Made by a program: the position numbers and the translations under genes. A DNA stretch of 64,000 nt from Thermotoga sp. SG1. GTDB lineage: Bacteria; Thermotogota; Thermotogae; Thermotogales; Thermotogaceae. Position 1 is the first letter of the stretch. Each line of letters starts with the position of its first letter. The stretch lies in contig NZ_LNDD01000005.1 in NCBI RefSeq assembly GCF_002865985.1, positions 124,001 through 188,000 of the forward strand, given 5' to 3'. Below are positions 1-64,000 of this stretch, piece after piece. A model generated the notes under the pieces. The model searched no databases. It saw only the letters and a program-made list of their open reading frames with translations, and was not told where the DNA came from.

Positions 1-428
1 GTACCGCAGAGGCCGTTGTGAAAGTTCTGGAGAGTGTCACTGAGATTTCTGGAAAGAAAGTTACGATCGTTGGAAGAAGCGTTACTGTGGGAAAACCTCT
101 TGCGATTATGCTTCTGAAGAAGGGAAGAGACGCCACTGTCACTGTTTGCCATTCCAGGACGCAAAATCTTGGGGAAATCACAAGGGCCAGTGATATCGTT
201 GTCGTTGCCGTTGGAAAGGCCCATTTCCTGAAAAAAGACATGGTGAAGAACAATGCTATCGTGATAGATGTTGGGATCAACTACGTGGATGGAAAATGGT
301 GCGGAGATGTGGACCCTGCCGTCGAGGAGATAGCACAGGTTACACCTGTTCCCGGTGGTGTGGGGCAGATCACAACCGCCCTTTTGTTTGAACATGTGGT
401 GAGAGCGGCGGAGCGTCAGAAAGTATGA
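1..428 (+). CDS. folD: FolD, methylenetetrahydrofolate dehydrogenase/cyclohydrolase (3' part)
   Basis: Bifunctional cytosolic enzyme that interconverts methylene-, methenyl- and formyl-tetrahydrofolate using NAD(P). The frame is already open at base 3 and the last 141 residues are visible; about the first half, with the folate-binding catalytic Tyr/Lys region, lies left of the window. The visible part is the Rossmann nucleotide-binding domain: GRSVTVGKPLAIML matches the family's GRS-x-xVGKP loop, and TPVPGGVGQITTALL is the conserved C-terminal FolD signature. The stop overlaps the xseA start (ATGA at 425-428), so it is cotranscribed with the genes to the right. A Met-like GTG at 18 is internal and is not the start. 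Confidence 0.95.
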   Translation, partial: TAEAVVKVLESVTEISGKKVTIVGRSVTVGKPLAIMLLKKGRDATVTVCHSRTQNLGEITRASDIVVVAVGKAHFLKKDMVKNNAIVIDVGINYVDGKWCGDVDPAVEEIAQVTPVPGGVGQITTALLFEHVVRAAERQKV

Positions 429-1606
429 GAGAGATCGTCTACACCGTCACGGAGATAAGCGAGTATATAAAAAAGCTGCTCGAAGAGGATCCTTATCTCG
501 TCAACGTGAGTGTATACGGAGAAGTCACCAATGTGCGCCCTAGAAAGGGCCACATTTTTTTCTCGCTGGTCGATGAAAACGCAAAACTGGACTGTGTCCT
601 GTTCGGTGGGGACAACATGGGAATCCGCCTCCAGGAAGGCAGGATGGCTCTCGTCGATGGCAGTATAAGTGTTTACACACCACACGGAACGTACAGGTTC
701 GTCTGCTCGAACATAAGGTACCTTGACCATATCGGAACTTACCAGATGAAGTTCGAAACGACCTTAAAAAAGCTCCTCGAGGAAGGTCTTCTGTATCGTC
801 CCAAAAGACCACTTCCCAGATTTCCAAAGAGAATCGGTGTCATCACCTCCAGGAGTTCTGCAGCGTTTCAAGATGTGATAAGAACGGCAAAGGAGCGAAA
901 ATCCCCCGTTGAGATATACCTGTTTCACACCTCCGTTCAGGGAGATTCTGCGAAGAAAGAGTTGATAGAAGCCTTGAGGAAGGCAAACAAGTACGATCTG
1001 GATCTTGTCCTGATAGTCAGAGGAGGTGGATCCAGGGAAGATCTGTGGGTGTTCAACGAAGAGGAAGTGGTGCGAGAAATTCTGAAGATGAAACATCCTG
1101 TCGTGACGGGAATAGGACACGAGATAGATCGTGTCATAGCGGATTTTGCGGCAGATGTATCCATGCACACACCAACAGGAGCAGCCGAATACGTCCTTCC
1201 TGATTTCAGAGACGTTCATGAAGAGCTGAAAAATCTCTATGAGAGAATGAAAGATACCGTTCTGGAGAAGATAACGCGTGAGGAAGAAAGACTGAACAGA
1301 CTATTTCATTACATCAAGGCAGCAGCAAAAAGAAAGTATGAAATAAACAAACTGACAGCCGTCAGGGTCAAAGAACTGGCGGGGAAACTCAGGAGTTTGG
1401 TGTTGAACTCTGTGAGAAGAAAACATGAAAGGGTGGAACATCTCTTCAGAGTACTTGAGAGTCTGAAACCAACAAGATTTCTTGACAAAGGATTTGTTCT
1501 GGTGAAAAAGGAAGGCAAAATCGTGAAAGAGGCCGCATCTTTGAATTCAGGAGACATCGTGTTTCTTATTTTCAGAGATGGTGAAAAGAAGGCGAGGGTG
1601 ATCTAG
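425..1606 (+). CDS. xseA: Exodeoxyribonuclease VII large subunit
   Basis: Catalytic subunit of ExoVII, which degrades single-stranded DNA in both directions. It has 393 residues, somewhat shorter than the E. coli protein (about 456). An N-terminal OB-fold of about 100 residues contains GEVTNVRPRKGHIFFSL. It is followed by the catalytic domain with RIGVITSRSSAAFQDV and the family signature RGGGSREDLWVFNEEEV. A Lys/Arg/Glu-rich helical stretch from about residue 270 to 350 is the part expected to bind several small subunits. It overlaps folD by 4 bases and is followed directly by xseB, its obligate partner. Confidence 0.96.
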   Translation: MREIVYTVTEISEYIKKLLEEDPYLVNVSVYGEVTNVRPRKGHIFFSLVDENAKLDCVLFGGDNMGIRLQEGRMALVDGSISVYTPHGTYRFVCSNIRYLDHIGTYQMKFETTLKKLLEEGLLYRPKRPLPRFPKRIGVITSRSSAAFQDVIRTAKERKSPVEIYLFHTSVQGDSAKKELIEALRKANKYDLDLVLIVRGGGSREDLWVFNEEEVVREILKMKHPVVTGIGHEIDRVIADFAADVSMHTPTGAAEYVLPDFRDVHEELKNLYERMKDTVLEKITREEERLNRLFHYIKAAAKRKYEINKLTAVRVKELAGKLRSLVLNSVRRKHERVEHLFRVLESLKPTRFLDKGFVLVKKEGKIVKEAASLNSGDIVFLIFRDGEKKARVI

Positions 1607-1831
1607 GTGGACTTCGAAGAGATGATGAAAGAACTGGAAGAAATCGTCAACAGACTCGAAAACGAAGACCTGTCTCTTGAAGAGTCCATTGAACTCTTTC
1701 AAAGAGGTGTGGAACTCTACAAAAAATGCAGGGAGATCCTTCAGAAAAAGCAGTTGAAAATCATCGATGTTTTGAAAGAACTGGAAGGTGATGAAGATGA
1801 TACTGGACGAAATCAAGAAAATGAGTCATGA
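1607..1831 (+). CDS. xseB: Exodeoxyribonuclease VII small subunit
   Basis: Small helical subunit (74 residues) that assembles in several copies on XseA. The start is a GTG directly after the xseA stop, giving MDFEEMMKELEEIVNRLE. LSLEESIELFQRGVEL is the typical XseB core (L-x-LEESL-x-LFERGV in other species). It is almost entirely heptad-like charged helix. The 3' end overlaps the start of dxs by about 35 bases, so translation of the two is probably coupled. Confidence 0.95.
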   Translation: MDFEEMMKELEEIVNRLENEDLSLEESIELFQRGVELYKKCREILQKKQLKIIDVLKELEGDEDDTGRNQENES

Positions 1832-3623
1832 AGAACTGAAAAGGCTCGCTGATGAGATAAGACAAAAAATCATAGAGGTGGTTCTGAAGAACGGGGGGCA
1901 CCTTGCTTCCAATCTGGGAACGGTGGAACTCACACTCGCCCTCTACCGTGTCTTCGATCCCAGAGAAGACGCTGTGATCTGGGACACGGGGCATCAAACG
2001 TACACCCACAAAATATTGACGGGACGAGACGAGCAGTTTCACACCATAAGAACTTTCGGTGGCCTGAGTGGTTTCGTCACAAGAAGAGAGTCGCCACTGG
2101 ACTGGTTCGGTACAGGACATGCGGGTACCTCCATAGCGGCCGCCCTCGGTTTTGAAAAGGCCTTCGAATTTCTCAAAGAGAAAAGGCACGTGATCGTTGT
2201 AATAGGAGACGGTGCTCTCACATCGGGTATGGCGCTTGAGGCGCTGAACCAGATCAAAAATCTCAACTCGAAAATCAAGATAATCCTCAACGACAACGGA
2301 ATGTCCATCTCACAGAACGTGGGAGGACTTGCATATCACCTTTCCAGACTCAGAACAAATCCCATATACCTGAAAGGAAAAAAAGCACTGAAGAAGGTCC
2401 TCGAAAAAACTGAGATAGGCTTTGAACTGGAGGAAGAGATGAGATACCTGAGGGATGGATTAAAAGGAATAATACAGGGAACCAACTTCTTTGAAGCGCT
2501 CGGTCTGAAGTACTTCGGACCGTTCGATGGTCACAACATAGAACTCCTTGAAAAGGTCTTGAAGAGGGTAAAAGAATACGATTATCCGACGGTTGTTCAC
2601 GTTGTGACAAGAAAAGGCAGAGGATTCAAAGCAGCAGAAGAGGATCCCACAACGTACCACAGTGCCTCACCTGTTGGAAAACCAAAAAGGCTATCCTACA
2701 GTGAGCTTCTGGGGTACACCCTCTCAAAGATTGCAGAGTTCGATGAAAGGATCGTTGCCATAACAGCGGCCATGGCGGATGGGACAGGACTTTCCATTTT
2801 TCAGAAAAACCACCCCGAACGCTTCTTCGATCTGGGAATCACGGAGCAGTCGTGTGTTACTTTTGGTGCGGCGCTGGGACTTCAAGGGATGAAACCGGTC
2901 GTTGCAATCTACTCCACGTTTCTTCAGAGGGCCTTCGATCAGGTTGTTCACGATGTGGCCCTTCAGAACGCTCCGGTTCTTTTTGCGATAGATCGCTCCG
3001 GAGTTGTTGGGGAAGATGGGCCCACACACCATGGTCTCTTCGATATCAACTATCTTCTCCCGATTCCGAACGTGAAAATAGTATCTCCATCTTCTCCTCA
3101 AGAGTTCGTGAACGTTTTGTACACCGTTTTGACCAATCTTGATGGTCCTGTTGTTGTTCGCTATCCAAAGGAATCCTTCGAGGCAGATCTCAACTCACTC
3201 TTTGAGAACATGAGAGAGATAGACCTTGGCTGGAAGGTGGTCAGAGAAGGAAAAGACGCAGCGGTGATCGTCACCGGGCCCCTTCTAAAAGAAGTACTCA
3301 GGATTCCTCTGGATGTTACAGTGATAAACGCCCTCACCGTGAAACCTCTGGATACACGGGTTCTGAGAGAGGTTGCACAAAATCACAGGCTCATATTCAC
3401 CGTCGAAGAAGCCATGAAGATAGGAGGATTTGGCTCCTACGTTGCTCAAAAACTCTGGGAGATGGGCTGGAAGGGACGTGTGGTGAACATCGGGGTGAAC
3501 GATCATTTCGTAACCCACGGAAGCAGAAAGGAACTCCTTGAGATGCTAGGACTTGATTCAAAAGGGCTTTCAAAAACTATGCTAACATATATTAAGGTTA
3601 GAAGCGAGGAGGGGAAAGCATGA
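1797..3623 (+). CDS. dxs: 1-deoxy-D-xylulose-5-phosphate synthase
   Basis: Thiamine-diphosphate enzyme that condenses pyruvate and glyceraldehyde 3-phosphate in the first step of the MEP isoprenoid pathway; it also feeds thiamine and pyridoxal synthesis. Motifs in order are GHQTYTHKILTGR, GTGHAGTSIAAALGF, the ThDP motif GDGALTSGMALEALN ending in LNDNGMSIS, then the pyrimidine domain with DLGITEQSCVTFGAALGL and YSTFLQRAFDQVVHDV. The His that normally follows EQ in this family (EQHAVTF) is Ser here. ATG at 1797 lies 6 bases after GGAAGGTG and gives 608 residues; GTG 1788 and ATG 1791 are in frame but too close to the SD site. The 3' end overlaps the next gene by 4 bases. Confidence 0.96.
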   Translation: MILDEIKKMSHEELKRLADEIRQKIIEVVLKNGGHLASNLGTVELTLALYRVFDPREDAVIWDTGHQTYTHKILTGRDEQFHTIRTFGGLSGFVTRRESPLDWFGTGHAGTSIAAALGFEKAFEFLKEKRHVIVVIGDGALTSGMALEALNQIKNLNSKIKIILNDNGMSISQNVGGLAYHLSRLRTNPIYLKGKKALKKVLEKTEIGFELEEEMRYLRDGLKGIIQGTNFFEALGLKYFGPFDGHNIELLEKVLKRVKEYDYPTVVHVVTRKGRGFKAAEEDPTTYHSASPVGKPKRLSYSELLGYTLSKIAEFDERIVAITAAMADGTGLSIFQKNHPERFFDLGITEQSCVTFGAALGLQGMKPVVAIYSTFLQRAFDQVVHDVALQNAPVLFAIDRSGVVGEDGPTHHGLFDINYLLPIPNVKIVSPSSPQEFVNVLYTVLTNLDGPVVVRYPKESFEADLNSLFENMREIDLGWKVVREGKDAAVIVTGPLLKEVLRIPLDVTVINALTVKPLDTRVLREVAQNHRLIFTVEEAMKIGGFGSYVAQKLWEMGWKGRVVNIGVNDHFVTHGSRKELLEMLGLDSKGLSKTMLTYIKVRSEEGKA

Positions 3624-3949
3624 AAATCATGCTTGAACATGGGGAACTCGAAATAACGGTGGAGGCATTGAAGAAAATCGTTTATCTTGCAACGGTTGAA
3701 AGTTACGGGACGGTTGGAATCGGAGAATCGCGTTCATTCTTTGAGAGGATCTTTGGAGGGGACAAGGGCATCAAGATCGAAGAACTCGAAGACTCTTCTC
3801 TGAACGTCGACGTGTACATAGAAGTTGAGTACGGGGTGAACATCAAAGAGGTTGCCAGGAACATTGCCGATAACGTAGCTCACAAACTCAAGACACTGGC
3901 TGGCTGTGAGAATCTGAACATAACCGTTCATGTGGTAGGCATCAAATGA
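3620..3949 (+). CDS. Asp23/Gls24 family protein (DUF322)
   Basis: 109 residues matching the Asp23/Gls24 envelope-stress family: an N-terminal EITVEALKKIVYLATVESYGTVG, a central variable loop, then DVYIEVEYGVNIKEVARNIADNV and a closing VTVHVVGIK-like strand. The family has no catalytic residues and is thought to act as a membrane-associated or envelope scaffold. In Firmicutes it commonly lies just upstream of the DhaL-domain gene yloV/fakA, as it does here, 16 bases away. The function in Thermotoga is unknown; the family call is firm. Confidence 0.88.
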   Translation: MKIMLEHGELEITVEALKKIVYLATVESYGTVGIGESRSFFERIFGGDKGIKIEELEDSSLNVDVYIEVEYGVNIKEVARNIADNVAHKLKTLAGCENLNITVHVVGIK

Positions 3950-3965
3950 AACGGAGGTAGAGATC

Positions 3966-5552
3966 TTGAAAAAGATCACCGGAAGGTTTTTGAAAATCAT
4001 CATAAAGAAAGCAACTGAAAACCTTCTCAGACACAAAGATGAAATCAACGCCCTGAACGTTTTCCCTGTTCCGGATGGGGACACGGGCTCCAATATGTGT
4101 TCGACGATGCTGGAGGCATGCAAGTACATAGACAATATCAAAAGTGATGACCTTCCAGAAGTGTGGAAGGCAATCAAAGAAGGAGCCCTGATGGGGGCAC
4201 GTGGAAACTCCGGTGTCATACTTTCTCAGATATTGAGAGGACTGGCAGACGCTTCTCCAGAGAGCTACATCACCCCAGGAGATTTCATCAAGATGATATC
4301 GAACGCAAGGAAAGTCGCGTACAGTGCCGTTATGAGACCCGTTGAAGGTACTATGCTGACGGTGGTGAAGGAACTCGATGAGAAACTGAAGGGACGTTCC
4401 TTTGAAACGTTCGAAGAGTTGTTCGACCAGATCGTGGAGATGATAAAGGATACGGTGAACAGAACTCCAAGCATGCTTTCCAAACTCAGGGAAGCTGGAG
4501 TTGTGGATGCAGGAGCAAAAGGGTTATACTACCTGTTTGAAGGAATGAGGGATGCGATCAAAGGAGATATAGAAGTGAACCTCGAGCAGGTGGAACAGGC
4601 CTCAGTGGAAGATCTCAAGAGAATGGCCTTGGAAGAGATAACGAACCAATACTGTACGGAGGTGGCCGTTCGAAGAAAGCGTGTTTTCGAAAAGTCAGAA
4701 CTGGAATCCTTCCTGAACGAGATAGGAGACTCCGTTGTTCTTGTAGAGCAGGACGATATCTTCAGACTGCACGTTCACACGAATCATCCGGGTCAGGTGC
4801 TTGAAAAGGTGCTGGATTTCGGTGAAATAATAAAGGTGAAAGTGGACAACATGAAACTCCAGCACGAACACATCATATCCGCCCAGGTCGGAAAGGAAAT
4901 AGGTGTGGTTGCCGTCTCTCCCGGGAAGGGGATTTCAGAGATCCTGAAAAGCCTGGGCGTGGACGAGATAGTTCCTGGCGGTCAGACGATGAATCCCAGT
5001 TTTGCCGATCTTAAGACAGCGGTGGATAAGACACACGCGAAGGTGGTCTTTCTCTTTCCAAACAACGCCAACGTTCTTCTCACGGCAAAACAGGTGGCAG
5101 AAGCGGTGGACGATAAAAGGGTTATCGTCGTTCAAACGTCACACGTTCAAGAATGTGTTGCCGCGATGGTGGAATACGACCCAGACGAGGATCCTGAAGA
5201 ACTCAAAAAAAGGTTCGAAGAGGCGATCAACCAGTGTGTTCCTATTTCCATCACAAGGGCAGTCAGAGACTCCAGATACGGAAAAAGGCGTATAAGAAAA
5301 GGTGAGTACCTCGTCTTTGTGAGAAAAGAGCTTTTAGCGCACGGATTCAACCTCGTGAAGGCACTGAAGGACGTTCTGGAAAAGGAGGACGCAAGAGAAA
5401 AAGAGATTCTCACTGTTTTTCTTGGTGACAATTATCGAAAAGTAGAACTCGAAAAGATACAGAATCTCATAGGAGAGGAATTCCCGAACCTCGATCTTGA
5501 AATCCACGAGGGTGGACAACCCCATTATCCGTTTTTGATGCTTTTGCAATGA
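3966..5552 (+). CDS. fakA: DAK/DegV-fusion kinase, fatty acid kinase FakA-like (YloV)
   Basis: 528 residues. The N-terminal DhaL ATP-binding domain has NVFPVPDGDTGSNM near residue 30 and GARGNSGVILSQILRG near 80, with the Asp residues that coordinate Mg-ATP in dihydroxyacetone kinases. A middle region and a C-terminal domain follow (GVVAVSPGKGISEILKSLG onwards). The same architecture is FakA in Staphylococcus, which phosphorylates a fatty acid held by a DegV (FakB) protein. A DegV gene lies in this window at 52173. The start is a TTG after ACGGAGGTAGAGATC. The kinase role is inferred from family membership. Confidence 0.85.
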   Translation: MKKITGRFLKIIIKKATENLLRHKDEINALNVFPVPDGDTGSNMCSTMLEACKYIDNIKSDDLPEVWKAIKEGALMGARGNSGVILSQILRGLADASPESYITPGDFIKMISNARKVAYSAVMRPVEGTMLTVVKELDEKLKGRSFETFEELFDQIVEMIKDTVNRTPSMLSKLREAGVVDAGAKGLYYLFEGMRDAIKGDIEVNLEQVEQASVEDLKRMALEEITNQYCTEVAVRRKRVFEKSELESFLNEIGDSVVLVEQDDIFRLHVHTNHPGQVLEKVLDFGEIIKVKVDNMKLQHEHIISAQVGKEIGVVAVSPGKGISEILKSLGVDEIVPGGQTMNPSFADLKTAVDKTHAKVVFLFPNNANVLLTAKQVAEAVDDKRVIVVQTSHVQECVAAMVEYDPDEDPEELKKRFEEAINQCVPISITRAVRDSRYGKRRIRKGEYLVFVRKELLAHGFNLVKALKDVLEKEDAREKEILTVFLGDNYRKVELEKIQNLIGEEFPNLDLEIHEGGQPHYPFLMLLQ

Positions 5553-7165
5553 GGGGTGAAAACATAAAGGCAATCGTCTATCTTCCGCTCGATCCGGATA
5601 AAGCAAAGCAAAACAATCTTCCGGTGAAACTTCCCGTTCTTGCAGAAGATCTTCCCAGAATAGTGGAAGAAGACCGTATTCCTCTCGATGTTGTCCTGAG
5701 AGGGCTTGAGGCACAGTACGAAGTATCAAAGGATGAGTATTACAGGTCCTACTACGTGTTCTTCCTCTACGAAAAATTCAAGGAGCTTCTTCGCGAGCAA
5801 AGGTTCGACGAGGCAGAAAAGATCCTGGAAAAAGCAAGGGAAGTTCAATACGATTATCGCTACCACTTTTACAAAGGACTCCTTCTCAAGCACAGAGGAA
5901 ATCTTGGCGAAGCCGAGGTTGAAATGAGAATAGCAACATCCATGAAGGAAGACTTCGCACCGGCTTACTTTGAACTCGCGAACATACTGAAAGAAAAGGG
6001 TGAAATAGAGGACAGTCTTCGCTTCTACGAAAAGGCCCATGAAATCAACAGAGAGTTTCTTCTTCCACTTCTGAAGAAAGGAGACCTTCTTCTCGAAGAA
6101 GGAAGATTCGAAGAAGCCCTTGAAGAGTACAGAAGAATCCTCGAAAAGGATCCGAACTTCACAGAAGTGTACGAAAGACTCGGGGTCATCTACAATCAGC
6201 TTCAGCGTTTCAAGGAGGCAGAAAAATTCTTCAGAAAAGCGCTGGAAGCAGAGCAAAAGGATCATGTAGAGTTCAACCTCTCCTACACCTTGGTAAAACT
6301 CGGCAGGTTGTTCGAGGCACTGGGCATTCTGAAAAGACTCTACGAGAAGGCACCCGACGATCCCATGCTGGCAAACGAGTACGGGCTTCTTCTCAAAACA
6401 CTCGGCCTGTACGAAGAAGCCCTCGAAGTGTTTGAAGAGGCTTACAGCAGGCACAGAGACGAAGAAATCTTGAAATACAACTACGCTACGATTCTTCTTC
6501 ACTTCGATAGGGAAAAGGCTATCTCTGTCTTGTCGGAGATCACAGGAGAACTCAAAGAAAGGGCAGAACACATGATCGCTCTTGCAGAGAGCAAGGTGAA
6601 AATACCAACCTTTGAAGAATTCGAATGGTTGAAAGATTACTTCGATGAAGATGGCATCATCGATGTGGTCTCCCTGGCGGAGGATCTGGTCTCTTCAAAC
6701 GAAGAAGTCCAGGAGAGGATCGATACACTCAGAAAAGGGCAGTTTCCCTTTTACGATACGACGATCGACACATCAGAAATGATCGAAACCATGATGGGTA
6801 TCATCTTCGTGTCACCTGACATATTCAAAATGGAGGAAAATGTCGTGAAGTTCACTTCGGCTTTCTCTGGCAGTTCCATCATGATCGCTTCGGGTCTTGT
6901 TCTGGTTCGAATCGTGCAGCATCTTCTGGTGTTCGAAGATTTGCTCATGGATGATCTTTTGAGAGAACTTGTGGCAGAAACTCAGGATATAAACTGGCGA
7001 TTTGCTTTGAGAATAGCCAGATTCAGGCACGCAGACAAATTCGATTTCGAGAGGCTCTCCGATCTCGTGGTGGCACTTCTGCAATCTCTGGAGCAGGGTA
7101 TTCCCGTTGCCGACGATGACAGACTGAAATACGTGATGGAAAAACTACACATAAAGGAGGGATGA
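5549..7165 (+). CDS. Tetratricopeptide-repeat protein
   Basis: 538 residues with a long run of TPR units from about residue 75 to 320. The A-G-Y-A-P spacing is visible in segments such as APAYFELANILKEKGEIEDS, FTEVYERLGVIYNQLQRFKE and PMLANEYGLLLKTLGLYEE. The C-terminal 200 residues are helical, acidic and not recognised. There is no signal peptide and no obvious membrane segment apart from a hydrophobic stretch near residue 430-460 (SGSSIMIASGLVLVRIVQHL). It overlaps fakA by 4 bases and apgM almost directly. Probably a scaffold or adaptor; no specific function can be read. Confidence 0.85.
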   Translation: MRGENIKAIVYLPLDPDKAKQNNLPVKLPVLAEDLPRIVEEDRIPLDVVLRGLEAQYEVSKDEYYRSYYVFFLYEKFKELLREQRFDEAEKILEKAREVQYDYRYHFYKGLLLKHRGNLGEAEVEMRIATSMKEDFAPAYFELANILKEKGEIEDSLRFYEKAHEINREFLLPLLKKGDLLLEEGRFEEALEEYRRILEKDPNFTEVYERLGVIYNQLQRFKEAEKFFRKALEAEQKDHVEFNLSYTLVKLGRLFEALGILKRLYEKAPDDPMLANEYGLLLKTLGLYEEALEVFEEAYSRHRDEEILKYNYATILLHFDREKAISVLSEITGELKERAEHMIALAESKVKIPTFEEFEWLKDYFDEDGIIDVVSLAEDLVSSNEEVQERIDTLRKGQFPFYDTTIDTSEMIETMMGIIFVSPDIFKMEENVVKFTSAFSGSSIMIASGLVLVRIVQHLLVFEDLLMDDLLRELVAETQDINWRFALRIARFRHADKFDFERLSDLVVALLQSLEQGIPVADDDRLKYVMEKLHIKEG

Positions 7166-7167
7166 CG

Positions 7168-8373
7168 ATGCTTGATAAACAGGAGTTCGTCTCAAAACTT
7201 GTAACGACAAACGATACGAAGATAGTCCTGCTTGTGATGGACGGCCTTGGAGACATTCCAGTGAACGGCAAGACTCCCCTTCAGGCAGCCAGCACACCAA
7301 ATCTTGACAGCTTGGCAAAAGAGAGCGACCTTGGCCAGACCGTTCCCGTTCTTCCCGGCATCACTCCTGGAAGCGGTCCTGGACACCTTTCTCTTTTTGG
7401 ATACAACCCCATAAAGTATCAGATAGGAAGAGGCATTCTTGAGGCGCTGGGTATAGGTGTTGAAGTTGGTGAAAAAGATGTTGTTGCCAGAGCGAACTTT
7501 GCAACCTGGGACGGGAACGTGGTGCTCGACAGAAGGGCAGGAAGGCCTGCCACGGAAGAATCCGCGAAGGTGGTTCAGCTTCTTTCAGAAAAGATCAAGA
7601 AGATCGAGGACGTAGAGATCACGTTCTATCCCGGTAAAGAACACAGGTTCGTGGTGAAGTTCACCGGTGAAGGTCTTGGTGACAGGGTAACGGACGCAGA
7701 TCCCCAGAAAGAAGGGCATCCGATGGTCTGGGCAGAAGGACTGGATGAACCTTCGAAGAAGACGGCAAGGATCGCCAACGAACTGATCAAGAAGATAGCA
7801 GAGGTTCTGAAAGACAACCCGAAGATAAACTTTGCCCTCATCAGAGGATTTTCCAAATATCCTGATCTTCCCAAATTCCCGGAGATCTACAAGTTGAGGG
7901 CTGGAGCCATCGCAACCTATCCGATGTACAGGGGTCTTGCGAAACTTGTGGGAATGGAGATAATTGAAACAGGACAGACCGTCGAAGATGAAATCAACAC
8001 TCTGAAAGAAAAATGGAACGATTTCGATTTCTTCTACGTCCACGTGAAGAAAACGGACTCTTACGGCGAAGACGGAAAGTTCGATGAAAAGGTGAAGGTG
8101 ATAGAGGAAGTTGACAGGGTGATACCGGAGATCCTGACACTGAAACCAGATGTTCTTGTGATCACAGGAGATCATTCCACACCCGTTCCACTGAAGGCCC
8201 ACAGTTGGCATCCCGTTCCTCTTCTCATCTGGTCCAGATACACAAGAAGAGGCTTGTCTCAGGCCTTCAACGAATTCGAGTGCGCAAGAGGTACCCTTGG
8301 AACGATACATGCCAGCGACGTCATGACACTCGCTCTTGCGCACGCTGGAAGGCTGGAAAAGTTCGGAGCATGA
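7168..8373 (+). CDS. apgM: Cofactor-independent phosphoglycerate mutase, archaeal type
   Basis: Interconverts 3- and 2-phosphoglycerate in glycolysis without 2,3-bisphosphoglycerate. It is a metal-dependent member of the alkaline-phosphatase superfamily. The metal-binding start KIVLLVMDGLGDIPVNGKTP, the loop PGSGPGHLSLFGYNP, and the C-terminal VITGDHSTPVPLKAHSWHPV carry the Asp/His ligands. AGGAGG at 7155-7160 sits 7 bases before ATG 7168 but only 1 base before ATG 7162, so 7168 (401 residues) is preferred. The stop overlaps the comEC start (ATGA). Confidence 0.94.
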   Translation: MLDKQEFVSKLVTTNDTKIVLLVMDGLGDIPVNGKTPLQAASTPNLDSLAKESDLGQTVPVLPGITPGSGPGHLSLFGYNPIKYQIGRGILEALGIGVEVGEKDVVARANFATWDGNVVLDRRAGRPATEESAKVVQLLSEKIKKIEDVEITFYPGKEHRFVVKFTGEGLGDRVTDADPQKEGHPMVWAEGLDEPSKKTARIANELIKKIAEVLKDNPKINFALIRGFSKYPDLPKFPEIYKLRAGAIATYPMYRGLAKLVGMEIIETGQTVEDEINTLKEKWNDFDFFYVHVKKTDSYGEDGKFDEKVKVIEEVDRVIPEILTLKPDVLVITGDHSTPVPLKAHSWHPVPLLIWSRYTRRGLSQAFNEFECARGTLGTIHASDVMTLALAHAGRLEKFGA

Positions 8374-9542
8374 TATTGGTCTTCTTTTCTCTGTGTCTGG
8401 GGGCGCTTCTGGGCGCCCTCTTTCGTTTTCCCTGGTATGTGTTCTTTCCCGCTACAGTTCTACTCTGGAGAAAAAACAAAGGGGTTTCCATTGCTGTGTT
8501 CTTCATCCTTTCTGGTGCTTTTCTGTATTCACTTGGAACACTTTCACCTGGAAATTACGAACTTGTAGGACTTGCGGAAGGATCCCGTGTGACACATGTG
8601 AAGGTGTTTCAGGGAGAGTGGAAAAAAGTCCACTCTATCAGAATGAGAACCTCCAAAGATGGGTACATCTACGCGATAGGACATTACGATGGCAGCATCT
8701 TTTATCCATCCTACTTGAGAGATCTGGAGAAACCCTCTCCGAGGAGGTTGAGAGAGCAATTTTCAAAAGAAGTGAAAGGAACAGCCTTTTCTCTTCTCTT
8801 TGGAGAGAAAGATAACGCCGTGTACAGAAGTGGACTTGGTCATTTTTTTGCTGTCTCGGGTCTTCATGTGGGAATTGCCTTTTCCCTGTACACAACGCTT
8901 ATTTCCCTTTTCACATGGAGAAGAACGTATCAGGAATTTGTGGCTCTCCTTCTTCTGATTCCATACGTGCTTTCCGTGAACACCCCCTCTGTTTTGAGAG
9001 CCTATCTGACCATACTGCTCTGGAAAATTCTCAGGACGCTTGGTTTCAAAACAACTCCCTCTTATATAACGGCAACGGTGGGGTCTTTGATGATCGTTTT
9101 TGACCCCACCGTTCTTTTCACTTCCTCTTTTCTTTTGTCCTTTTTTGTGACACTGAGTATCCTGAACTCAAAGAACATTTTTGAACTCGTCGTGAAAGCC
9201 TACCTTTCTTCTCTTCCATTTCTCTGTCTTTTCTTCGGAGAAACGAACATTTCGGCACTTCTTTTCTCCATTCCGATGTCTTTTGCCGTGATACCTGTTA
9301 CATGGGTTTCTCATCTTTCCTTCCTTCTTTTTCTGCTGGGGCTGAAGGCTTCATCGATGGTGGCAGCAGACGTGGCAAACATCATATCTTTTCCTGTGGA
9401 TGTACTCATAAAACTTTCGAACATGATGCCCGTCATTCCTCTTCCGAAGTTTCTGTTCTTTATCCTGATTCCGGTTCCTTTGATTCTTCTCTTTGACATT
9501 CGGGGCATAATCCGTAGAACTTCAGATCGTGCCATTTTATGA
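8370..9542 (+). CDS. comEC: ComEC/Rec2 competence membrane protein, short form
   Basis: Membrane channel family that moves single-stranded DNA across the inner membrane during transformation. This copy has 390 residues. It opens with hydrophobic helices (FFSLCLGALLGALFRF), then a short soluble segment, then the competence domain with FFAVSGLHVGIAFSLYTTL and several further membrane helices. The C-terminal metallo-beta-lactamase-like nuclease domain of full ComEC (usually over 700 residues) is absent. ATG 8370 overlaps the apgM stop; an upstream in-frame ATG at 8205 lies inside apgM and is ignored. The last 83 bases overlap the fur-like gene on the other strand. Confidence 0.85.
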   Translation: MILVFFSLCLGALLGALFRFPWYVFFPATVLLWRKNKGVSIAVFFILSGAFLYSLGTLSPGNYELVGLAEGSRVTHVKVFQGEWKKVHSIRMRTSKDGYIYAIGHYDGSIFYPSYLRDLEKPSPRRLREQFSKEVKGTAFSLLFGEKDNAVYRSGLGHFFAVSGLHVGIAFSLYTTLISLFTWRRTYQEFVALLLLIPYVLSVNTPSVLRAYLTILLWKILRTLGFKTTPSYITATVGSLMIVFDPTVLFTSSFLLSFFVTLSILNSKNIFELVVKAYLSSLPFLCLFFGETNISALLFSIPMSFAVIPVTWVSHLSFLLFLLGLKASSMVAADVANIISFPVDVLIKLSNMMPVIPLPKFLFFILIPVPLILLFDIRGIIRRTSDRAIL

Positions 9543-9915
9543 CGTACCCCGTCTTTTCTGAAATGTCCGACACGATCTTTTTGACCTGCTCTGAGTTGAT
9601 CTCGACTATTTTTCCACATCTCTGACAGATCACATGCTGATGCGATTCACGTGTGCTTCGATCTATGAGTTCATATCTGTACAGTCCTTCTCCGAAGTTT
9701 AACTTTCTCAAGAACCCAAGTTCGACCAGAAGTTCCACCGCTCTGTAAACTGTGGCTTTGCTTATCCTGACGTTTCTGTTCAAAAGTTCCCGATAGACTT
9801 CATCCACACCCAGATGCCTTCCTTTGGACTCGAGAAAGATCTTGAGGATCATTTCCCTCTGAGCGGTGATTCTGTATTTCCTTTTTTTCAATTCATTTCT
9901 CAGTTCTTCGTACAT
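9460..9915 (-). CDS. fur: Fur-family metal-responsive transcription regulator (copy 1)
   Basis: 151 residues. The N-terminal winged helix (YRITAQREMILKIFLESKGRH, then RISKATVYRAVELLVELG) is followed by the metal-binding half with SHQHVICQRCGKIVEI and a second CxxC pair in GLCPECQ. Four cysteines of the structural zinc site are present, as in Fur, PerR and Zur. SD AGGAGGTG lies 5 bases before the ATG. It is the last gene after rimP and nusA on this strand. Which metal or peroxide it senses cannot be read from the sequence. The tail after the last CxxC overlaps comEC antisense. Confidence 0.9.
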   Translation of the reverse strand: MYEELRNELKKRKYRITAQREMILKIFLESKGRHLGVDEVYRELLNRNVRISKATVYRAVELLVELGFLRKLNFGEGLYRYELIDRSTRESHQHVICQRCGKIVEINSEQVKKIVSDISEKTGYVIKWHDLKFYGLCPECQREESKEPESG

Positions 9916-9936
9916 TGAGGCACCTCCTTTTCTGCT

Positions 9937-10971
9937 TCATAGGTTCATAATGGGTTTGATATCTATCTTCCATCCTGTGAGTTTTGCTGCGAGTCTGGCG
10001 TTTTGACCACCTTTTCCTATGGCAAGAGAGAGCTGCGTTGGCGGTACAAGTACACGCGCTGCTCTGTTTTCTTTGTCGAGGATCTCCACTTCTATGACGG
10101 TGGCAGGAGCTAGGGCGTTCGCTATGAGCTGCTTTGGATCGTCTGACCATTTCAATACGTCCAGTTTTTCGCCTTTGAGTTCTCTGAGTATGGCTGCGAT
10201 CCTGGAGCCACCCTCACCTATGCACGCACCTATCGGATCGACATTTGGATTGTTGGATATCACGGCAACTTTCGTTCTCACACCAGGTTCTCTGGCGATG
10301 GCTTTTATTTCCACGATGCCATTTTCTATCTCCGGAATTTCCAGTTTCATGAGTCCGATGACGAACTCAGGCATCCTTCTGCTTACGAGAATCTTTGGGC
10401 CTTTTGTCGTTTTCACCACGTCGATGATATAGACCTTCACCAGGTCTCCCGGCTTTATTTCCTCACCGGGGATCCATTCTTTCCTTGGAAGCCTGGTTTC
10501 CAGTTTTCCAATTCGGATGTCTGCCCAATCGCTCGTGACCCTTATCACTTCAGCAGTTGTAACCGTTCCTTTGAGTTCTGAGTACTTTTCGAACTGTTTT
10601 TCCTTCTCCAGTTCTCTGATCCTCTGAATGAGCACCTGTTTTGCGGTTTGGGCTGCGATCCTTCCAAAGTTTCTAACATCAAGTTCTTTTCTGATGATCG
10701 AACCTATCTCCACTGTTGGGTCGAGTTTCTTTGCCTCTTCCAGAGATATCTGAGTGGTCGGGTCTTCCACGTTTTCCACCACTTCGAGTAACTGATACAC
10801 CTTTATGTTTCCGGTGTTTCGGTCTATCACTACTTCGACATTTTTTGAACTTCCAAAATTCTTCCTGTAGGCGCTCACCAGGGCCTTTTCCAGAATGGGA
10901 ATAACCTCTTCTTTGGATATTCCTTTCTCCTCCTCAAGCTGATCCAGAGCCTCGAGTAAGCCTATATTCAT
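9937..10971 (-). CDS. nusA: Transcription termination/antitermination factor NusA
   Basis: 344 residues, the size of the structurally characterised T. maritima NusA. It binds RNA polymerase and nascent RNA and controls pausing, termination and antitermination. The N-terminal polymerase-binding domain has IPILEKALVSAYRKNFG. The S1 domain runs roughly 130-200 (TRLPRKEWIPGEEIKPGD). Two KH domains follow (PNVDPIGACIGEGGSRI and PPTQLSLAIGKGGQNARLAAKLTGWKIDI). The C-terminal acidic repeats of E. coli NusA are absent. rimP lies 12 bases upstream and the fur-like gene 21 bases downstream on the same strand. Confidence 0.97.
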   Translation of the reverse strand: MNIGLLEALDQLEEEKGISKEEVIPILEKALVSAYRKNFGSSKNVEVVIDRNTGNIKVYQLLEVVENVEDPTTQISLEEAKKLDPTVEIGSIIRKELDVRNFGRIAAQTAKQVLIQRIRELEKEKQFEKYSELKGTVTTAEVIRVTSDWADIRIGKLETRLPRKEWIPGEEIKPGDLVKVYIIDVVKTTKGPKILVSRRMPEFVIGLMKLEIPEIENGIVEIKAIAREPGVRTKVAVISNNPNVDPIGACIGEGGSRIAAILRELKGEKLDVLKWSDDPKQLIANALAPATVIEVEILDKENRAARVLVPPTQLSLAIGKGGQNARLAAKLTGWKIDIKPIMNL

Positions 10972-10983
10972 GGGAACACCTCC

Positions 10984-11436
10984 TTAAAATTCTATTTCCA
11001 GATTTGCCTTCCTCACATCTTCGATGTTTATCTCGTGTTTCCCCCTTTCATCGGAGATGGTTATTATTCCATCAACGAAGGATTCGATTCTTCCTATGAA
11101 CGTTTTTCCATCTTTTGTGATGATTTTCGCAAGTTTCCCGGTGAATCTCTGATAATCTTTCGGACCCCTCAAGGGTCTGTCGAGTCCAGGAGAAGACACT
11201 TCAAGAGTGTACGAATGCTCTATAAGATCTTCTCTATCCAGAAACCTCTCCAGTTCTCTGGAAAATAGTTCGCAGTCTCTCACGCTCACGTATCCCACCG
11301 GGTTGTCTATCACGACCCTGAGAACCCAACCTCTGCTTTCTCTTCTGTACTGTATGTCGAAGATTTCCAGTCCTTGCTTTTCAGCAATTTTTTCCGCTTC
11401 TTTTCTAACCTTTTCTACAATCATCTCCTCGAACAT
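10984..11436 (-). CDS. rimP: Ribosome maturation factor RimP
   Basis: Assists 30S assembly. 150 residues from ATG 11436 (MFEEMIVEKVRKEAEKIAEKQGLEIF); GTG 11448 is an in-frame alternative, but the G-rich SD-like stretch fits 11436 better. The family signature SYTLEVSSPGLDRPLRGPKDYQRFTG is clear, followed by a C-terminal SH3-like domain (KTFIGRIESFVDGIITI). It is the first protein gene after tRNA-Ser and its terminator, with nusA next, a conserved pairing in bacteria. Confidence 0.95.
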   Translation of the reverse strand: MFEEMIVEKVRKEAEKIAEKQGLEIFDIQYRRESRGWVLRVVIDNPVGYVSVRDCELFSRELERFLDREDLIEHSYTLEVSSPGLDRPLRGPKDYQRFTGKLAKIITKDGKTFIGRIESFVDGIITISDERGKHEINIEDVRKANLEIEF

Positions 11437-11460
11437 ACTATCACCCACCCCCTAGTGAAC

Positions 11461-11485
11461 GAAAAACCGGGACACAAAGTCCCGG
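11461..11485 (-). terminator. Rho-independent terminator after tRNA-Ser
   Basis: Read on the - strand, CCGGGAC, a 5-base loop (TTTGT) and GTCCCGG form a perfect 7-bp GC-rich stem followed by TTTTTC. It begins 8 bases after the CCA end of the tRNA and ends only 12 to 24 bases before the possible rimP starts. It should release the tRNA transcript, and it also stands between the only visible promoter and rimP-nusA. Confidence 0.85.
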
Positions 11486-11493
11486 CCTTTCTC

Positions 11494-11584
11494 TGGCGGA
11501 GAGGGTGGGATTTGAACCCACGGGTGGCTTTTGGCCACCACACGCTCTCCAGGCGTGCGCCTTAGACCCCTCGGCCACCTCTCC
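11494..11584 (-). tRNA. tRNA-Ser: tRNA-Ser(GGA)
   Basis: 91 bases including an encoded CCA. The acceptor stem pairs GGAGAGG with CCTCTCC. The D arm is GCCGAGGGGTCTAAGGC. The anticodon stem is CACGC/GCGTG with loop CTGGAGA, giving anticodon GGA (reads UCC/UCU). The variable arm is long, as in class II serine tRNAs (TGGTGGC, AAAA, GCCACC), and the T arm is GTGGG, TTCAAAT, CCCAC. It is transcribed away from the CRISPR array and towards rimP-nusA. Confidence 0.98.
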
Positions 11585-11602
11585 TCTCCGTACCAAAAAA
11601 GT

Positions 11603-11631
11603 ATTATACACTTGTTTTTTCAATAGTTCAA
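11603..11631 (-). promoter_or_regulatory. Promoter of tRNA-Ser
   Basis: On the - strand TTGAAC (11631-11626), a 17-base spacer, then TATAAT (11608-11603), which is a perfect -10. Transcription would begin a few bases upstream of the mature tRNA 5' end at 11584. It lies in the 80 bases between the tRNA and the decayed end of the CRISPR array, leaving little room for a + strand CRISPR leader there. Confidence 0.85.
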
Positions 11632-11665
11632 GAGGAGCGTGTTTGTTTTCTTAATTTCATGTGGA

Positions 11666-11761
11666 AGATTGTATCAAAAGAGGAAGTATTGAAACTTTCT
11701 GTATCCGCAGGATGTATGGTACCTTCCAGGGATTTCCATAATTCAAAGGAAGTATTGAAAA
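11666..11761. repeat. Two degenerate CRISPR repeats at the left end
   Basis: 11732-11761 differs from the consensus at five positions, including both terminal bases. 11666-11695 keeps only the last 15 bases (AGGAAGTATTGAAAC). The spacer-sized interval between them is 36 bp, and 35 bp separate the second from the first intact repeat. Such decay is typical of the oldest, leader-distal end of an array. Confidence 0.9.
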
Positions 11762-13555
11762 TCAATCTCTCGTGCTCTTCAGGGGGAGGGCAAATCGTTT
11801 CCATACCTCTAAGGAAGTATTGAAACTTTCCACGCAAACGACACAAAGAAAGAGGGAAGAAGCGTTTCCATACCTCTAAGGAAGTATTGAAACAAAAGAG
11901 GGGTAACACCGTTTCACTAAAGCCTACGAGTTTCCATACCTCTAAGGAAGTATTGAAACAAAGAGGAGGGTGATGAGGATGATAAGAGTGATTGGGTTTC
12001 CATACCTCTAAGGAAGTATTGAAACTATATCGGGCAGGTGTTTGGTGTGACTCTGGATCAGTGTTTCCATACCTCTAAGGAAGTATTGAAACTGAGTCGA
12101 AAGGAATCTTCAAGGATTCCACTCAAGCATGGGGTTTCCATACCTCTAAGGAAGTATTGAAACTTGAGTATGATCGAATCATTCGAACCGAATACCCTGA
12201 AGTTTCCATACCTCTAAGGAAGTATTGAAACACAAGAAAATTCTAAAAGAGGGGAAGACTTCTATTTGTTTCCATACCTCTAAGGAAGTATTGAAACGGT
12301 GGCTAGAAGAAGCAGATATCGTTTTTCATCGTACCGATGTTTCCATACCTCTAAGGAAGTATTGAAACCGAAGAAGACGCTTTCGAGTGGTGGTTGATAA
12401 CTTAGTTTCCATACCTCTAAGGAAGTATTGAAACTTACAACGGTTGAAAACACCTGTTTGGAATGGAGCATGTTTCCATACCTCTAAGGAAGTATTGAAA
12501 CGAAGAAGAGATTCATAAACTCTGTAATCCAGAAGGGTTTCCATACCTCTAAGGAAGTATTGAAACTCGAAAGCGGATATGGCGACTTCTGTTATTATCT
12601 TATGTTTCCATACCTCTAAGGAAGTATTGAAACTCTCGAACGAAAAGACGCTGTAGTTTATTCTCGCTCAGTTTCCATACCTCTAAGGAAGTATTGAAAC
12701 AACTCTTCCAAGAACCCTCGTGCATTTTCGAGGATGTTTCCATACCTCTAAGGAAGTATTGAAACTTGGGAAGGCGGAGTATTGTGGGGGCTCCGGGAGA
12801 AGTTTCCATACCTCTAAGGAAGTATTGAAACCTTCAGTCACAGTATATCCACTTGCATCAGGTAGTTTCCATACCTCTAAGGAAGTATTGAAACTAAAAT
12901 CATTGAATTAATAACGGAAGGACTCACAAGTTTCCATACCTCTAAGGAAGTATTGAAACTATACTCTCGAGGGGCAGATCCGGAAGATGTTATGTGTTTC
13001 CATACCTCTAAGGAAGTATTGAAACGCATACACGGAAAAATAGATTACTCAAAAGAGGAAGTGTTTCCATACCTCTAAGGAAGTATTGAAACCTGGCACA
13101 GGAAAAACCACATTTGTAGGTCGTCTCTGTTTCCATACCTCTAAGGAAGTATTGAAACGGTCTCTTACAAACCAGTAAGGGTTGTAAGATATCTTGGTTT
13201 CCATACCTCTAAGGAAGTATTGAAACATTTTTTCTAGAACTAAATGTAAATTAATATATTCAGTTTCCATACCTCTAAGGAAGTATTGAAACTCGAAGAT
13301 CTTGAGGACTTCGAAACGGTCGAACCTGGTTTCCATACCTCTAAGGAAGTATTGAAACGGGGTAACGGTCGGGGAGGGAAGGGTGGGAAAAAATGTTTCC
13401 ATACCTCTAAGGAAGTATTGAAACTCTTTTTCTTTTTGCAACAATGTGGGGTTTGTGATAGTTTCCATACCTCTAAGGAAGTATTGAAACAATCGAGGTA
13501 TTCTTTCTTTTGTTGCTGCTTCATTGTTTCCATACCTCTAAGGAAGTATTGAAAC
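11666..13555 (-). CRISPR. CRISPR array, 27 identical and 2 decayed repeats, 28 spacers
   Basis: The 30-bp unit begins GTTTCCATAC, has the centre CTCTAAGGAA and ends GTATTGAAAC on the + strand. 27 copies look identical: the first at 11797-11826 and the last at 13526-13555, with a period of about 63-71 bp. Two decayed copies lie to the left: 11732-11761 (5 mismatches) and 11666-11695 (only the right half matches). Spacers are 33-41 bp, mostly 35-38, and none is duplicated. The repeat type is that of Thermotoga arrays served by type I-B/III systems. No cas gene is present in the window. Decay normally marks the distal end, and a promoter sits at the right end, so - strand transcription is inferred; see the findings for the conflicting evidence. 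Confidence 0.98.
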
Positions 13556-14156
13556 CCGTTGGATTTCAAAGAAATTATACCACAGAACATATCAGAAAGC
13601 AAGAGTATATAAAAAGATAGAGAGGGTGTTTCATCATAAGTGATTCTAACACACAGAAAGGGTCAGTCAAGTACTGTTTGGAAAAATGGAATAATTGCAT
13701 AGTCAATGAAAAGCCTAAACCATGGCAAAAACAAAAGATAAATTACCCTAACCTAGGTCAGGCCATTTTGGGGTGTTTCAGGGGAAAATCAACTAGTTCT
13801 TGTTTTCACAAATTCTCGTAAAAAGGTCTACCTTAAAGTGTTAAAGGATAAGTATGTCGCTTCTTTATTTGTCGTCAAATCATAAGTTCATGTTCAAGTT
13901 ATTTCTGAGTAGTTGTTTTCCTTTTTCGCTCATTATTCCTTTTTTATTGCATAGCTTCCGGTACCACAAAGGCGCATGAAATTTTCCGTTACCGGTAATT
14001 GCATACTCCCTATCTACCTTCTCATGCCAGATACCTCTTACACCCACTTTGTGAATAAATGGAACTTACCGTGCTTTAGTGAATAAAAAATAGTTATTGC
14101 CTTCTTATATATTTTCTTCTAAGTTTCCATGGAGTTCAATGTTAACCTTCTCTTAA
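13556..14156. other. AT-rich region without a convincing gene
   Basis: About 600 bases between the CRISPR array and the lysine promoter. It holds the candidate CRISPR promoter and leader next to the array. Beyond that are two short open frames with no SD site: 13880-14047 on the - strand (55 codons, containing REYAITGNGKFHAPLWYRKL) and 13757-13885 on the + strand (43 codons, containing LVLVFTNSRKKVYLKVLKDK). Neither is recognised. The stretch could be decayed coding DNA, a CRISPR leader or scar DNA of a rearrangement. Confidence 0.5.
13574..13602 (-). promoter_or_regulatory. Candidate promoter for the CRISPR array
   Basis: On the - strand TTGCTT (13602-13597), a 17-base spacer and a perfect TATAAT (13579-13574). 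The predicted start is about 12 bases before the first repeat at 13555, so the transcript would enter the array directly. The -35 matches only half of the consensus. No equivalent + strand promoter is visible at the other end of the array. Confidence 0.6.
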
Positions 14157-14185
14157 TTGTTCCCGTTTCAAAACACTGGTACAAT
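14157..14185 (+). promoter_or_regulatory. Promoter of the lysine operon
   Basis: TTGTTC (14157-14162), 17 bases, TACAAT (14180-14185). Transcription would begin near 14192, about 10 bases before the P1 helix of the riboswitch. It is the only good promoter between the CRISPR array and asd. Confidence 0.7.
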
Positions 14186-14201
14186 AGATCTAGAATGAAT
14201 A

Positions 14202-14380
14202 AGACCCGACGGAGGAGCGCCCGAGATGAGTAGGCTGTCCCTTCAGGGGAGGAATTGGGGACAGTTGAAAGGCGAGGGCGCCGAAGGGTATAGGGTTCCT
14301 CCCGCCCTATACGCCTGGGGGTATGGGGAACACCCATGCCACTGTCACGGAGATCTCTCCGTGGAGAGCCGATCGGGTCT
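14202..14380 (+). promoter_or_regulatory. Lysine riboswitch (L box) aptamer
   Basis: Matches the T. maritima asd lysine riboswitch whose crystal structure is known. P1 pairs AGACCCGA (14202-14209) with TCGGGTCT (14373-14380). The conserved core GAGATGAGTAGGCTGTCCC, the GGGGAGGAA segment and GCGCCGAAGG are present. One helix is GTATAGGG (14288-14295) with CCCTATAC (14305-14312), and another is GGTATGGG with CCCATGCC. It binds L-lysine and lowers expression of the downstream biosynthetic genes. Base changes relative to the T. maritima sequence as I recall it are mostly compensated within helices, which supports a functional RNA. Confidence 0.95.
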
Positions 14381-14410
14381 GGAATCGAAAGAATGATTTC
14401 AGACCTGATT
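14371..14410 (+). promoter_or_regulatory. Hairpin competing with riboswitch P1
   Basis: GATCGGGTCTGGAATC (14371-14386) can pair with GATTTCAGACCTGATT (14395-14410) across an 8-base loop, giving up to 16 bp with a few G-U pairs. The left arm contains the whole 3' strand of P1, so this hairpin and the lysine-bound P1 exclude each other. It ends 2 bases before the terminator stem and does not overlap it. Confidence 0.7.
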
Positions 14411-14412
14411 TG

Positions 14413-14446
14413 GCGTCTCTTCGGGGAGCGAAGAGACGCTTTTTTT
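14413..14446 (+). terminator. Rho-independent terminator of the lysine riboswitch
   Basis: GCGTCTCTTCG (14413-14423), loop GGGAG, CGAAGAGACGC (14429-14439), a perfect 11-bp stem, followed by seven T. It lies between the aptamer and asd (ATG 14470) and is the expected off-switch of the leader. Confidence 0.93.
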
Positions 14447-14469
14447 ATTAAGACCAGGGAGGGAAGAAG

Positions 14470-15447
14470 ATGAAAGTAGGAGTGGTAGGTGCTACGGGAG
14501 AAGTTGGACGAGCGATGGTAAAGGTTCTTGAAGAGTTCAACGTTCCGGTTACAGAACTCAGGCTGTTTGCTTCCGAAAGATCCGTGGGAAAAGAGATTGA
14601 GTTCAGAGGAGAAAAGATAAAAGTAGAACTCCTCACAGAGGAAGCGATGAAGTGGAATTGTGATTACTTTCTGTTCTCGGCGGGTGCAAGCGTTTCACGA
14701 AAATTTGCACCCATAGCCGCTGAAAACGGAGTTACGGTGATCGACAATTCTTCTGCTTTCAGAATGGAAAAGGACATACCCCTCGTTGTTCCCGAAGTGA
14801 ACGCTCATCTACTCAAGGGGTACACCGGTATAATAGCAAATCCCAACTGTTCCACGATACAGATGATCTTGTCCATATACAAGTTGCACGAAGTTTATGG
14901 AATAGAAGAGATCTTTGTGGCGACATACCAGTCTGTTTCTGGAGCAGGTCACAAGGGTATCGAAGAACTTCTGTCCCAGGAAAGAGGCGAGAGTGTTGTT
15001 AGGGTGTTTCCAAAGCCGATTCACAGAAATGTCATTCCCCTCATAGGGGATGTTCAGGACAATCTCTTTACGCAGGAAGAGATGAAGATGATAAACGAAA
15101 CAAGGAAGATCCTCAACGATTACTCGATAAGGGTTTATCCAACAACCGTAAGGGTTCCTGTTCTTTACGGTCACTCCGAAGCGGTTATGGTGAGGTTGAA
15201 GAGACCGTTTGAGTCACTGGAGAAGGTGAAAGAGATCATAGCATCGGGAGAAGATGTTGTTGTGACGGATGATCTGGTGACTGCCGTTGACGTTGCCAGA
15301 AAGAACGAAACGTATGTCTGCAGACTGAGGCAGGGAGATGAACGTTCCATCTTGTTCTGGAACGTGGCGGACAACATCCGTGTGGGAGCCGCAACCAATG
15401 CAGTGAGGATCTTACTGAAGCACGCTGAAATGAACGGAAGGATGTGA
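14470..15447 (+). CDS. asd: Aspartate-semialdehyde dehydrogenase
   Basis: 325 residues. Reduces aspartyl phosphate to aspartate semialdehyde with NADPH, the branch point to lysine/diaminopimelate and to threonine/methionine. The N-terminal Rossmann motif is VGVVGATGEVGRAMVKVLEE. The catalytic Cys lies in IIANPNCSTIQMIL and the catalytic His region in VPVLYGHSEAVMV. SD GGGAGGG lies 6 bases before the ATG. First gene behind the lysine riboswitch. Confidence 0.97.
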   Translation: MKVGVVGATGEVGRAMVKVLEEFNVPVTELRLFASERSVGKEIEFRGEKIKVELLTEEAMKWNCDYFLFSAGASVSRKFAPIAAENGVTVIDNSSAFRMEKDIPLVVPEVNAHLLKGYTGIIANPNCSTIQMILSIYKLHEVYGIEEIFVATYQSVSGAGHKGIEELLSQERGESVVRVFPKPIHRNVIPLIGDVQDNLFTQEEMKMINETRKILNDYSIRVYPTTVRVPVLYGHSEAVMVRLKRPFESLEKVKEIIASGEDVVVTDDLVTAVDVARKNETYVCRLRQGDERSILFWNVADNIRVGAATNAVRILLKHAEMNGRM

Positions 15448-15451
15448 AAAA

Positions 15452-16149
15452 GTGGTTTGCTATTCTGCGAATGGGAACACCTTCCTGATGGTAGACAACA
15501 CCGAAAAAAGGATCTCCGAGAACGAAAAACCAGATTTTGTACGAAACCATGCGGGAGATCTGGATGGTGTGATATTCGTAGAAAAGTTGGGTGAGAAGTT
15601 CTTCATGGATTATTACAATCGCGATGGAAGCATGGCAACCTTCTGTGGAAACGGTGCCCGGGCTTTTTCGCAGTATCTGATAGACAGAGGATGGGTGAAA
15701 CAGAGAAGATTCACCTTTCTTTCAAGAGCGGGGGAAATAAAGGTTTTCCTGGACGATGGAATCTGGGTGAGGATGCCTGACGTTTCGGAAGTGAAAGAAC
15801 TCGAAGTGGACGGTTACAGGGGACATTTTGTGGTGGTGGGGGTTCCCCATTTCATTTTAGAAGTGAGAAACGTGGATGAAGTGGATGTGGAAAAACTCGG
15901 AAGGTTCTTGAGGCACAAAACCAATGCCAACGTCGATTTTTATGAGGTTGCCCAGGGCTTCCTGAAGGTAAGAACGTACGAACGTGGTGTGGAGAGGGAA
16001 ACGAAAGCCTGTGGAACCGGTGTAACGGCCGTTTTCTTCGTGCACCATAGCAGAACGGGTTCTAAGGAGATGAGAGTTCTGGTACCCGGAGGAACACTTT
16101 TTCTCAGAGAAGATAATGGGGAAATCTATTTGAAGGGGGATGTGAAAAG

Positions 16150-16165
<16 letters not shown>
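15452..16165 (+). CDS. dapF: Diaminopimelate epimerase
   Basis: Converts LL- to meso-diaminopimelate for peptidoglycan and lysine. The GTG start is 4 bases after the asd stop. The two catalytic cysteines of this cofactor-free racemase are visible in ATFCGNGARAF and TKACGTGVTAV, and the opening SANGNTFLMVD matches the family's GNDF/GNTF motif. At 237 residues it is shorter than the usual 270-280, mostly through shorter loops between the two pseudo-symmetric halves. It overlaps dapA by 16 bases. Confidence 0.93.
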
Positions 16166-17681
<1,516 letters not shown>

Positions 17682-17682
17682 A

Positions 17683-18384
17683 ATGGATGCAAGAGAGATC
17701 ATAGAGATGATAGCAAAGTCAAAAAAGAAAACCCCCATTGTTGCCTACATAAAGGGAAAACTCGATGGGGTAGATTTCTCTAAATTCAAGTTCTTCGGTA
17801 ACGATCAGTTTGGAGTTCTTTTTGGAGAGTACGAAGATTTCAGAGAGTTACTCGAAAAGTATGGTGAAAAGATAGAAGACTACCATCTGGAAGTGAAGGC
17901 AAGAAACTCCGCTCTTCCTCTTGCAGACATCACCAAGTACAGGGCTCGAATCGAACCGGGTGCGATCATAAGAGACATGGTGGAAATCGGCGAAGGTGCT
18001 GTAATCATGATGGGCGCAGTAATAAACGTTGGAGCGGTGATTGGTGAGGGAACAATGATAGACATGAACGCTGTCGTAGGTGGAAGGGCTATCATAGGAA
18101 AGAAATGCCATATTGGAGCGGGTGCGGTTATCGCTGGTGTTATAGAACCTCCAAGTGCAAAGCCGGTGGTAATAGAGGATGAGGTGGTCGTTGGAGCAAA
18201 CGCTGTGATACTGGAGGGTGTCACGGTTGGAAAAGGGGCTGTAGTGGCTGCCGGGGCCGTTGTAACAAAAGACGTTCCACCGTACACCGTGGTTGCGGGT
18301 GTGCCTGCGCGTGTGATAAAGCAGATAGACGAAAGAACAAAGAAAAAGACCAGGATCGTTGACGAACTCAGAAATTTGGAATGA
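17683..18384 (+). CDS. dapH: Tetrahydrodipicolinate N-acetyltransferase
   Basis: 233 residues. Transfers an acyl group, acetyl by family, to tetrahydrodipicolinate. The N-terminal alpha/beta domain is followed by a left-handed beta-helix of hexapeptide repeats (for example [20 protein letters not shown] and [20 protein letters not shown]). ATG 17683 follows GGAGGTGA and the dapB stop; the open frame extends upstream into dapB but that part is not real. Acetyl rather than succinyl is inferred from the DapH length and from the M20 deacetylase in the same operon. Confidence 0.92.
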
Positions 18385-18398
18385 TGGAGGTTGTAGAG

Positions 18399-19610
18399 AT
18401 GAAACTGGTGGTACAAAAGTACGGTGGTAGTTCAGTTGCCACTCCAGAGAGGATAAAAAACGTTGCAAGGAGGATAAAGAAAAAGATTGAAGAAGGTTTC
18501 AAAGTGGTCGTTGTGGTCTCTGCCATGGGAAAGACAACTGACGAACTCATAAAACTTGCAAAAGAGGTTTCACCAAAACCTGACGCAAGAGAACTCGATA
18601 TGCTCCTGGCAACGGGAGAGCAGGTTTCTGCCGCTTTGCTTTCGATGGCTTTAAAGGATCTCGGCGTGAAAGCAAAATCTTTGAACGCCTTTCAGGTGAA
18701 GATAAAAACCACACCGCATCACACGAGTGCTCGCATCATGGACATAGATGATAGTGTGATCATGGAAAACCTCAAGGAGCACGATGCTCTGGTTGTAACC
18801 GGCTTTCAGGGAGTGAACGAGAGGGGGGATCTCACCACGCTTGGACGTGGTGGATCGGACACATCGGCGGTTGCCCTCGCTGCAAAGCTGAGAGTTCCCT
18901 GCGAGATCTACAGCGACGTGGATGGTATCTACACGTGCGATCCCAGACTCATTCCGGGGGCAAAAAAGTTGAAGTACATAACTTATGACGAGGCTCTCGA
19001 ACTCACCGCACTTGGGGCGAAGGTGCTTCATTCCAGATCCGTTGAAATCGCCAAAAAGTACAGAATACCCGTGTACTGCGCTTCTTCTTTTGTTGAAGAG
19101 GAGGGAACCATGGTGGTGGAAAGACTTCCCGAATGGCTGGAGGAACCCGTTGTGACGGGTGCAACAATTTCGCATGGACAGATAAAAGTTTCGATCTCTT
19201 TCCTTCCAAAAGAGGCAGAATACATCACTGCCATATTCGAAGAGGTAGGGAAGCGTTCTCTGAACGTCGATATGATCTCTCTTGTTCCATCGAACGGAAA
19301 GGTGTTTTTGTCTTTCACAATACTGGAAGATCACAAAGACGATCTTGACGAGGCGCTCAGAAATGCTCTGAAAGATGTTGAAGGTTGGAAATCCTCCTAC
19401 GAGGAAGGTTTTGCCAAACTCTCGATCGTCGGTGTCGGAATGAGAACAAGCCCTGGGGTTGCGGCAAGGTTTTTCAGTGCTTTGAAGAGGATTGGTGTTA
19501 CTCCAGAACTTGTCACCACATCTGAGATAAAGATCTCCTGCCTTGTTCCAGAAAAAGATGCTGAAAAAGCTTTGAAAGCGGTGGTTGACGAGTTTGGTCT
19601 GGCCGAATGA
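18399..19610 (+). CDS. lysC: Aspartokinase
   Basis: 403 residues. Phosphorylates aspartate, the committed step of the pathway. The N-terminal kinase domain opens with VVQKYGGSSVATPERI and contains LTTLGRGGSDTSAVALAA. The C-terminal third holds two ACT domains (VTGATISHGQIKVSISFLP and LSIVGVGMRTSPGVAARFF) expected to bind feedback inhibitor. ATG 18399 lies 8 bases after GGAGG (18386-18390), so it is preferred over ATG 18381/18384. Control here is therefore both by riboswitch and probably allosteric. Confidence 0.96.
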   Translation: MKLVVQKYGGSSVATPERIKNVARRIKKKIEEGFKVVVVVSAMGKTTDELIKLAKEVSPKPDARELDMLLATGEQVSAALLSMALKDLGVKAKSLNAFQVKIKTTPHHTSARIMDIDDSVIMENLKEHDALVVTGFQGVNERGDLTTLGRGGSDTSAVALAAKLRVPCEIYSDVDGIYTCDPRLIPGAKKLKYITYDEALELTALGAKVLHSRSVEIAKKYRIPVYCASSFVEEEGTMVVERLPEWLEEPVVTGATISHGQIKVSISFLPKEAEYITAIFEEVGKRSLNVDMISLVPSNGKVFLSFTILEDHKDDLDEALRNALKDVEGWKSSYEEGFAKLSIVGVGMRTSPGVAARFFSALKRIGVTPELVTTSEIKISCLVPEKDAEKALKAVVDEFGLAE

Positions 19611-20807
<1,197 letters not shown>

Positions 20808-21884
20808 ATGGGCGAAATAGAACTGAGACATCTCCTCCACATGAATCCAGAACCCTCCTTTAAGGAATTCAAGACCCGGGAGATTCTCAGATCGGCGATC
20901 CAAAAGATCGGCTACGAAAGGATAGTGGAGGTTGCCGGAACGGGTCTGGTCGTTGAGAAGAAAGAAACAGAGGGGCCTTACGTTTTGTTAAGGGCGGAAA
21001 TGGATGCCCTCCCCATCAGAGAGGAGACAGGATGGGAGTTTGCCTCAAGAAACGACTACATGCACGCCTGTGGGCATGACTTTCACATGAGTGCCCTCTA
21101 CGGTGCAATGAAACGGTTGAAGACTGTACGAAAGAATTTCCTCTTTGTTTTTCAGCCTGCCGAAGAAACCGGTGGTGGTGCAAAGGAGGTTGTCGAGTTC
21201 CTCAGGAAAAACTACATCATCAAGGCTGCTGTTGGATTCCATGTAACGGACGAATACGACGTGGGAACGGTGGCGTCGAGGGTCGGGGTGCTGTTTGCTT
21301 CGGCGACGGAATTCGATGTATACTTTAAAGGTGTCCCCGCTCACATTGCCTTTGCCGAAAAAGGGAAAGATGCGTTGAAAGTAGCCGTCTCTTTCCTGCA
21401 CTGGCTTTACGGCAGAAAGTGGGATGCCCTTGTTGGTGTTGGGAAAATCGTTGGTGGCCGGGTGAGAAACGTGGTTCCTTCAGAGGTGAAGATAGAAGGT
21501 ACTATAAGGGCAAAGACTTTGAAGATAGCAGAGGAAATATTGTCGGAGATGAAAAACCAACTTTTGACTCTCAAAGACAGATCTGGTGTTGATTTTTCTC
21601 TCGAAAAGGGAAGTGTCTATCCGGAGGTAAAGGTCGACGCAGAGCTTCTGGAGATATTGAAGAAAAACTGCGAAAAATTGAACCTCAAGTTCATCGAATG
21701 CGAAATGAAGAAGACTGGGGAAGACTTTGGATACTTCACACAGGTGTTTCCATCTCTTTCCTTCTGGTTTGGTGTGGGAGAAGGGGAAAGGAGAGTGGGA
21801 CTTCATCATCCCTGTTTTCTACCAAGGGACGAGTACATACCTCTGGCATCTGAACTTCTTGCCTCCCTTGCGGTGGCAATATGA
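20808..21884 (+). CDS. M20 amidohydrolase, probable N-acetyldiaminopimelate deacetylase
   Basis: 358 residues of the M20/M40 metallopeptidase-like family. Di-metal ligands appear in MHACGHDFHMSALYGA and FVFQPAEETGGGAKEV. A dimerisation domain with HIAFAEKGKDALKVAVSFLH and the late HHPCFLPRDEYIPLASELL follow. Placed between lysA and the rest of a riboswitch-controlled lysine operon that also encodes an acyltransferase of DapH type, it most likely removes the acetyl group from N-acetyl-LL-diaminopimelate. The aminotransferase of that branch is not in the window. The start ATG directly follows the lysA stop. Confidence 0.9.
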   Translation: MGEIELRHLLHMNPEPSFKEFKTREILRSAIQKIGYERIVEVAGTGLVVEKKETEGPYVLLRAEMDALPIREETGWEFASRNDYMHACGHDFHMSALYGAMKRLKTVRKNFLFVFQPAEETGGGAKEVVEFLRKNYIIKAAVGFHVTDEYDVGTVASRVGVLFASATEFDVYFKGVPAHIAFAEKGKDALKVAVSFLHWLYGRKWDALVGVGKIVGGRVRNVVPSEVKIEGTIRAKTLKIAEEILSEMKNQLLTLKDRSGVDFSLEKGSVYPEVKVDAELLEILKKNCEKLNLKFIECEMKKTGEDFGYFTQVFPSLSFWFGVGEGERRVGLHHPCFLPRDEYIPLASELLASLAVAI

Positions 21885-21898
21885 GGAGTGTGAACGAG

Positions 21899-22309
21899 AT
21901 GAATCTGGAAGAGATTGTTGAGCAGTTGAAGGCAAAAAAAGTCAAACTGACGACACAGAGAATGGAAATCATAAAGTTCGTATCGAAGATGGAAAAAGGA
22001 CACTTCGAAGCAAAAGAACTGTTCTCTGTTCTTTCAAAAAAGATTCCATCCCTTTCCATAGCGACGCTGTACAGTACCCTGTACCTTCTTGTGGATCTCG
22101 GTGTGATATACTCATTCAGCTATGGGCAGAAAACTATCTTCGACTTCAACCCTGTACCACACGGACACTTCGTGTGCAAGGTCTGCGGAAAAATAGAAGA
22201 CATCGAGATAAAAAAACTGGATCTTGGAAAGGTCAGGGGAAAGAGAGAGAAGATAGAAATCGTAATACGTGGTGTGTGTGAAGATTGTCTGAAGAGGGTG
22301 AAAGATTGA
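21899..22309 (+). CDS. Fur-family transcription regulator (copy 2)
   Basis: 136 residues from ATG 21899, with AGGAG ten bases upstream; ATG 21881 overlaps the previous stop and is an alternative. Winged helix VKLTTQRMEIIKFVSKMEKGH with ATLYSTLYLLVDLGV, then the metal half VPHGHFVCKVCGKIEDIEI and a closing CEDCLKR with the second CxxC pair. It differs clearly from the copy at 9460-9915. It ends the lysine gene run, which is unusual for a metal or peroxide regulator; the genes it controls cannot be read here. Confidence 0.88.
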   Translation: MNLEEIVEQLKAKKVKLTTQRMEIIKFVSKMEKGHFEAKELFSVLSKKIPSLSIATLYSTLYLLVDLGVIYSFSYGQKTIFDFNPVPHGHFVCKVCGKIEDIEIKKLDLGKVRGKREKIEIVIRGVCEDCLKRVKD

Positions 22310-22698
22310 GGTTTTTCACCCAGTTTTTATCCATTCTTCTGATAGTTGTGGGCACAATCGGACTTATGGGATGGGTGGTTTTCTATTACCTTGAGCCCTA
22401 CATCTCCACTTTTCTGGGGGTTAGCGTTCCGGAGAGCTTTCTTGCGGTGTTGCTTTTTTTGTTTCTTCCGTTTCTCTTCTCGGGAATCTCCTTGAACTAT
22501 TACACTTCTTCTGGAAAGAAATGGCTTGTGGTGTTAGGCTTTCTTTTTCTTTTTCCTTCCCTGGGGGCCCAGCTCTATGGACTCTACATCTTTGGAAGCC
22601 TTGTTTCCAGAGTTATTGGTGTATACGTTCTCTTTTTACTCTTCACCATGGTGTTGCTTGCCTTCTTTCTGACCGTTATCAGGAGGGATGAACCCTGA
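22306..22698 (+). CDS. Small membrane protein, unrecognised
   Basis: About 130 residues from TTG 22306, which follows GAGGGTG by 5 bases and overlaps the Fur stop. About four hydrophobic helices are visible: LSILLIVVGTIGLMGWVVFY, SFLAVLLFLFLPFLFSGI, WLVVLGFLFLFPSLGAQLYG and VIGVYVLFLLFTMVLLAFFL. It ends in a charged tail (RRDEP). No family is recognised. The alternative TTG at 22285 would add seven residues. Adjacent to tmcAL, whose start codon overlaps its stop. Confidence 0.7.
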   Translation: MRFFTQFLSILLIVVGTIGLMGWVVFYYLEPYISTFLGVSVPESFLAVLLFLFLPFLFSGISLNYYTSSGKKWLVVLGFLFLFPSLGAQLYGLYIFGSLVSRVIGVYVLFLLFTMVLLAFFLTVIRRDEP

Positions 22699-23972
22699 AG
22701 GTCCTTGGTGTTGTGGTCGAATACAACCCGTTTCACAACGGGCACCTCTATCATCTGACACAGGCCAGAGAGATCGTAAAACCTGAGTATACGATTGCTG
22801 TGATGAGCGGGAACTTCTGCCAAAGAGGGGAACCCGCTGTGATAGATAAATTTGCCCGCACCGAGATTGCCCTGAAGATGGGGATAGACGTTGTTCTGGA
22901 GCTTCCGACGGCTTTCGCCATCCAGGATGCGGGTGGTTTTGCATTCGGTGCTGTGAGTTTACTCGATTCGACGGGTGTTGTCACAGACGTTGTCTTTGGA
23001 AGTGAATCCAACGACATAGATTTCCTGTGGCAGGTGGCGAAGATCCTTTTTGAACAGCCCGAGGAATACAAAGCGCTTCTGCACGAAGAATTGAAGAAGG
23101 GCTATTCCTTTCCAAACGCTCGTAAATTTGCTTTGATGAGGTATTTTTCTCTCAAAGGATGGAACGAAAAGAACGTTCTGAGACTCGAAAAGTCCAACGA
23201 CATCCTTGGAGTTGAATATCTGCACTCTGCTCTTAGAATAGGGTCTTCGATCAGGTTTCACACGATAAAGAGAGTGGGGGCAGAAGAAAAGGATATTTCT
23301 TTCAAAGGAAAATTCTCAAGCGCCACAGCGATCAGAAATCTTTTGAGAGAAGAAAAGTGGAGCGAGGCCAGAGAATCCCTTCCCGAGGCGTCTTACGAGA
23401 TCCTGATGAGAGAGTTCAAAGAGGGAAGAGGACCTGTTTTTCTGGAGTATATGGGAGATTTCATGCTGGCGTTTTTCCGGTTGAAAGAAAGGGAATACTT
23501 TGAGAAAATACACGGGTTTTCCGAAGGACTTGAAAAAAGATTTCAGGTGTGTGCCAGACAGACAGGGTCGTACAAGGATTTTCTGGAGTGCGTCAAGGCG
23601 AAAAGATTCACTTTTTCACGAATAAGAAGACTGTCTCTCTTCTCTGTTCTGGAGATGAGTAAGGAATTCGTTGAAGAAAGCAACGAAAAGGGCCCTCAGT
23701 ACATCAGAGTGCTCGGTTTTACCGAAAAGGGAAGAGAGATCCTGGCGATCATGAGAAAGAAAGCAAAACTTCCCATTGTAACCAACATGTCTCTTTACAG
23801 AAAGGTGCTGGAAAAAACAGAACTGCCTGTGGATAGAAACCTTTTCGTCGAGCAACTGAAACTCGATGTGAAGGCAACCAACTTCTACTCCACGTTCTTT
23901 CCGTCGAAGGAAGAAAGATGCAGAGAAAGAGACTTTGCAATTCACCCGGTTTTTTTGAGAACAGAGACATAG
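22695..23972 (+). CDS. tmcAL: tRNA(Met) cytidine acetate ligase TmcAL (UPF0348)
   Basis: Makes N4-acetylcytidine at the wobble base of elongator tRNA-Met using acetate and ATP. The adenylyl-transfer core VVEYNPFHNGHLYHLTQAR contains the HxGH motif, followed by IAVMSGNFCQRGEPAVIDKF and FSSATAIRNLLRE-like sequence. The family starts M-KVLGxVVEYNPFHNGH; here KVLGVVVEYN is encoded but preceded by CTG at 22695, 7 bases after AGGAGGG (22681-22687). GTG 22713 would cut off the first strand. I therefore propose a CTG start (425 residues). The 3' end overlaps rsmB on the other strand by 31 bases. Confidence 0.9.
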   Translation: MKVLGVVVEYNPFHNGHLYHLTQAREIVKPEYTIAVMSGNFCQRGEPAVIDKFARTEIALKMGIDVVLELPTAFAIQDAGGFAFGAVSLLDSTGVVTDVVFGSESNDIDFLWQVAKILFEQPEEYKALLHEELKKGYSFPNARKFALMRYFSLKGWNEKNVLRLEKSNDILGVEYLHSALRIGSSIRFHTIKRVGAEEKDISFKGKFSSATAIRNLLREEKWSEARESLPEASYEILMREFKEGRGPVFLEYMGDFMLAFFRLKEREYFEKIHGFSEGLEKRFQVCARQTGSYKDFLECVKAKRFTFSRIRRLSLFSVLEMSKEFVEESNEKGPQYIRVLGFTEKGREILAIMRKKAKLPIVTNMSLYRKVLEKTELPVDRNLFVEQLKLDVKATNFYSTFFPSKEERCRERDFAIHPVFLRTET

Positions 23973-25237
23973 AACGATGTGAGAGTCTCGTCTGGTAGCA
24001 TCAGAAATCCAAAGCCATCCCACACCCCTTCTACTCTGTAATCTTTCAATCTTTCTCTCAAATCAATCACATCAACATCGGGGGTTTGCTCAACGAAGAT
24101 CTTTATGACCTCTGTGTTTTCTTCTTTAGTTATGGTGCATGTACTGTACAGCAAAATGCCGCCTTTCTTCAAGAGTTTCCACGACTGAGAAAGTATTCTA
24201 AACTGTTTTTCCGAAAGTTCTTTGAACTCTTCTTTTTTTGCTCTTCTCAACACCTCTGGATGGTTTCTTGCCGTCCCAAGAGAAGAACACGGTGCATCCA
24301 CAAGGATTCGATCGAACTCATCTTGAATGAACTCTATAAGGCGCTCCGCATCTGCGAGTTTGATCTTCACAGAAGAAAGTTTCAGGCGTTTTACGTGTTT
24401 TTCGACCAGTTGCAACCTTTCCATACTCACGTCTGTTGCCAGAATTTCTCCTTTATCCTTCATCAGTTCAGCAATGAAGGTTGTCTTTCCACCCGGAGCA
24501 GAGCATGTGTCCAGTACTTTCATATTCGGTTCCAGATCCATAAGAAGCGGTACGATCTGGGAAGATTCTCCCTGAACCGTGGCGAGACCCTCCGTTATGA
24601 CCTTCGAATCGTTCAGAGGAACTCCCAGTTTCTTTATCACAACAGAAAATGGAGAATGTTTCCCATAAATAGCCTCTGTTCCCTCTTTTGAGAGGATCTC
24701 TATGACTTCGTCTCTGGTCGTAACAAGTGAGTTCACGCGAAGCACGGTTGGAAGTGGTTTTTGGTTCCACTCCATGATCCTCAGCACGGCCTCTTCTGGA
24801 AGAAAGGAATTCCAGTAATCGACTATCCACTTTGGATGTGAGTAAACAAGATGAAGATCGTTGGGAGGTGGTACACTCTTTACTCTCCTCAGCACAGCGT
24901 TGACGAGTTTTCTGAAGTTTTCGTTCTTGATCAGCTTTACCGTTTCACTCACTGCGGCGTAATCTGGTACACCATCCATGAAGAGAAGTTGATAGACTCC
25001 CATTCTCAGTGCAACCCTCACGGCTGGTGGAATATCTGGATTTCTGAGAAGTTGATTTATATACCAATCCAGGAGCTCTTCCTTCCTCATGACTCCCCAC
25101 ACGAGTTCCTTGAGGAATCTTCTGTCTTTATCGTTCAAAACAGAGAGGACGCTGTCCACGTCCTCTCTGTCCAGAAATTTTTCCTTTTCGCACTTTCGAA
25201 GGAGCCTGTAAGCGAGCAATCTCACGTTTGTTCTCAT
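23942..25237 (-). CDS. rsmB: 16S rRNA m5C methyltransferase RsmB (Sun/Fmu)
   Basis: 431 residues. The N-terminal NusB-like RNA-binding domain (LAYRLLRKCEKEKFLDREDV, DRRFLKELVWGVMRKEELLD) is followed by a SAM-dependent methyltransferase. Its motif I is DTCSAPGGKTTFIAELMKD, the DAPCSSLGTARNHPEV loop carries the conserved PC motif, and YSTCTITKEENTEV carries the nucleophilic Cys. Last gene of the phoH-ybeY run; it overlaps the zinc peptidase gene by 4 bases and tmcAL antisense at its 3' end. Confidence 0.95.
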   Translation of the reverse strand: MRTNVRLLAYRLLRKCEKEKFLDREDVDSVLSVLNDKDRRFLKELVWGVMRKEELLDWYINQLLRNPDIPPAVRVALRMGVYQLLFMDGVPDYAAVSETVKLIKNENFRKLVNAVLRRVKSVPPPNDLHLVYSHPKWIVDYWNSFLPEEAVLRIMEWNQKPLPTVLRVNSLVTTRDEVIEILSKEGTEAIYGKHSPFSVVIKKLGVPLNDSKVITEGLATVQGESSQIVPLLMDLEPNMKVLDTCSAPGGKTTFIAELMKDKGEILATDVSMERLQLVEKHVKRLKLSSVKIKLADAERLIEFIQDEFDRILVDAPCSSLGTARNHPEVLRRAKKEEFKELSEKQFRILSQSWKLLKKGGILLYSTCTITKEENTEVIKIFVEQTPDVDVIDLRERLKDYRVEGVWDGFGFLMLPDETLTSFYVSVLKKTG

Positions 25238-25926
25238 CTTCTATCACCGAAAAGCCCTGCCAGAGCTATCATTCTGAGAAGCTGAAGGAACGCTGTCAAA
25301 GACGAGGCAACGTATGTGAGAGCCGCTGCGTTCAGAACCTCTTTGACACCTCTCAGTTCGTACTCGGGCATCAGCATCGAGGTTTCAAGGAGTTTCACCG
25401 CACGCCTGCTGGCGTTGAACTCTACAGGAAGAGTGATCAGTGTGAAGAGAACAACCAGTGAAAACAGAATTATACCCAGCCTTATCAAAAACGGTGTGTA
25501 GAAGATGAGACCGAAAAGGAAGATGAACCACGAGAGGTTCGATCCCAACGCGGCTGCCGGTACCATCATGTTTCTCAGAGCAAGCAGAGGATATTTCTCA
25601 GCGTCTTGTATGGCGTGTCCCACTTCGTGAGCCACAACTCCAAGAGAGGCGACAGAAGTTCCTTTGAAGTTCTGTGGAGAGAGCCTGAGAACTTTCTTCA
25701 CAGGATCATAATGATCGGAGAGAAACCCCGAAACGACTTCTATCTTCACGTTGTAGATACCGGCATTTTCGAGCAATCTCCTTGCGAGTTCGTACCCTGT
25801 GAGTCCCAGAGAGGATCTCACCTGTGAATACCTGGCGTAAGCCGTCTGAACCCGTATCTGCGCCCAGAGTGCCAGTAGCAAGCCCGGAATGAGTATGATG
25901 AAGGTTGGATCAAAGAAGAAGAACAC
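25234..25926 (-). CDS. YugP-type zinc metallopeptidase, membrane bound
   Basis: 230 residues. A first hydrophobic segment (DPTFIILIPGLLLALWAQI), then the soluble catalytic part with VASLGVVAHEVGHAIQDAE (HEVGH, a gluzincin-type motif). Hydrophobic helices AALGSNLSWFIFLFGLIFY and LGIILFSLVVLFTLITLPVE follow, and it closes with LQLLRMIALAGLFGDRR. This matches the neutral zinc metallopeptidase 2 (YugP) family, whose substrate is unknown. The GTG start lies 5 bases after AGGAGGTG. It is translationally coupled to rsmB (ATGA overlap). Confidence 0.88.
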   Translation of the reverse strand: MFFFFDPTFIILIPGLLLALWAQIRVQTAYARYSQVRSSLGLTGYELARRLLENAGIYNVKIEVVSGFLSDHYDPVKKVLRLSPQNFKGTSVASLGVVAHEVGHAIQDAEKYPLLALRNMMVPAAALGSNLSWFIFLFGLIFYTPFLIRLGIILFSLVVLFTLITLPVEFNASRRAVKLLETSMLMPEYELRGVKEVLNAAALTYVASSLTAFLQLLRMIALAGLFGDRR

Positions 25927-25938
25927 ACTATCACCTCC

Positions 25939-27159
25939 TCAGCCAAAGACGTGGACCACCAGACCGCTCAGAAGTTTTGGTTCAAACCAGGTGGACTTTG
26001 GTGGCATGGTTTTTCCTTCATCTGAGACTCTCATCAGCGTTTCTATGTTCACGGGATATAGAGCAAAGGCCACATCGAATTCTCCTTTGTCAACGATTCT
26101 TTCCAGTTCACAGAGCCCTTTTATCCCACCTATGAAGTCTATTCTCTCGTCCTCTCTTGGATTGGAAATACCAAAAACCGGTTCAAGAAGCTCTCGCTGG
26201 AGTATGTTCACGTCTAGACTTTCGACAACGCCTTCAGGAATTTCCCTGGGAATTAACACATACCACTTACCGTTTCCTACGTACATCGCGATCTCGTGTT
26301 CTCTTGAAGGTCTTGCGGGAACGACATAGGACCTGTAAATGTCGAACTTTTTTGAAACTTCCTCCAGAAGTTTTTCCACGGTGAGGTGAGAACGAACAAC
26401 CCTGTTGTAATCGAATATCCTGAGATGGTTATGGGGAAAAACCGTAGCCATGAAATAGTTATGTGGTCCCTTTCCTACTTCCCTATCGAGAATATCACTC
26501 ACCCTTGCAGCTGCAGCTGCTCTGTGGTGTCCATCTGCTATGTACAGGTTTTCTATGTTTTTGAAGAGATTCTTTATTTCTTCGATCTCTTTTTCATCGG
26601 AGACAACGAAGAACTCGTGAACCACATCCAGGTCGTCCGTTAGCCTGTAAATAGGTTCCAGAGAGTCGGCAAGTTCCATCAGTTTCCTGTCCAGCACTTC
26701 CATGGATCTGTAGAAGAGGAAGACCTGCCCCGTGTGAGCCCTTGTTGCCAGGATGTGCTGAACCCTTTCCTCTTCTTTCTTCTTTCTGGTGAGTTCGTGT
26801 CTCTTTATGTGACCTTTTTTGTATTCTTCCACAGGGAACAAAGCCACAAGACCCGTCTGTATATGATCTCCCATCTTTTGACGGTATATGTATAGGGCTT
26901 CTTTTTCTTCCTGAATCAGGATGCCTTTTTCTATGAAATCCTCAAGGTTTTTTCTAGCTCTCTCCATGTCTTCAGGGGTAGGATCCATTTCTATTTCATG
27001 CGTTTCTGCCTCAACCCTTGTCACTCTGAGGAAACTGAGCGGGTTGCTTTTGATGGTCTCTTTGGCTTCGACAAACGACACCACGTCATAGGGTTTTGCC
27101 ACGAACTTTTCAACTACGTCCTTTCTTGGCCGATACCCCCTGAAAGGCTTGATCTCCAT
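25939..27159 (-). CDS. DUF1015 family protein
   Basis: 406 residues from ATG 27159 (MEIKPFRGYRPRKDVVEKFV), which lies 10 bases after AGGAGG; ATG 27168 is only 1 base away. Family signatures are VAKPYDVVSFVEAKET near the start and YIADGHHRAAAAARV in the middle, resembling the DGHHR-type pocket of ParB/SerK-like proteins, plus IDFIGGIKGL and MPPKSTWFEPKLLSGLVVH at the end. The function is unknown. Its first 46 bases lie inside the end of ybeY on the same strand. Confidence 0.85.
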   Translation of the reverse strand: MEIKPFRGYRPRKDVVEKFVAKPYDVVSFVEAKETIKSNPLSFLRVTRVEAETHEIEMDPTPEDMERARKNLEDFIEKGILIQEEKEALYIYRQKMGDHIQTGLVALFPVEEYKKGHIKRHELTRKKKEEERVQHILATRAHTGQVFLFYRSMEVLDRKLMELADSLEPIYRLTDDLDVVHEFFVVSDEKEIEEIKNLFKNIENLYIADGHHRAAAAARVSDILDREVGKGPHNYFMATVFPHNHLRIFDYNRVVRSHLTVEKLLEEVSKKFDIYRSYVVPARPSREHEIAMYVGNGKWYVLIPREIPEGVVESLDVNILQRELLEPVFGISNPREDERIDFIGGIKGLCELERIVDKGEFDVAFALYPVNIETLMRVSDEGKTMPPKSTWFEPKLLSGLVVHVFG

Positions 27160-27563
27160 TCGTTCCATACCTCCTCTACATAGATATGTTGTTTTTCGAA
27201 CATCTCTTTTGCGTTCTTATCTTCAAATTCGTGGTCGTATCCTGCAAGGTGAAGTATCCCGTGTATTACAACCTCTATCAGTTCTTTCTCAAAAGTGTTG
27301 TTGTATTCCTTTGCATTCTCCTCAACAACCTCGGGACAGATGTAGATTTCTCCGTAAACTTCCTCGAGGAGAGGAAAGGTAAGCACATCTGTTGGGAAGT
27401 TTTCACCACGGAATTCTCTGTTCATTTCTTTTATTTGATCTTTACTCACGAGTATCACGTTCGTGTTGACGTTTCCTATCTCCTTCTTTACGATTTCGTC
27501 TAATTTTTCACTCAAACTTTTCAAGATCTCTTTTCCTTTTCCTTCACCCAGAATTTTGACCAT
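27114..27563 (-). CDS. ybeY: Endoribonuclease YbeY
   Basis: 149 residues. Zinc-dependent RNase involved in 16S rRNA 3'-end maturation and ribosome quality control. The metal-binding signature VVIHGILHLAGYDHEF has the three histidines, and TDVLTFPLLEEVYGEIYICP is the second conserved block. The T. maritima orthologue is a structural-genomics target. It overlaps the 3' end of the 7TM-HD gene by 20 bases and DUF1015 by 46. YbeY next to PhoH is a very common bacterial pairing. Confidence 0.96.
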   Translation of the reverse strand: MVKILGEGKGKEILKSLSEKLDEIVKKEIGNVNTNVILVSKDQIKEMNREFRGENFPTDVLTFPLLEEVYGEIYICPEVVEENAKEYNNTFEKELIEVVIHGILHLAGYDHEFEDKNAKEMFEKQHIYVEEVWNEWRSSLSGGIGQERT

Positions 27564-28917
27564 CTATTCTTACCACCTTCTGCAATTTTGCCTCTTCTGG
27601 GTATTCTATCCTGGAACTGAATATGTTAACGAGCACCTGTAGAAAGGCGTCTGAGATCTTTTCTAGCTCACTCAGGGTAATACCAGATTCATCGAGTTGC
27701 CTTTCGAAGAAGATGGAGGAAATGACATCCTCCACGCATTCTTTTATCTGAGTAACGGAAGGATTCTTCAAACTTCTGGATGCTGCTTCCACAGAATCAG
27801 CCAGCATTATGATGGCAGCTTCTTTGAACTGTGGTTTTGGTCCCGGGTAGCGAAATTCTTCCTCTGGTATGTCCTCAAACTGCTGTTTGGCTTTGTAGTA
27901 GAAGTACTTCTGTGATCTTGTTCCGTGATGCTGCGGGATGATGAATTCCACGAGCAAAGGAAGGCGATGTTTACGAGCAAGTTCTATTCCGTACTTCACG
28001 TGCTCGTTTAGAACAAGATGGCTCAGAGAAGGTGTTATGTCTTCGTGAGGGTTCTTACCGTCCCTTATGTTCTCTGTGAAAAAGTGGGGCCTTTTCATCT
28101 TACCTATATCGTGATAATAAGCACCAATTCGAGCCAGGACGGGATTTGCGCCTATCTTCTCTGCGGCTGCCTCTGCCAGATTTGCTACGATCACGCTGTG
28201 ATAGTACGTCCCCGGTGCTTTCATGGCAAGCATCTTCAGGAGAGGATGGTTCAGGTTTCCAAATTCGATGAGACCGAGGTTGGAATAAAGACGGCTCGTG
28301 TACTCCACATATGGAAGAATACCTAATACCATCACACCCGAGAGAATCGGATTGAGAAGGGCTGCTAGAAGATCGTACGAGGTGTACTCAATGTTCAAAC
28401 CAAATCTCATGAAGAGGTGAGTTCCTGTAAGTGCCAGTGACGTCAGAGCAGACGATTTCATAACATCGAGTCTTCTGTCAGCGTTTGAAAGGGTTTTTGT
28501 GGCGATCAAAACCGTCAGAAGAAAAGGCATGATCAGATTTATATCGTAATACCATCTGTACATGGAAATGATGGAAAGAAGAACACCACTTGTGAGGGCA
28601 ACCTCAAAATTGAACAGCAGACTCATCAGCGCAACCGGTATGTAGAGTGGGGTCATGAAAGGGCCAATTTCTGGAAGGGAAAATCCTATGAAAACAGTCC
28701 CCAGCAGGATCAAAGAAAGGTGTGTGTAAGTGTAAACCTGGCTGAGAGAGTATTTTCTGAAATGCCTGACGCTTGTTTCTACCAGTGAAAACCAGATTGC
28801 AAGAGTGACAATGCCTTCAGAGATCAAATTCATAGGTTGAAATCCTGTGCGAATATGTGCCATGAACAAAGATAAAAAGATGGTCGCTACTACGGCAAAC
28901 AATCGCTTTCGATTCAT
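27544..28917 (-). CDS. pgpH: 7TM-HD phosphodiesterase, PgpH-like (cyclic-di-AMP)
   Basis: 457 residues. About seven or eight membrane helices (for example LFAVVATIFLSLFMAHI and VMVLGILPYVEYTSRL), then a cytoplasmic HD domain: GTYYHSVIVANLAEAAAEK, RIGAYYHDIGKMKRPHFF with the HD pair, and IIPQHHGTRSQKYFYYKAK. This is the domain of PgpH, which hydrolyses c-di-AMP. The family's large extracellular domain after the first helix (total about 700 residues in Bacillus) is missing. It starts inside the phoH stop. Enzyme activity is inferred from the family. Confidence 0.88.
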   Translation of the reverse strand: MNRKRLFAVVATIFLSLFMAHIRTGFQPMNLISEGIVTLAIWFSLVETSVRHFRKYSLSQVYTYTHLSLILLGTVFIGFSLPEIGPFMTPLYIPVALMSLLFNFEVALTSGVLLSIISMYRWYYDINLIMPFLLTVLIATKTLSNADRRLDVMKSSALTSLALTGTHLFMRFGLNIEYTSYDLLAALLNPILSGVMVLGILPYVEYTSRLYSNLGLIEFGNLNHPLLKMLAMKAPGTYYHSVIVANLAEAAAEKIGANPVLARIGAYYHDIGKMKRPHFFTENIRDGKNPHEDITPSLSHLVLNEHVKYGIELARKHRLPLLVEFIIPQHHGTRSQKYFYYKAKQQFEDIPEEEFRYPGPKPQFKEAAIIMLADSVEAASRSLKNPSVTQIKECVEDVISSIFFERQLDESGITLSELEKISDAFLQVLVNIFSSRIEYPEEAKLQKVVRIDGQNSG

Positions 28918-29882
28918 GACTTTCTCGACCTTTCGTATTCTTCGTAGGCTTTTATGATCTTCTTCACGAGAGGATGTCTCACAACATCACTTTCATCAAG
29001 ATACACAAATTCTATTCCAGGTATGCCCTTCAGTATCTTCTGACACTCTATTAGACCGGATTTCCCTTCTTCTATATCAACCTGTGTGATATCGCCGGTC
29101 ACAACCGCCTTTGAATTGAACCCGAGCCTGGTCAGAAACATCTTCATCTGCTGATAAGTGGTGTTCTGCGCTTCATCCAGAATTATGAAGGAGTTGTTCA
29201 ATGTACGCCCTCTCATGTAGGCAAGTGGCACGATTTCTATGATTCCCCTTTCACGATAACTGTTGAATTTATCTGGAGAAGTGATGTCAATTATGGCATC
29301 GTACAGAGGCCTCAGGTAGGGCTCTACTTTTTCTGTCAAATCTCCTGGTAAGAATCCTAACTTTTCTCCTGCTTCAACCGCTGGCCTTGTCAGAACAATT
29401 CTGTTCACTTTACCCATTTTCAGGTAATCAAGAGCGATAGCCACTGCCAGGTACGTTTTCCCTGTACCAGCTGGTCCTATCACGAAAACCAGGTCGTTTT
29501 TCTCGACAGCTTCTAGATACCTTTTTTGGCCCAAAGTTTTGGGTTTTACCTTTCTTCCAAGAACAGGGCCTCCGTTGTTTTTCGAGTAAACATCCTTCAC
29601 ACTTTCCGCGTTTGAAACCTTTTCCACTAAATACTCGAATTCGGTCCAGTCCAGTAAATGTCCGTCTCTTGTTATGGATATGATCTCGTCCAGGACGCGG
29701 TGTGCTGCTTCTACACTCCTTTCGTCTGAACCTTTTATGAGAATTTCACTACCTCGGACTGCGAGATCCACGTTGAACGTTTTCCTGAGGTATCTTGCTC
29801 TTTTATCGTACTGACCGAATATCTCCAACACGCCCACATCTTCGGGAATCCTGACTTTCCTAACAGTGATCGTGGTTCCCAC
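28914..29882 (-). CDS. phoH: PhoH-like ATPase
   Basis: 322 residues. An N-terminal KH-like segment (FNVDLAVRGSEILIKGSDER) and an ATPase core with FVIGPAGTGKTYLAVAIAL (Walker A) and NSFIILDEAQNTTYQQM (Walker B, DEAQ), then TGDITQVDI. Proteins of this type are thought to act on RNA with YbeY. The annotated GTG start overlaps its own SD site (GGAGG); codons ACG 29873 or ATC 29870 fit the spacing better; see findings. First gene of a six-gene - strand run to rsmB. Confidence 0.93.
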   Translation of the reverse strand: MGTTITVRKVRIPEDVGVLEIFGQYDKRARYLRKTFNVDLAVRGSEILIKGSDERSVEAAHRVLDEIISITRDGHLLDWTEFEYLVEKVSNAESVKDVYSKNNGGPVLGRKVKPKTLGQKRYLEAVEKNDLVFVIGPAGTGKTYLAVAIALDYLKMGKVNRIVLTRPAVEAGEKLGFLPGDLTEKVEPYLRPLYDAIIDITSPDKFNSYRERGIIEIVPLAYMRGRTLNNSFIILDEAQNTTYQQMKMFLTRLGFNSKAVVTGDITQVDIEEGKSGLIECQKILKGIPGIEFVYLDESDVVRHPLVKKIIKAYEEYERSRKS

Positions 29883-29911
29883 CTCCAGACCTGTTATACT
29901 TTTTCAAGGAA

Positions 29912-29917
29912 ATTATA
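29912..29917 (-). promoter_or_regulatory. Possible -10 box of the phoH run
   Basis: A TATAAT on the - strand, about 30 bases before the phoH start, in the 50-base gap between divergent phoH and the DUF1893 gene. No good -35 is 16-18 bases upstream, so this is tentative. It is the only gap before the six contiguous genes. Confidence 0.4.
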
Positions 29918-29941
29918 CTACACATCAGGAGAGTGAAAGTT

Positions 29942-30361
29942 GTGAAAGATACTGTTGAAAGAGCAAAAAAACTCATCGAGGAAAGAGGTTTGAGTTTGAT
30001 CGTGATAAGAGACGATCAGGCGATCTTTGAAAGCACAGAAAGCGGTTTGAAACCCCTTGTTAAGGTTTATACGATCTTAAAAGATCTGTCTGGATGTGTG
30101 GTGGTGGACAGACTCGTCGGAAGGGCAGCAGCCTTCTTTTTTGTGGAAATGAGGCCTTCTTTCGTTCACGCCTTTGTCATCAGTGAAGGTGCCATCGGTC
30201 TGTTGAACAAACACGGTGTGAAGTTTTCCTATGAAGAGGAAGTACCTTTTGTGTTATCAAGGAATGGAAAAAACATGTGTCCCTTTGAGAAAATGCTCCT
30301 GGATGTGAATGATCCGAAAGAAGCCATAGAAAGAATTCTCTCAAAGTTCACCTTATCTTAA
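29942..30361 (+). CDS. DUF1893 family protein
   Basis: About 139 residues. Recognisable as the DUF1893 family, whose T. maritima member has a deaminase-like fold in a structural-genomics entry: RGLSLIVIRDDQAIFESTES, then LSGCVVVDRLVGRAAAFFFV, AFVISEGAIGLLNKHGVKFSYEE and NGKNMCPFEKMLLDVNDPKE. The two conserved cysteines and DRLVGRAAA resemble zinc deaminase sequences, but the usual H/C-A-E catalytic motif is not obvious. GTG 29942 is 10 bases after AGGAG; GTG 29933 is nearer but only 1 base from it. Activity is unknown. Confidence 0.85.
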   Translation: MKDTVERAKKLIEERGLSLIVIRDDQAIFESTESGLKPLVKVYTILKDLSGCVVVDRLVGRAAAFFFVEMRPSFVHAFVISEGAIGLLNKHGVKFSYEEEVPFVLSRNGKNMCPFEKMLLDVNDPKEAIERILSKFTLS

Positions 30362-30408
30362 ACAAACCCTCAAGCTACTTGTGGTAAATTGTTCAGAGGT
30401 CTCTTGTG

Positions 30409-30437
30409 TTGACAATCTTCTGTTTGAAGAGTAAAAT
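30409..30437 (+). promoter_or_regulatory. Strong promoter of the str-S10-spc-alpha cluster
   Basis: TTGACA (30409-30414, consensus), a 17-base spacer and TAAAAT (30432-30437). It lies about 35 bases upstream of rpsL and is the best sigma-A-type promoter in the window. No comparable promoter is seen inside the next 19 kb of tightly spaced genes. Confidence 0.9.
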
Positions 30438-30479
30438 AAAACCCTGGCTTGGTCTGAACGAAAGGAAGGGAGGATGAAG

Positions 30480-30863
30480 ATGCCGACCATTAATCAATTG
30501 ATCAGGCATGGAAGGAAGCCTAAAAAGAAGAAATCTAAAGCTCCTGCTCTTCAAGGAAACCCTCAAAAACGAGGTGTCTGTATAAAGGTTTCCACCATGA
30601 CCCCGAAGAAGCCGAACTCTGCTCTCAGAAAGATTGCTAGGGTAAGGCTTTCTAACGGTATAGAAGTCACAGCATACATACCTGGTATAGGCCACAATCT
30701 TCAGGAACACTCGGTGGTCCTCGTAAGAGGCGGAAGGGTGAAGGACCTTCCTGGTGTCAGGTACAAGATCATAAGAGGTGCCCTGGATGCGGCTGGAGTT
30801 GAAGGAAGAAGGCAGTCCAGGAGTAAATACGGTGCCAAGAGGCCCAAGGACCAAAAAAAGTGA
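30480..30863 (+). CDS. rpsL: 30S ribosomal protein S12
   Basis: 127 residues from ATG 30480, 6 bases after GGGAGG; ATG 30474 is too close. [20 protein letters not shown] is the usual S12 start, and [20 protein letters not shown] with [20 protein letters not shown] covers the decoding-centre loops. The streptomycin-relevant lysines in PKKPNSA and GRVKDLPG are the wild-type residues. First gene of the str part of the cluster. Confidence 0.98.
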
Positions 30864-30874
30864 GGTGACTGCGG

Positions 30875-31342
30875 GTGCGTAGAAGAAGAGCTGAAAGAAG
30901 ACAAATACCGCCTGATCCAGTTTATGGAGATGTTCTGGTAGCAAAGCTGATAAACAAAGTGATGTGGGATGGAAAAAAGACGATCGCCCAGAAGATCGTC
31001 TACGGTGCTTTCGATATCATCAAGGAGAAGATGAAGAAAGATCCTCTTGAAGTCTTCAGACAGGCTGTGGAGAACGTAAAGCCCGTCCTTGAGGTGAGAC
31101 CAAGAAGGGTTGGAGGTGCAACGTATCAGGTTCCCATTGAGGTTCAGGAACCAAGAAGAACCTCTCTTGCTATAAGATGGATAGTTGAGGCTGCAAGAGC
31201 TAAGAAAGGACGCCCTATGAAAGAAAAACTGGCTGAGGAGATAATGGCAGCCTACAACAACACGGGTACGGCCATCAAGAAAAAGGAAGACACCCACAGG
31301 ATGGCAGAAGCAAACAGGGCCTTTGCACATTACAGGTGGTGA
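30875..31342 (+). CDS. rpsG: 30S ribosomal protein S7
   Basis: 155 residues with a GTG start. Primary 16S rRNA binder of the 30S head. [20 protein letters not shown] opens the protein, followed by [20 protein letters not shown] and a C-terminal [14 protein letters not shown]. It sits between S12 and EF-G as in most bacteria. Confidence 0.98.
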
Positions 31343-31346
31343 GAGT

Positions 31347-33434
31347 ATGCAGAGTGTAGAAGCGAGGTATGTTGACCTGGATAAGATTAGGAACATCGGT
31401 ATAATGGCTCATATCGATGCCGGAAAGACGACCACAACGGAAAGAATCCTTTACTACACAGGAAGAAAACACTTCATAGGAGATGTGGATGAAGGAACAG
31501 CAACCACAGACTGGATGCCCCAGGAGAAGGAAAGGGGCATTACGATACAGTCCGCCGCTACAACGTGCTTCTGGAAGGGATACAGGATCAACATAATCGA
31601 TACACCCGGGCACGTTGACTTCACGGCTGAGGTTGAGAGGGCACTTAGAGTGCTCGATGGAGCGGTTGCCGTTTTCGATGCAACGGCAGGTGTCGAGCCA
31701 CAATCAGAAACCGTCTGGAGGCAGGCAGATAAATACAACGTTCCCAGAATAGCCTTCATGAACAAGATGGACAAGGTCGGTGCAGATTTTTACATGGCAG
31801 TCGAAACACTTATTACAAAACTCAAAGCCAATCCCATACCTATTCAGATGCCGATCGGGAGTGAAAAGGACTTCCAGGGAGTAATAGATCTTATAAAGAT
31901 GAAAGCGCTCTACTGGACCAGCGAGGATGGTTCTGTGTACGAAGAAAGAGAAATTCCGAACGAGTTGAGAGAAGAAGCAGAACTCAGAAGAGAAGAGATG
32001 CTGGAAAAACTGGCAGAACTGGATGAAGCGATACTCGAGAAATACCTCGAGGGAGAGGAAATCACCGAGGAGGAAATCAAGAAAGTTCTGAGGAAAGCCA
32101 CCATAGAGAATAGAGCGGTTCCCGTCCTGTGTGGAGCGGCGAAAATGAACAAGGGAATACAGCCATTGCTGGATGCCGTAATAGACTATCTCCCGTCTCC
32201 TCTGGATCTTCCTCCTGTTAAGGGATGGAGACTCTCAGATGGCGAGGTCGTCTACAGGAAACCAGACGAGAACGAACCGTTCACAGCCCTTGTTTTCAAA
32301 GTTCAGGTGGATCCGTACATAGGAAAACTGGTGTACTTCAGGGTTTACTCTGGAAGGCTGGAAAAAGGAAGCTACGTCTACAACTCCACCAAGGGTCAGA
32401 GAGAGAGAATCTCAAGAATCGTTTTCATGCACGCAGACAAGCGCGAAGAGGTTGATTATGTAAGACCCGGTGATATAGCCGCAGGAGTTGGATTGAAAGT
32501 GTCTCAGACGGGAGACACTCTTTGTGATGAGAAAGAGCCAATCGTCCTGGAAAAGATCGACTTCCCAGAACCAGTCATATCTCTTGCCATTGAACCGGCG
32601 ACGAAGAGCGATGAGGAAAAACTGGTGAAGGCACTCCTGGCACTGTCTGAAGAGGATCCTACTCTTCAGGTGAAGGTGGACAAAGAAACTGGCGAGACGA
32701 TCATCTCCGGTATGGGTGAACTCCATCTTGAAATAATCGTCGACAGATTGAAGAGAGAGTTCGGCGTGAACGTCAGAGTTGGTCAACCTCAGGTTGCCTA
32801 CAGAGAGACCATCAAAAAAGCCGCTGAAGCAGAAGGAAAGTACATCAGGCAAACCGGTGGTAGAGGCCAGTACGGTCATGTGATACTCAGGATAGAGCCT
32901 ATTCCAGAAGAGGAAGGTAAAAACTTCGAATTCATCGATAAAACCGTTGGTGGTGTGATACCAAAAGAGTTCATGCCGGCCATAGAAGCGGGAATCAAAG
33001 AAGCAATGATGTCCGGTCTTCTTGCTGGCTATCCTGTCGTGAGAATAAGAGCGACTGTGCTCGACGGATCGTACCACGAAGTAGATTCTTCAGAGATGGC
33101 GTTCAAAATTGCAGCCTCTCTGGCGTTCAAGGAAGCAATGAAGAAGGCACAGCCAGTTCTTCTTGAGCCGATCATGAAGCTGGAGATCACAACTCCAGAA
33201 GAGTACATGGGCAACATCATTGCCGATCTCAATTCCAGAAGGGCAAAGGTGGAATCTCTCGAAACAAGAGGCCATTTGAAAGTCATAGTGGCAAAGGTCC
33301 CACTCTCTGAAACGTTTGGATATGCTACAACACTGAGATCTCTGAGTCAGGGAAGAGCAAGTTACATCATGCAGTTCTCTCACTATCAAGAGGTTCCGGA
33401 GAAAATCGCCGAGAAGATCATTAAAGTTGTTTAA
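31347..33434 (+). CDS. fusA: Elongation factor G
   Basis: 695 residues. Translocation GTPase. G1 [20 protein letters not shown]2 [10 protein letters not shown]3 [16 protein letters not shown] and G4 [10 protein letters not shown] are present, followed by domains II to V ending in the ribosome-contacting [23 protein letters not shown] 31347 ([20 protein letters not shown]) follows the S7 stop by 4 bases; the open frame upstream overlaps S7 and is not used. Confidence 0.98.
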
Positions 33435-33445
33435 GGAGGGAGAAC

Positions 33446-34648
33446 ATGGCAAAGGAAAAGTTTGTAAGAGCAAAACCCCATGTTAATGTTGGAACCATCG
33501 GGCATATCGACCACGGAAAATCCACACTGACGGCCGCTATAACAAAGTACCTTTCTCTGAAAGGGCTTGCGAAATACGTGCCTTACGATCAGATCGACAA
33601 GGCTCCTGAGGAGAAGGCAAGAGGTATCACCATCAACATCACGCACGTTGAGTACGAAACCGAGAAAAGACACTACGCCCACATCGACTGTCCCGGACAC
33701 GCTGACTACATTAAGAACATGATCACCGGTGCTGCTCAGATGGATGGAGCCATACTCGTTGTTGCTGCAACGGATGGACCCATGCCCCAGACAAGAGAAC
33801 ACGTGCTTCTTGCGAGACAGGTTGAAGTTCCTTACATGATCGTTTTCATCAACAAAACAGATATGGTTGACGATCCTGAGCTTATCGAACTCGTTGAGAT
33901 GGAAGTGAGAGATCTTCTGAGTCAGTACGAATACCCCGGTGACGAAGTGCCCGTTATAAAAGGATCTGCCTTGAAGGCCATTGAAGCTCCAGACGATCCG
34001 AATCATGAAGCATACAAACCCATTCGGGAGCTGCTCGATGCTATGGACAGCTACATCCCAGATCCTCAGAGGGAAGTTGACAAACCGTTCCTCATGCCCA
34101 TCGAAGATGTTTTCTCCATCACAGGAAGAGGAACGGTTGTCACTGGAAGAATCGAAAGAGGAAGAATCAGACCTGGTGACGAGGTTGAGATCATAGGACT
34201 CAGTTATGAAATCAGAAAGACAGTCGTCACAAGTGTTGAGATGTTCAGAAAAGAACTCGATGAAGGTATCGCTGGTGACAACGTGGGATGTCTGCTCAGG
34301 GGAATCGACAAAGACGAAGTCGAAAGAGGTCAGGTTCTTGCAGCTCCTGGTAGCATTAAACCCCACAAGAGGTTCAAAGCAGAGGTCTACGTTCTGAAGA
34401 AAGAGGAAGGTGGAAGACACACACCGTTTACAAAGGGTTACAAACCTCAGTTCTACATAAGAACGGCTGACGTTACTGGTGAAATCGTGGGACTTCCGGA
34501 AGGAGTCGAAATGGTCATGCCTGGAGACCACGTCGAGATGGAAATAGAGCTCATCTACCCCGTTGCTATTGAGAAAGGTCAGAGATTCGCTATAAGAGAA
34601 GGCGGAAGAACAGTTGGAGCTGGCGTTGTCACAGAAGTTATCGAGTGA
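33446..34648 (+). CDS. tuf: Elongation factor Tu
   Basis: 400 residues, the only tuf in the window. Delivers aminoacyl-tRNA to the ribosome. [20 protein letters not shown] (G1), [13 protein letters not shown] (effector), [20 protein letters not shown] (G3) and NKTDMVDD (G4) are present, followed by the two beta-barrel domains. Compared with T. maritima EF-Tu as I remember it there are about a dozen substitutions (for example AKYVPYDQ near residue 42), which argues for another species or lineage. Confidence 0.98.
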
Positions 34649-34691
34649 GGGGGAGTTGTTCTCCCCCTCCTTCTTGAGAGAAGAGGGAGGG
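34647..34691 (+). promoter_or_regulatory. Two mutually exclusive hairpins between tuf and rpsJ
   Basis: Hairpin 1 is GAGGGGGAG (34647-34655), loop TTGTT, CTCCCCCTC (34661-34669), nine perfect pairs that include the end of the tuf stop codon. Hairpin 2 is CCCTCCTTCTT (34665-34675), loop GAGAG, AAGAGGGAGGG (34681-34691), eleven pairs with one G-U. They share 34665-34669, so only one can form. Hairpin 2 buries GGGAGGG, the SD site of rpsJ, and hairpin 1 frees it. There is no T run, so neither looks like a terminator. Confidence 0.6.
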
Positions 34692-34701
34692 TGCTTAGAA
34701 T

Positions 34702-35010
34702 ATGCCTGGACAGAGGATAAGGATAAAACTCAAAGCCTATGACCACGAACTGCTAGACGGGTCGGCAAAAAAGATCGTTGAGGTTGCAAAATCAACGAAT
34801 TCCAAAGTGTCCGGTCCAATTCCTCTCCCAACGGAGCGGACGCTTTACTGTGTGTTGAGATCTCCTATGAAGCACAAAGACTCCAGAGAACATTTTGAGA
34901 AGAGAGTACACAAGAGACTCATAGACATTATAGATCCGTCTCCAAAAACCATTGATGCCCTGATGAGGATAAACCTCCCAGCAGGTGTCGACGTTGAGAT
35001 CAAACTGTAA
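34702..35010 (+). CDS. rpsJ: 30S ribosomal protein S10
   Basis: 102 residues. Binds the 30S head and NusB in antitermination. [20 protein letters not shown] and [18 protein letters not shown] are standard S10 blocks, ending with the [13 protein letters not shown] strand. The SD GGGAGGG is 10 bases upstream and lies within the alternative hairpin described above. First gene of the S10 part of the cluster. Confidence 0.98.
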
Positions 35011-35028
35011 TCCCTGGAGGTGTCTTTG

Positions 35029-35652
35029 ATGAAGATGATAATAGGAAGAAAAATCGGTATGACAAGGGTTTTTATTGGTAATGAAGCGGTCCCGGTTACC
35101 GTCATAAAAGCCGGGCCCTGTGTTGTCGTGCAGAAGAAAACGGTTGAAACGGACGGTTACAACGCCGTACAACTTGGATTTGAGAAAGCAAAAAAAGTGA
35201 ACAAGCCCCTTGCTGGTCACTTCAAAAAATTCGGTGTTGAACCGATGAGAGTACTCAGAGAATTCAGGGTGGACAACCCCGACGAGTACGAACCTGGTCA
35301 GGTTATAAAGGTTGATATATTCGAAAAAGGCGAATACGTGGATGTCACTGGTTGGTCCAAAGGAAGAGGATTCGCAGGAGCAATGAAAAGATGGGGGTTC
35401 AGTGGAGGTCCAAAAAGCCATGGTTCCAAATTCCATAGAGAACTCGGATCCGTAGGTCAGCACACCGAACCTGCGAGGATATGGAAAGGCAAAAAGATGC
35501 CGGGAAGATATGGGAATGAAAGGGTAACTGTTAGAAACCTGCAGGTTGTAGATGTCGATCCAGAAAACGATCTGATAGCGGTCAAAGGTGGTGTCCCTGG
35601 AGCGAGGGGCGGGCTCGTTTTGATCAGGAGCGCCAAGGCCCCGAAAAAGTAA
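35029..35652 (+). CDS. rplC: 50S ribosomal protein L3
   Basis: 207 residues from ATG 35029, 6 bases after TGGAGGTG; GTG 35020 and TTG 35026 are too close to the [22 protein letters not shown] starts the protein, [20 protein letters not shown] and [20 protein letters not shown] form the loop reaching the peptidyl-transferase centre. Early 50S assembly protein. Confidence 0.98.
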
Positions 35653-35672
35653 CAGTGGAGGAGGAATAGAAA

Positions 35673-36380
35673 ATGGCTCAGGTGGATCTTCTCAATGTGA
35701 AGGGAGAAAAAGTTGGTAGCCTTGAGATCAGTGATTTTGTTTTCAACATCGATCCTAACTACGATGTGATGTGGCGATACGTAGACATGCAGCTCTCCAA
35801 CAGAAGAGCGGGCACCGCTTCCACAAAGACAAGAGGAGAGGTTTCCGGAGGCGGTCGAAAACCCTGGCCACAGAAACACACGGGAAGAGCCAGACACGGA
35901 TCCATAAGATCTCCTATCTGGAGACACGGAGGAGTTGCCCACGGTCCAAAGCCCAGAGACTGGAGTAAGAAACTCAATAAGAAGATGAAGAGACTCGCTC
36001 TCCGTTCCGCACTGTCTGTCAAGTACAGAGAAAACAAACTTCTGGTGCTCGAAGATCTAAAACTTGAAATACCAAAAACAAAATCCCTGAAGGAAATCCT
36101 TCAGAACCTCAACCTTGCTGACAAGAAAGCGTTGATCGTTTTACCTTGGAAAGAAGAGGGTTATGTCAATGTGAAACTCTCTGGAAAGAATCTTCCAAAC
36201 GTAAAGGTGATAATAGCGGACAACCCCAACAACAGTAAAAATGGTGAGAAAGCCGTAAGGATAGATGGTCTTAACGTTTTCGACATGCTCAAGTATGACT
36301 ATCTGATCCTCACCAGGGATATGGTTGCTAAGATAGAGGAGGTGCTCGGAAATGAAGCAAGAAAAGCTCTCACTGCATGA
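35673..36380 (+). CDS. rplD: 50S ribosomal protein L4
   Basis: 235 residues. Lines the exit tunnel; in E. coli it also represses its own operon. [20 protein letters not shown] and [20 protein letters not shown] form the extended tunnel loop. The C-terminal domain ([20 protein letters not shown]) is present. Its last 29 bases overlap rplW. Confidence 0.97.
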
Positions 36381-36654
36381 TGTGCTGGTCAGACCCATAA
36401 TCACAGAAAAGGCTCTCAGACTTCGCGAGCAGAGGAAATATGTCTTTGAGGTGAACCCTCTTGCGAACAAAAACCAGATAAAAGAGGCCGTGGAGAAGAT
36501 ATTCAACGTCAAAGTGGAGAAGGTCAACGTCATCAACATGAAGCCCAAACCGAAGAGAAGGGGAATATTCGAAGGAAAGACCCGCAGTTGGAAGAAAGCG
36601 GTGGTAACTCTCAAAGAAGGCTATACCATTAAAGAACTGGAAGGCGAACACTGA
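36352..36654 (+). CDS. rplW: 50S ribosomal protein L23
   Basis: 100 residues. Located at the tunnel exit, docking site for trigger factor and [23 protein letters not shown] and [20 protein letters not shown] are typical, with the loop [20 protein letters not shown]. It starts inside rplD, so translation is likely coupled. Confidence 0.97.
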
Positions 36655-36667
36655 GAGGGGTGAAGTT

Positions 36668-37498
36668 ATGGGACTCAAAAGATTCAAACCAGTTACCCCG
36701 GGCAGGCGTTTCATGGTAATCTCCGATTTTTCTGACATCACGAAAACAGAACCGGAAAAATCTCTGCTTGCGCCTCTCAAAAAGACCGGTGGAAGAAACC
36801 ATCATGGAAGGATTACGGTAAGGCACAGAGGTGGCGGACACAAGAGAAGGTACAGGATCATAGATTTCAAAAGGTACGACAAAGCAGGCATTCCTGCAAA
36901 AGTTCTGGCCATCGAATACGATCCAAACAGATCCGCAAGAATTGCCCTTCTCCTCTACGCAGATGGAGAAAAGAGGTACATTCTCGCTCCAAAAGGAATA
37001 AAGGTTGGAGATACACTCATGAGTGGTCCTGATGCAGAAATAAAGCCCGGGAACGCTTTGCCACTGGAAAAGATTCCTGTTGGAACACTCGTGCACAATG
37101 TTGAATTCACTCCTGGAAAAGGAGGACAAATCGCAAGAGCGGCCGGGACCTACTGTCAGATCATGGCAAAAGAGGGAGATTACGCCCTTCTTAGAATGCC
37201 ATCTGGAGAACTGAGAAAGGTGCATATCAAATGTTACGCAACGGTGGGTGTTGTTGGAAACGAAGATCACAAGAACGAAGTGCACGGAAAAGCAGGAAGG
37301 GTGAGGTGGCTTGGCAGAAGGCCTCATGTCAGAGGTGTTGCCATGAACCCGGTGGATCATCCACACGGTGGTGGTGAAGGAAGAGGTAAAGGACACCATC
37401 CAACCAGTCCATGGGGTCTGCCTACCAAAGGTTACAAGACAAGACGTGGAAAGAGACCTTCTGACAAGTTCATTGTCAGAAGAAGAAACGAGGTATAA
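36668..37498 (+). CDS. rplB: 50S ribosomal protein L2
   Basis: 276 residues. Required for subunit joining and peptidyl transfer. The basic start [40 protein letters not shown] and the conserved C-terminal [20 protein letters not shown] with its functional His are all present. Confidence 0.98.
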
Positions 37499-37511
37499 GG
37501 GGGTGAACTGA

Positions 37512-37799
37512 ATGGGTCGTTCCAAGAAAAAGGGCCCCTATGTAGATAGAAAACTTCTGGAAAAGATCAGAAAACTCAACGAAACTGGAGAAAAGAAAGT
37601 CATAAAGACCTGGAGCAGGGCTTCAATGATCATCCCAGAAATGGTCGGACACACGATTGCTGTTTACAACGGTATGAAGCACATACCGGTGTACATCACG
37701 GAGAACATGATAGGGCACAGACTGGGAGAGTTCGCTCCAACCAGAAGGTTTGGGGGTCATGCCGATAAAAAAGCCAAAAAAGGCGAGTTGAAGAAGTGA
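37512..37799 (+). CDS. rpsS: 30S ribosomal protein S19
   Basis: 95 residues. Head protein near the A-site finger. [40 protein letters not shown] and [20 protein letters not shown] are the usual blocks. The stop overlaps the open frame of rplV by 4 bases. Confidence 0.98.
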
Positions 37800-37810
37800 G
37801 GAGGGAAACG

Positions 37811-38290
37811 ATGAAACTCCAGATACCAAGGAACGGTCTGAAGCGTTCTCTTTTCCATAAAAAAAGAAAAGAACTTCTGGATTCTCTTCCGAAGATAGAG
37901 GCCAGGGCCGTTGCAAAATACATCCGCATTTCTCCAAGAAAGGCAAGGGCTGTTGCGAACACGATAAGAGGAAAGTCTGTTGAAGAGGCGTTCAGAATAC
38001 TCGCCTTTTCACCGAAGAAGGCTGCCAGGATCATCGAAAAAGTCCTGAAATCGGCTGTTGCGAACGCTGAAAACAACTTCGGGCTCGATGCTGCCAATCT
38101 TTACGTTGCTGAGTGTTATGTGAACGACGGGCCAAGACTGAAGAGAATCTGGCCCAGAGGGCGAGGAAGGGCGGACATAATCAAAAAGAGAATGTCCCAT
38201 ATCACCGTCGTTGTAAGAGATCGCACCAGAGAAGAAGAGTACAGAAAGGCTCTGGAAGAACTGGAAAAAAGGATATCATCAGAAGAGTGA
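37811..38290 (+). CDS. rplV: 50S ribosomal protein L22 with N-terminal extension
   Basis: 159 residues against about 110 in most bacteria. The standard L22 begins at about residue 31 ([20 protein letters not shown]). Before it are about 30 basic residues starting [20 protein letters not shown], and a charged tail follows the normal end. The core carries the tunnel loop [20 protein letters not shown] and [23 protein letters not shown] 37811 follows GGAGGG by 5 bases; an in-frame ATG-like start at 37796 overlaps rpsS. Confidence 0.96.
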
Positions 38291-38299
38291 GGTGATAAA

Positions 38300-38929
38300 G
38301 TGGGTCAGAAGGTGCACCCTCGAGGATTCAGGCTCGGGCTGAGCGCCGATTGGCAGGCAAAATGGTTCAACGAAAAAAACTACAAAGAATGGCTTCTTGA
38401 GGATGAAGAGATCAGAAAGATAATAAAAAACAAGTACTACCACGCTGGAATCAGTGAAATATACATAGAAAGACCCGATGCTGAAAGGGTCAACATCACG
38501 GTGAAAACCGCAAGACCTGGTATCATCATAGGAAGGAAAGGAGCAGAGATCACAAACCTGAGGGAGGAATTGGAGAAGAGGTTCAACAGAAGGATGGTCA
38601 TCAACATCGAAGAAATAAAAACGCCCGAGCTCGATGCACAGCTTGTTGCCGAATCCATTGCTTCTCGTATAGAAAAGAGGGCATCGTACAAGGTGGCCAT
38701 GAAGAGGGCTATCATGAACGCTATGAGGAAAGGTGCCCAGGGAATAAAGGTGATGGTTGCTGGAAGGCTTGGTGGGGCAGAAATAGCAAGGAGAGAGTGG
38801 TACCTCAGAGGAAGACTGCCCCTTCAGAAGATAAAGGCAATAATAGACTACGGAACTGCTGTTGCCTGGACGAAATACGGAACCATCGGTGTCAAGGTGT
38901 GGATTTACAAAGGAGACGCTGATATTTAA
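38300..38929 (+). CDS. rpsC: 30S ribosomal protein S3
   Basis: 209 residues, GTG start after GAGGTGATAAA. Lines the mRNA entry channel. [20 protein letters not shown], the KH domain with [20 protein letters not shown], and the C-terminal [20 protein letters not shown] are clear. The length is normal and there is no C-terminal extension. Confidence 0.98.
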
Positions 38930-38943
38930 AGGAGGTAATCACC

Positions 38944-39372
38944 ATGTTGATGCCAAGAAGGGTCAAATACAGAAAGCAACAGAGAGGAAGAATGAAAGGA
39001 AAGGCAAAGGGAGGAACTCTCGTTCAGTTTGGTGAGTGGGGCCTCAAAGCGCTTGAGCCGGCCTGGATAACGGCCCAGCAAATAGAAGCCTGCAGAATAG
39101 CAATGATGAGGGTTATGAAAAGAGCCGGAAAGATCTGGATAAGGATATTCCCCGACAAACCTTACACGAAAAAACCCGCTGAATCCAGAATGGGTAAGGG
39201 AAAGGGCAACGTGGAAGGTTGGGTTGCCGTTGTGAAACCCGGAAAGATTCTCTTCGAAATAGCCGGGGTCGACGAAGAAACAGCCCATGAAGCTCTCAGA
39301 TACGCTGCCAGCAAGTTACCGATAGCTACAAAGGTAGTACCCCGTCACCACATTGGGGGTGAGGCAGTATGA
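38944..39372 (+). CDS. rplP: 50S ribosomal protein L16
   Basis: 142 residues. Binds near the A-site tRNA elbow. [20 protein letters not shown] opens the protein, then [20 protein letters not shown] and the glycine-rich [28 protein letters not shown] lies 8 bases upstream. It overlaps rpmC by 4 bases. Confidence 0.98.
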
Positions 39373-39569
39373 AGGCTTCTGAACTCAGAAATTACACAGA
39401 CGAAGAACTGAGAAGTCTTCTCGAAGAGAAAAAAAGGCAGTTGATGGAGTTGAGGTTTCAGCTGGCCATGGGGCAACTAAAAAATACATCTCTTATAAAA
39501 CTGACAAAAAGGGACATCGCACGGATAAAGACCATATTGAGAGAAAGGGAGCTAGGTATAAGGAGGTGA
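39369..39569 (+). CDS. rpmC: 50S ribosomal protein L29
   Basis: 66 residues, two helices at the tunnel exit. [20 protein letters not shown] and [20 protein letters not shown] then [19 protein letters not shown] match the family. It overlaps rplP by the ATGA pattern. Confidence 0.97.
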
Positions 39570-39573
39570 AACC

Positions 39574-39912
39574 ATGCCCAGGAAACGAATGATAGGTGTA
39601 GTTGTGAGCGATAAAATGGATAAAACAGTCGTTGTGGCAGTAGAAAAACACGTGCAGCATCCCCTCTATAAAAAATACATCAAGAGAACCAAAAAATATC
39701 ACGCTCACGATGAGAAGAACGAATGTAAAGTAGGGGACGTTGTTGAAATAGAAGAAACCAGACCTCTCAGCAGGACCAAGAGATGGAGAGTTGTGAGGAT
39801 CATAAAGAGGTTTGAACCTGAGAGAATCCTGAAGGAAAAAGAAGAAGTTCAGGACGAACTTGAAGAAATCGAAGAGGAAGTGGTTGAGGAAAAAGGAGGG
39901 GCTGAGTCATGA
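39574..39912 (+). CDS. rpsQ: 30S ribosomal protein S17 with acidic tail
   Basis: 112 residues against about 85 in most bacteria. The OB-fold core contains [20 protein letters not shown] and [20 protein letters not shown]. After [14 protein letters not shown] comes an extension of about 25 residues rich in Glu ([20 protein letters not shown]). It overlaps rplN by 4 bases. Long S17 forms are known in Thermotoga. Confidence 0.97.
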
Positions 39913-40277
39913 TCCAGCAGGAAACCTATCTCAACGTGGCTGACAACTCCGGGGCCAAAAAACTCAGAGTGATAAGAGTTCTTGGTGGTTTTCATAAGAA
40001 GTACGGAACGGTTGGGGACATTGTCGTGTGTTCCGTCAGGGACGCTATTCCCAACTCCGATGTGAAGAAAGGAGACGTAGTAAGGGCAGTCATCGTTCGA
40101 ACAAAGAAAGAGATCAGAAGAAACGATGGTACCTACATCAGATTCGATGACAACGCTGCCGTTCTGATCGACAAGTTCAATGCCCCAAGGGGAACGAGAA
40201 TATTCGGACCCGTTGCGAGAGAACTTCGTGAAAAAGGTTTCATGAAAATCGTATCTCTTGCACCAGAAGTTTGGTGA
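39909..40277 (+). CDS. rplN: 50S ribosomal protein L14
   Basis: 122 residues. Forms bridges to the 30S subunit. [40 protein letters not shown] and [20 protein letters not shown] are the conserved blocks. Confidence 0.98.
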
Positions 40278-40289
40278 GGTGATATGAAG

Positions 40290-40607
40290 ATGAGGATAAA
40301 AAAGGGAGACTTGGTTGAGGTAATCTCCGGGAAAGATAAAGGTAAGAGAGGAAAGGTGCTCAGGGTTTTGCCGAAGGAGGACAAGGTGATAGTTGAGGGT
40401 GTGAACATGGTAAAGAGGCACCAGAGACCCATTCCGCAGCTTCGAGAAGGTGGAATCATAGAAAGAGAAGCACCGATTTATGCCTGCAAAGTTATGGTTG
40501 TCTGTCCTGCCTGTGACAAGAGAACAAGGGTGGGATACAGGTTTACCGAAGATGGAAAAAAGGTGAGATACTGTAAGAAGTGTGGTGAGATCATTGACAA
40601 AGACTGA
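40290..40607 (+). CDS. rplX: 50S ribosomal protein L24
   Basis: 105 residues from ATG 40290, 9 bases after GAGGT; ATG 40284 is 3 bases away. The KOW motif [20 protein letters not shown] starts 50S assembly. The C-terminal part has two CxxC pairs ([16 protein letters not shown] and [10 protein letters not shown]), a zinc-ribbon-like L24 form. Confidence 0.97.
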
Positions 40608-40620
40608 GGGAGGAATCGGT

Positions 40621-41175
40621 ATGAGATTCGAATACGTTCCTCTGAAAGAAAAGTATGAAAAGGAAATTGTTCCGGCTTTGATGAAGGAGTTCAACTACAA
40701 GAATATTCATCAGGTGCCCAAACTGGTCAAGATTGTTGTTAACATGGGAATCGGTGAAGGATCCAGAAACTACGACATCATAGAAAAACACGCAAACGAA
40801 CTTGCAAAGATCACCGGACAAAAGCCCGTTGTTACCAGGGCAAGAAAGAGTATATCCAATTTCAAGATAAGAAAGGGAATGCCCATAGGTCTCAAAGTCA
40901 CCCTCAGAAAAGCCATGATGTACAACTTTCTCTACAAACTCATAAACATCGTTCTTCCAAAGGTGAGAGACTTCAGGGGACTGGATCCGAACTCTTTCGA
41001 TGGAAGAGGGAACTACTCCTTTGGTCTCTCTGAACAGCTGGTGTTTCCAGAACTGAGCCCCGATGAAGTGAGAAGGATCCAGGGAATGGATATAACCATA
41101 GTCACAACTGCCAAGACGGACCAGGAAGCCAGAAGACTGCTTGAACTCTTTGGAATGCCTTTTAAAAGAGGATGA
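40621..41175 (+). CDS. rplE: 50S ribosomal protein L5
   Basis: 184 residues from ATG 40621 after GGGAGG. Binds 5S rRNA in the central protuberance. [60 protein letters not shown] and [20 protein letters not shown] are conserved. The upstream open frame overlapping rplX is not used. Confidence 0.98.
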
Positions 41176-41189
41176 CGGAGGTGAGATGA

Positions 41190-41375
41190 ATGGCTAAAAA
41201 AGCGATGATAGAAAGATGGAAGAAACCCAAAAAATACAGGGTTCGTGAATACACCAGATGTCACATCTGTGGACGTCCAAGGGCAGTTTATCGAGAATTC
41301 GGTCTTTGCAGGATTTGCTTTAGAAAACTTGCTCTGGAAGGAAAGCTCCCTGGTGTTCGGAAGGCAAGCTGGTAA
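41190..41375 (+). CDS. rpsN: 30S ribosomal protein S14, zinc type
   Basis: 61 residues, the short zinc-binding form (S14 type Z). Two CxxC pairs are in [22 protein letters not shown]; the end is LPGVRKASW as in other bacteria. It sits between L5 and S8 as usual in the spc part. Confidence 0.98.
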
Positions 41376-41390
41376 GGGAGGGATGATGCT

Positions 41391-41795
41391 GTGTGGAGTG
41401 ACCCAATCGCCGATATGCTAACGAGGATCAGAAATGCAAACATGGTTTTCAAAGAATACACCGATATACCTGCTTCCAATCTCAAAAGGAGAATATGTGA
41501 AATCTTGAAGAGGGAAGGTTTCATAGCAGATTACAAATACATCGAAGATGGCAAACAGGGTATACTGAGGGTTTATCTCAAATACAAAGGTGGCAGGAAA
41601 AACAGAGAAAGAGTTATCCATGGGATCGTCAGGGTTTCTCATGCAGGAAGGAGAGTCTACGTTGACAAAGACCATATACCCAAAGTGAAGAACGGTCTTG
41701 GAATAGCCATACTCACAACTTCTAAAGGTGTTCTCACGGACAAAGAAGCACGTCAACTTGGAGTCGGCGGAGAAGTAATCGCTTATGTCTGGTGA
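41391..41795 (+). CDS. rpsH: 30S ribosomal protein S8
   Basis: 134 residues, GTG start ([20 protein letters not shown]). Central 16S rRNA binder. [20 protein letters not shown] and [20 protein letters not shown] with the end GGEVIAYVW are conserved. Confidence 0.98.
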
Positions 41796-41808
41796 GGAGG
41801 TGTCTTGA

Positions 41809-42363
41809 ATGTCTCGACTCGCAAAAAAGCCTATAGACATCCCCCAGGGTGTCACTGTGGAAGTAAACGATGGTACTGTTAAAGTGAAGGGTCCTAAGGG
41901 AGAACTGGTACAAGACTTTCTCCCTTACGTGAAGATAGAAATTGAAGATGGAAAGGTATGGATAAGGCCGAACGAAGCTCAGGTCAGAAGAAAGTCCGAC
42001 TGGAGAAAGGTGAAGATGTTCCAGGGGACTTACTGGTCTCTCATCAGGAACATGGTGATCGGTGTTACGGAAGGATACAAAAAGGAGCTAGAAATAGTAG
42101 GAATAGGTTACAGGGCCCAACTTCAGGGAAATACCCTTGTAATGAATCTTGGTTATGCACACCCTGTCGTCTACGAGATTCCGAGCGATGTGAAGGTAGA
42201 AGTTCCGGCACCGAACAGAATCGTTGTCTCCGGCATAGACAAACAGAGGGTAGGACAGGTGGCGGCCGAGATAAGAGCGTTCAGACCACCGAACGTTTAC
42301 ACTGGCAAGGGTATCAGATACGTTGGTGAAGTGGTGAGACAGAAGGAAGGTAAGAAAGCATAA
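41809..42363 (+). CDS. rplF: 50S ribosomal protein L6
   Basis: 184 residues. Near the factor-binding region. [20 protein letters not shown] opens, [20 protein letters not shown] and [20 protein letters not shown] are the two repeated domains' signatures. Confidence 0.98.
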
Positions 42364-42377
42364 AAGGGGGTTGTTGT

Positions 42378-42746
42378 ATGATAAAGAAGGAGTCCAGGAA
42401 CGAGCGAAGAATCAGAAGACACAGGAGAGTCAGAAAGAAGGTCTTTGGCACTCCCGAAAGACCCAGACTCTGTGTGTTCAGGAGTAACAAGCACATATAC
42501 GCTCAAATCATAGACGACACGATAGGGCACACCCTTGTTTCCGCCTCAACGCTCGACCCTGAACTCAGGGAAAAACTTCAGAAAACATGGAACATCGAGG
42601 CAGCAAAAGAGGTTGGGCTTCTCATAGGAAAAAGAGCCATCGAGAAGGGAATAAAGAAAGTCGTGTTTGACCGGGGAGGATACAAGTATCACGGCAGAAT
42701 CAAGGCTCTGGCGGATGGTGCCAGAGAAGCCGGACTCGAATTCTAA
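42378..42746 (+). CDS. rplR: 50S ribosomal protein L18
   Basis: 122 residues. Binds 5S rRNA. Basic start [20 protein letters not shown], then [20 protein letters not shown] and [20 protein letters not shown]. Standard length and position before rpsE. Confidence 0.98.
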
Positions 42747-42760
42747 GGGAGGGTGATACT

Positions 42761-43297
42761 GTGGAAACACAGGAGGTCATGAGGGAAATCCAATACGAAG
42801 AATTTGAGGAAAAGATAATAGAGATCAGAAGAACTTCCAAGGTTACAAAAGGTGGAAAGAATCTCAGTTTCAGGGTGGTTGCTATTGTCGGAAACAAGAA
42901 CGGTAAAGTTGGTCTTGGAATAGGTAAGGCCCGAGAGGTCCCAGAAGCCATAAGAAAGGCAATAGCTGATGCAAAAAAGAACGTTATAGAAGTTCCCATT
43001 ATCAACGGTACTATTCCCCACGAAGTGATCGGAAGACAGGATGCTTCCAAAGTCCTTCTGAGACCTGCCGCACCAGGTACAGGTATCATAGCGGGTGGAA
43101 CAGTCCGAGCAGTTGTTGAGCTTGCCGGGATTCAAAACATTCTCACAAAGGCACTTGGCTCTACAAATCCTTTGAACCTAGCAATGGCCACGATAAACGG
43201 ATTGAAAGAACTTCTTGATCCAAGAAAGGTAGCAAAACTCAGAGACATCACAGTCGAAGAGGTCTACAAAGGTGTAAGGAGGGAGGGCAATGCCTAA
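42761..43297 (+). CDS. rpsE: 30S ribosomal protein S5
   Basis: 178 residues, GTG start after GGGAGGGTGATACT. Accuracy-related protein near the mRNA entry. [40 protein letters not shown] and [20 protein letters not shown] are conserved. It overlaps rpmD by 8 bases. Confidence 0.98.
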
Positions 43298-43493
43298 GAA
43301 GTTGAAAATAAAACTTGTGAAAAGCCCTATTGGTTATTCTTGGGATCAAAAAGACACGGTGAAAAGACTGGGGCTTAAGAGGATGAATCAAGTTGTTATC
43401 AAAGACGATTGCCCACAGATCAGGGGAATGATTAGAAAAGTAAGGCACCTCGTAGAGGTGGAAGAGATCGAGGAAGGGGGTAACGAAGCATGA
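43290..43493 (+). CDS. rpmD: 50S ribosomal protein L30
   Basis: 67 residues. [20 protein letters not shown] and [20 protein letters not shown] then [15 protein letters not shown] match the family; the tail [10 protein letters not shown] is slightly longer than usual. It overlaps rplO by 4 bases. Confidence 0.97.
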
Positions 43494-43933
43494 GGCTCGA
43501 GGATCTGAGGCCAACTCCCGGTTCAATGAAAAAGAGAAAGAGAGTGGGAAGAGGACCGGGCTCTGGTCATGGAAAAACCAGTGGAAGAGGACACAAAGGT
43601 CAGAAAGCAAGGGGAACAGGAAAGGTTCATCCTTGGTTTGAAGGAGGGCAGACACCTCTTCAGAGAAGGCTTCCAAAAAGAGGTTTCAAGAATATAAACA
43701 AGAAAGTCTACGCTGTTGTGAACGTCAAGGTACTTGAGGAAAAGTTTGAGGCAAACGAAGAAGTTACTCCTGAAAAACTCCTTGAAAGAAAAATCGTAAA
43801 GGATATGAAGGATGGAATAAAGATACTCGGAGACGGAGAACTCACCAAACCTCTCATCGTCAAGGCCCACGCCTTCAGCAAGAGTGCACTGGAGAAGATA
43901 GAAAGCGTCGGTGGTAAGGCTGAGGTGATATAA
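43490..43933 (+). CDS. rplO: 50S ribosomal protein L15
   Basis: 147 residues. The glycine-rich N-terminal extension ([20 protein letters not shown]) and [20 protein letters not shown] reach into the 50S core; the globular domain ends with [19 protein letters not shown]. It abuts secY directly. Confidence 0.98.
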
Positions 43934-45229
43934 ATGTGGCAAGCCCTTAGAAACGCTTTCAAGATACCAGAGCTGCGAAGCAGGATAATCTTCACCTTTC
44001 TTGCTTTGATCGTCTTCAGGATGGGGATCTATATCCCCGTTCCTGGTTTAAACCTGGAAGCGTGGGGGGAAATCTTCAGGAGGATAGCAGAAACAGCTGG
44101 TGTTGCCGGTATTCTCAGCTTTTACGATGTGTTCACCGGGGGTGCTCTGAGTCAGTTTTCTGTTTTCACCATGAGCGTCACACCTTACATCACCGCATCG
44201 ATCATACTTCAACTCCTTGCGTCTGTTGTGACTTCATTGAAAGAGATGCTCAGAGAGGGTGAAGAGGGAAGGAAGAAATTCGCAGCCTACACAAGGCGTC
44301 TCACACTTTTGATAGGAGGTTTCCAGGCATTCTTCATATCATTTTCCCTTGCCCGATCTAACCCGGATATGGTGGCTCCAGGTGTGAATGCGCTTCAGTT
44401 CACCATCCTTTCCACCATGTCCATGCTGGCAGGAACGATGTTTTTGCTCTGGCTCGGTGAGAGGATCACTGAAAGAGGAATAGGTAACGGTATCTCCATT
44501 CTGATATTTGCCGGGATAGTGGCAAGATATCCAAGTTACATCAGAAGGGCATATCTTGGCGGTCTCAACATTTTGGAATGGATCTTTCTGATAGCGATTG
44601 CTCTCATAACCATATTTGGTATCATCCTTGTTCAGCAGGCAGAAAGGCGTATCACCATCCAGTACGCAAGAAGGGTCACTGGAAGAAGGGTTTATGGAGG
44701 AGCGAGCACTTATCTGCCCATAAAGGTGAACCAGGGCGGAGTGATACCGATAATCTTTGCCAGTGCCATTGTTTCGATACCATCGGCGATAGCTTCTATC
44801 ACAAACAGCGAAACACTTAAGAGCCTTTTTAGAGCAGGAGGATTCCTTTATCTGCTCATCTACGGTTTGCTTGTTTTCTTCTTCACCTACTTCTACAGTG
44901 TTGTGATATTCGATCCCAGGGAAATATCCGGCAACATTCAAAAATACGGAGGATACGTTCCTGGTTTGAGACCAGGAAGACCAACCGAACAGTACCTCCA
45001 CAGGGTTTTGAACAGAGTAACGTTCATTGGAGCGGTTTTTCTTTTCGTTATAGCGCTTCTTCCGTATCTGGTTCAAGGAGCCATAAAAGTGAATGTCTGG
45101 ATCGGAGGAACGTCTGCTCTGATCGCTGTTGGAGTTGCCCTGGACATAATTCAGCAGATGGAGACACACATGGTGATGAGACACTACGAAGGTTTCCTCA
45201 AAAAAGGTAGAATAAGGGGGAGAAGATGA
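43934..45229 (+). CDS. secY: Protein translocase subunit SecY
   Basis: 431 residues, ten membrane helices. Central channel of the SecYEG translocon. Visible are [37 protein letters not shown] (plug and helix 2 region), [40 protein letters not shown] and the C-terminal [20 protein letters not shown]. It starts directly after rplO and overlaps adk by 4 bases. Confidence 0.98.
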
Positions 45230-45888
45230 TGGCATACCTGGTGTTTCTTGGACCTCCAGGTGCTGGAAAAGGCACGTACGCAAAGCGAATCCAGGAAAAG
45301 ACGGGGATTCCCCATATATCCACCGGTGATATCTTCAGAGATATTGTGAAGAAGGAAAACGATGAACTTGGAAAGAAAATAAAGGAGATAATGGAAAAGG
45401 GAGAACTGGTTCCTGATGAACTGGTGAACGAGGTTGTTAAAAGAAGACTTTCAGAGAAAGACTGTGAGAAGGGATTCATCCTGGATGGGTATCCAAGAAC
45501 CGTAGCCCAGGCAGAGTTTCTCGACTCTTTCCTGGAATCCCAAAACAAACATCTCACAGGTGCTGTTCTCTTTGATGTTCCAGAGGACGTGGTTGTCCAG
45601 AGGCTTACCTCGAGAAGAATCTGCCCAAAGTGCGGTAGAATCTACAACATGATTTCACTTCCACCAAAAGAGGACGAATTGTGTGATGACTGTAAGGTGA
45701 AACTTGTGCAGAGAGACGACGACAAAGAAGAAACTGTGAGGCACAGATACAAGGTTTACCTCGAGAAAACACAGCCCGTGATAGACTATTACGAGAGAAA
45801 GGGTATCCTCAAAAAAGTGGACGGTACAATAGGAATCGACAACGTGGTTGCCGAGGTACTCAAGATAATAGGGTGGAGTGATAAATGA
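45226..45888 (+). CDS. adk: Adenylate kinase, zinc-lid type
   Basis: 220 residues (219 if ATG 45229, which has the better SD spacing of 6). AMP + ATP to 2 ADP. P-loop [20 protein letters not shown], the AMP-binding [20 protein letters not shown] and [16 protein letters not shown]. The lid has two CxxC pairs ([11 protein letters not shown] and ELCDDCKVK), a zinc-stabilised form common in thermophiles. It overlaps map by 4 bases. Confidence 0.98.
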
Positions 45889-46637
45889 TAAGGATAAAAA
45901 CGCCCTCAGAGATCAAGAAAATGAAGAAGGCCGGAGAAGCAGTAGCGGTTGCTCTGCGAGAGGCAAAAAGAGTGCTCCTTCCTGGAAAGACAGCGTGGGA
46001 CGTTGAAAGGGTTGTTCTGGATGTCTTCAAAAAGTACAGGGTGAAGCCGGCTTTCAAAGGATACAACGGGTACGAATATGCAACCTGTGTGTCGGTGAAC
46101 GAAGAGGTCGTTCATGGTCTACCGCTGAAGGAGAAGGTTTTCAAAGAGGGAGACATTGTGTCGATCGATGTAGGAGCATTGTATCAGGGACTTTACGGAG
46201 ATGCAGCCATCACCTACATAGTCGGCGAAACTGATGAAAGAGGAAAGGAACTAGTGAGGGTGACAAAAGAAGCCCTCGAAAGAGCCATAAAGATCATAAA
46301 GCCTGGAATCAGACTGGGAGATGTGTCTCATTGTATACAGGAACTCGTTGAATCAGCAGGCTTCAACGTTATAAGGGACTACGTGGGGCATGGAATAGGC
46401 AGAGAACTCCATGAAGATCCTCAGGTTCCAAATTACGGTACACCGGGAACGGGGATCGTTCTTCGAAAGGGAATGTCACTGGCCATAGAACCCATGGTGA
46501 GTGAGGGAGACTGGAGAGTTGTAGTGAAGGATGATGGATGGACCGCGGTAACTGTGGATGGTTCAAGATGTGCTCATTTTGAACACACCGTGCTGATCAC
46601 AGAAGATGGGGCAGAGATATTGACCAGGGAGGGATGA
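45885..46637 (+). CDS. map: Methionine aminopeptidase, type I
   Basis: 250 residues. Removes the initiator Met from nascent proteins. Metal ligands in [20 protein letters not shown] (two Asp), [20 protein letters not shown] (His), [14 protein letters not shown] (Glu) and [16 protein letters not shown]-like end region (Glu). The N-terminal zinc-finger extension is absent, so it is the short type Ia form. Confidence 0.97.
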
Positions 46638-46638
46638 A

Positions 46639-46863
46639 ATGGGAAAGGATGATGTCATTCGGATGGAAGGTACGATAATAGAGGCTTTACCAAATGCAAT
46701 GTTTAGAGTAGAATTAGACAATGGTCATAAGGTTCTGGCCCACGTGTCCGGCAGGATGAGAAAACATTTCATAAGGCTGGTACCGGGTGACCGTGTTGTT
46801 GTCGAACTCTCTGTGTACGATCTCACCCGAGGGAGAATCGTTTATAGAAAAAAACCAGAGTAA
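46639..46863 (+). CDS. infA: Translation initiation factor IF-1
   Basis: 74 residues, a single OB fold. [40 protein letters not shown] and [15 protein letters not shown] are conserved. It starts 1 base after the map stop. Confidence 0.98.
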
Positions 46864-46881
46864 CGAAAGGAGTGGAGTGAT

Positions 46882-46998
46882 ATGAAAGTGAGAGCTTCTG
46901 TGAAGAAAAGATGTGAGCACTGTAAGATAATCAGAAGGAAAAAGAGGGTTTATGTTGTCTGCAAGGTTAATCCAAAACACAATCAAAAGCAGGGTTGA
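46882..46998 (+). CDS. rpmJ: 50S ribosomal protein L36
   Basis: 38 residues ([20 protein letters not shown], ending KHNQKQG). The zinc ligands C11, C14, C27 and H33 of the C+ form are all present. The SD AGGAGTGGAG lies just upstream. Too short for a 60-codon cut-off but certain from sequence and position between infA and rpsM. Confidence 0.98.
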
Positions 46999-47013
46999 GA
47001 AGGAGGGAAATGA

Positions 47014-47391
47014 ATGGCTCGTATCGTTGGTGTCGAGCTACCCAACAACAAGAAAATCTGGGTTGCACTGACCTACATTTACGGAATCGGCAGGAGCAGA
47101 TCCTTTGAAATACTGAAGAACACCGGTGTGGATCCAGACAAGAAGGTTGGTGAACTCACCGATGAAGAAATAAGCAAGATAACCAAGTACATACAGGACC
47201 ACTTCAAGGTCGAAGGTGAGTTGAGAAGCGAGGTAGAGAGAAACATCAGAAGACTAATAGAGATAGGATGCTACAGGGGCATAAGACACAAACTCGGTCT
47301 TCCGGTGAGAGGTCAGAAGACCCGCTCCAATGCGAGAACCAGAAAGGGCCCAAGGCCCAGCAGGATAAAGACCAAAAAGAAGTCTTCATGA
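47014..47391 (+). CDS. rpsM: 30S ribosomal protein S13
   Basis: 125 residues. Head protein bridging to the 50[41 protein letters not shown], and the basic tail [20 protein letters not shown] match. First of the alpha part of the cluster. Confidence 0.98.
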
Positions 47392-47404
47392 GGGAGGGAA
47401 ATGA

Positions 47405-47800
47405 ATGGCCAGAAAGAAAGGGACATCGACCAGGAAAAAACAGAAAAAACTCAGTTTCGATTATGGTGTTGTCCACATAAAATCCACGTTCAACAATACC
47501 ATCATCACTCTCACAGACAAGGATGGAAACACTCTGACATGGGCCAGTGGAGGCACCGTTGGTTTCGAAGGGACCAGAAAAGGAACGCCGTATGCCGCCC
47601 AGTTGGCCGCTGATAAGGTGGCAAGAGAAGCACTCAGAATGGGAATAAAGAGAGTGGATGTTCTGGTCAAAGGACCCGGTCCGGGAAGGGAACCTGCCAT
47701 CAGAACACTTCAAGGAGCAGGCCTTGAAATCAACCAGATAAAAGACGTTACCCCCATTCCCTTCAACGGTTGCAGACCTAAAAAGAGGAGAAGAGTGTAA
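47405..47800 (+). CDS. rpsK: 30S ribosomal protein S11
   Basis: 131 residues. Platform protein. [40 protein letters not shown] and [16 protein letters not shown] are conserved. ATG 47405 gives [23 protein letters not shown] 47401 is out of frame. Confidence 0.98.
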
Positions 47801-47812
47801 GGAGGGAAGAAA

Positions 47813-48442
47813 ATGGCAAGGTACACAGGACCTGTTTGCAGGCTTTGCAGAAGGGAAGGCATGAAACTCTACCTCAAAGGTGAAAGATGCTACACGGACA
47901 AGTGTGCTTTCGATAGAAGACCCTACGCTCCTGGACAGCACGGCCAGAGGAGAAGTAAGCTCACTCAGTATGGAATACAGCTCAGAGCCAAGCAAACGGT
48001 CAAGAGAATATACGGCATCCTCGAAAGGCAGTTCGAAAGGTACGTTGAAAAAGCTATGAAGAGAGCTGGCGACACGCGAGAAAATCTGATTCAACTTCTC
48101 GAGGCAAGACTCGACAACGTGGTGTACAGGATGGGATTTGCCATCAACAGAAGACAGGCAAGACAACTCGTCAACCATGGACACTTCCTTGTAAATGGAA
48201 AAAAGGTTGACATTCCAAGTTATCTCCTGAGGCCGAACGATGTGGTGGAGGTCAGGGAAAAGAGCAGAGACATAGAAGTGATCAAGAAAGCCGTAGAGTT
48301 CAACAGGGAAAGAAACACGGTTCCATGGATAGAGGTTGACTTCGACAACTACAGAGGAACCTTCCTGAGGTATCCGCGTCTTGAAGAAGTCACAGATCTT
48401 CCGGTCGATCTGCAGACAGTCATCGAATTCTACTCGAGGTGA
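47813..48442 (+). CDS. rpsD: 30S ribosomal protein S4
   Basis: 209 residues. Primary 16S binder. [20 protein letters not shown] has a CxxC pair near the N terminus, typical of zinc-binding S4 forms. The S4 domain [20 protein letters not shown] and the end [13 protein letters not shown] follow. The stop overlaps the rpoA SD region. Confidence 0.98.
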
Positions 48443-48447
48443 TGAAA

Positions 48448-49461
48448 ATGGTAGAGTTTGTGATGCCAAAGAAGTTGAAGGTGGAAGAAGAGCGAGAAGA
48501 AAAAGATTATTACTACACCAGGTTCTCGCTTTCTCCACTTGAGAGAGGGTATGCTATCACCATAGGAAACGCATTGAGGAGGGTTCTTCTTTCTTCCATA
48601 CCCTCCCTTGCGATCGTTGGAGTTAGGTTCATAAAACCTGAAAAATATCACGAGTACGATTACATCGAAGGAGTAAAGGAGGATATACTCGACATCATAT
48701 TGAACCTGAAAAAGGTTCAGTTCCGTGTGAACGTGACCGTCAAGGACAGAATCAAAATGGAAGTGGAAAAGAAAGGTCCAGGAGAACTCGTGGCCGGTGA
48801 CATAAAAACCCCCGCCGGTATAGAGGTGGCGAATCCAGACCTCCACATAGCAACTTTGAATTCGAAGGCTGATCTCTTTTTCGAAATCTACGCCGAAGTC
48901 GGAAAAGGCTTCGTCCCAGTCTCAGAAAGAGATGAAAGGCCTGAAGTGGGATGGATACCCATCGATGGTGTCTTCAGTCCGGTTATGAAAGTGAATTTCT
49001 TAACGGAAAATGTGCGTGTTGGAAAGAGGACGGACTACGACAAACTCATACTTGAAGTGTGGACGAAAAAGTCGATAAGACCCGAAGAAGCGTTACGGAA
49101 AGCAGCCGATATCTTGATAAACCACTTCAGGATCGTTATGGAAGGCCTTCCGGAGATGAAAATATCCGAAGAGTACATCATCACGGAAGAGAATGAGGAA
49201 GAAGTCTTGACCTCTGTCGAGGGCGAGGATCAGGAAAGCAGCGAAAACCTCGATGTGTACAGTAAGAAAATAGACGAACTTGAGTTGTCTGTCAGATCCC
49301 TGAACTGTCTCAAGAGAGCAAAGATAGAAACGATAGGCGATTTGATGAGCAAGACAGAGGATGAACTCTTGAAGATCAAGAACTTCGGTCAAAAGTCTCT
49401 TGATGAGGTTAAAAAGAAGTTAAAGGAAAAATTCGGACTCGAGCTCAGGAAGGGGGAATGA
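48448..49461 (+). CDS. rpoA: RNA polymerase alpha subunit
   Basis: 337 residues from ATG 48448, 6 bases after GAGGTG; GTG 48439 is too close. The N-terminal dimerisation domain has [20 protein letters not shown] and [20 protein letters not shown]. An acidic linker (about 255-275) leads to the C-terminal domain [20 protein letters not shown] with [20 protein letters not shown], which contacts UP elements and activators. Confidence 0.98.
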
Positions 49462-49464
49462 AAG

Positions 49465-49860
49465 ATGAGGCACAGAATGAAGAGGCATAAACTGGGAAGG
49501 TACGGTAGTCACAGGAGAAGTCTTTTGAAGAATCTTTCAAGAGAGATAGTTGAGCACGGGTCCATCGTGACCACCACGGCCAAGGCAAAGGCATTGAAAG
49601 TGTTCATGGACAAGTTATTAAACAAGGCCATAGAAGCCGCCACAACTGAAGACAGAGCAAGAAGTGTTCATTTAAGAAGGCAGATCAACGCAGTGCTTGG
49701 AGATAGAAGACTCACGAACAAACTGGTGGACGAGATAGCGAAAAACTACGTTGGAAGGAGAGGCGGCTACGTGAGAGTTCTCCGAATAGGTTTCAGAAGA
49801 GGAGACGCCGCCGAGATGTCACTCGTTCAGCTGGTGGAGGCATCCAGTCAGGAGGGCTGA
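49465..49860 (+). CDS. rplQ: 50S ribosomal protein L17
   Basis: 131 residues. [20 protein letters not shown] and [20 protein letters not shown] are the family start; [20 protein letters not shown] is near the end. Its last 25 bases form the left arm and loop of a terminator, constraining the codons of the final residues. Last gene of the ribosomal cluster. Confidence 0.98.
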
Positions 49861-49873
49861 TGCCTCCTTTTTT
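49836..49873 (+). terminator. Rho-independent terminator overlapping the end of rplQ
   Basis: GGAGGCATC (49836-49844) pairs with GATGCCTCC (49859-49867), nine perfect pairs across a 14-base loop, followed by six T (49868-49873). The left arm is inside rplQ and the right arm contains the last base of the coding sequence's TGA. It closes the 19-kb str-S10-spc-alpha transcript, just before rho. Confidence 0.85.
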
Positions 49874-49919
49874 CTTTCCCGCCTTTTCCTCCTTCCACCA
49901 GTTTCCAGGAGGTGAAAAG

Positions 49920-51203
49920 TTGCCAGAAGAACAGAAAACCATCAGTATATCAGAACTGGAGTCGATGAACATAAAACAGCTTTACGAGATAGCAAAATCA
50001 CTGGGTATTCCTCGGTACACCTCTCTGAGAAAGAGAGATCTCATATTTGCAATTCTGAAAGCCCAGACCGAATCCTCCGGTTATTTCTTCGGTGAGGGTG
50101 TCCTGGAGATACATCCAGAGGGTTTTGGTTTTCTCAGGCGCATCGAAGACAACCTGCTTCCAAGCAACGATGACATATACATCTCTCCCTCTCAGATCAG
50201 AAAGTTCAACCTGAACACGGGAGACATCATATCGGGTGTCATAAGAAAACCGAAAGAGGGAGAAAAGTATTTTGCCATGATAAAAATTGAAGCCATAAAC
50301 TACCGTCCCGTTGAAGCTGCAAGTGAGAGGGTAAACTTTGACAATCTCACACCAGACTACCCGAGGGAGAGATTCATTCTTGAAACGAATCCGAAGATAT
50401 TCTCCACAAGACTCATCGATCTTTTCGCACCCATTGGAAAAGGTCAGAGGGGAATGATCGTAGCACCGCCCAAAGCGGGAAAAACCACCATCCTGAAAGA
50501 GATAGCGAACGGCATAGCGGAGAACCATCCAGATACCATAAGAATCATTCTCCTTGTCGATGAAAGACCCGAGGAAGTGACAGACATAAAGGAATCCACG
50601 AACGCTATAGTCATAGCAGCTCCCTTTGACATGCCTCCTGACAAACAGGTGAAAGTTGCAGAGCTCACTCTAGAGATGGCAAAGCGTCTGGTTGAGTTCA
50701 ACTACGATGTGGTTATTCTACTTGACAGTTTGACAAGGCTTGCAAGGGTTTACAACATAGTCGTTCCCCCGAGCGGAAAACTTCTGACCGGTGGTGTGGA
50801 TCCTGCGGCGCTCTACAAGCCCAAGAGGTTCTTTGGAGCAGCAAGGAACACAAGAGAAGGTGGGAGCCTCACGATAATCGCCACTGCCCTGGTGGAAACC
50901 GGATCGAAGATGGACGAGGTTATATTCGAAGAGTTCAAGGGAACGGGTAATATGGAACTCGTTCTTTCCAGACAACTGGCGAACAAGAGAATATTCCCCG
51001 CCATCAATCTTCTCCTCTCTGGAACCAGGCGGGAAGAGCTTCTCCTGGATGAGGAGACATTGAAGAAAGTCTGGCTTCTTCGAAGAATGCTCTCTGCAAT
51101 GACAGAGGAAGAGGGATTGACGTTGATTCTTAACAAACTCGCCGAAACGTCCTCGAATGAGGAGTTCTTGAAACTGATAGACAAGGAAAAAGCAAGGTAT
51201 TGA
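49920..51203 (+). CDS. rho: Transcription termination factor Rho
   Basis: 427 residues from TTG 49920, 5 to 6 bases after AGGAGGTG; the frame open upstream to 49860 covers the terminator tail and is not used. Hexameric RNA-dependent ATPase. N-terminal helical ISELESMNIKQLYEIAKSLG, cold-shock-like GEGVLEIHPEGFGFLRRIED (RNA site 1), P-loop VAPPKAGKTTILKEIANGIA, Walker B VVILLDSLTRLARVYN and the Q/R loops GALDPAALYKPKRFFGAARN-like region. It has no insertion in the N-terminal part. Confidence 0.98.
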   Translation: MPEEQKTISISELESMNIKQLYEIAKSLGIPRYTSLRKRDLIFAILKAQTESSGYFFGEGVLEIHPEGFGFLRRIEDNLLPSNDDIYISPSQIRKFNLNTGDIISGVIRKPKEGEKYFAMIKIEAINYRPVEAASERVNFDNLTPDYPRERFILETNPKIFSTRLIDLFAPIGKGQRGMIVAPPKAGKTTILKEIANGIAENHPDTIRIILLVDERPEEVTDIKESTNAIVIAAPFDMPPDKQVKVAELTLEMAKRLVEFNYDVVILLDSLTRLARVYNIVVPPSGKLLTGGVDPAALYKPKRFFGAARNTREGGSLTIIATALVETGSKMDEVIFEEFKGTGNMELVLSRQLANKRIFPAINLLLSGTRREELLLDEETLKKVWLLRRMLSAMTEEEGLTLILNKLAETSSNEEFLKLIDKEKARY

Positions 51204-51224
51204 TCATGCCAGGAGGTGCTGGAG

Positions 51225-52169
51225 TTGAAACTGATAGGTGTTGATCTCGGTGGAACAACATTCTCTGTGGGTCTGGTCAGTGAAGACGGAAAGATCCTGA
51301 AGAAAATCACCCGCGATACGCTTGTTGACAACGGAAAAGACGATGTGATCAGAAGGATTGCGGAGGCAATTCTCGAGGTATCTGATGGTGAAGATACTCC
51401 CTACGTTGGGATAGGTTCTCCCGGATCGATAGACAGAGAAAACGGCGTAGTAAGGTTCTCTCCGAACTTTCCAGACTGGCACAACGTTCCTCTAACCTAC
51501 GAGATATCGAGACTCACGAAAAAGAAAGCCTTCCTCGAAAACGATGCGAACGCCTTCGTTCTCGGTGAGAAATGGTTCGGTGCCGGAAAAGGCCGTGATC
51601 ACATAGTTGCCCTAACGCTTGGAACGGGAATCGGAGGAGGCGTCATCACCCACGGTCAGCTTCTTACAGGAAAAGACGGAATAGGAGCAGAACTGGGACA
51701 CGTTGTTGTGGAACCAAACGGTCCCATGTGCAACTGCGGAACACGGGGATGTCTTGAAGCGATAGCCTCTGCAACGGCGATAAGAAGATTCCTCAGGGAA
51801 GGCTACAAGAAGTACCGTGATTCCCTGGTTTACAAACTGGCAGGCTCCCCAGAGAAGGCAGACGCCAAGCATCTTTTTGATGCTGCAAGACAGGGCGATC
51901 GCTTTGCCCTCATGATAAGAGACAGGGTGGTGGACGCACTGGCGCGGGCTGTGGCCGGATACATTCACATATTCAACCCGGAAATAGTGATCATAGGTGG
52001 GGGTATTTCCAGGGCAGGAAGCGTTTTGTTCGATCCTTTGAAAGAGAAGGTAATAGACTACATCATGCCCTCCTTCGTGGGAACCTATGAAATAGTGGCA
52101 AGTCCTCTGGTAGAGGACGCCGGCATCCTCGGTGCGGCCTCGATAATAAAGGAAAGGACGGGGGGCTAA
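51225..52169 (+). CDS. glk: ROK-family glucokinase
   Basis: 314 residues from TTG 51225, 6 bases after AGGAGGTG; GTG 51216 (317 residues) overlaps the SD. Phosphorylates glucose with ATP. Phosphate-binding GVDLGGTTFSVGLVSEDGKI, the substrate region FLENDANAFVLGEKWFGAGK and LTLGTGIGGGVITHGQLLTG, and the ROK zinc motif CNCGTRGCLEAIAS. The 3' end is 3 bases from degV. Confidence 0.93.
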   Translation: MKLIGVDLGGTTFSVGLVSEDGKILKKITRDTLVDNGKDDVIRRIAEAILEVSDGEDTPYVGIGSPGSIDRENGVVRFSPNFPDWHNVPLTYEISRLTKKKAFLENDANAFVLGEKWFGAGKGRDHIVALTLGTGIGGGVITHGQLLTGKDGIGAELGHVVVEPNGPMCNCGTRGCLEAIASATAIRRFLREGYKKYRDSLVYKLAGSPEKADAKHLFDAARQGDRFALMIRDRVVDALARAVAGYIHIFNPEIVIIGGGISRAGSVLFDPLKEKVIDYIMPSFVGTYEIVASPLVEDAGILGAASIIKERTGG

Positions 52170-52172
52170 ACC

Positions 52173-53039
52173 ATGAAGGTGAAGATTCTTGTCGACAGCA
52201 CTGCTGATATTCCTTTTTCCTGGATGGAAAAGTACGATATGGACAGCATACCTCTCTACGTGGTATGGGATGATGGAACGTCCGAGCCAGACGAAAGAAC
52301 CCCTGAAGAAATAGAGAACTTCTACAGGAGGATAAAAGAAGCAGGCAGTGTCCCAAAGACCTCACAGCCGAGTGTGGAGGATTTCAAGAAAAAGTATCTT
52401 AAATATCGGGAAGAAGGTTACGATGCCGTGCTGGTACTCACCATATCTTCCAAACTCTCCGGAACGTATAACTCCGCCGTTCTTGCAGCCAGAGAAGTAG
52501 ATATACCTGTACACGTTGTCGACACTCGACTTGCATCCGGTGCCATACCTCTCCCAGCGCGAGTGGCAAGGGAAATGCTGGAGAAAGGGACATCCGTTGA
52601 AGAAGTCCTGAAAAAGCTCGATGAGAGATTGAAAAATGGAGATTTCAAAGCGATCTTTTATGTTTCAGATTTCAACTACCTTGTCAAAGGTGGAAGGGTA
52701 AGCAAATTTCAGGGGTTTGTTGGAAATCTTTTGAAGATAAGAGTGTGTCTTCACATCGAAAACGGAGAACTCATACCCTACAGGAAGGTAAGGGGTGACA
52801 GGAAGGCCGTTGAGGCTCTCATCGAAAAGCTCAGTGAAGATACACCGGAGGGCTCAAAACTTCGGGTGATAGGTGTTCACGCAGACAACAAAGCAGGAGT
52901 CATGGAACTTCTAAACACTCTCAGGAAAAAGTATGAGGTTGTGGATGAGATAATCTCACCCATGGGCAAGGTCATCACGACCCATGTGGGACCCGGGACG
53001 GTTGGTTTTGGAATCGAGGTTTTAGAACGAAGAAAATGA
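52173..53039 (+). CDS. degV: DegV family fatty-acid-binding protein (FakB-like)
   Basis: 288 residues, two-domain DegV fold known to hold a long-chain fatty acid. KILVDSTADIPFSWMEKYDM, KTSQPSVEDFKKKYLKYREE, VLVLTISSKLSGTYNSAVLA (fatty-acid carboxylate loop) and VDTRLASGAIPLPARVAREM are family blocks, with TTHVGPGTVGFGIEVLERRK at the end. It probably presents fatty acid to the FakA-like kinase at 3966-5552. Its last 65 bases overlap the next gene on the other strand. Confidence 0.93.
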   Translation: MKVKILVDSTADIPFSWMEKYDMDSIPLYVVWDDGTSEPDERTPEEIENFYRRIKEAGSVPKTSQPSVEDFKKKYLKYREEGYDAVLVLTISSKLSGTYNSAVLAAREVDIPVHVVDTRLASGAIPLPARVAREMLEKGTSVEEVLKKLDERLKNGDFKAIFYVSDFNYLVKGGRVSKFQGFVGNLLKIRVCLHIENGELIPYRKVRGDRKAVEALIEKLSEDTPEGSKLRVIGVHADNKAGVMELLNTLRKKYEVVDEIISPMGKVITTHVGPGTVGFGIEVLERRK

Positions 53040-53481
53040 AAACACCGATGAACACCAGAATGTCTCCCAGACTTATCACAAACCTTCTTCCCCACGGAAG
53101 ATAAACGGGGATGTAATCTGCCAGTATTGTTTTCCAGGAAAACTCGGTGAACACACTGTGTTTGAAATCCAGTCCAAGATCGAGGAGTCTGAGTGTTGGT
53201 TCCCAAACCGGCATCTTTCCACCGTTGACACTCATGGTGAATCCGTTCAAAACGGCACCTGCTGTCATGAGTTTAAAGCCGGGCAGGTTTCTGTTCCACA
53301 CAAAGAAGAGAAACAGCATGAAAAAAGAGATGGGAACGATGATCTCTTTCCAGGGGAGAAACTGAAGAAAAAACGGAACGGCAAAAAGATAAAGCCCTTT
53401 GTAGTTGTATTTCAGAATGTTTTTGATGTTTCCGGTTATCAGTGAAAGAATCAGTGCTATGATGAACACGTCAACCATCAT
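52975..53481 (-). CDS. Membrane protein, DUF5317-like
   Basis: 168 residues with about five hydrophobic helices: FIIALILSLITGNIKNIL, GLYLFAVPFFLQFLPWK, IIVPISFFMLFLFFVW and LGDILVFIGVFIFFVLK. A conserved-looking AGAVLNGFTMSVNGGKMPVW segment suggests the DUF5317 family, recalled with moderate certainty. The function is unknown. It overlaps the HD-GYP gene by 4 bases on the same strand (ATGA) and degV by 65 bases antisense. Confidence 0.7.
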   Translation of the reverse strand: MMVDVFIIALILSLITGNIKNILKYNYKGLYLFAVPFFLQFLPWKEIIVPISFFMLFLFFVWNRNLPGFKLMTAGAVLNGFTMSVNGGKMPVWEPTLRLLDLGLDFKHSVFTEFSWKTILADYIPVYLPWGRRFVISLGDILVFIGVFIFFVLKPRFQNQPSRVPHGS

Positions 53482-54752
53482 TTTTCTTTCTCCTCCTCTC
53501 CTTCCTTGTCGAGAATTTCAAAAAGAAGTCTGACGAGATCGGGGTCGAGCACTGTGCCGCTCATCTGTTTCATCATGATCTCTTTCGCCTCTTCTTTTGT
53601 TAGAGCCTTTCTGTATGGTCTGTCACTGGTGAGTGCCTCGTACACATCTGCTACCGCTATGATTCTTGAAGGAAGGGGTATCTCTTTTCCTTTCAATCTG
53701 TCGGGGTATCCCGTACCGTCCCATTTTTCATGGTGATGTCTCACCCACTTGCTTTCCCTGTTGTTGAATATGTACACCTCTCTCAGTATGTCTTCGCCCA
53801 TGATCGGATGGTTTTTCACTATGTCCATTTCCTCCTTTGAAAGGATAGTTGGTTTTTTCAGTATGTGATCGGGTATTCCGATCTTTCCTATATCGTGTAG
53901 AAAGGCTGCGTTGTAGATTCGTTCCACCATTTTGGGTGAAAATCCGAGTTTTCTTGCCATTTTTCTTGCAAATTCTGCCACCCTTTCACTGTGTCCACGG
54001 GTGTACTTGTCTTTTTCTTCGAGGCTCTTCGCAAGAAGTTTCAGGTGTTCCAGTTTGGCTTCGTAGTACTTGTACCTGTAGTAGTTTCCTATTTGAATGG
54101 AAAGTACGGCGGCAAGAGAGACAGGAATGGCGATGAAACCCATATATTGATAAAGAATGTAAACAATGATGACCACAGGAATAAATAATGCCATACTTAA
54201 AACAGGTCCTGATATTACCTTTGAAAAAGTTTCAACAAAATCTCCACCAGAAAGTATGCAAACAGCGAAAAGCACAAACAAGTTGTTCAAAGTGAAATAG
54301 ATAACCGTACAAATTATCACAGCAAGAATATTCCACACAAAATTTCGATCAACTATGGAGTGAAATACGATACTAGAGACATATGAAGATACGGCAACTT
54401 GTGAAAAATTGAATATATACCGACTCACTGGATATCGTTCTTTGGGTATTTTGATCAGTTTGTATAGAATACCCGAAGAAGCGTTGATCAAAGAGGCTTC
54501 CAGAGGCATAAGAAGAAACACCACTGTGATGTGGACGACCATACTGGCAGAAGTTTCCACTCTTCCTCCTGTAAACTCCAAAGTCTTTATGCTTGCGATC
54601 TCGAAAATAGAACTGATCAGAAAAAGAAAAAGAACAAATTCCATGTCTTGCATTCTAGAAAAAGTGTTCTTGAAAATGAAAATTAGAGTAACATAGATAA
54701 CAAGAACAAGCAAAGAATAAATCAGAAATGGCCTCTCTCTTTGATTTATCAC
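53478..54752 (-). CDS. HD-GYP domain protein with membrane sensor region
   Basis: 424 residues. Six to eight helices fill the first 200 (for example FLIYSLLVLVIYVTLIFIF and VVIIVYILYQYMGFIAIPVS), followed by a coiled linker (YYEAKLEHLKLLAKSLEEKD). The HD-GYP domain follows: RGHSERVAEFARKMARKLGF, FLHDIGKIGIPDHILKKPTI, RHHHEKWDGTGYPDRLKG and VADVYEALTSDRPYRKALTK. All HD-GYP metal and GYP residues are intact, so cyclic-di-GMP hydrolysis is likely. The signal sensed is unknown. Confidence 0.88.
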   Translation of the reverse strand: MINQRERPFLIYSLLVLVIYVTLIFIFKNTFSRMQDMEFVLFLFLISSIFEIASIKTLEFTGGRVETSASMVVHITVVFLLMPLEASLINASSGILYKLIKIPKERYPVSRYIFNFSQVAVSSYVSSIVFHSIVDRNFVWNILAVIICTVIYFTLNNLFVLFAVCILSGGDFVETFSKVISGPVLSMALFIPVVIIVYILYQYMGFIAIPVSLAAVLSIQIGNYYRYKYYEAKLEHLKLLAKSLEEKDKYTRGHSERVAEFARKMARKLGFSPKMVERIYNAAFLHDIGKIGIPDHILKKPTILSKEEMDIVKNHPIMGEDILREVYIFNNRESKWVRHHHEKWDGTGYPDRLKGKEIPLPSRIIAVADVYEALTSDRPYRKALTKEEAKEIMMKQMSGTVLDPDLVRLLFEILDKEGEEEKEK

Positions 54753-54789
54753 ACTCTCACTCCTTAAAGGAAATATAATCGGACTACAC

Positions 54790-55018
54790 GGGGCAGGGGG
54801 ATACCAGATGAAGGAATATTATATTACCAAACTCTATTGGTTCCAACCACTGCCATCAGAGCTCCAAAGAGGCTTCCAAGAACGAGGATCACTTTCACGA
54901 GTTTTCTCATGGCTTCCCCCCCTTTCATTGCTCAGTCTCAGTGCTTCGCTTGTTACCGGATCTTCGCTGACCACATTTCTTTCTGCGAAACTCCGCTTTT
55001 GAAAGACCCCCTGCCCCC
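54790..55018. repeat. 11-bp inverted repeat flanking the small locus
   Basis: GGGGCAGGGGG at 54790-54800 and its exact complement CCCCCTGCCCC at 55007-55017, 206 bases apart, in the 277-base gap between the HD-GYP gene and engB. The enclosed DNA holds the possible 28-residue peptide. No transposase, target duplication or T-run terminator is visible. Confidence 0.5.
54824..54910 (-). CDS. Possible small membrane peptide, 28 residues
   Basis: ATG 54910 to TAA 54824: MRKLVKVILVLGSLFGALMA then VVGTNRVW. One hydrophobic helix with a basic N terminus. A run of seven G (54922-54916 on this strand) lies 5 bases upstream and could serve as a weak SD. Immediately upstream, one frame off, is NVVSEDPVTSEALRLSNERG; deleting one G would join the two into a protein of about 50 residues. 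It may be a short gene, the end of a frameshifted gene, or chance. Confidence 0.4.
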   Translation of the reverse strand: MRKLVKVILVLGSLFGALMAVVGTNRVW

Positions 55019-55029
55019 ATACTATTTTA

Positions 55030-55617
55030 TCAATTTTCTTTCAGGAGTGTTGAGATCAGATTCAAAAGATCATCTATTCCCTCACCCGTCACAGAAGATG
55101 TTGGTATAATCGTGTACTCTCCATACTTTGAAAACGCTCTTTTGTGTTCGTCCAGTTTTTTCTTCCTTTCAGACATCTTGACCTTGTCCATCTTGGTGAG
55201 GACGATGGTGAAGGGAATGTTCAGGTTTTTCAACCACTCCACCATCATGAGGTCTGTTTCCTGAGGTGGTATCCTACCATCAACGAGTAAAAACACCATC
55301 TGAAGGGACCATCTGTTCGTGAAGTAGTCTTCTACCAGTTTTTTCCACTGCATACGTTCTTTTTTGGAGACTTTTGCGTATCCGTATCCAGGAAGGTCTA
55401 CAAAATAATACCTGGAATTCACAAGGTAGAAGTTTATCGATCTTGTTTTCCCTGGCGTTTTACTCACGTAGGCTATCTTTCTGTTGAACAGAGCATTTAA
55501 AAGAGACGATTTTCCAACGTTGGACCTTCCAACGAAGGCGATCTCACCCTTCAAAGGAGGGGGATAATCACCCGGTGTTTTCGCTATCTTGACCAGTTCC
55601 ACATCCTTTATGACCAT
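55030..55617 (-). CDS. engB: GTPase EngB/YsxC
   Basis: 195 residues. Ribosome-assembly GTPase acting on the 50S subunit. G1 [20 protein letters not shown], switch [13 protein letters not shown]3 [21 protein letters not shown]4 [16 protein letters not shown] and G5 [17 protein letters not shown] are all intact. It is transcribed divergently from the cobO-like gene. Confidence 0.97.
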
Positions 55618-55666
55618 TTTCTCTCACCCTCTTTCTATGCTAGCATACAAAGAAGGAGGGATGAAG

Positions 55667-56179
55667 TTGAAGGGATACGTGCACGTTTACACAGGAGACG
55701 GCAAAGGGAAAACAACCGCCGCCCTTGGACTTTCGGTGAGAGCGGCCTGTGCGGGCCTGAGGGTGTTCATAGGGCAGTTTCTGAAGGGAACACCGGTTTC
55801 GGAGTTGAAACTGAAGGAGTTCTTCCGCAACATCGAGATAGTTCAGTACGGAACTTCCGAATTTGTCGTGGGAAGACCATCTGAAGAACAGATAAAAAAA
55901 GCAAAGGAAGGACTTCGGGACGTCAAAGAGAGACTGATTTCTGGAAGATACGACGTCGTCGTTCTGGATGAACTCTGCGTGGCGATTCATTTTGGATTCT
56001 TTTCGAGAGAGGAAATAGAGGACCTGCTGAGTGTCAGACCCGAAAACGTGGAACTCGTAATAACAGGAAGGTACGCACCAGAATGGTTGATCGAAAAGGC
56101 AGATCTTGTCACGGAGATGAAAGAAGTGAAGCATTACTACAGAGAAGGCGTCAGGGCAAGAGAAGGCATAGAGTACTAG
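55667..56179 (+). CDS. cobO: Cob(I)yrinic acid a,c-diamide adenosyltransferase, CobO/BtuR type
   Basis: 170 residues from TTG 55667, 6 bases after AGGAGGG, giving the family start MKGYVHVYTGDGKGKTTAAL with its reversed P-loop. Then VFIGQFLKGTPVSELKLKEF and DVVVLDELCVAIHFGFFSRE (Walker B-like). It adenosylates corrinoids to coenzyme B12. No other cobalamin synthesis gene is in the window, so salvage is likely. The frame extends upstream to 55589 but without support. Confidence 0.92.
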   Translation: MKGYVHVYTGDGKGKTTAALGLSVRAACAGLRVFIGQFLKGTPVSELKLKEFFRNIEIVQYGTSEFVVGRPSEEQIKKAKEGLRDVKERLISGRYDVVVLDELCVAIHFGFFSREEIEDLLSVRPENVELVITGRYAPEWLIEKADLVTEMKEVKHYYREGVRAREGIEY

Positions 56180-56190
56180 GAGGGATACCC

Positions 56191-57045
56191 ATGGTTGTAG
56201 AAAACAGGCTGGAAAAGGGAAGACCCGCGGTGGGAATGGAAACCACCGTGTTCGTTCATGGACTACCCAGAAAAGAGGCGATTGATCTTTTCAGAAGGGC
56301 AAAGAAGATGTCCGAAGAGATGGGATTCCAACTTGCGGTAGTGGGTGTCTTGAAGGGAAGAATTATCGTGGGAATGAACGAAGATGAACTCACCATCATG
56401 ATGAACGAAGGTTCAGAAAAAATAGGAACAAGAGAGATTCCGATAGCACTGGCAAAGGGAATGAACGCTGCAACGACTGTAAGTGCCACCATCTTTCTCT
56501 GCAAAAGATTCGGAATGGATGTTGTCGTGACGGGTGGTACGGGTGGTGTTCATCCCGGTAAAGTGGACGTTTCCCAGGATCTCACGGAGATGGCATCTTC
56601 AAGGATCATACTTGTGTCCAGCGGCGTAAAATCCATCCTCGATGTGGATGCAACGTTCGAGATGCTTGAAACCCTGGAAATTCCAGTGGTGGGATTCATG
56701 ACAGATGAATTTCCCCTCTTTTTCTCAAGAAAAAGTGGAAAAAAGGTGATGAGAGTAGAGGATGTAGAAGAGATCCTGAGAATCTACAGGACCATGGAGG
56801 AACTGAACCTTGAAAAGACCCTCATGGTGCTGAACCCTGTTCCAGAAGAACACGAAGTTCCACGGGAAGAAATCGAACATCTTCTGAAAAACATCGAACT
56901 GAAGGTGGAAGGAAAAGATGTAACACCCTACCTTCTCAGAAAACTTGTTGAGGTAACGAACGGTAGAACTCTGAAGGCAAACCTTTCTCTTCTTGAGGAA
57001 AATGTGAAACTTGCCGGAAAGATAGCACTGGCACTTGGAAGATAA
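56191..57045 (+). CDS. psuG: Pseudouridine-5'-phosphate glycosidase
   Basis: 284 residues from ATG 56191 after GGAGGG. Splits pseudouridine 5'-phosphate into uracil and ribose 5-phosphate (formerly IndA/indigoidine synthase A-like). GRPAVGMETTVFVHGLPRKE, ALAKGMNAATTVSATIFLCK with its active-site Lys region, MDVVVTGGTGGVHPGKVDVS and LVSSGVKSILDVDATFEMLE match. No pseudouridine kinase (psuK) is adjacent. The T. maritima orthologue has a structural-genomics structure. Confidence 0.94.
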   Translation: MVVENRLEKGRPAVGMETTVFVHGLPRKEAIDLFRRAKKMSEEMGFQLAVVGVLKGRIIVGMNEDELTIMMNEGSEKIGTREIPIALAKGMNAATTVSATIFLCKRFGMDVVVTGGTGGVHPGKVDVSQDLTEMASSRIILVSSGVKSILDVDATFEMLETLEIPVVGFMTDEFPLFFSRKSGKKVMRVEDVEEILRIYRTMEELNLEKTLMVLNPVPEEHEVPREEIEHLLKNIELKVEGKDVTPYLLRKLVEVTNGRTLKANLSLLEENVKLAGKIALALGR

Positions 57046-57051
57046 CGGATA

Positions 57052-57060
57052 TGGTATACT
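57052..57060 (+). promoter_or_regulatory. Extended -10 promoter of rpmH-rnpA
   Basis: TGGTATACT: TATACT (57055-57060) preceded by TG one base upstream, an extended -10. A -35 is poor. It lies just after the psuG stop and about 48 bases before rpmH. Confidence 0.5.
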
Positions 57061-57107
57061 AAAAATCGATGGTACTCCAGACACCGTGAAGAGGGAGGTC
57101 AGGCAAG

Positions 57108-57242
57108 ATGAAGAGAACGTACCAGCCTTCAAGAAGAAAGAGAAAAAGAACGCACGGCTTTCTTGCGAGGAAGAGAACTCCAGGAGGAAGAAGGGTTCTC
57201 AGGAACAGGAGGAAGAAGGGTCGCTGGAGACTGACTGTATGA
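57108..57242 (+). CDS. rpmH: 50S ribosomal protein L34
   Basis: 44 residues, [20 protein letters not shown], ending [11 protein letters not shown], exactly the family pattern. GGAGGT (57094-57099) lies 8 bases upstream. The stop overlaps the rnpA start by the ATGA pattern. Short enough to miss in a 60-codon search. Confidence 0.98.
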
Positions 57243-57592
57243 GCGAGCGTTTCACCAGAAAGGAACGCCTGAGGCTCAGGAAGGATTTCCTTGCGATATT
57301 CAAAGAAGGAAAGAGTTTGCAAAACGAGTATTTTGTGGTTCTGTTTTTGAAGAACGGTCTTGATCACTCGAGATTGGGAATAGTGGTGAAGAGAAAGTTT
57401 GGAAAAGCGACCAGAAGAAACAAATTGAAAAGATGGGTAAGAGAAACGTTCAGGAAGAACAAGGATAGAATACCAAAAGGTTTCGATATCGTGGTGATTC
57501 CCAGGAAAAGATTGTCCGAAGAGTTCGAAAGTATCAACTTCTGGGTGGTTCAGGAAAAGTTGCTCAGTCTCTTAGAGAGGATAGAGGAATGA
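57239..57592 (+). CDS. rnpA: Ribonuclease P protein component
   Basis: 117 residues from ATG 57239 ([20 protein letters not shown]), the length of the structurally known T. maritima protein. Binds RNase P RNA and the tRNA 5' leader; the signature [20 protein letters not shown] is present. The same frame stays open upstream through all of rpmH to 57035, see findings. It overlaps yidD by 4 bases. Confidence 0.97.
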
Positions 57593-57828
57593 AAAGATTG
57601 CTCATAATGATCGTACGGTTCTATCAAAGATACATCTCTCCTCTGAAACCTCCAACCTGCAGGTTTGAGCCAACCTGTTCGACTTACTTCATACAGGCAT
57701 TGGAAAGGCACGGCCTTCTGAAAGGTTTTTTCCTGGGCCTCAGGCGTGTTGTTCGCTGCAACCCTCTTTCGAAAGGTGGATACGACCCAGTTCCCGAAGA
57801 ATTCTCGTTCAAACTGAGGAGGCGATGA
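57589..57828 (+). CDS. yidD: Membrane protein insertion efficiency factor YidD
   Basis: 79 residues. [40 protein letters not shown] and [16 protein letters not shown] are the conserved blocks with three cysteines; an amphipathic N-terminal helix anchors it to the inner face of the membrane. It lies between rnpA and yidC as in most bacteria. Confidence 0.97.
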
Positions 57829-57830
57829 TC

Positions 57831-59162
57831 TTGAAAAGGATCGTGGCAGTGTTGCTTGTCATCTTGCCTTTCATCCTGTTCGGGATCGAACCCATCAAGG
57901 TCACACGCTCTGACGAAGAAATCGTTGTTTTGACCAGATTCAGGGAGTATCACTTCGATCTTGAAAAAGGCATACTGAAGGATTACTACACACTCGTTGA
58001 GGGCAGAAAACACGTTTTCACATACGGAAACGATGGTTTCGATGTGCTCGACGAGGGGACACCTCTCACTGTCATTGAAGAGCCGATAGTAACCGGAAAA
58101 GGAAAGACTGCGGAGGGATTTTCAGATGAAGTGAGTATCGTGTACAACTACGGATACGTGAAGAAGATCTTCACCATAAAAAATGACGAAAATTATCTCT
58201 TTTTTGTGGACATAGAAAATTCCAGGCCCGTGGAAGTAACGCTTCCCAGAGTTTCACTGGATCCCTCCACAGACAGATACATGGAGAACTACTTTGCCTC
58301 TTTCAACTCGAAATCGAGGACACTGGTTCTTGTCAAACACGATGAGGGCCTTCGCTTCGAAGGAACTCTGGAGGTGAACGGGCAAAAAAGACTCACCGTC
58401 TTCATGGGACCAAACAAGAGAACTTTGATCAAAAAAGCGTTCCCCGAAGACTATGAAGCCCTGATGAAAGTCCTTGGAAACATTCCTGGATTCAACAGAT
58501 GGTACGATTCTGTGTTCTATGGGCTCGTCTGGTTTTTCTGGTGGCTCAAAGATCTGACGAAAAGCTTCGGGTGGGCTATCGTTCTGTTCACACTGATAGT
58601 CAGGTTGATTTTGTATCCGCTCTATCATGCACAAACAAAGTCGCTCATAAACATGAGGAAACTCCAGCCGCAGATAGAGTCGATCAAGAAAAAATACAAA
58701 GATCCTACAAAACAACAGGAGGCACTGCTGAAACTCTACAGAGAAGCAGGTGTGAACCCTGCCAGCGGATGTCTGATGCTTCTCATACAGTTGCCGATCT
58801 TCATTCTTCTGTGGTCTGTTATCAGGTATTACGTCGAGGAGTTCGCTTACAGCGGTGGCTTTCTCATCTGGAAGGATCTTTCGGCAGGTGGTTTTGCAAA
58901 CAACTGGATTTTCCTTGTGATCACGATAGTGGCAAGCTATTACACCACCCTTCTCACGAGTCAGGATGTGAGAACGGCCTGGCAGGGTCTCATAATGTCC
59001 ATCATCTTTCCGTTCTTGTTCGTGGGACTTCCAAGTGGTCTGTTCCTTTACTACACGACAAACACGCTGATTCAACTCGCAGTTACCTATTACACCTACA
59101 GAAGGTACAAGATCAAAGGAATCACCACAAGAGAACTTCTAGGACTTCCGAAAAAGGCTTGA
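57831..59162 (+). CDS. yidC: Membrane protein insertase YidC
   Basis: 443 residues from TTG 57831, 8 bases after GAGGAGG; ATG 57825 (445 residues) is only 2 bases from it. Signal-anchor VAVLLVILPFILFG, a periplasmic beta-domain (about 25-215), then the insertase core with FGWAIVLFTLIVRLILYPLY, the coiled cytoplasmic loop MRKLQPQIESIKKKYKDPTK, NPASGCLMLLIQLPIFILLW and the last helices FLFVGLPSGLFLYYTTNTLI. The periplasmic domain shows it is the Gram-negative-type form, matching the outer toga. Confidence 0.96.
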   Translation: MKRIVAVLLVILPFILFGIEPIKVTRSDEEIVVLTRFREYHFDLEKGILKDYYTLVEGRKHVFTYGNDGFDVLDEGTPLTVIEEPIVTGKGKTAEGFSDEVSIVYNYGYVKKIFTIKNDENYLFFVDIENSRPVEVTLPRVSLDPSTDRYMENYFASFNSKSRTLVLVKHDEGLRFEGTLEVNGQKRLTVFMGPNKRTLIKKAFPEDYEALMKVLGNIPGFNRWYDSVFYGLVWFFWWLKDLTKSFGWAIVLFTLIVRLILYPLYHAQTKSLINMRKLQPQIESIKKKYKDPTKQQEALLKLYREAGVNPASGCLMLLIQLPIFILLWSVIRYYVEEFAYSGGFLIWKDLSAGGFANNWIFLVITIVASYYTTLLTSQDVRTAWQGLIMSIIFPFLFVGLPSGLFLYYTTNTLIQLAVTYYTYRRYKIKGITTRELLGLPKKA

Positions 59163-59179
59163 GGAAGAGGGGGGATTAG

Positions 59180-59845
59180 ATGAAAAAGGTCATCGAAAGA
59201 GCTCCTTCTGTAAACGAAGCCATTGAGAGGGTAGTCAAAAGGTACGGACTCGAAGAAAACGAGTACACGGTAAACGTTCTGGAGAAAGGATTCCAAGGCA
59301 TATTTGGACTTTTCTCAAAAGAAGCCGTCGTTGAGGTTTCAATCAAAAAGTCCTATTTTGAAAGGAGATTGAGAGAGTTTCTGGAAGACATACTGCGTGT
59401 GGTGGATCCTAATGTTAAAGTGGCTGTGAGATCTTCCGGAAGGAGTTTCTTCGTTGACGTGGACAGTGAGAACGTGGGAAGGTTGATAGGAAAACATGGA
59501 AAAACATTGGGTGCTCTTCAACACATCACGATGATTTTTCTGAACAGACTGAGTGATACGAAATTGAACGTGATCCTCGACATGGGAGATTACAGGGAAA
59601 AGAGGAGGAAATCGCTTGAGAAGATAGTTGAAGAAGCGGTGAAAAAAGCTCTTTCAGAGAAAACGAAAGTGACTCTCGATCCCATGTTTGCTTTCGAAAG
59701 GAGACAGGTTCACAAACTGGTTAAGAAGTACAAAGGTGTCACGAGCTATTCAGTGGGAGTGGAGCCTTACAGACGGGTTGTTATAGAGTACGTCGGAACA
59801 AAGAGGGAGGGAAGAAGAAGACATGATATTAAAGAGAGCATATGA
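59180..59845 (+). CDS. jag: Jag/KhpB RNA-binding protein
   Basis: 221 residues. Jag-N domain (VIERAPSVNEAIERVVKRYG, FQGIFGLFSKEAVVEVSIKK), KH domain (GRLIGKHGKTLGALQHITMI) and R3H-like end (MFAFERRQVHKLVKKYKGVT). RNA-binding partner of KhpA, linked to cell envelope and sRNA control in other bacteria. Its last 23 bases overlap the cupin gene. Confidence 0.95.
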   Translation: MKKVIERAPSVNEAIERVVKRYGLEENEYTVNVLEKGFQGIFGLFSKEAVVEVSIKKSYFERRLREFLEDILRVVDPNVKVAVRSSGRSFFVDVDSENVGRLIGKHGKTLGALQHITMIFLNRLSDTKLNVILDMGDYREKRRKSLEKIVEEAVKKALSEKTKVTLDPMFAFERRQVHKLVKKYKGVTSYSVGVEPYRRVVIEYVGTKREGRRRHDIKESI

Positions 59846-60167
59846 TGTCACTCCCCAGGAGATATCTACAGATAGTGTAAAGGGTGTCCAAAAGCGAGTT
59901 TTGATAGGGCTTAAAGAAGCAAGAAATTTCGTCATGAGGCTCTTCACAGTAAAACCATCTGGTGTTATAGAAAGACACACACATCCCTGGGAGCATGAAA
60001 TATTCGTTCTGAAAGGAAAGTTGACGGTTCTGGACGAGAAAGGTGAAAAAGTGGTGGAAGAAGGACACTGTATCTATGTAGAACCCAACGAGGTTCATGG
60101 ATTCAGAAACGACACGGACAGTGATGTGGAGTTTCTCTGTTTGATACCCAAAGAAGGCGGAGAGTAA
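59823..60167 (+). CDS. Small cupin-fold metalloprotein (TM1459 type)
   Basis: 114 residues, a single cupin barrel. Motif 1 VIERHTHPWEHEIFVLKGKL and motif 2 VYVEPNEVHGFRNDTDSD-like region give four histidine ligands for a metal. Nearly the same as the T. maritima cupin TM1459 whose structure is known and which has metal-dependent oxidative activity in vitro; the biological substrate is unknown. It starts inside the end of jag. Confidence 0.9.
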   Translation: MILKRAYDVTPQEISTDSVKGVQKRVLIGLKEARNFVMRLFTVKPSGVIERHTHPWEHEIFVLKGKLTVLDEKGEKVVEEGHCIYVEPNEVHGFRNDTDSDVEFLCLIPKEGGE

Positions 60168-60214
60168 TTCTTTTTTAAAGAACACGAAAAAAAAGAGTAG
60201 TAAAATACTCCTCT

Positions 60215-60264
60215 GGCGCTTGAAGTGCGTCAAAAAATCCCGTTTGGGTACGTACTTCAGCGCC
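60215..60264 (+). promoter_or_regulatory. Leader hairpin upstream of rplU (L21 leader-like)
   Basis: GGCGCTTGAAGT (60215-60226) pairs with ACTTCAGCGCC (60254-60264), 11 pairs with one bulged T. Inside, a second small stem TCCC/GGGT closes the loop. A TAAAAT at 60201-60206 could be the -10 of the transcript. It ends about 16 bases before the rplU SD. Position and shape recall the ribosomal-protein L21 leader of Firmicutes, where the L21 operon controls itself; homology is not proved. Confidence 0.55.
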
Positions 60265-60293
60265 TGTATACCAACAGGTAGGAGGTGAAGGTT

Positions 60294-60608
60294 TTGTACG
60301 CCATCGTAGAAACAGCGGGAAGGCAGTACAAAGTGGAGGAAGGAAGGATCCTTTACACCGAAAAGCAGGCAGAGTACGCTCCTGGAGACGAGATCGTCTT
60401 CGACAAAGTGGTGTTTCTGAGAAAGGACAACGAAGTACTCGTTGGAAGACCCTATGTTGAAGGCGCAAGGGTCGTTGGAAAGGTGCTCGAACACGCCAAG
60501 GCCAGAAAGGTGAAAACGGTGAAGTACAGACCCAGGAAAAACAGCAAGGTAGAAAAAGGGCACAGGCAGTGGTACACTGCCATCAAGATCGAAAAGATCG
60601 AGGTATGA
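60294..60608 (+). CDS. rplU: 50S ribosomal protein L21
   Basis: 104 residues from TTG 60294, 6 bases after AGGAGGTG; GTG 60285 overlaps the [22 protein letters not shown] is the family start; [20 protein letters not shown] and [16 protein letters not shown] follow. The stop overlaps the prp start. Confidence 0.97.
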
Positions 60609-60889
60609 TAGAAGTAACCATCACCGATACTTTCTTCGAAGTGAAGGGTCATGCATCGAACGAAGTTGCCTGTGCGTCTGTGAGTGTTCTCACTCAACAT
60701 GTAGCGAACTTCTTGAAGGAGGAAAAGGTTGCAAGAATAGACAAAAGATCGGGTTATCTGAAAGTGGAATTTGAAAAACTGGAACCGTGTGAAGTAAAGG
60801 TACTCGCAGCGATGGTGAGATCTTTGAGAGAACTGGAGCAGAAGTTTCCTTCCCAAATTAAAGTGGAGGTGATTCTGAATGGCACATAA
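60605..60889 (+). CDS. prp: Ribosomal-processing cysteine protease Prp (YsxB)
   Basis: 94 residues from ATG 60605. The catalytic pair is visible as His in [10 protein letters not shown] and Cys in [15 protein letters not shown], the GHA...CAxVS pattern of Prp. In Firmicutes it cuts an N-terminal extension from L27. It lies between rplU and rpmA as in those genomes, but the L27 here has no extension, see findings. It overlaps rpmA by 11 bases. Confidence 0.93.
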
Positions 60890-61130
60890 AAAGAGCGGCG
60901 GTGTTGCAAAGAACGGCAGAGACAGTCTTCCAAAGTATCTTGGGGTTAAAGTGGGAGACGGACAATTCGTAAAAGCAGGGAACATACTCGTGAGGCAGAG
61001 GGGCACAAGGTTTTACCCAGGAAAAAACGTTGGAATGGGAAGAGATTTCACGCTCTTTGCTCTGAAGGATGGCAGGGTGAAGTTCGAACAGAAAAACAAC
61101 AAAAAGTATGTGAGCGTTTATGAGGAGTGA
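60879..61130 (+). CDS. rpmA: 50S ribosomal protein L27
   Basis: 83 residues from ATG 60879, 7 bases after GGAGGTG. It begins directly with [20 protein letters not shown], the mature form that reaches the peptidyl-transferase centre. The codon just upstream in frame is TGA, so no longer N terminus is possible. [20 protein letters not shown] and the rest are normal. Confidence 0.98.
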
Positions 61131-61134
61131 AAGG

Positions 61135-61686
61135 GTGAACGGCATAAAGCGGATCTCCTTTGTTGGAGTGTTTTCTGCCCTTGCAACACTCATGATGTTT
61201 CTGGAGTTTCCCATATTTCCACAGGCAAGTTTTTTGAAATACGATCCCAGTGAGATCCCGGCACTCATTGTGAGTTTTCTGCTGGGACCAAAGGTGGGCA
61301 TGCTTGTAATTTTGATCAAGGATGTTCTGTTCTTTCTGGTAAAATCGGGTGATCCTGTAGGAATCGCAATGAACGCGGTTCTGGGAATGTCCTTTGTTGG
61401 ACTGGCTGGTCTCATTTACCACAGAAACAAAAGCAAGATAACGGCCATAAAGGGAATGATCATAGCGACTCTCTTCACAACGGGATTTGCGCTTGGTTTG
61501 AACGCGTTGATCGTTCCTCTGTACTTCAAGGCTCCTTTCGAACTGTACTTGAAGTTTTTCCCGTTCATTCTGGCCTTCAATCTCGTGAAGTTTGGGGCTG
61601 ACTCGATGGTCACTTTCTTCGTCTACAAGAAGGTTTCGAGTATCTTCAAGTTAGAAACAGTAGAAGGGAGGAACAGCAATGGCTAG
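61135..61686 (+). CDS. ribU: ECF transporter substrate-binding component, riboflavin type (RibU)
   Basis: 183 residues from GTG 61135, 7 bases after AGGAG; ATG 61120 overlaps rpmA. About six helices: [60 protein letters not shown] and others. [20 protein letters not shown] is typical of RibU/ECF S components. It captures riboflavin and works with EcfA/EcfT encoded elsewhere. No FMN riboswitch is seen upstream. The assignment rests on similarity to the T. maritima RibU I remember. It overlaps rplM by 8 bases. Confidence 0.85.
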
Positions 61687-62128
61687 ATACTTTCCCGTTC
61701 AAAAAACGACGATGGTGAAACCCGAAGAAGTGGAGAGAAAATGGTACGTTGTCGACGCTTCCGGGAAGGTTCTTGGAAGGTTGGCAACACGTATAGCAAA
61801 GATTTTGATGGGGAAACACAAACCATCTTACACTCCCCACGTTGACACGGGAGATTATGTGATCGTTGTGAACGCAGACAAAGTGGTACTCACAGGTAAG
61901 AAGTGGGATCAGAAAGTGTACTATTGGCACTCTGGATACCCTGGTGGTCTCAAATCTATGACCGCAAGGCAGATGCTTGAGAAGCATCCAGAAAGACTCA
62001 TATGGCTTGCGGTCAAGAGGATGCTTCCAAAGAACAAGATGGGCAGGAGGATGCTCAGAAGACTCAAGGTGTACGCGTCTTCCGAACATCCTCATCAGGC
62101 TCAGAAACCAGAACCAATTGAATTGTGA
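61679..62128 (+). CDS. rplM: 50S ribosomal protein L13
   Basis: 149 residues. [60 protein letters not shown] and [20 protein letters not shown] are conserved. The start lies inside the end of the transporter gene. It forms the usual pair with rpsI. Confidence 0.98.
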
Positions 62129-62143
62129 TGAGGAGGGAATAAA

Positions 62144-62548
62144 ATGGCCGGTGTTATCGGATATTACGGAACAGGAAGAAGAAAGACTGCGGTTGCAAGA
62201 GTTTACCTGAGACCTGGTGATGGGAAGGTCAAAGTGAACGGAAAAGAGTACGAGAGTCTGAATGACTATTTCAAAAACGTCGCCTGGACAAAGCACGCCA
62301 TAGAACCTCTTGAGGTGACGAACACCCTTGGAAAATTCGATCTTGTGATCAGAGTAAACGGTGGTGGTCTTTCTGGACAGGCCGGTGCTGTGAGATTGGG
62401 CATAGCCCGTGCTCTGCTTCAGTACGATGAAAACCTGAAATCTGTCCTCAAAAAATACAAGATGCTCACAAGAGACCCGAGAGAAGTCGAAAGGAAGAAG
62501 TACGGTTTGAAGAAAGCAAGAAGGGCACCACAGTTCTCCAAGAGATGA
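62144..62548 (+). CDS. rpsI: 30S ribosomal protein S9
   Basis: 134 residues. [40 protein letters not shown] and the P-site tRNA-contacting C-terminal tail [12 protein letters not shown] are present. Confidence 0.98.
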
Positions 62549-62574
62549 TCTCCTGAAAAAGAAAGCAACACGGG

Positions 62575-62602
62575 GGTCCGGTTGCCCCGGACCTCTCTTT
62601 TT
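62575..62602 (+). terminator. Rho-independent terminator after rpsI
   Basis: GGTCCGG (62575-62581), loop TTGCC, CCGGACC (62587-62593), perfect 7-bp stem extended by further G-U/G-C pairs, then CTCTTTTTC. It separates the ribosomal genes from dnaG. Confidence 0.88.
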
Positions 62603-62626
62603 CTCTACATTCCAAGGAGTGAGAAT

Positions 62627-64000
62627 GTGATTCCTCGAGAGGTGATCGAGGAAATAAAGGAGAAGGTTGACATCGTTGAAGTGGTTTCAGAGTACGTGAA
62701 TCTCACAAGAGTTGGTTCTTCATACCGGGCACTCTGTCCCTTTCATGCGGAAACGAATCCTTCCTTTTATGTCCATCCGGGCTTAAAGATATATCATTGT
62801 TTTGGTTGCGGTGCAAGTGGTGACGTCATCAAGTTCCTTCAGGAAATGGAGGGAATAACCTTTCAAGAAGCTCTGGAAAGGCTTGCAAGAAGGGCTGGTG
62901 TGGATCTTTCCGCGTACAGATCAACTGGAAGCTCTGATTACACCAGATACGTTCATCTGTACGAGAGGGTCTGGAAGAGATACGTTAACGAACTCAAAAA
63001 ATCACATCAGGCAAAGGAGTATCTGCTATCCAGAGGGTTCACCGAGGAAGAAATGGAGAACTATGGATTCGGTTACGTTCCTGAAGACTCGGAAATAGCC
63101 GCTGAAGTCGGAAAAGAGTTGAATCTGAAGGAAGACGAAGTGATGAGGTACGGGCTTGCCTTGAAGAAAGGAAACAGACTGGTCGATAGATTCGAAGGAA
63201 GGTTGATCGTTCCGATAAAAAACGACAGGGGGCAGATCGTTGCCTTCGGAGGTCGTTTGTTGGGGGACGGTGAACCGAAGTACCTGAACTCTCCAGACAC
63301 CAGATACTTCTCCAAGAGAAAGACACTGTTTCTCTTTGACGAGGCAAAAAAGGTGGCGAAAGATGTTGGCTTTTTTGTTGTAACTGAAGGATATTTCGAT
63401 GCCCTGGCGTTCAGAAGAGACGGCATACCAACCGCGGTGGCAGTTTTGGGAGCGAGTCTTTCACGCGAAGCCATACTGAAACTTTCCGCATATTCAAAGA
63501 ACGTGATCCTGTGTTTTGACAACGACAGGGCGGGTCTCAGAGCCACTTTGAAATCTCTAGAAGACCTTCTGGAGTACGAGTTCAACGTTTTGATAGCAAC
63601 ACCTGATCCCTACAAGGATCCGGATGAACTTTTTCAGAAAGAGGGAAGAGGATCTCTCAAAGATATGCTCAAAAAATCTGTTTCTTTTGAGTATTTCCTG
63701 ACAAAGGCGGGAGAAGTTTTTTTCGATAAGGGTAGTCCTGCAGGTATGAGGTCCTATCTTTCCTTCCTGAAAAGATGGGTCCAGAGGATGAGAAGGAAGG
63801 GATACCTCAAGAATATAGACAATCTTGTGAAGGAGGTTTCCAGTTCGACTCAAATACCAGAAAACCAGATCTTGAACTTTTTCGAAAGCGATAGGTCTAA
63901 TAATGTGCCTGTTCAAGAGGCGAAGGTGCAAAAGGTCTACGACGAAGGAAAAGGGCTTGCCTATCTGTTCTTGAACTATGAGGACTTCAGAGAAAGGATA
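62627..64000 (+). CDS. dnaG: DNA primase (5' part)
   Basis: 458 codons to the window edge without a stop; the helicase-interacting C terminus is outside. GTG 62627 lies 7 bases after AAGGAG. Zinc domain: CPFHAETNPSFYVHPGLKIY with HCFGCGASGDVIKF (CHC2 type). Polymerase core: SRGFTEEEMENYGFGYVP, RLIVPIKNDRGQIVAFGGR, YLNSPDTRYFSKRKTLF, then TOPRIM VVTEGYFDALAF and CFDNDRAGLRATLKS with the metal-binding Asp residues. It is commonly followed by rpoD (sigma A). Confidence 0.97.
   Translation, partial: MIPREVIEEIKEKVDIVEVVSEYVNLTRVGSSYRALCPFHAETNPSFYVHPGLKIYHCFGCGASGDVIKFLQEMEGITFQEALERLARRAGVDLSAYRSTGSSDYTRYVHLYERVWKRYVNELKKSHQAKEYLLSRGFTEEEMENYGFGYVPEDSEIAAEVGKELNLKEDEVMRYGLALKKGNRLVDRFEGRLIVPIKNDRGQIVAFGGRLLGDGEPKYLNSPDTRYFSKRKTLFLFDEAKKVAKDVGFFVVTEGYFDALAFRRDGIPTAVAVLGASLSREAILKLSAYSKNVILCFDNDRAGLRATLKSLEDLLEYEFNVLIATPDPYKDPDELFQKEGRGSLKDMLKKSVSFEYFLTKAGEVFFDKGSPAGMRSYLSFLKRWVQRMRRKGYLKNIDNLVKEVSSSTQIPENQILNFFESDRSNNVPVQEAKVQKVYDEGKGLAYLFLNYEDFRERI

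Follow-up and report, generated by a model that had tools for sequence, protein, structure and literature searches.

CTG start codons are very unusual in bacteria. Inefficient start codons are nevertheless known from housekeeping genes of Escherichia coli such as infC and pcnB (AUU), where they limit the amount of product. In Staphylococcus aureus, infC (AUA), ccpN (AUA) and cvfC1 (AUU) have conserved non-canonical starts which lie behind an extended Shine-Dalgarno (SD) site and lower the yield, as described in excerpts of PMC13009471.

Conserved weak starts behind a strong SD are therefore already known (infC, pcnB, ccpN) and tmcAL of Thermotoga, as judged by comparison of genomes, is a new case that joins them. 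The gene lies in the window analysed here, a stretch of 64,000 nucleotides (G000:C5:124001-188000). It differs from E. coli infC and pcnB in the codon used, and any IF3-dependent regulation of tmcAL would be hypothetical. The S. aureus genes (excerpts of PMC13009471) are the closest parallel, since there, too, a weak start behind a strong SD is conserved across a genus or wider, but in tmcAL the codon is CTG and overlaps the upstream stop, and a lower yield is a prediction. Among the open-licence papers listed, none dealt with CTG (CUG) or any other near-cognate start in Thermotoga, and the text of PMC5622118 contains no 'CTG'.

Identity and start site of TmcAL

The tmcAL gene (22695..23972, + strand) encodes a tRNA(Met) cytidine acetate ligase of 425 aa, identified by alignment with PDB 5y0r and by matches to PF05636 (residues 2-407, 430.9 bits against a cut-off of 27) and NF010191 (residues 2-422, 453.7 bits against a cut-off of 360). 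TmcAL carries out the acetate- and ATP-dependent acetylation of C34 in elongator tRNA-Met (excerpts of PMC12514573). Translated from the CTG, the protein has HNGH, the nucleotidyltransferase motif of the N-terminus, following its first β-strand (LKVLGVVVEYNPFHNGH). The T. maritima TmcAL in PDB 5y0r, 5y0s and 5y0t is the same protein, with the same N-terminus, as the product of the window gene, and the genus-mate G001 carries it: residues 1-425 of G001 TmcAL are identical to 5y0r except for residue 1, which is M in the construct of all three entries whereas the gene has CTG.

The initial annotation placed the start of tmcAL at a CTG (22695..22697, + strand) preceded by the SD site AGGAGGG (22681..22687, + strand), and the window sequence bears out both the coordinates and the spacing of 7 bases. 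The reading frame runs TGA(22689)-ACC-CTG-AAG-GTC-CTT-GGT-GTT-GTG(22713)-GTC-GAA-TAC and stays open up to the stop at 23970-23972, while the in-frame TGA (22689..22691, + strand), one codon 5′ of the CTG, rules out an upstream start. A 16S tail able to pair with this SD (GGATCACCTCCTTTC) is present in six of the seven genus genomes, the seventh having given no 16S match.

Conservation of the start codon

A genome search found tmcAL in all seven Thermotoga-genus genomes, and in every one of them the gene starts with CTG behind AGGAGG, and no ATG, GTG or TTG separates the CTG from the in-frame stop. This alignment of Thermotoga N-termini agrees with the start originally proposed, and it answers the caveat that resequencing might reveal ATG, GTG or TTG at this codon, as seven separate genomes all carry CTG.

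In the phylum Thermotogota, tmcAL was matched in 98 of 103 genomes, 90 of which were tabulated (30 loci returned by the search and 60 fetched; the table leaves out G007, G010, G011, G012, G013, G016, G020 and G039). The aligned start codon was ATG in 50 of these loci, TTG in 26, CTG in seven, GTG in three and CCG, ATA, TTT or AGA in one each, so that CTG occurs only in the seven Thermotoga and a conventional codon occupies the start column in 79 of the 83 other loci. A GTG or ATG lies upstream in three of these odd rows, by one codon in the CCG row, four in the ATA row and two in the AGA row. The TTT belongs to Marinitoga lauensis (L036/L137), which has a TTG one base further, suggesting an indel in the record. 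A second set, taken from named genomes and comprising the best 80 of 588 loci (mostly Bacillota, some repeating genomes of the phylum set), showed ATG in 61, TTG in 11, GTG in four, other codons in four and CTG in none. Outside the genus, the nearest genome is G096 (68% identity), in which tmcAL starts within a TTGA and is likewise preceded by a related gene for a membrane protein. The CTG therefore probably arose by a single T-to-C change, at the wobble position of the final upstream codon, which turned TTG into CTG.

Translation might instead begin at a conventional codon further in, giving a shorter TmcAL, and the window does have an in-frame GTG at codon 7 (22713..22715, + strand). However, this codon is GTG in only two of the seven genus genomes (GTG, GTG, ATA, GTC, GTC, GTT and GTA), and the first in-frame ATG, GTG or TTG after the CTG shifts between codons 7, 7, 4, 8, 8, 8 and 4, far from the SD. 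A start there would also remove the conserved residues VLG, which align with the N-terminus of the family. The GTG is thus the worse start, as had been argued at the outset, and we regard the shorter protein as very improbable.

A CTG start agrees with all of the comparative tests, and actual initiation at the CTG is what we infer from this pattern. We hold with considerable confidence that CTG 22695 is the real tmcAL start throughout the genus, where it would be held by the strong SD and by ribosomes arriving from upstream, and read by fMet-tRNA. A CTG start kept across a genus is direct evidence, from comparison of genomes, that CUG initiation can be relied on by bacteria for a conserved gene of tRNA modification.

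Overlap with the upstream gene

The gene upstream of tmcAL (22306..22698, + strand) encodes a membrane protein with no match in Pfam or NCBIfam profile searches. Its TGA stop (22696..22698, + strand) overlaps the tmcAL start as CTGA, its own probable TTG start overlaps the stop of a fur-family regulator gene as TTGA, and fur (21881..22309, + strand; PF01475, 80.9 bits) overlaps the preceding gene as ATGA, confirming the series of parallel overlaps described in the initial annotation. Stop-start overlaps of the NTGA type are associated with translational coupling and re-initiation (excerpts of PMC2268962), and tmcAL, fur and the membrane-protein gene share this four-base overlap with them, except that in tmcAL the first base is C.

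The CTGA overlap is found in six of the seven genus genomes. In G005, the most divergent member of the genus, an extra G in the SD region makes the upstream gene (ending in LTIVRRG) terminate earlier, at a TGA one codon 5′ of the CTG. As G005 lacks the overlap and still has CTG, the overlap does not force CTG there.

Since the two frames overlap, a -1 frameshift at the CTGA could in principle join TmcAL to the membrane protein encoded upstream, yielding a fusion. We find this scarcely credible, since the site is not slippery (the last upstream codons being CCC, TCC, CGC or GAC), the PDB chain of TmcAL begins at the CTG residue, and the upstream stop of G005 lies in the tmcAL frame, meaning that no -1 shift at the stop could join the two proteins.

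Possible selection on the start codon

In the six genomes with the overlap, the C of the CTG doubles as the wobble base of the upstream gene's final sense codon. This codon reads CCC, TCC, CGC and, three times, GAC, so that the amino acid varies while the third base is always C. Among upstream-gene columns with at least three amino acids, the third base is kept in two of 29, the last codon being one of the two; overall it is kept in 21 of 120. Within tmcAL itself, the same seven genomes are invariant at 52 of 424 other codons, three of 34 all-Leu columns and one of 17 internal CTG codons, and at 13 of 116 fourfold sites (two of the 31 with C). Taken together, these counts put neutral invariance at roughly one in ten, which is not negligible, and the kept C at the tmcAL start is suggestive of selection but no proof of it.

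The weak CTG start could be retained because it results in a low dose of TmcAL, a proposal that we consider about evenly balanced. A serious alternative, to which we give somewhat less than even weight, is that the CTG is neutral: behind a strong SD at high temperature CTG would be about equivalent to TTG, and would have been kept by descent and not for regulation. The two codons are indeed exchanged within the genus in the MATE transporter gene (L174:9005-10366; CTG in four genomes, TTG in three) and in whiA (L174:16736-17608, - strand; CTG in three, TTG in four), so that a CTG need not be regulatory, and further near-cognate starts occur elsewhere on the same genome. Neutrality has to be weighed against the presence of the tmcAL CTG in all seven genomes at a base which otherwise varies.

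Probable mode of initiation at the CTG

The three G-C pairs of the initiator tRNA (GGG/CCC stem) are intact in all seven genus genomes, and we therefore found no relaxed-tRNA cause for the use of CTG. Inspection by eye of six genus 16S genes showed no change at positions 1338/1339 (G1338-A1339 unchanged), the stretch GAAGCCGGAATC matching by eye that of E. coli around these positions, GAAGTCGGAATC. In E. coli, CUG complexes are less stable than those on AUG, GUG or UUG and CUG initiation is inefficient in vitro, while start discrimination shifts when the anticodon stem of the initiator is altered or 16S carries G1338A (excerpts of PMC11497404). IF3 increases the dissociation of non-canonical complexes (excerpts of PMC8266586), and re-initiation requires a normal initiator tRNA and IF2 (excerpts of PMC2268962). 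SD binding in T. maritima is strong and adapted to 80 °C (excerpts of PMC3636130). Given that initiator tRNA and 16S 1338/1339 are both ordinary, the likeliest support for initiation at the CTG is the SD itself, together with ribosomes arriving from the upstream stop.

In such a mechanism, the strong SD (AGGAGG, 7-9 nt 5′ of the start) would keep the 30S subunit at the CTG, an effect to which ribosomes finishing the overlapping upstream gene may contribute through coupling. The initiator fMet-tRNA would then read CUG despite a C-U mismatch at the first codon position, and TmcAL would thus start Met-Lys/Arg-Val-Leu-Gly.

A regulatory role of a different kind can be envisaged by analogy with infC, in which the CTG would act as a sensor, with initiation tracking the level of IF3 or the state of the Met tRNAs modified by TmcAL. 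The analogy is with infC of this family (L173:12748-13257, - strand), which has an ATC start in all 14 family genomes and so conforms to the weak starts for which infC is known, and the substrate of TmcAL is itself a Met tRNA, modified at C34 of the elongator (excerpts of PMC12514573). There is, however, no direct link between the two; the mismatch at the first position of CUG faces U36 and not C34, and a single RNA fold around the tmcAL start is ordinary in energy (z -1.23). We judge a sensor unlikely.

Other non-standard starts

Contig C5 of G000 (335 kb) was compared with stretches of 360 kb from each of G003 and G005, and flagged genes were read by hand, which amounts to an 18% sample of the genome. 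Between G000 and G005 there were 305 real-looking genes, of which 293 had a conserved ATG, GTG or TTG with an SD. Eight genes, including tmcAL, were accepted by hand as having ATA, ATT, ATC, CTG or, probably, ACG starts, and whiA was ambiguous. The candidate starts of the ribonuclease G, DegV, ABC, heptaprenyl, MATE and infC genes were checked across 14 family genomes.

The ribonuclease G gene (L172:17018-18430; G000:C5:37018-38430) has ATA in all seven Thermotoga and in G096, and TTG in the other six genomes; its SD spacing is long (10). A DegV-family gene (L172:15611-16447) has ATT in all seven genus genomes. An ABC ATPase gene (L171:6668-7294, - strand) has ATA in all seven, G096 having an adjoining ATG, and a gene resembling component I of heptaprenyl diphosphate synthase (L185:15463-16038) has ATA in four genus genomes and ATT in three. 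The case of whiA was left ambiguous because in-frame GTG codons sit within the SD in G000; the PDB construct 3hyi begins four residues further upstream, perhaps at a GTG within the SD. Judging from these alignments, the CTG start of tmcAL is no lone oddity in these genomes.

Reading eliminated rnpA, a gene for a ribosomal protein, an L139 membrane protein and other candidates that have an ATG within a few codons, as well as internal positions flagged by the scan. As separate observations, the DegV-family gene is broken in G003 (L250), where a single match contains three TGA, three TAG and two TAA, and gene A719 (L187 region, G000:C5:318881-319453) has a perfect SD (GGAGGTGAT) followed by TTC CGT TAT and CTG or TTG, and was not counted among the accepted genes.

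A second comparison set G064 against G065, which belong to a different genus of the order, and covered 196 real-looking genes. Two were accepted by hand, with no ATG, GTG or TTG between the stop and the candidate start: an Asp/Glu racemase-family gene (L363:17907-18659; PF01177), with a CTG start in two species, and a gene which by eye is RlmI-like (G064:C1 728096-729259, - strand), with an ATT start in two species. In a third candidate, a CTG in a gene which by eye is MurD-like, the SD itself contains a GTG in frame.

The codon controls of the scan are not decisive. In a codon-agnostic control on 292 real-looking genes, the positions passing the filter were GAA (four), ATA (three), AAG and CTG (two each) and 15 other codons (one each). 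Near-cognate/other counts for a strong SD without an SD-bearing conventional start nearby were 6/14 (A-B), 6/14 (A-C) and 4/8 (D-E), including internal positions and neighbours, and a stricter version of the codon control retained D78 only. As the controls pick out comparable numbers of codons that are not starts, 8/305 and 2 or 3/196 are hand-read estimates and not tested rates, and the wider cases rest on hand-read cross-species alignment rather than on scan statistics.

The aligned cases, several of which are individually strong, suggest that Thermotogales accept near-cognate starts behind a strong SD unusually often. A broader version of this idea, which we put forward only tentatively, is that a few per cent of Thermotogales genes routinely start one base away from ATG (CTG, ATA, ATT, ATC, even ACG), with a strong SD at high temperature and an ordinary-looking initiator tRNA. 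Should this be true, gene finders which allow ATG, GTG and TTG would mis-start or truncate such proteins, and the tmcAL CTG would be the visible tip. In the re-annotation of T. maritima, start differences of fewer than 10 residues were left unresolved without peptides (excerpts of PMC3636130). The cases described here are a warning that gene starts in Thermotoga genomes may be mis-called in predictable places, and the CTG, ATA, ATT, ATC and probable ACG starts offer concrete sites for asking whether SD pairing replaces start-codon pairing at 80 °C.

The probable ACG start belongs to a second gene of the window, which encodes a PhoH-like ATPase (28917..29873, - strand; PF02562, 316.2 bits) and in which the ACG occupies 29873-29871. 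In all eight of the closest genomes (the genus and G096) this ACG lies 7-8 bases 3′ of GGAGG, while the flanking codons vary. In six of the eight, a GTG in frame falls within the SD and might serve as the start instead, whereas in G005 and G096 no ATG, GTG or TTG separates the ACG from the in-frame stop. A GTG one codon later occurs in five other family genomes, and G093 gave fragments or a paralogue only. On this comparison, ACG is probably the start of the PhoH-like gene.
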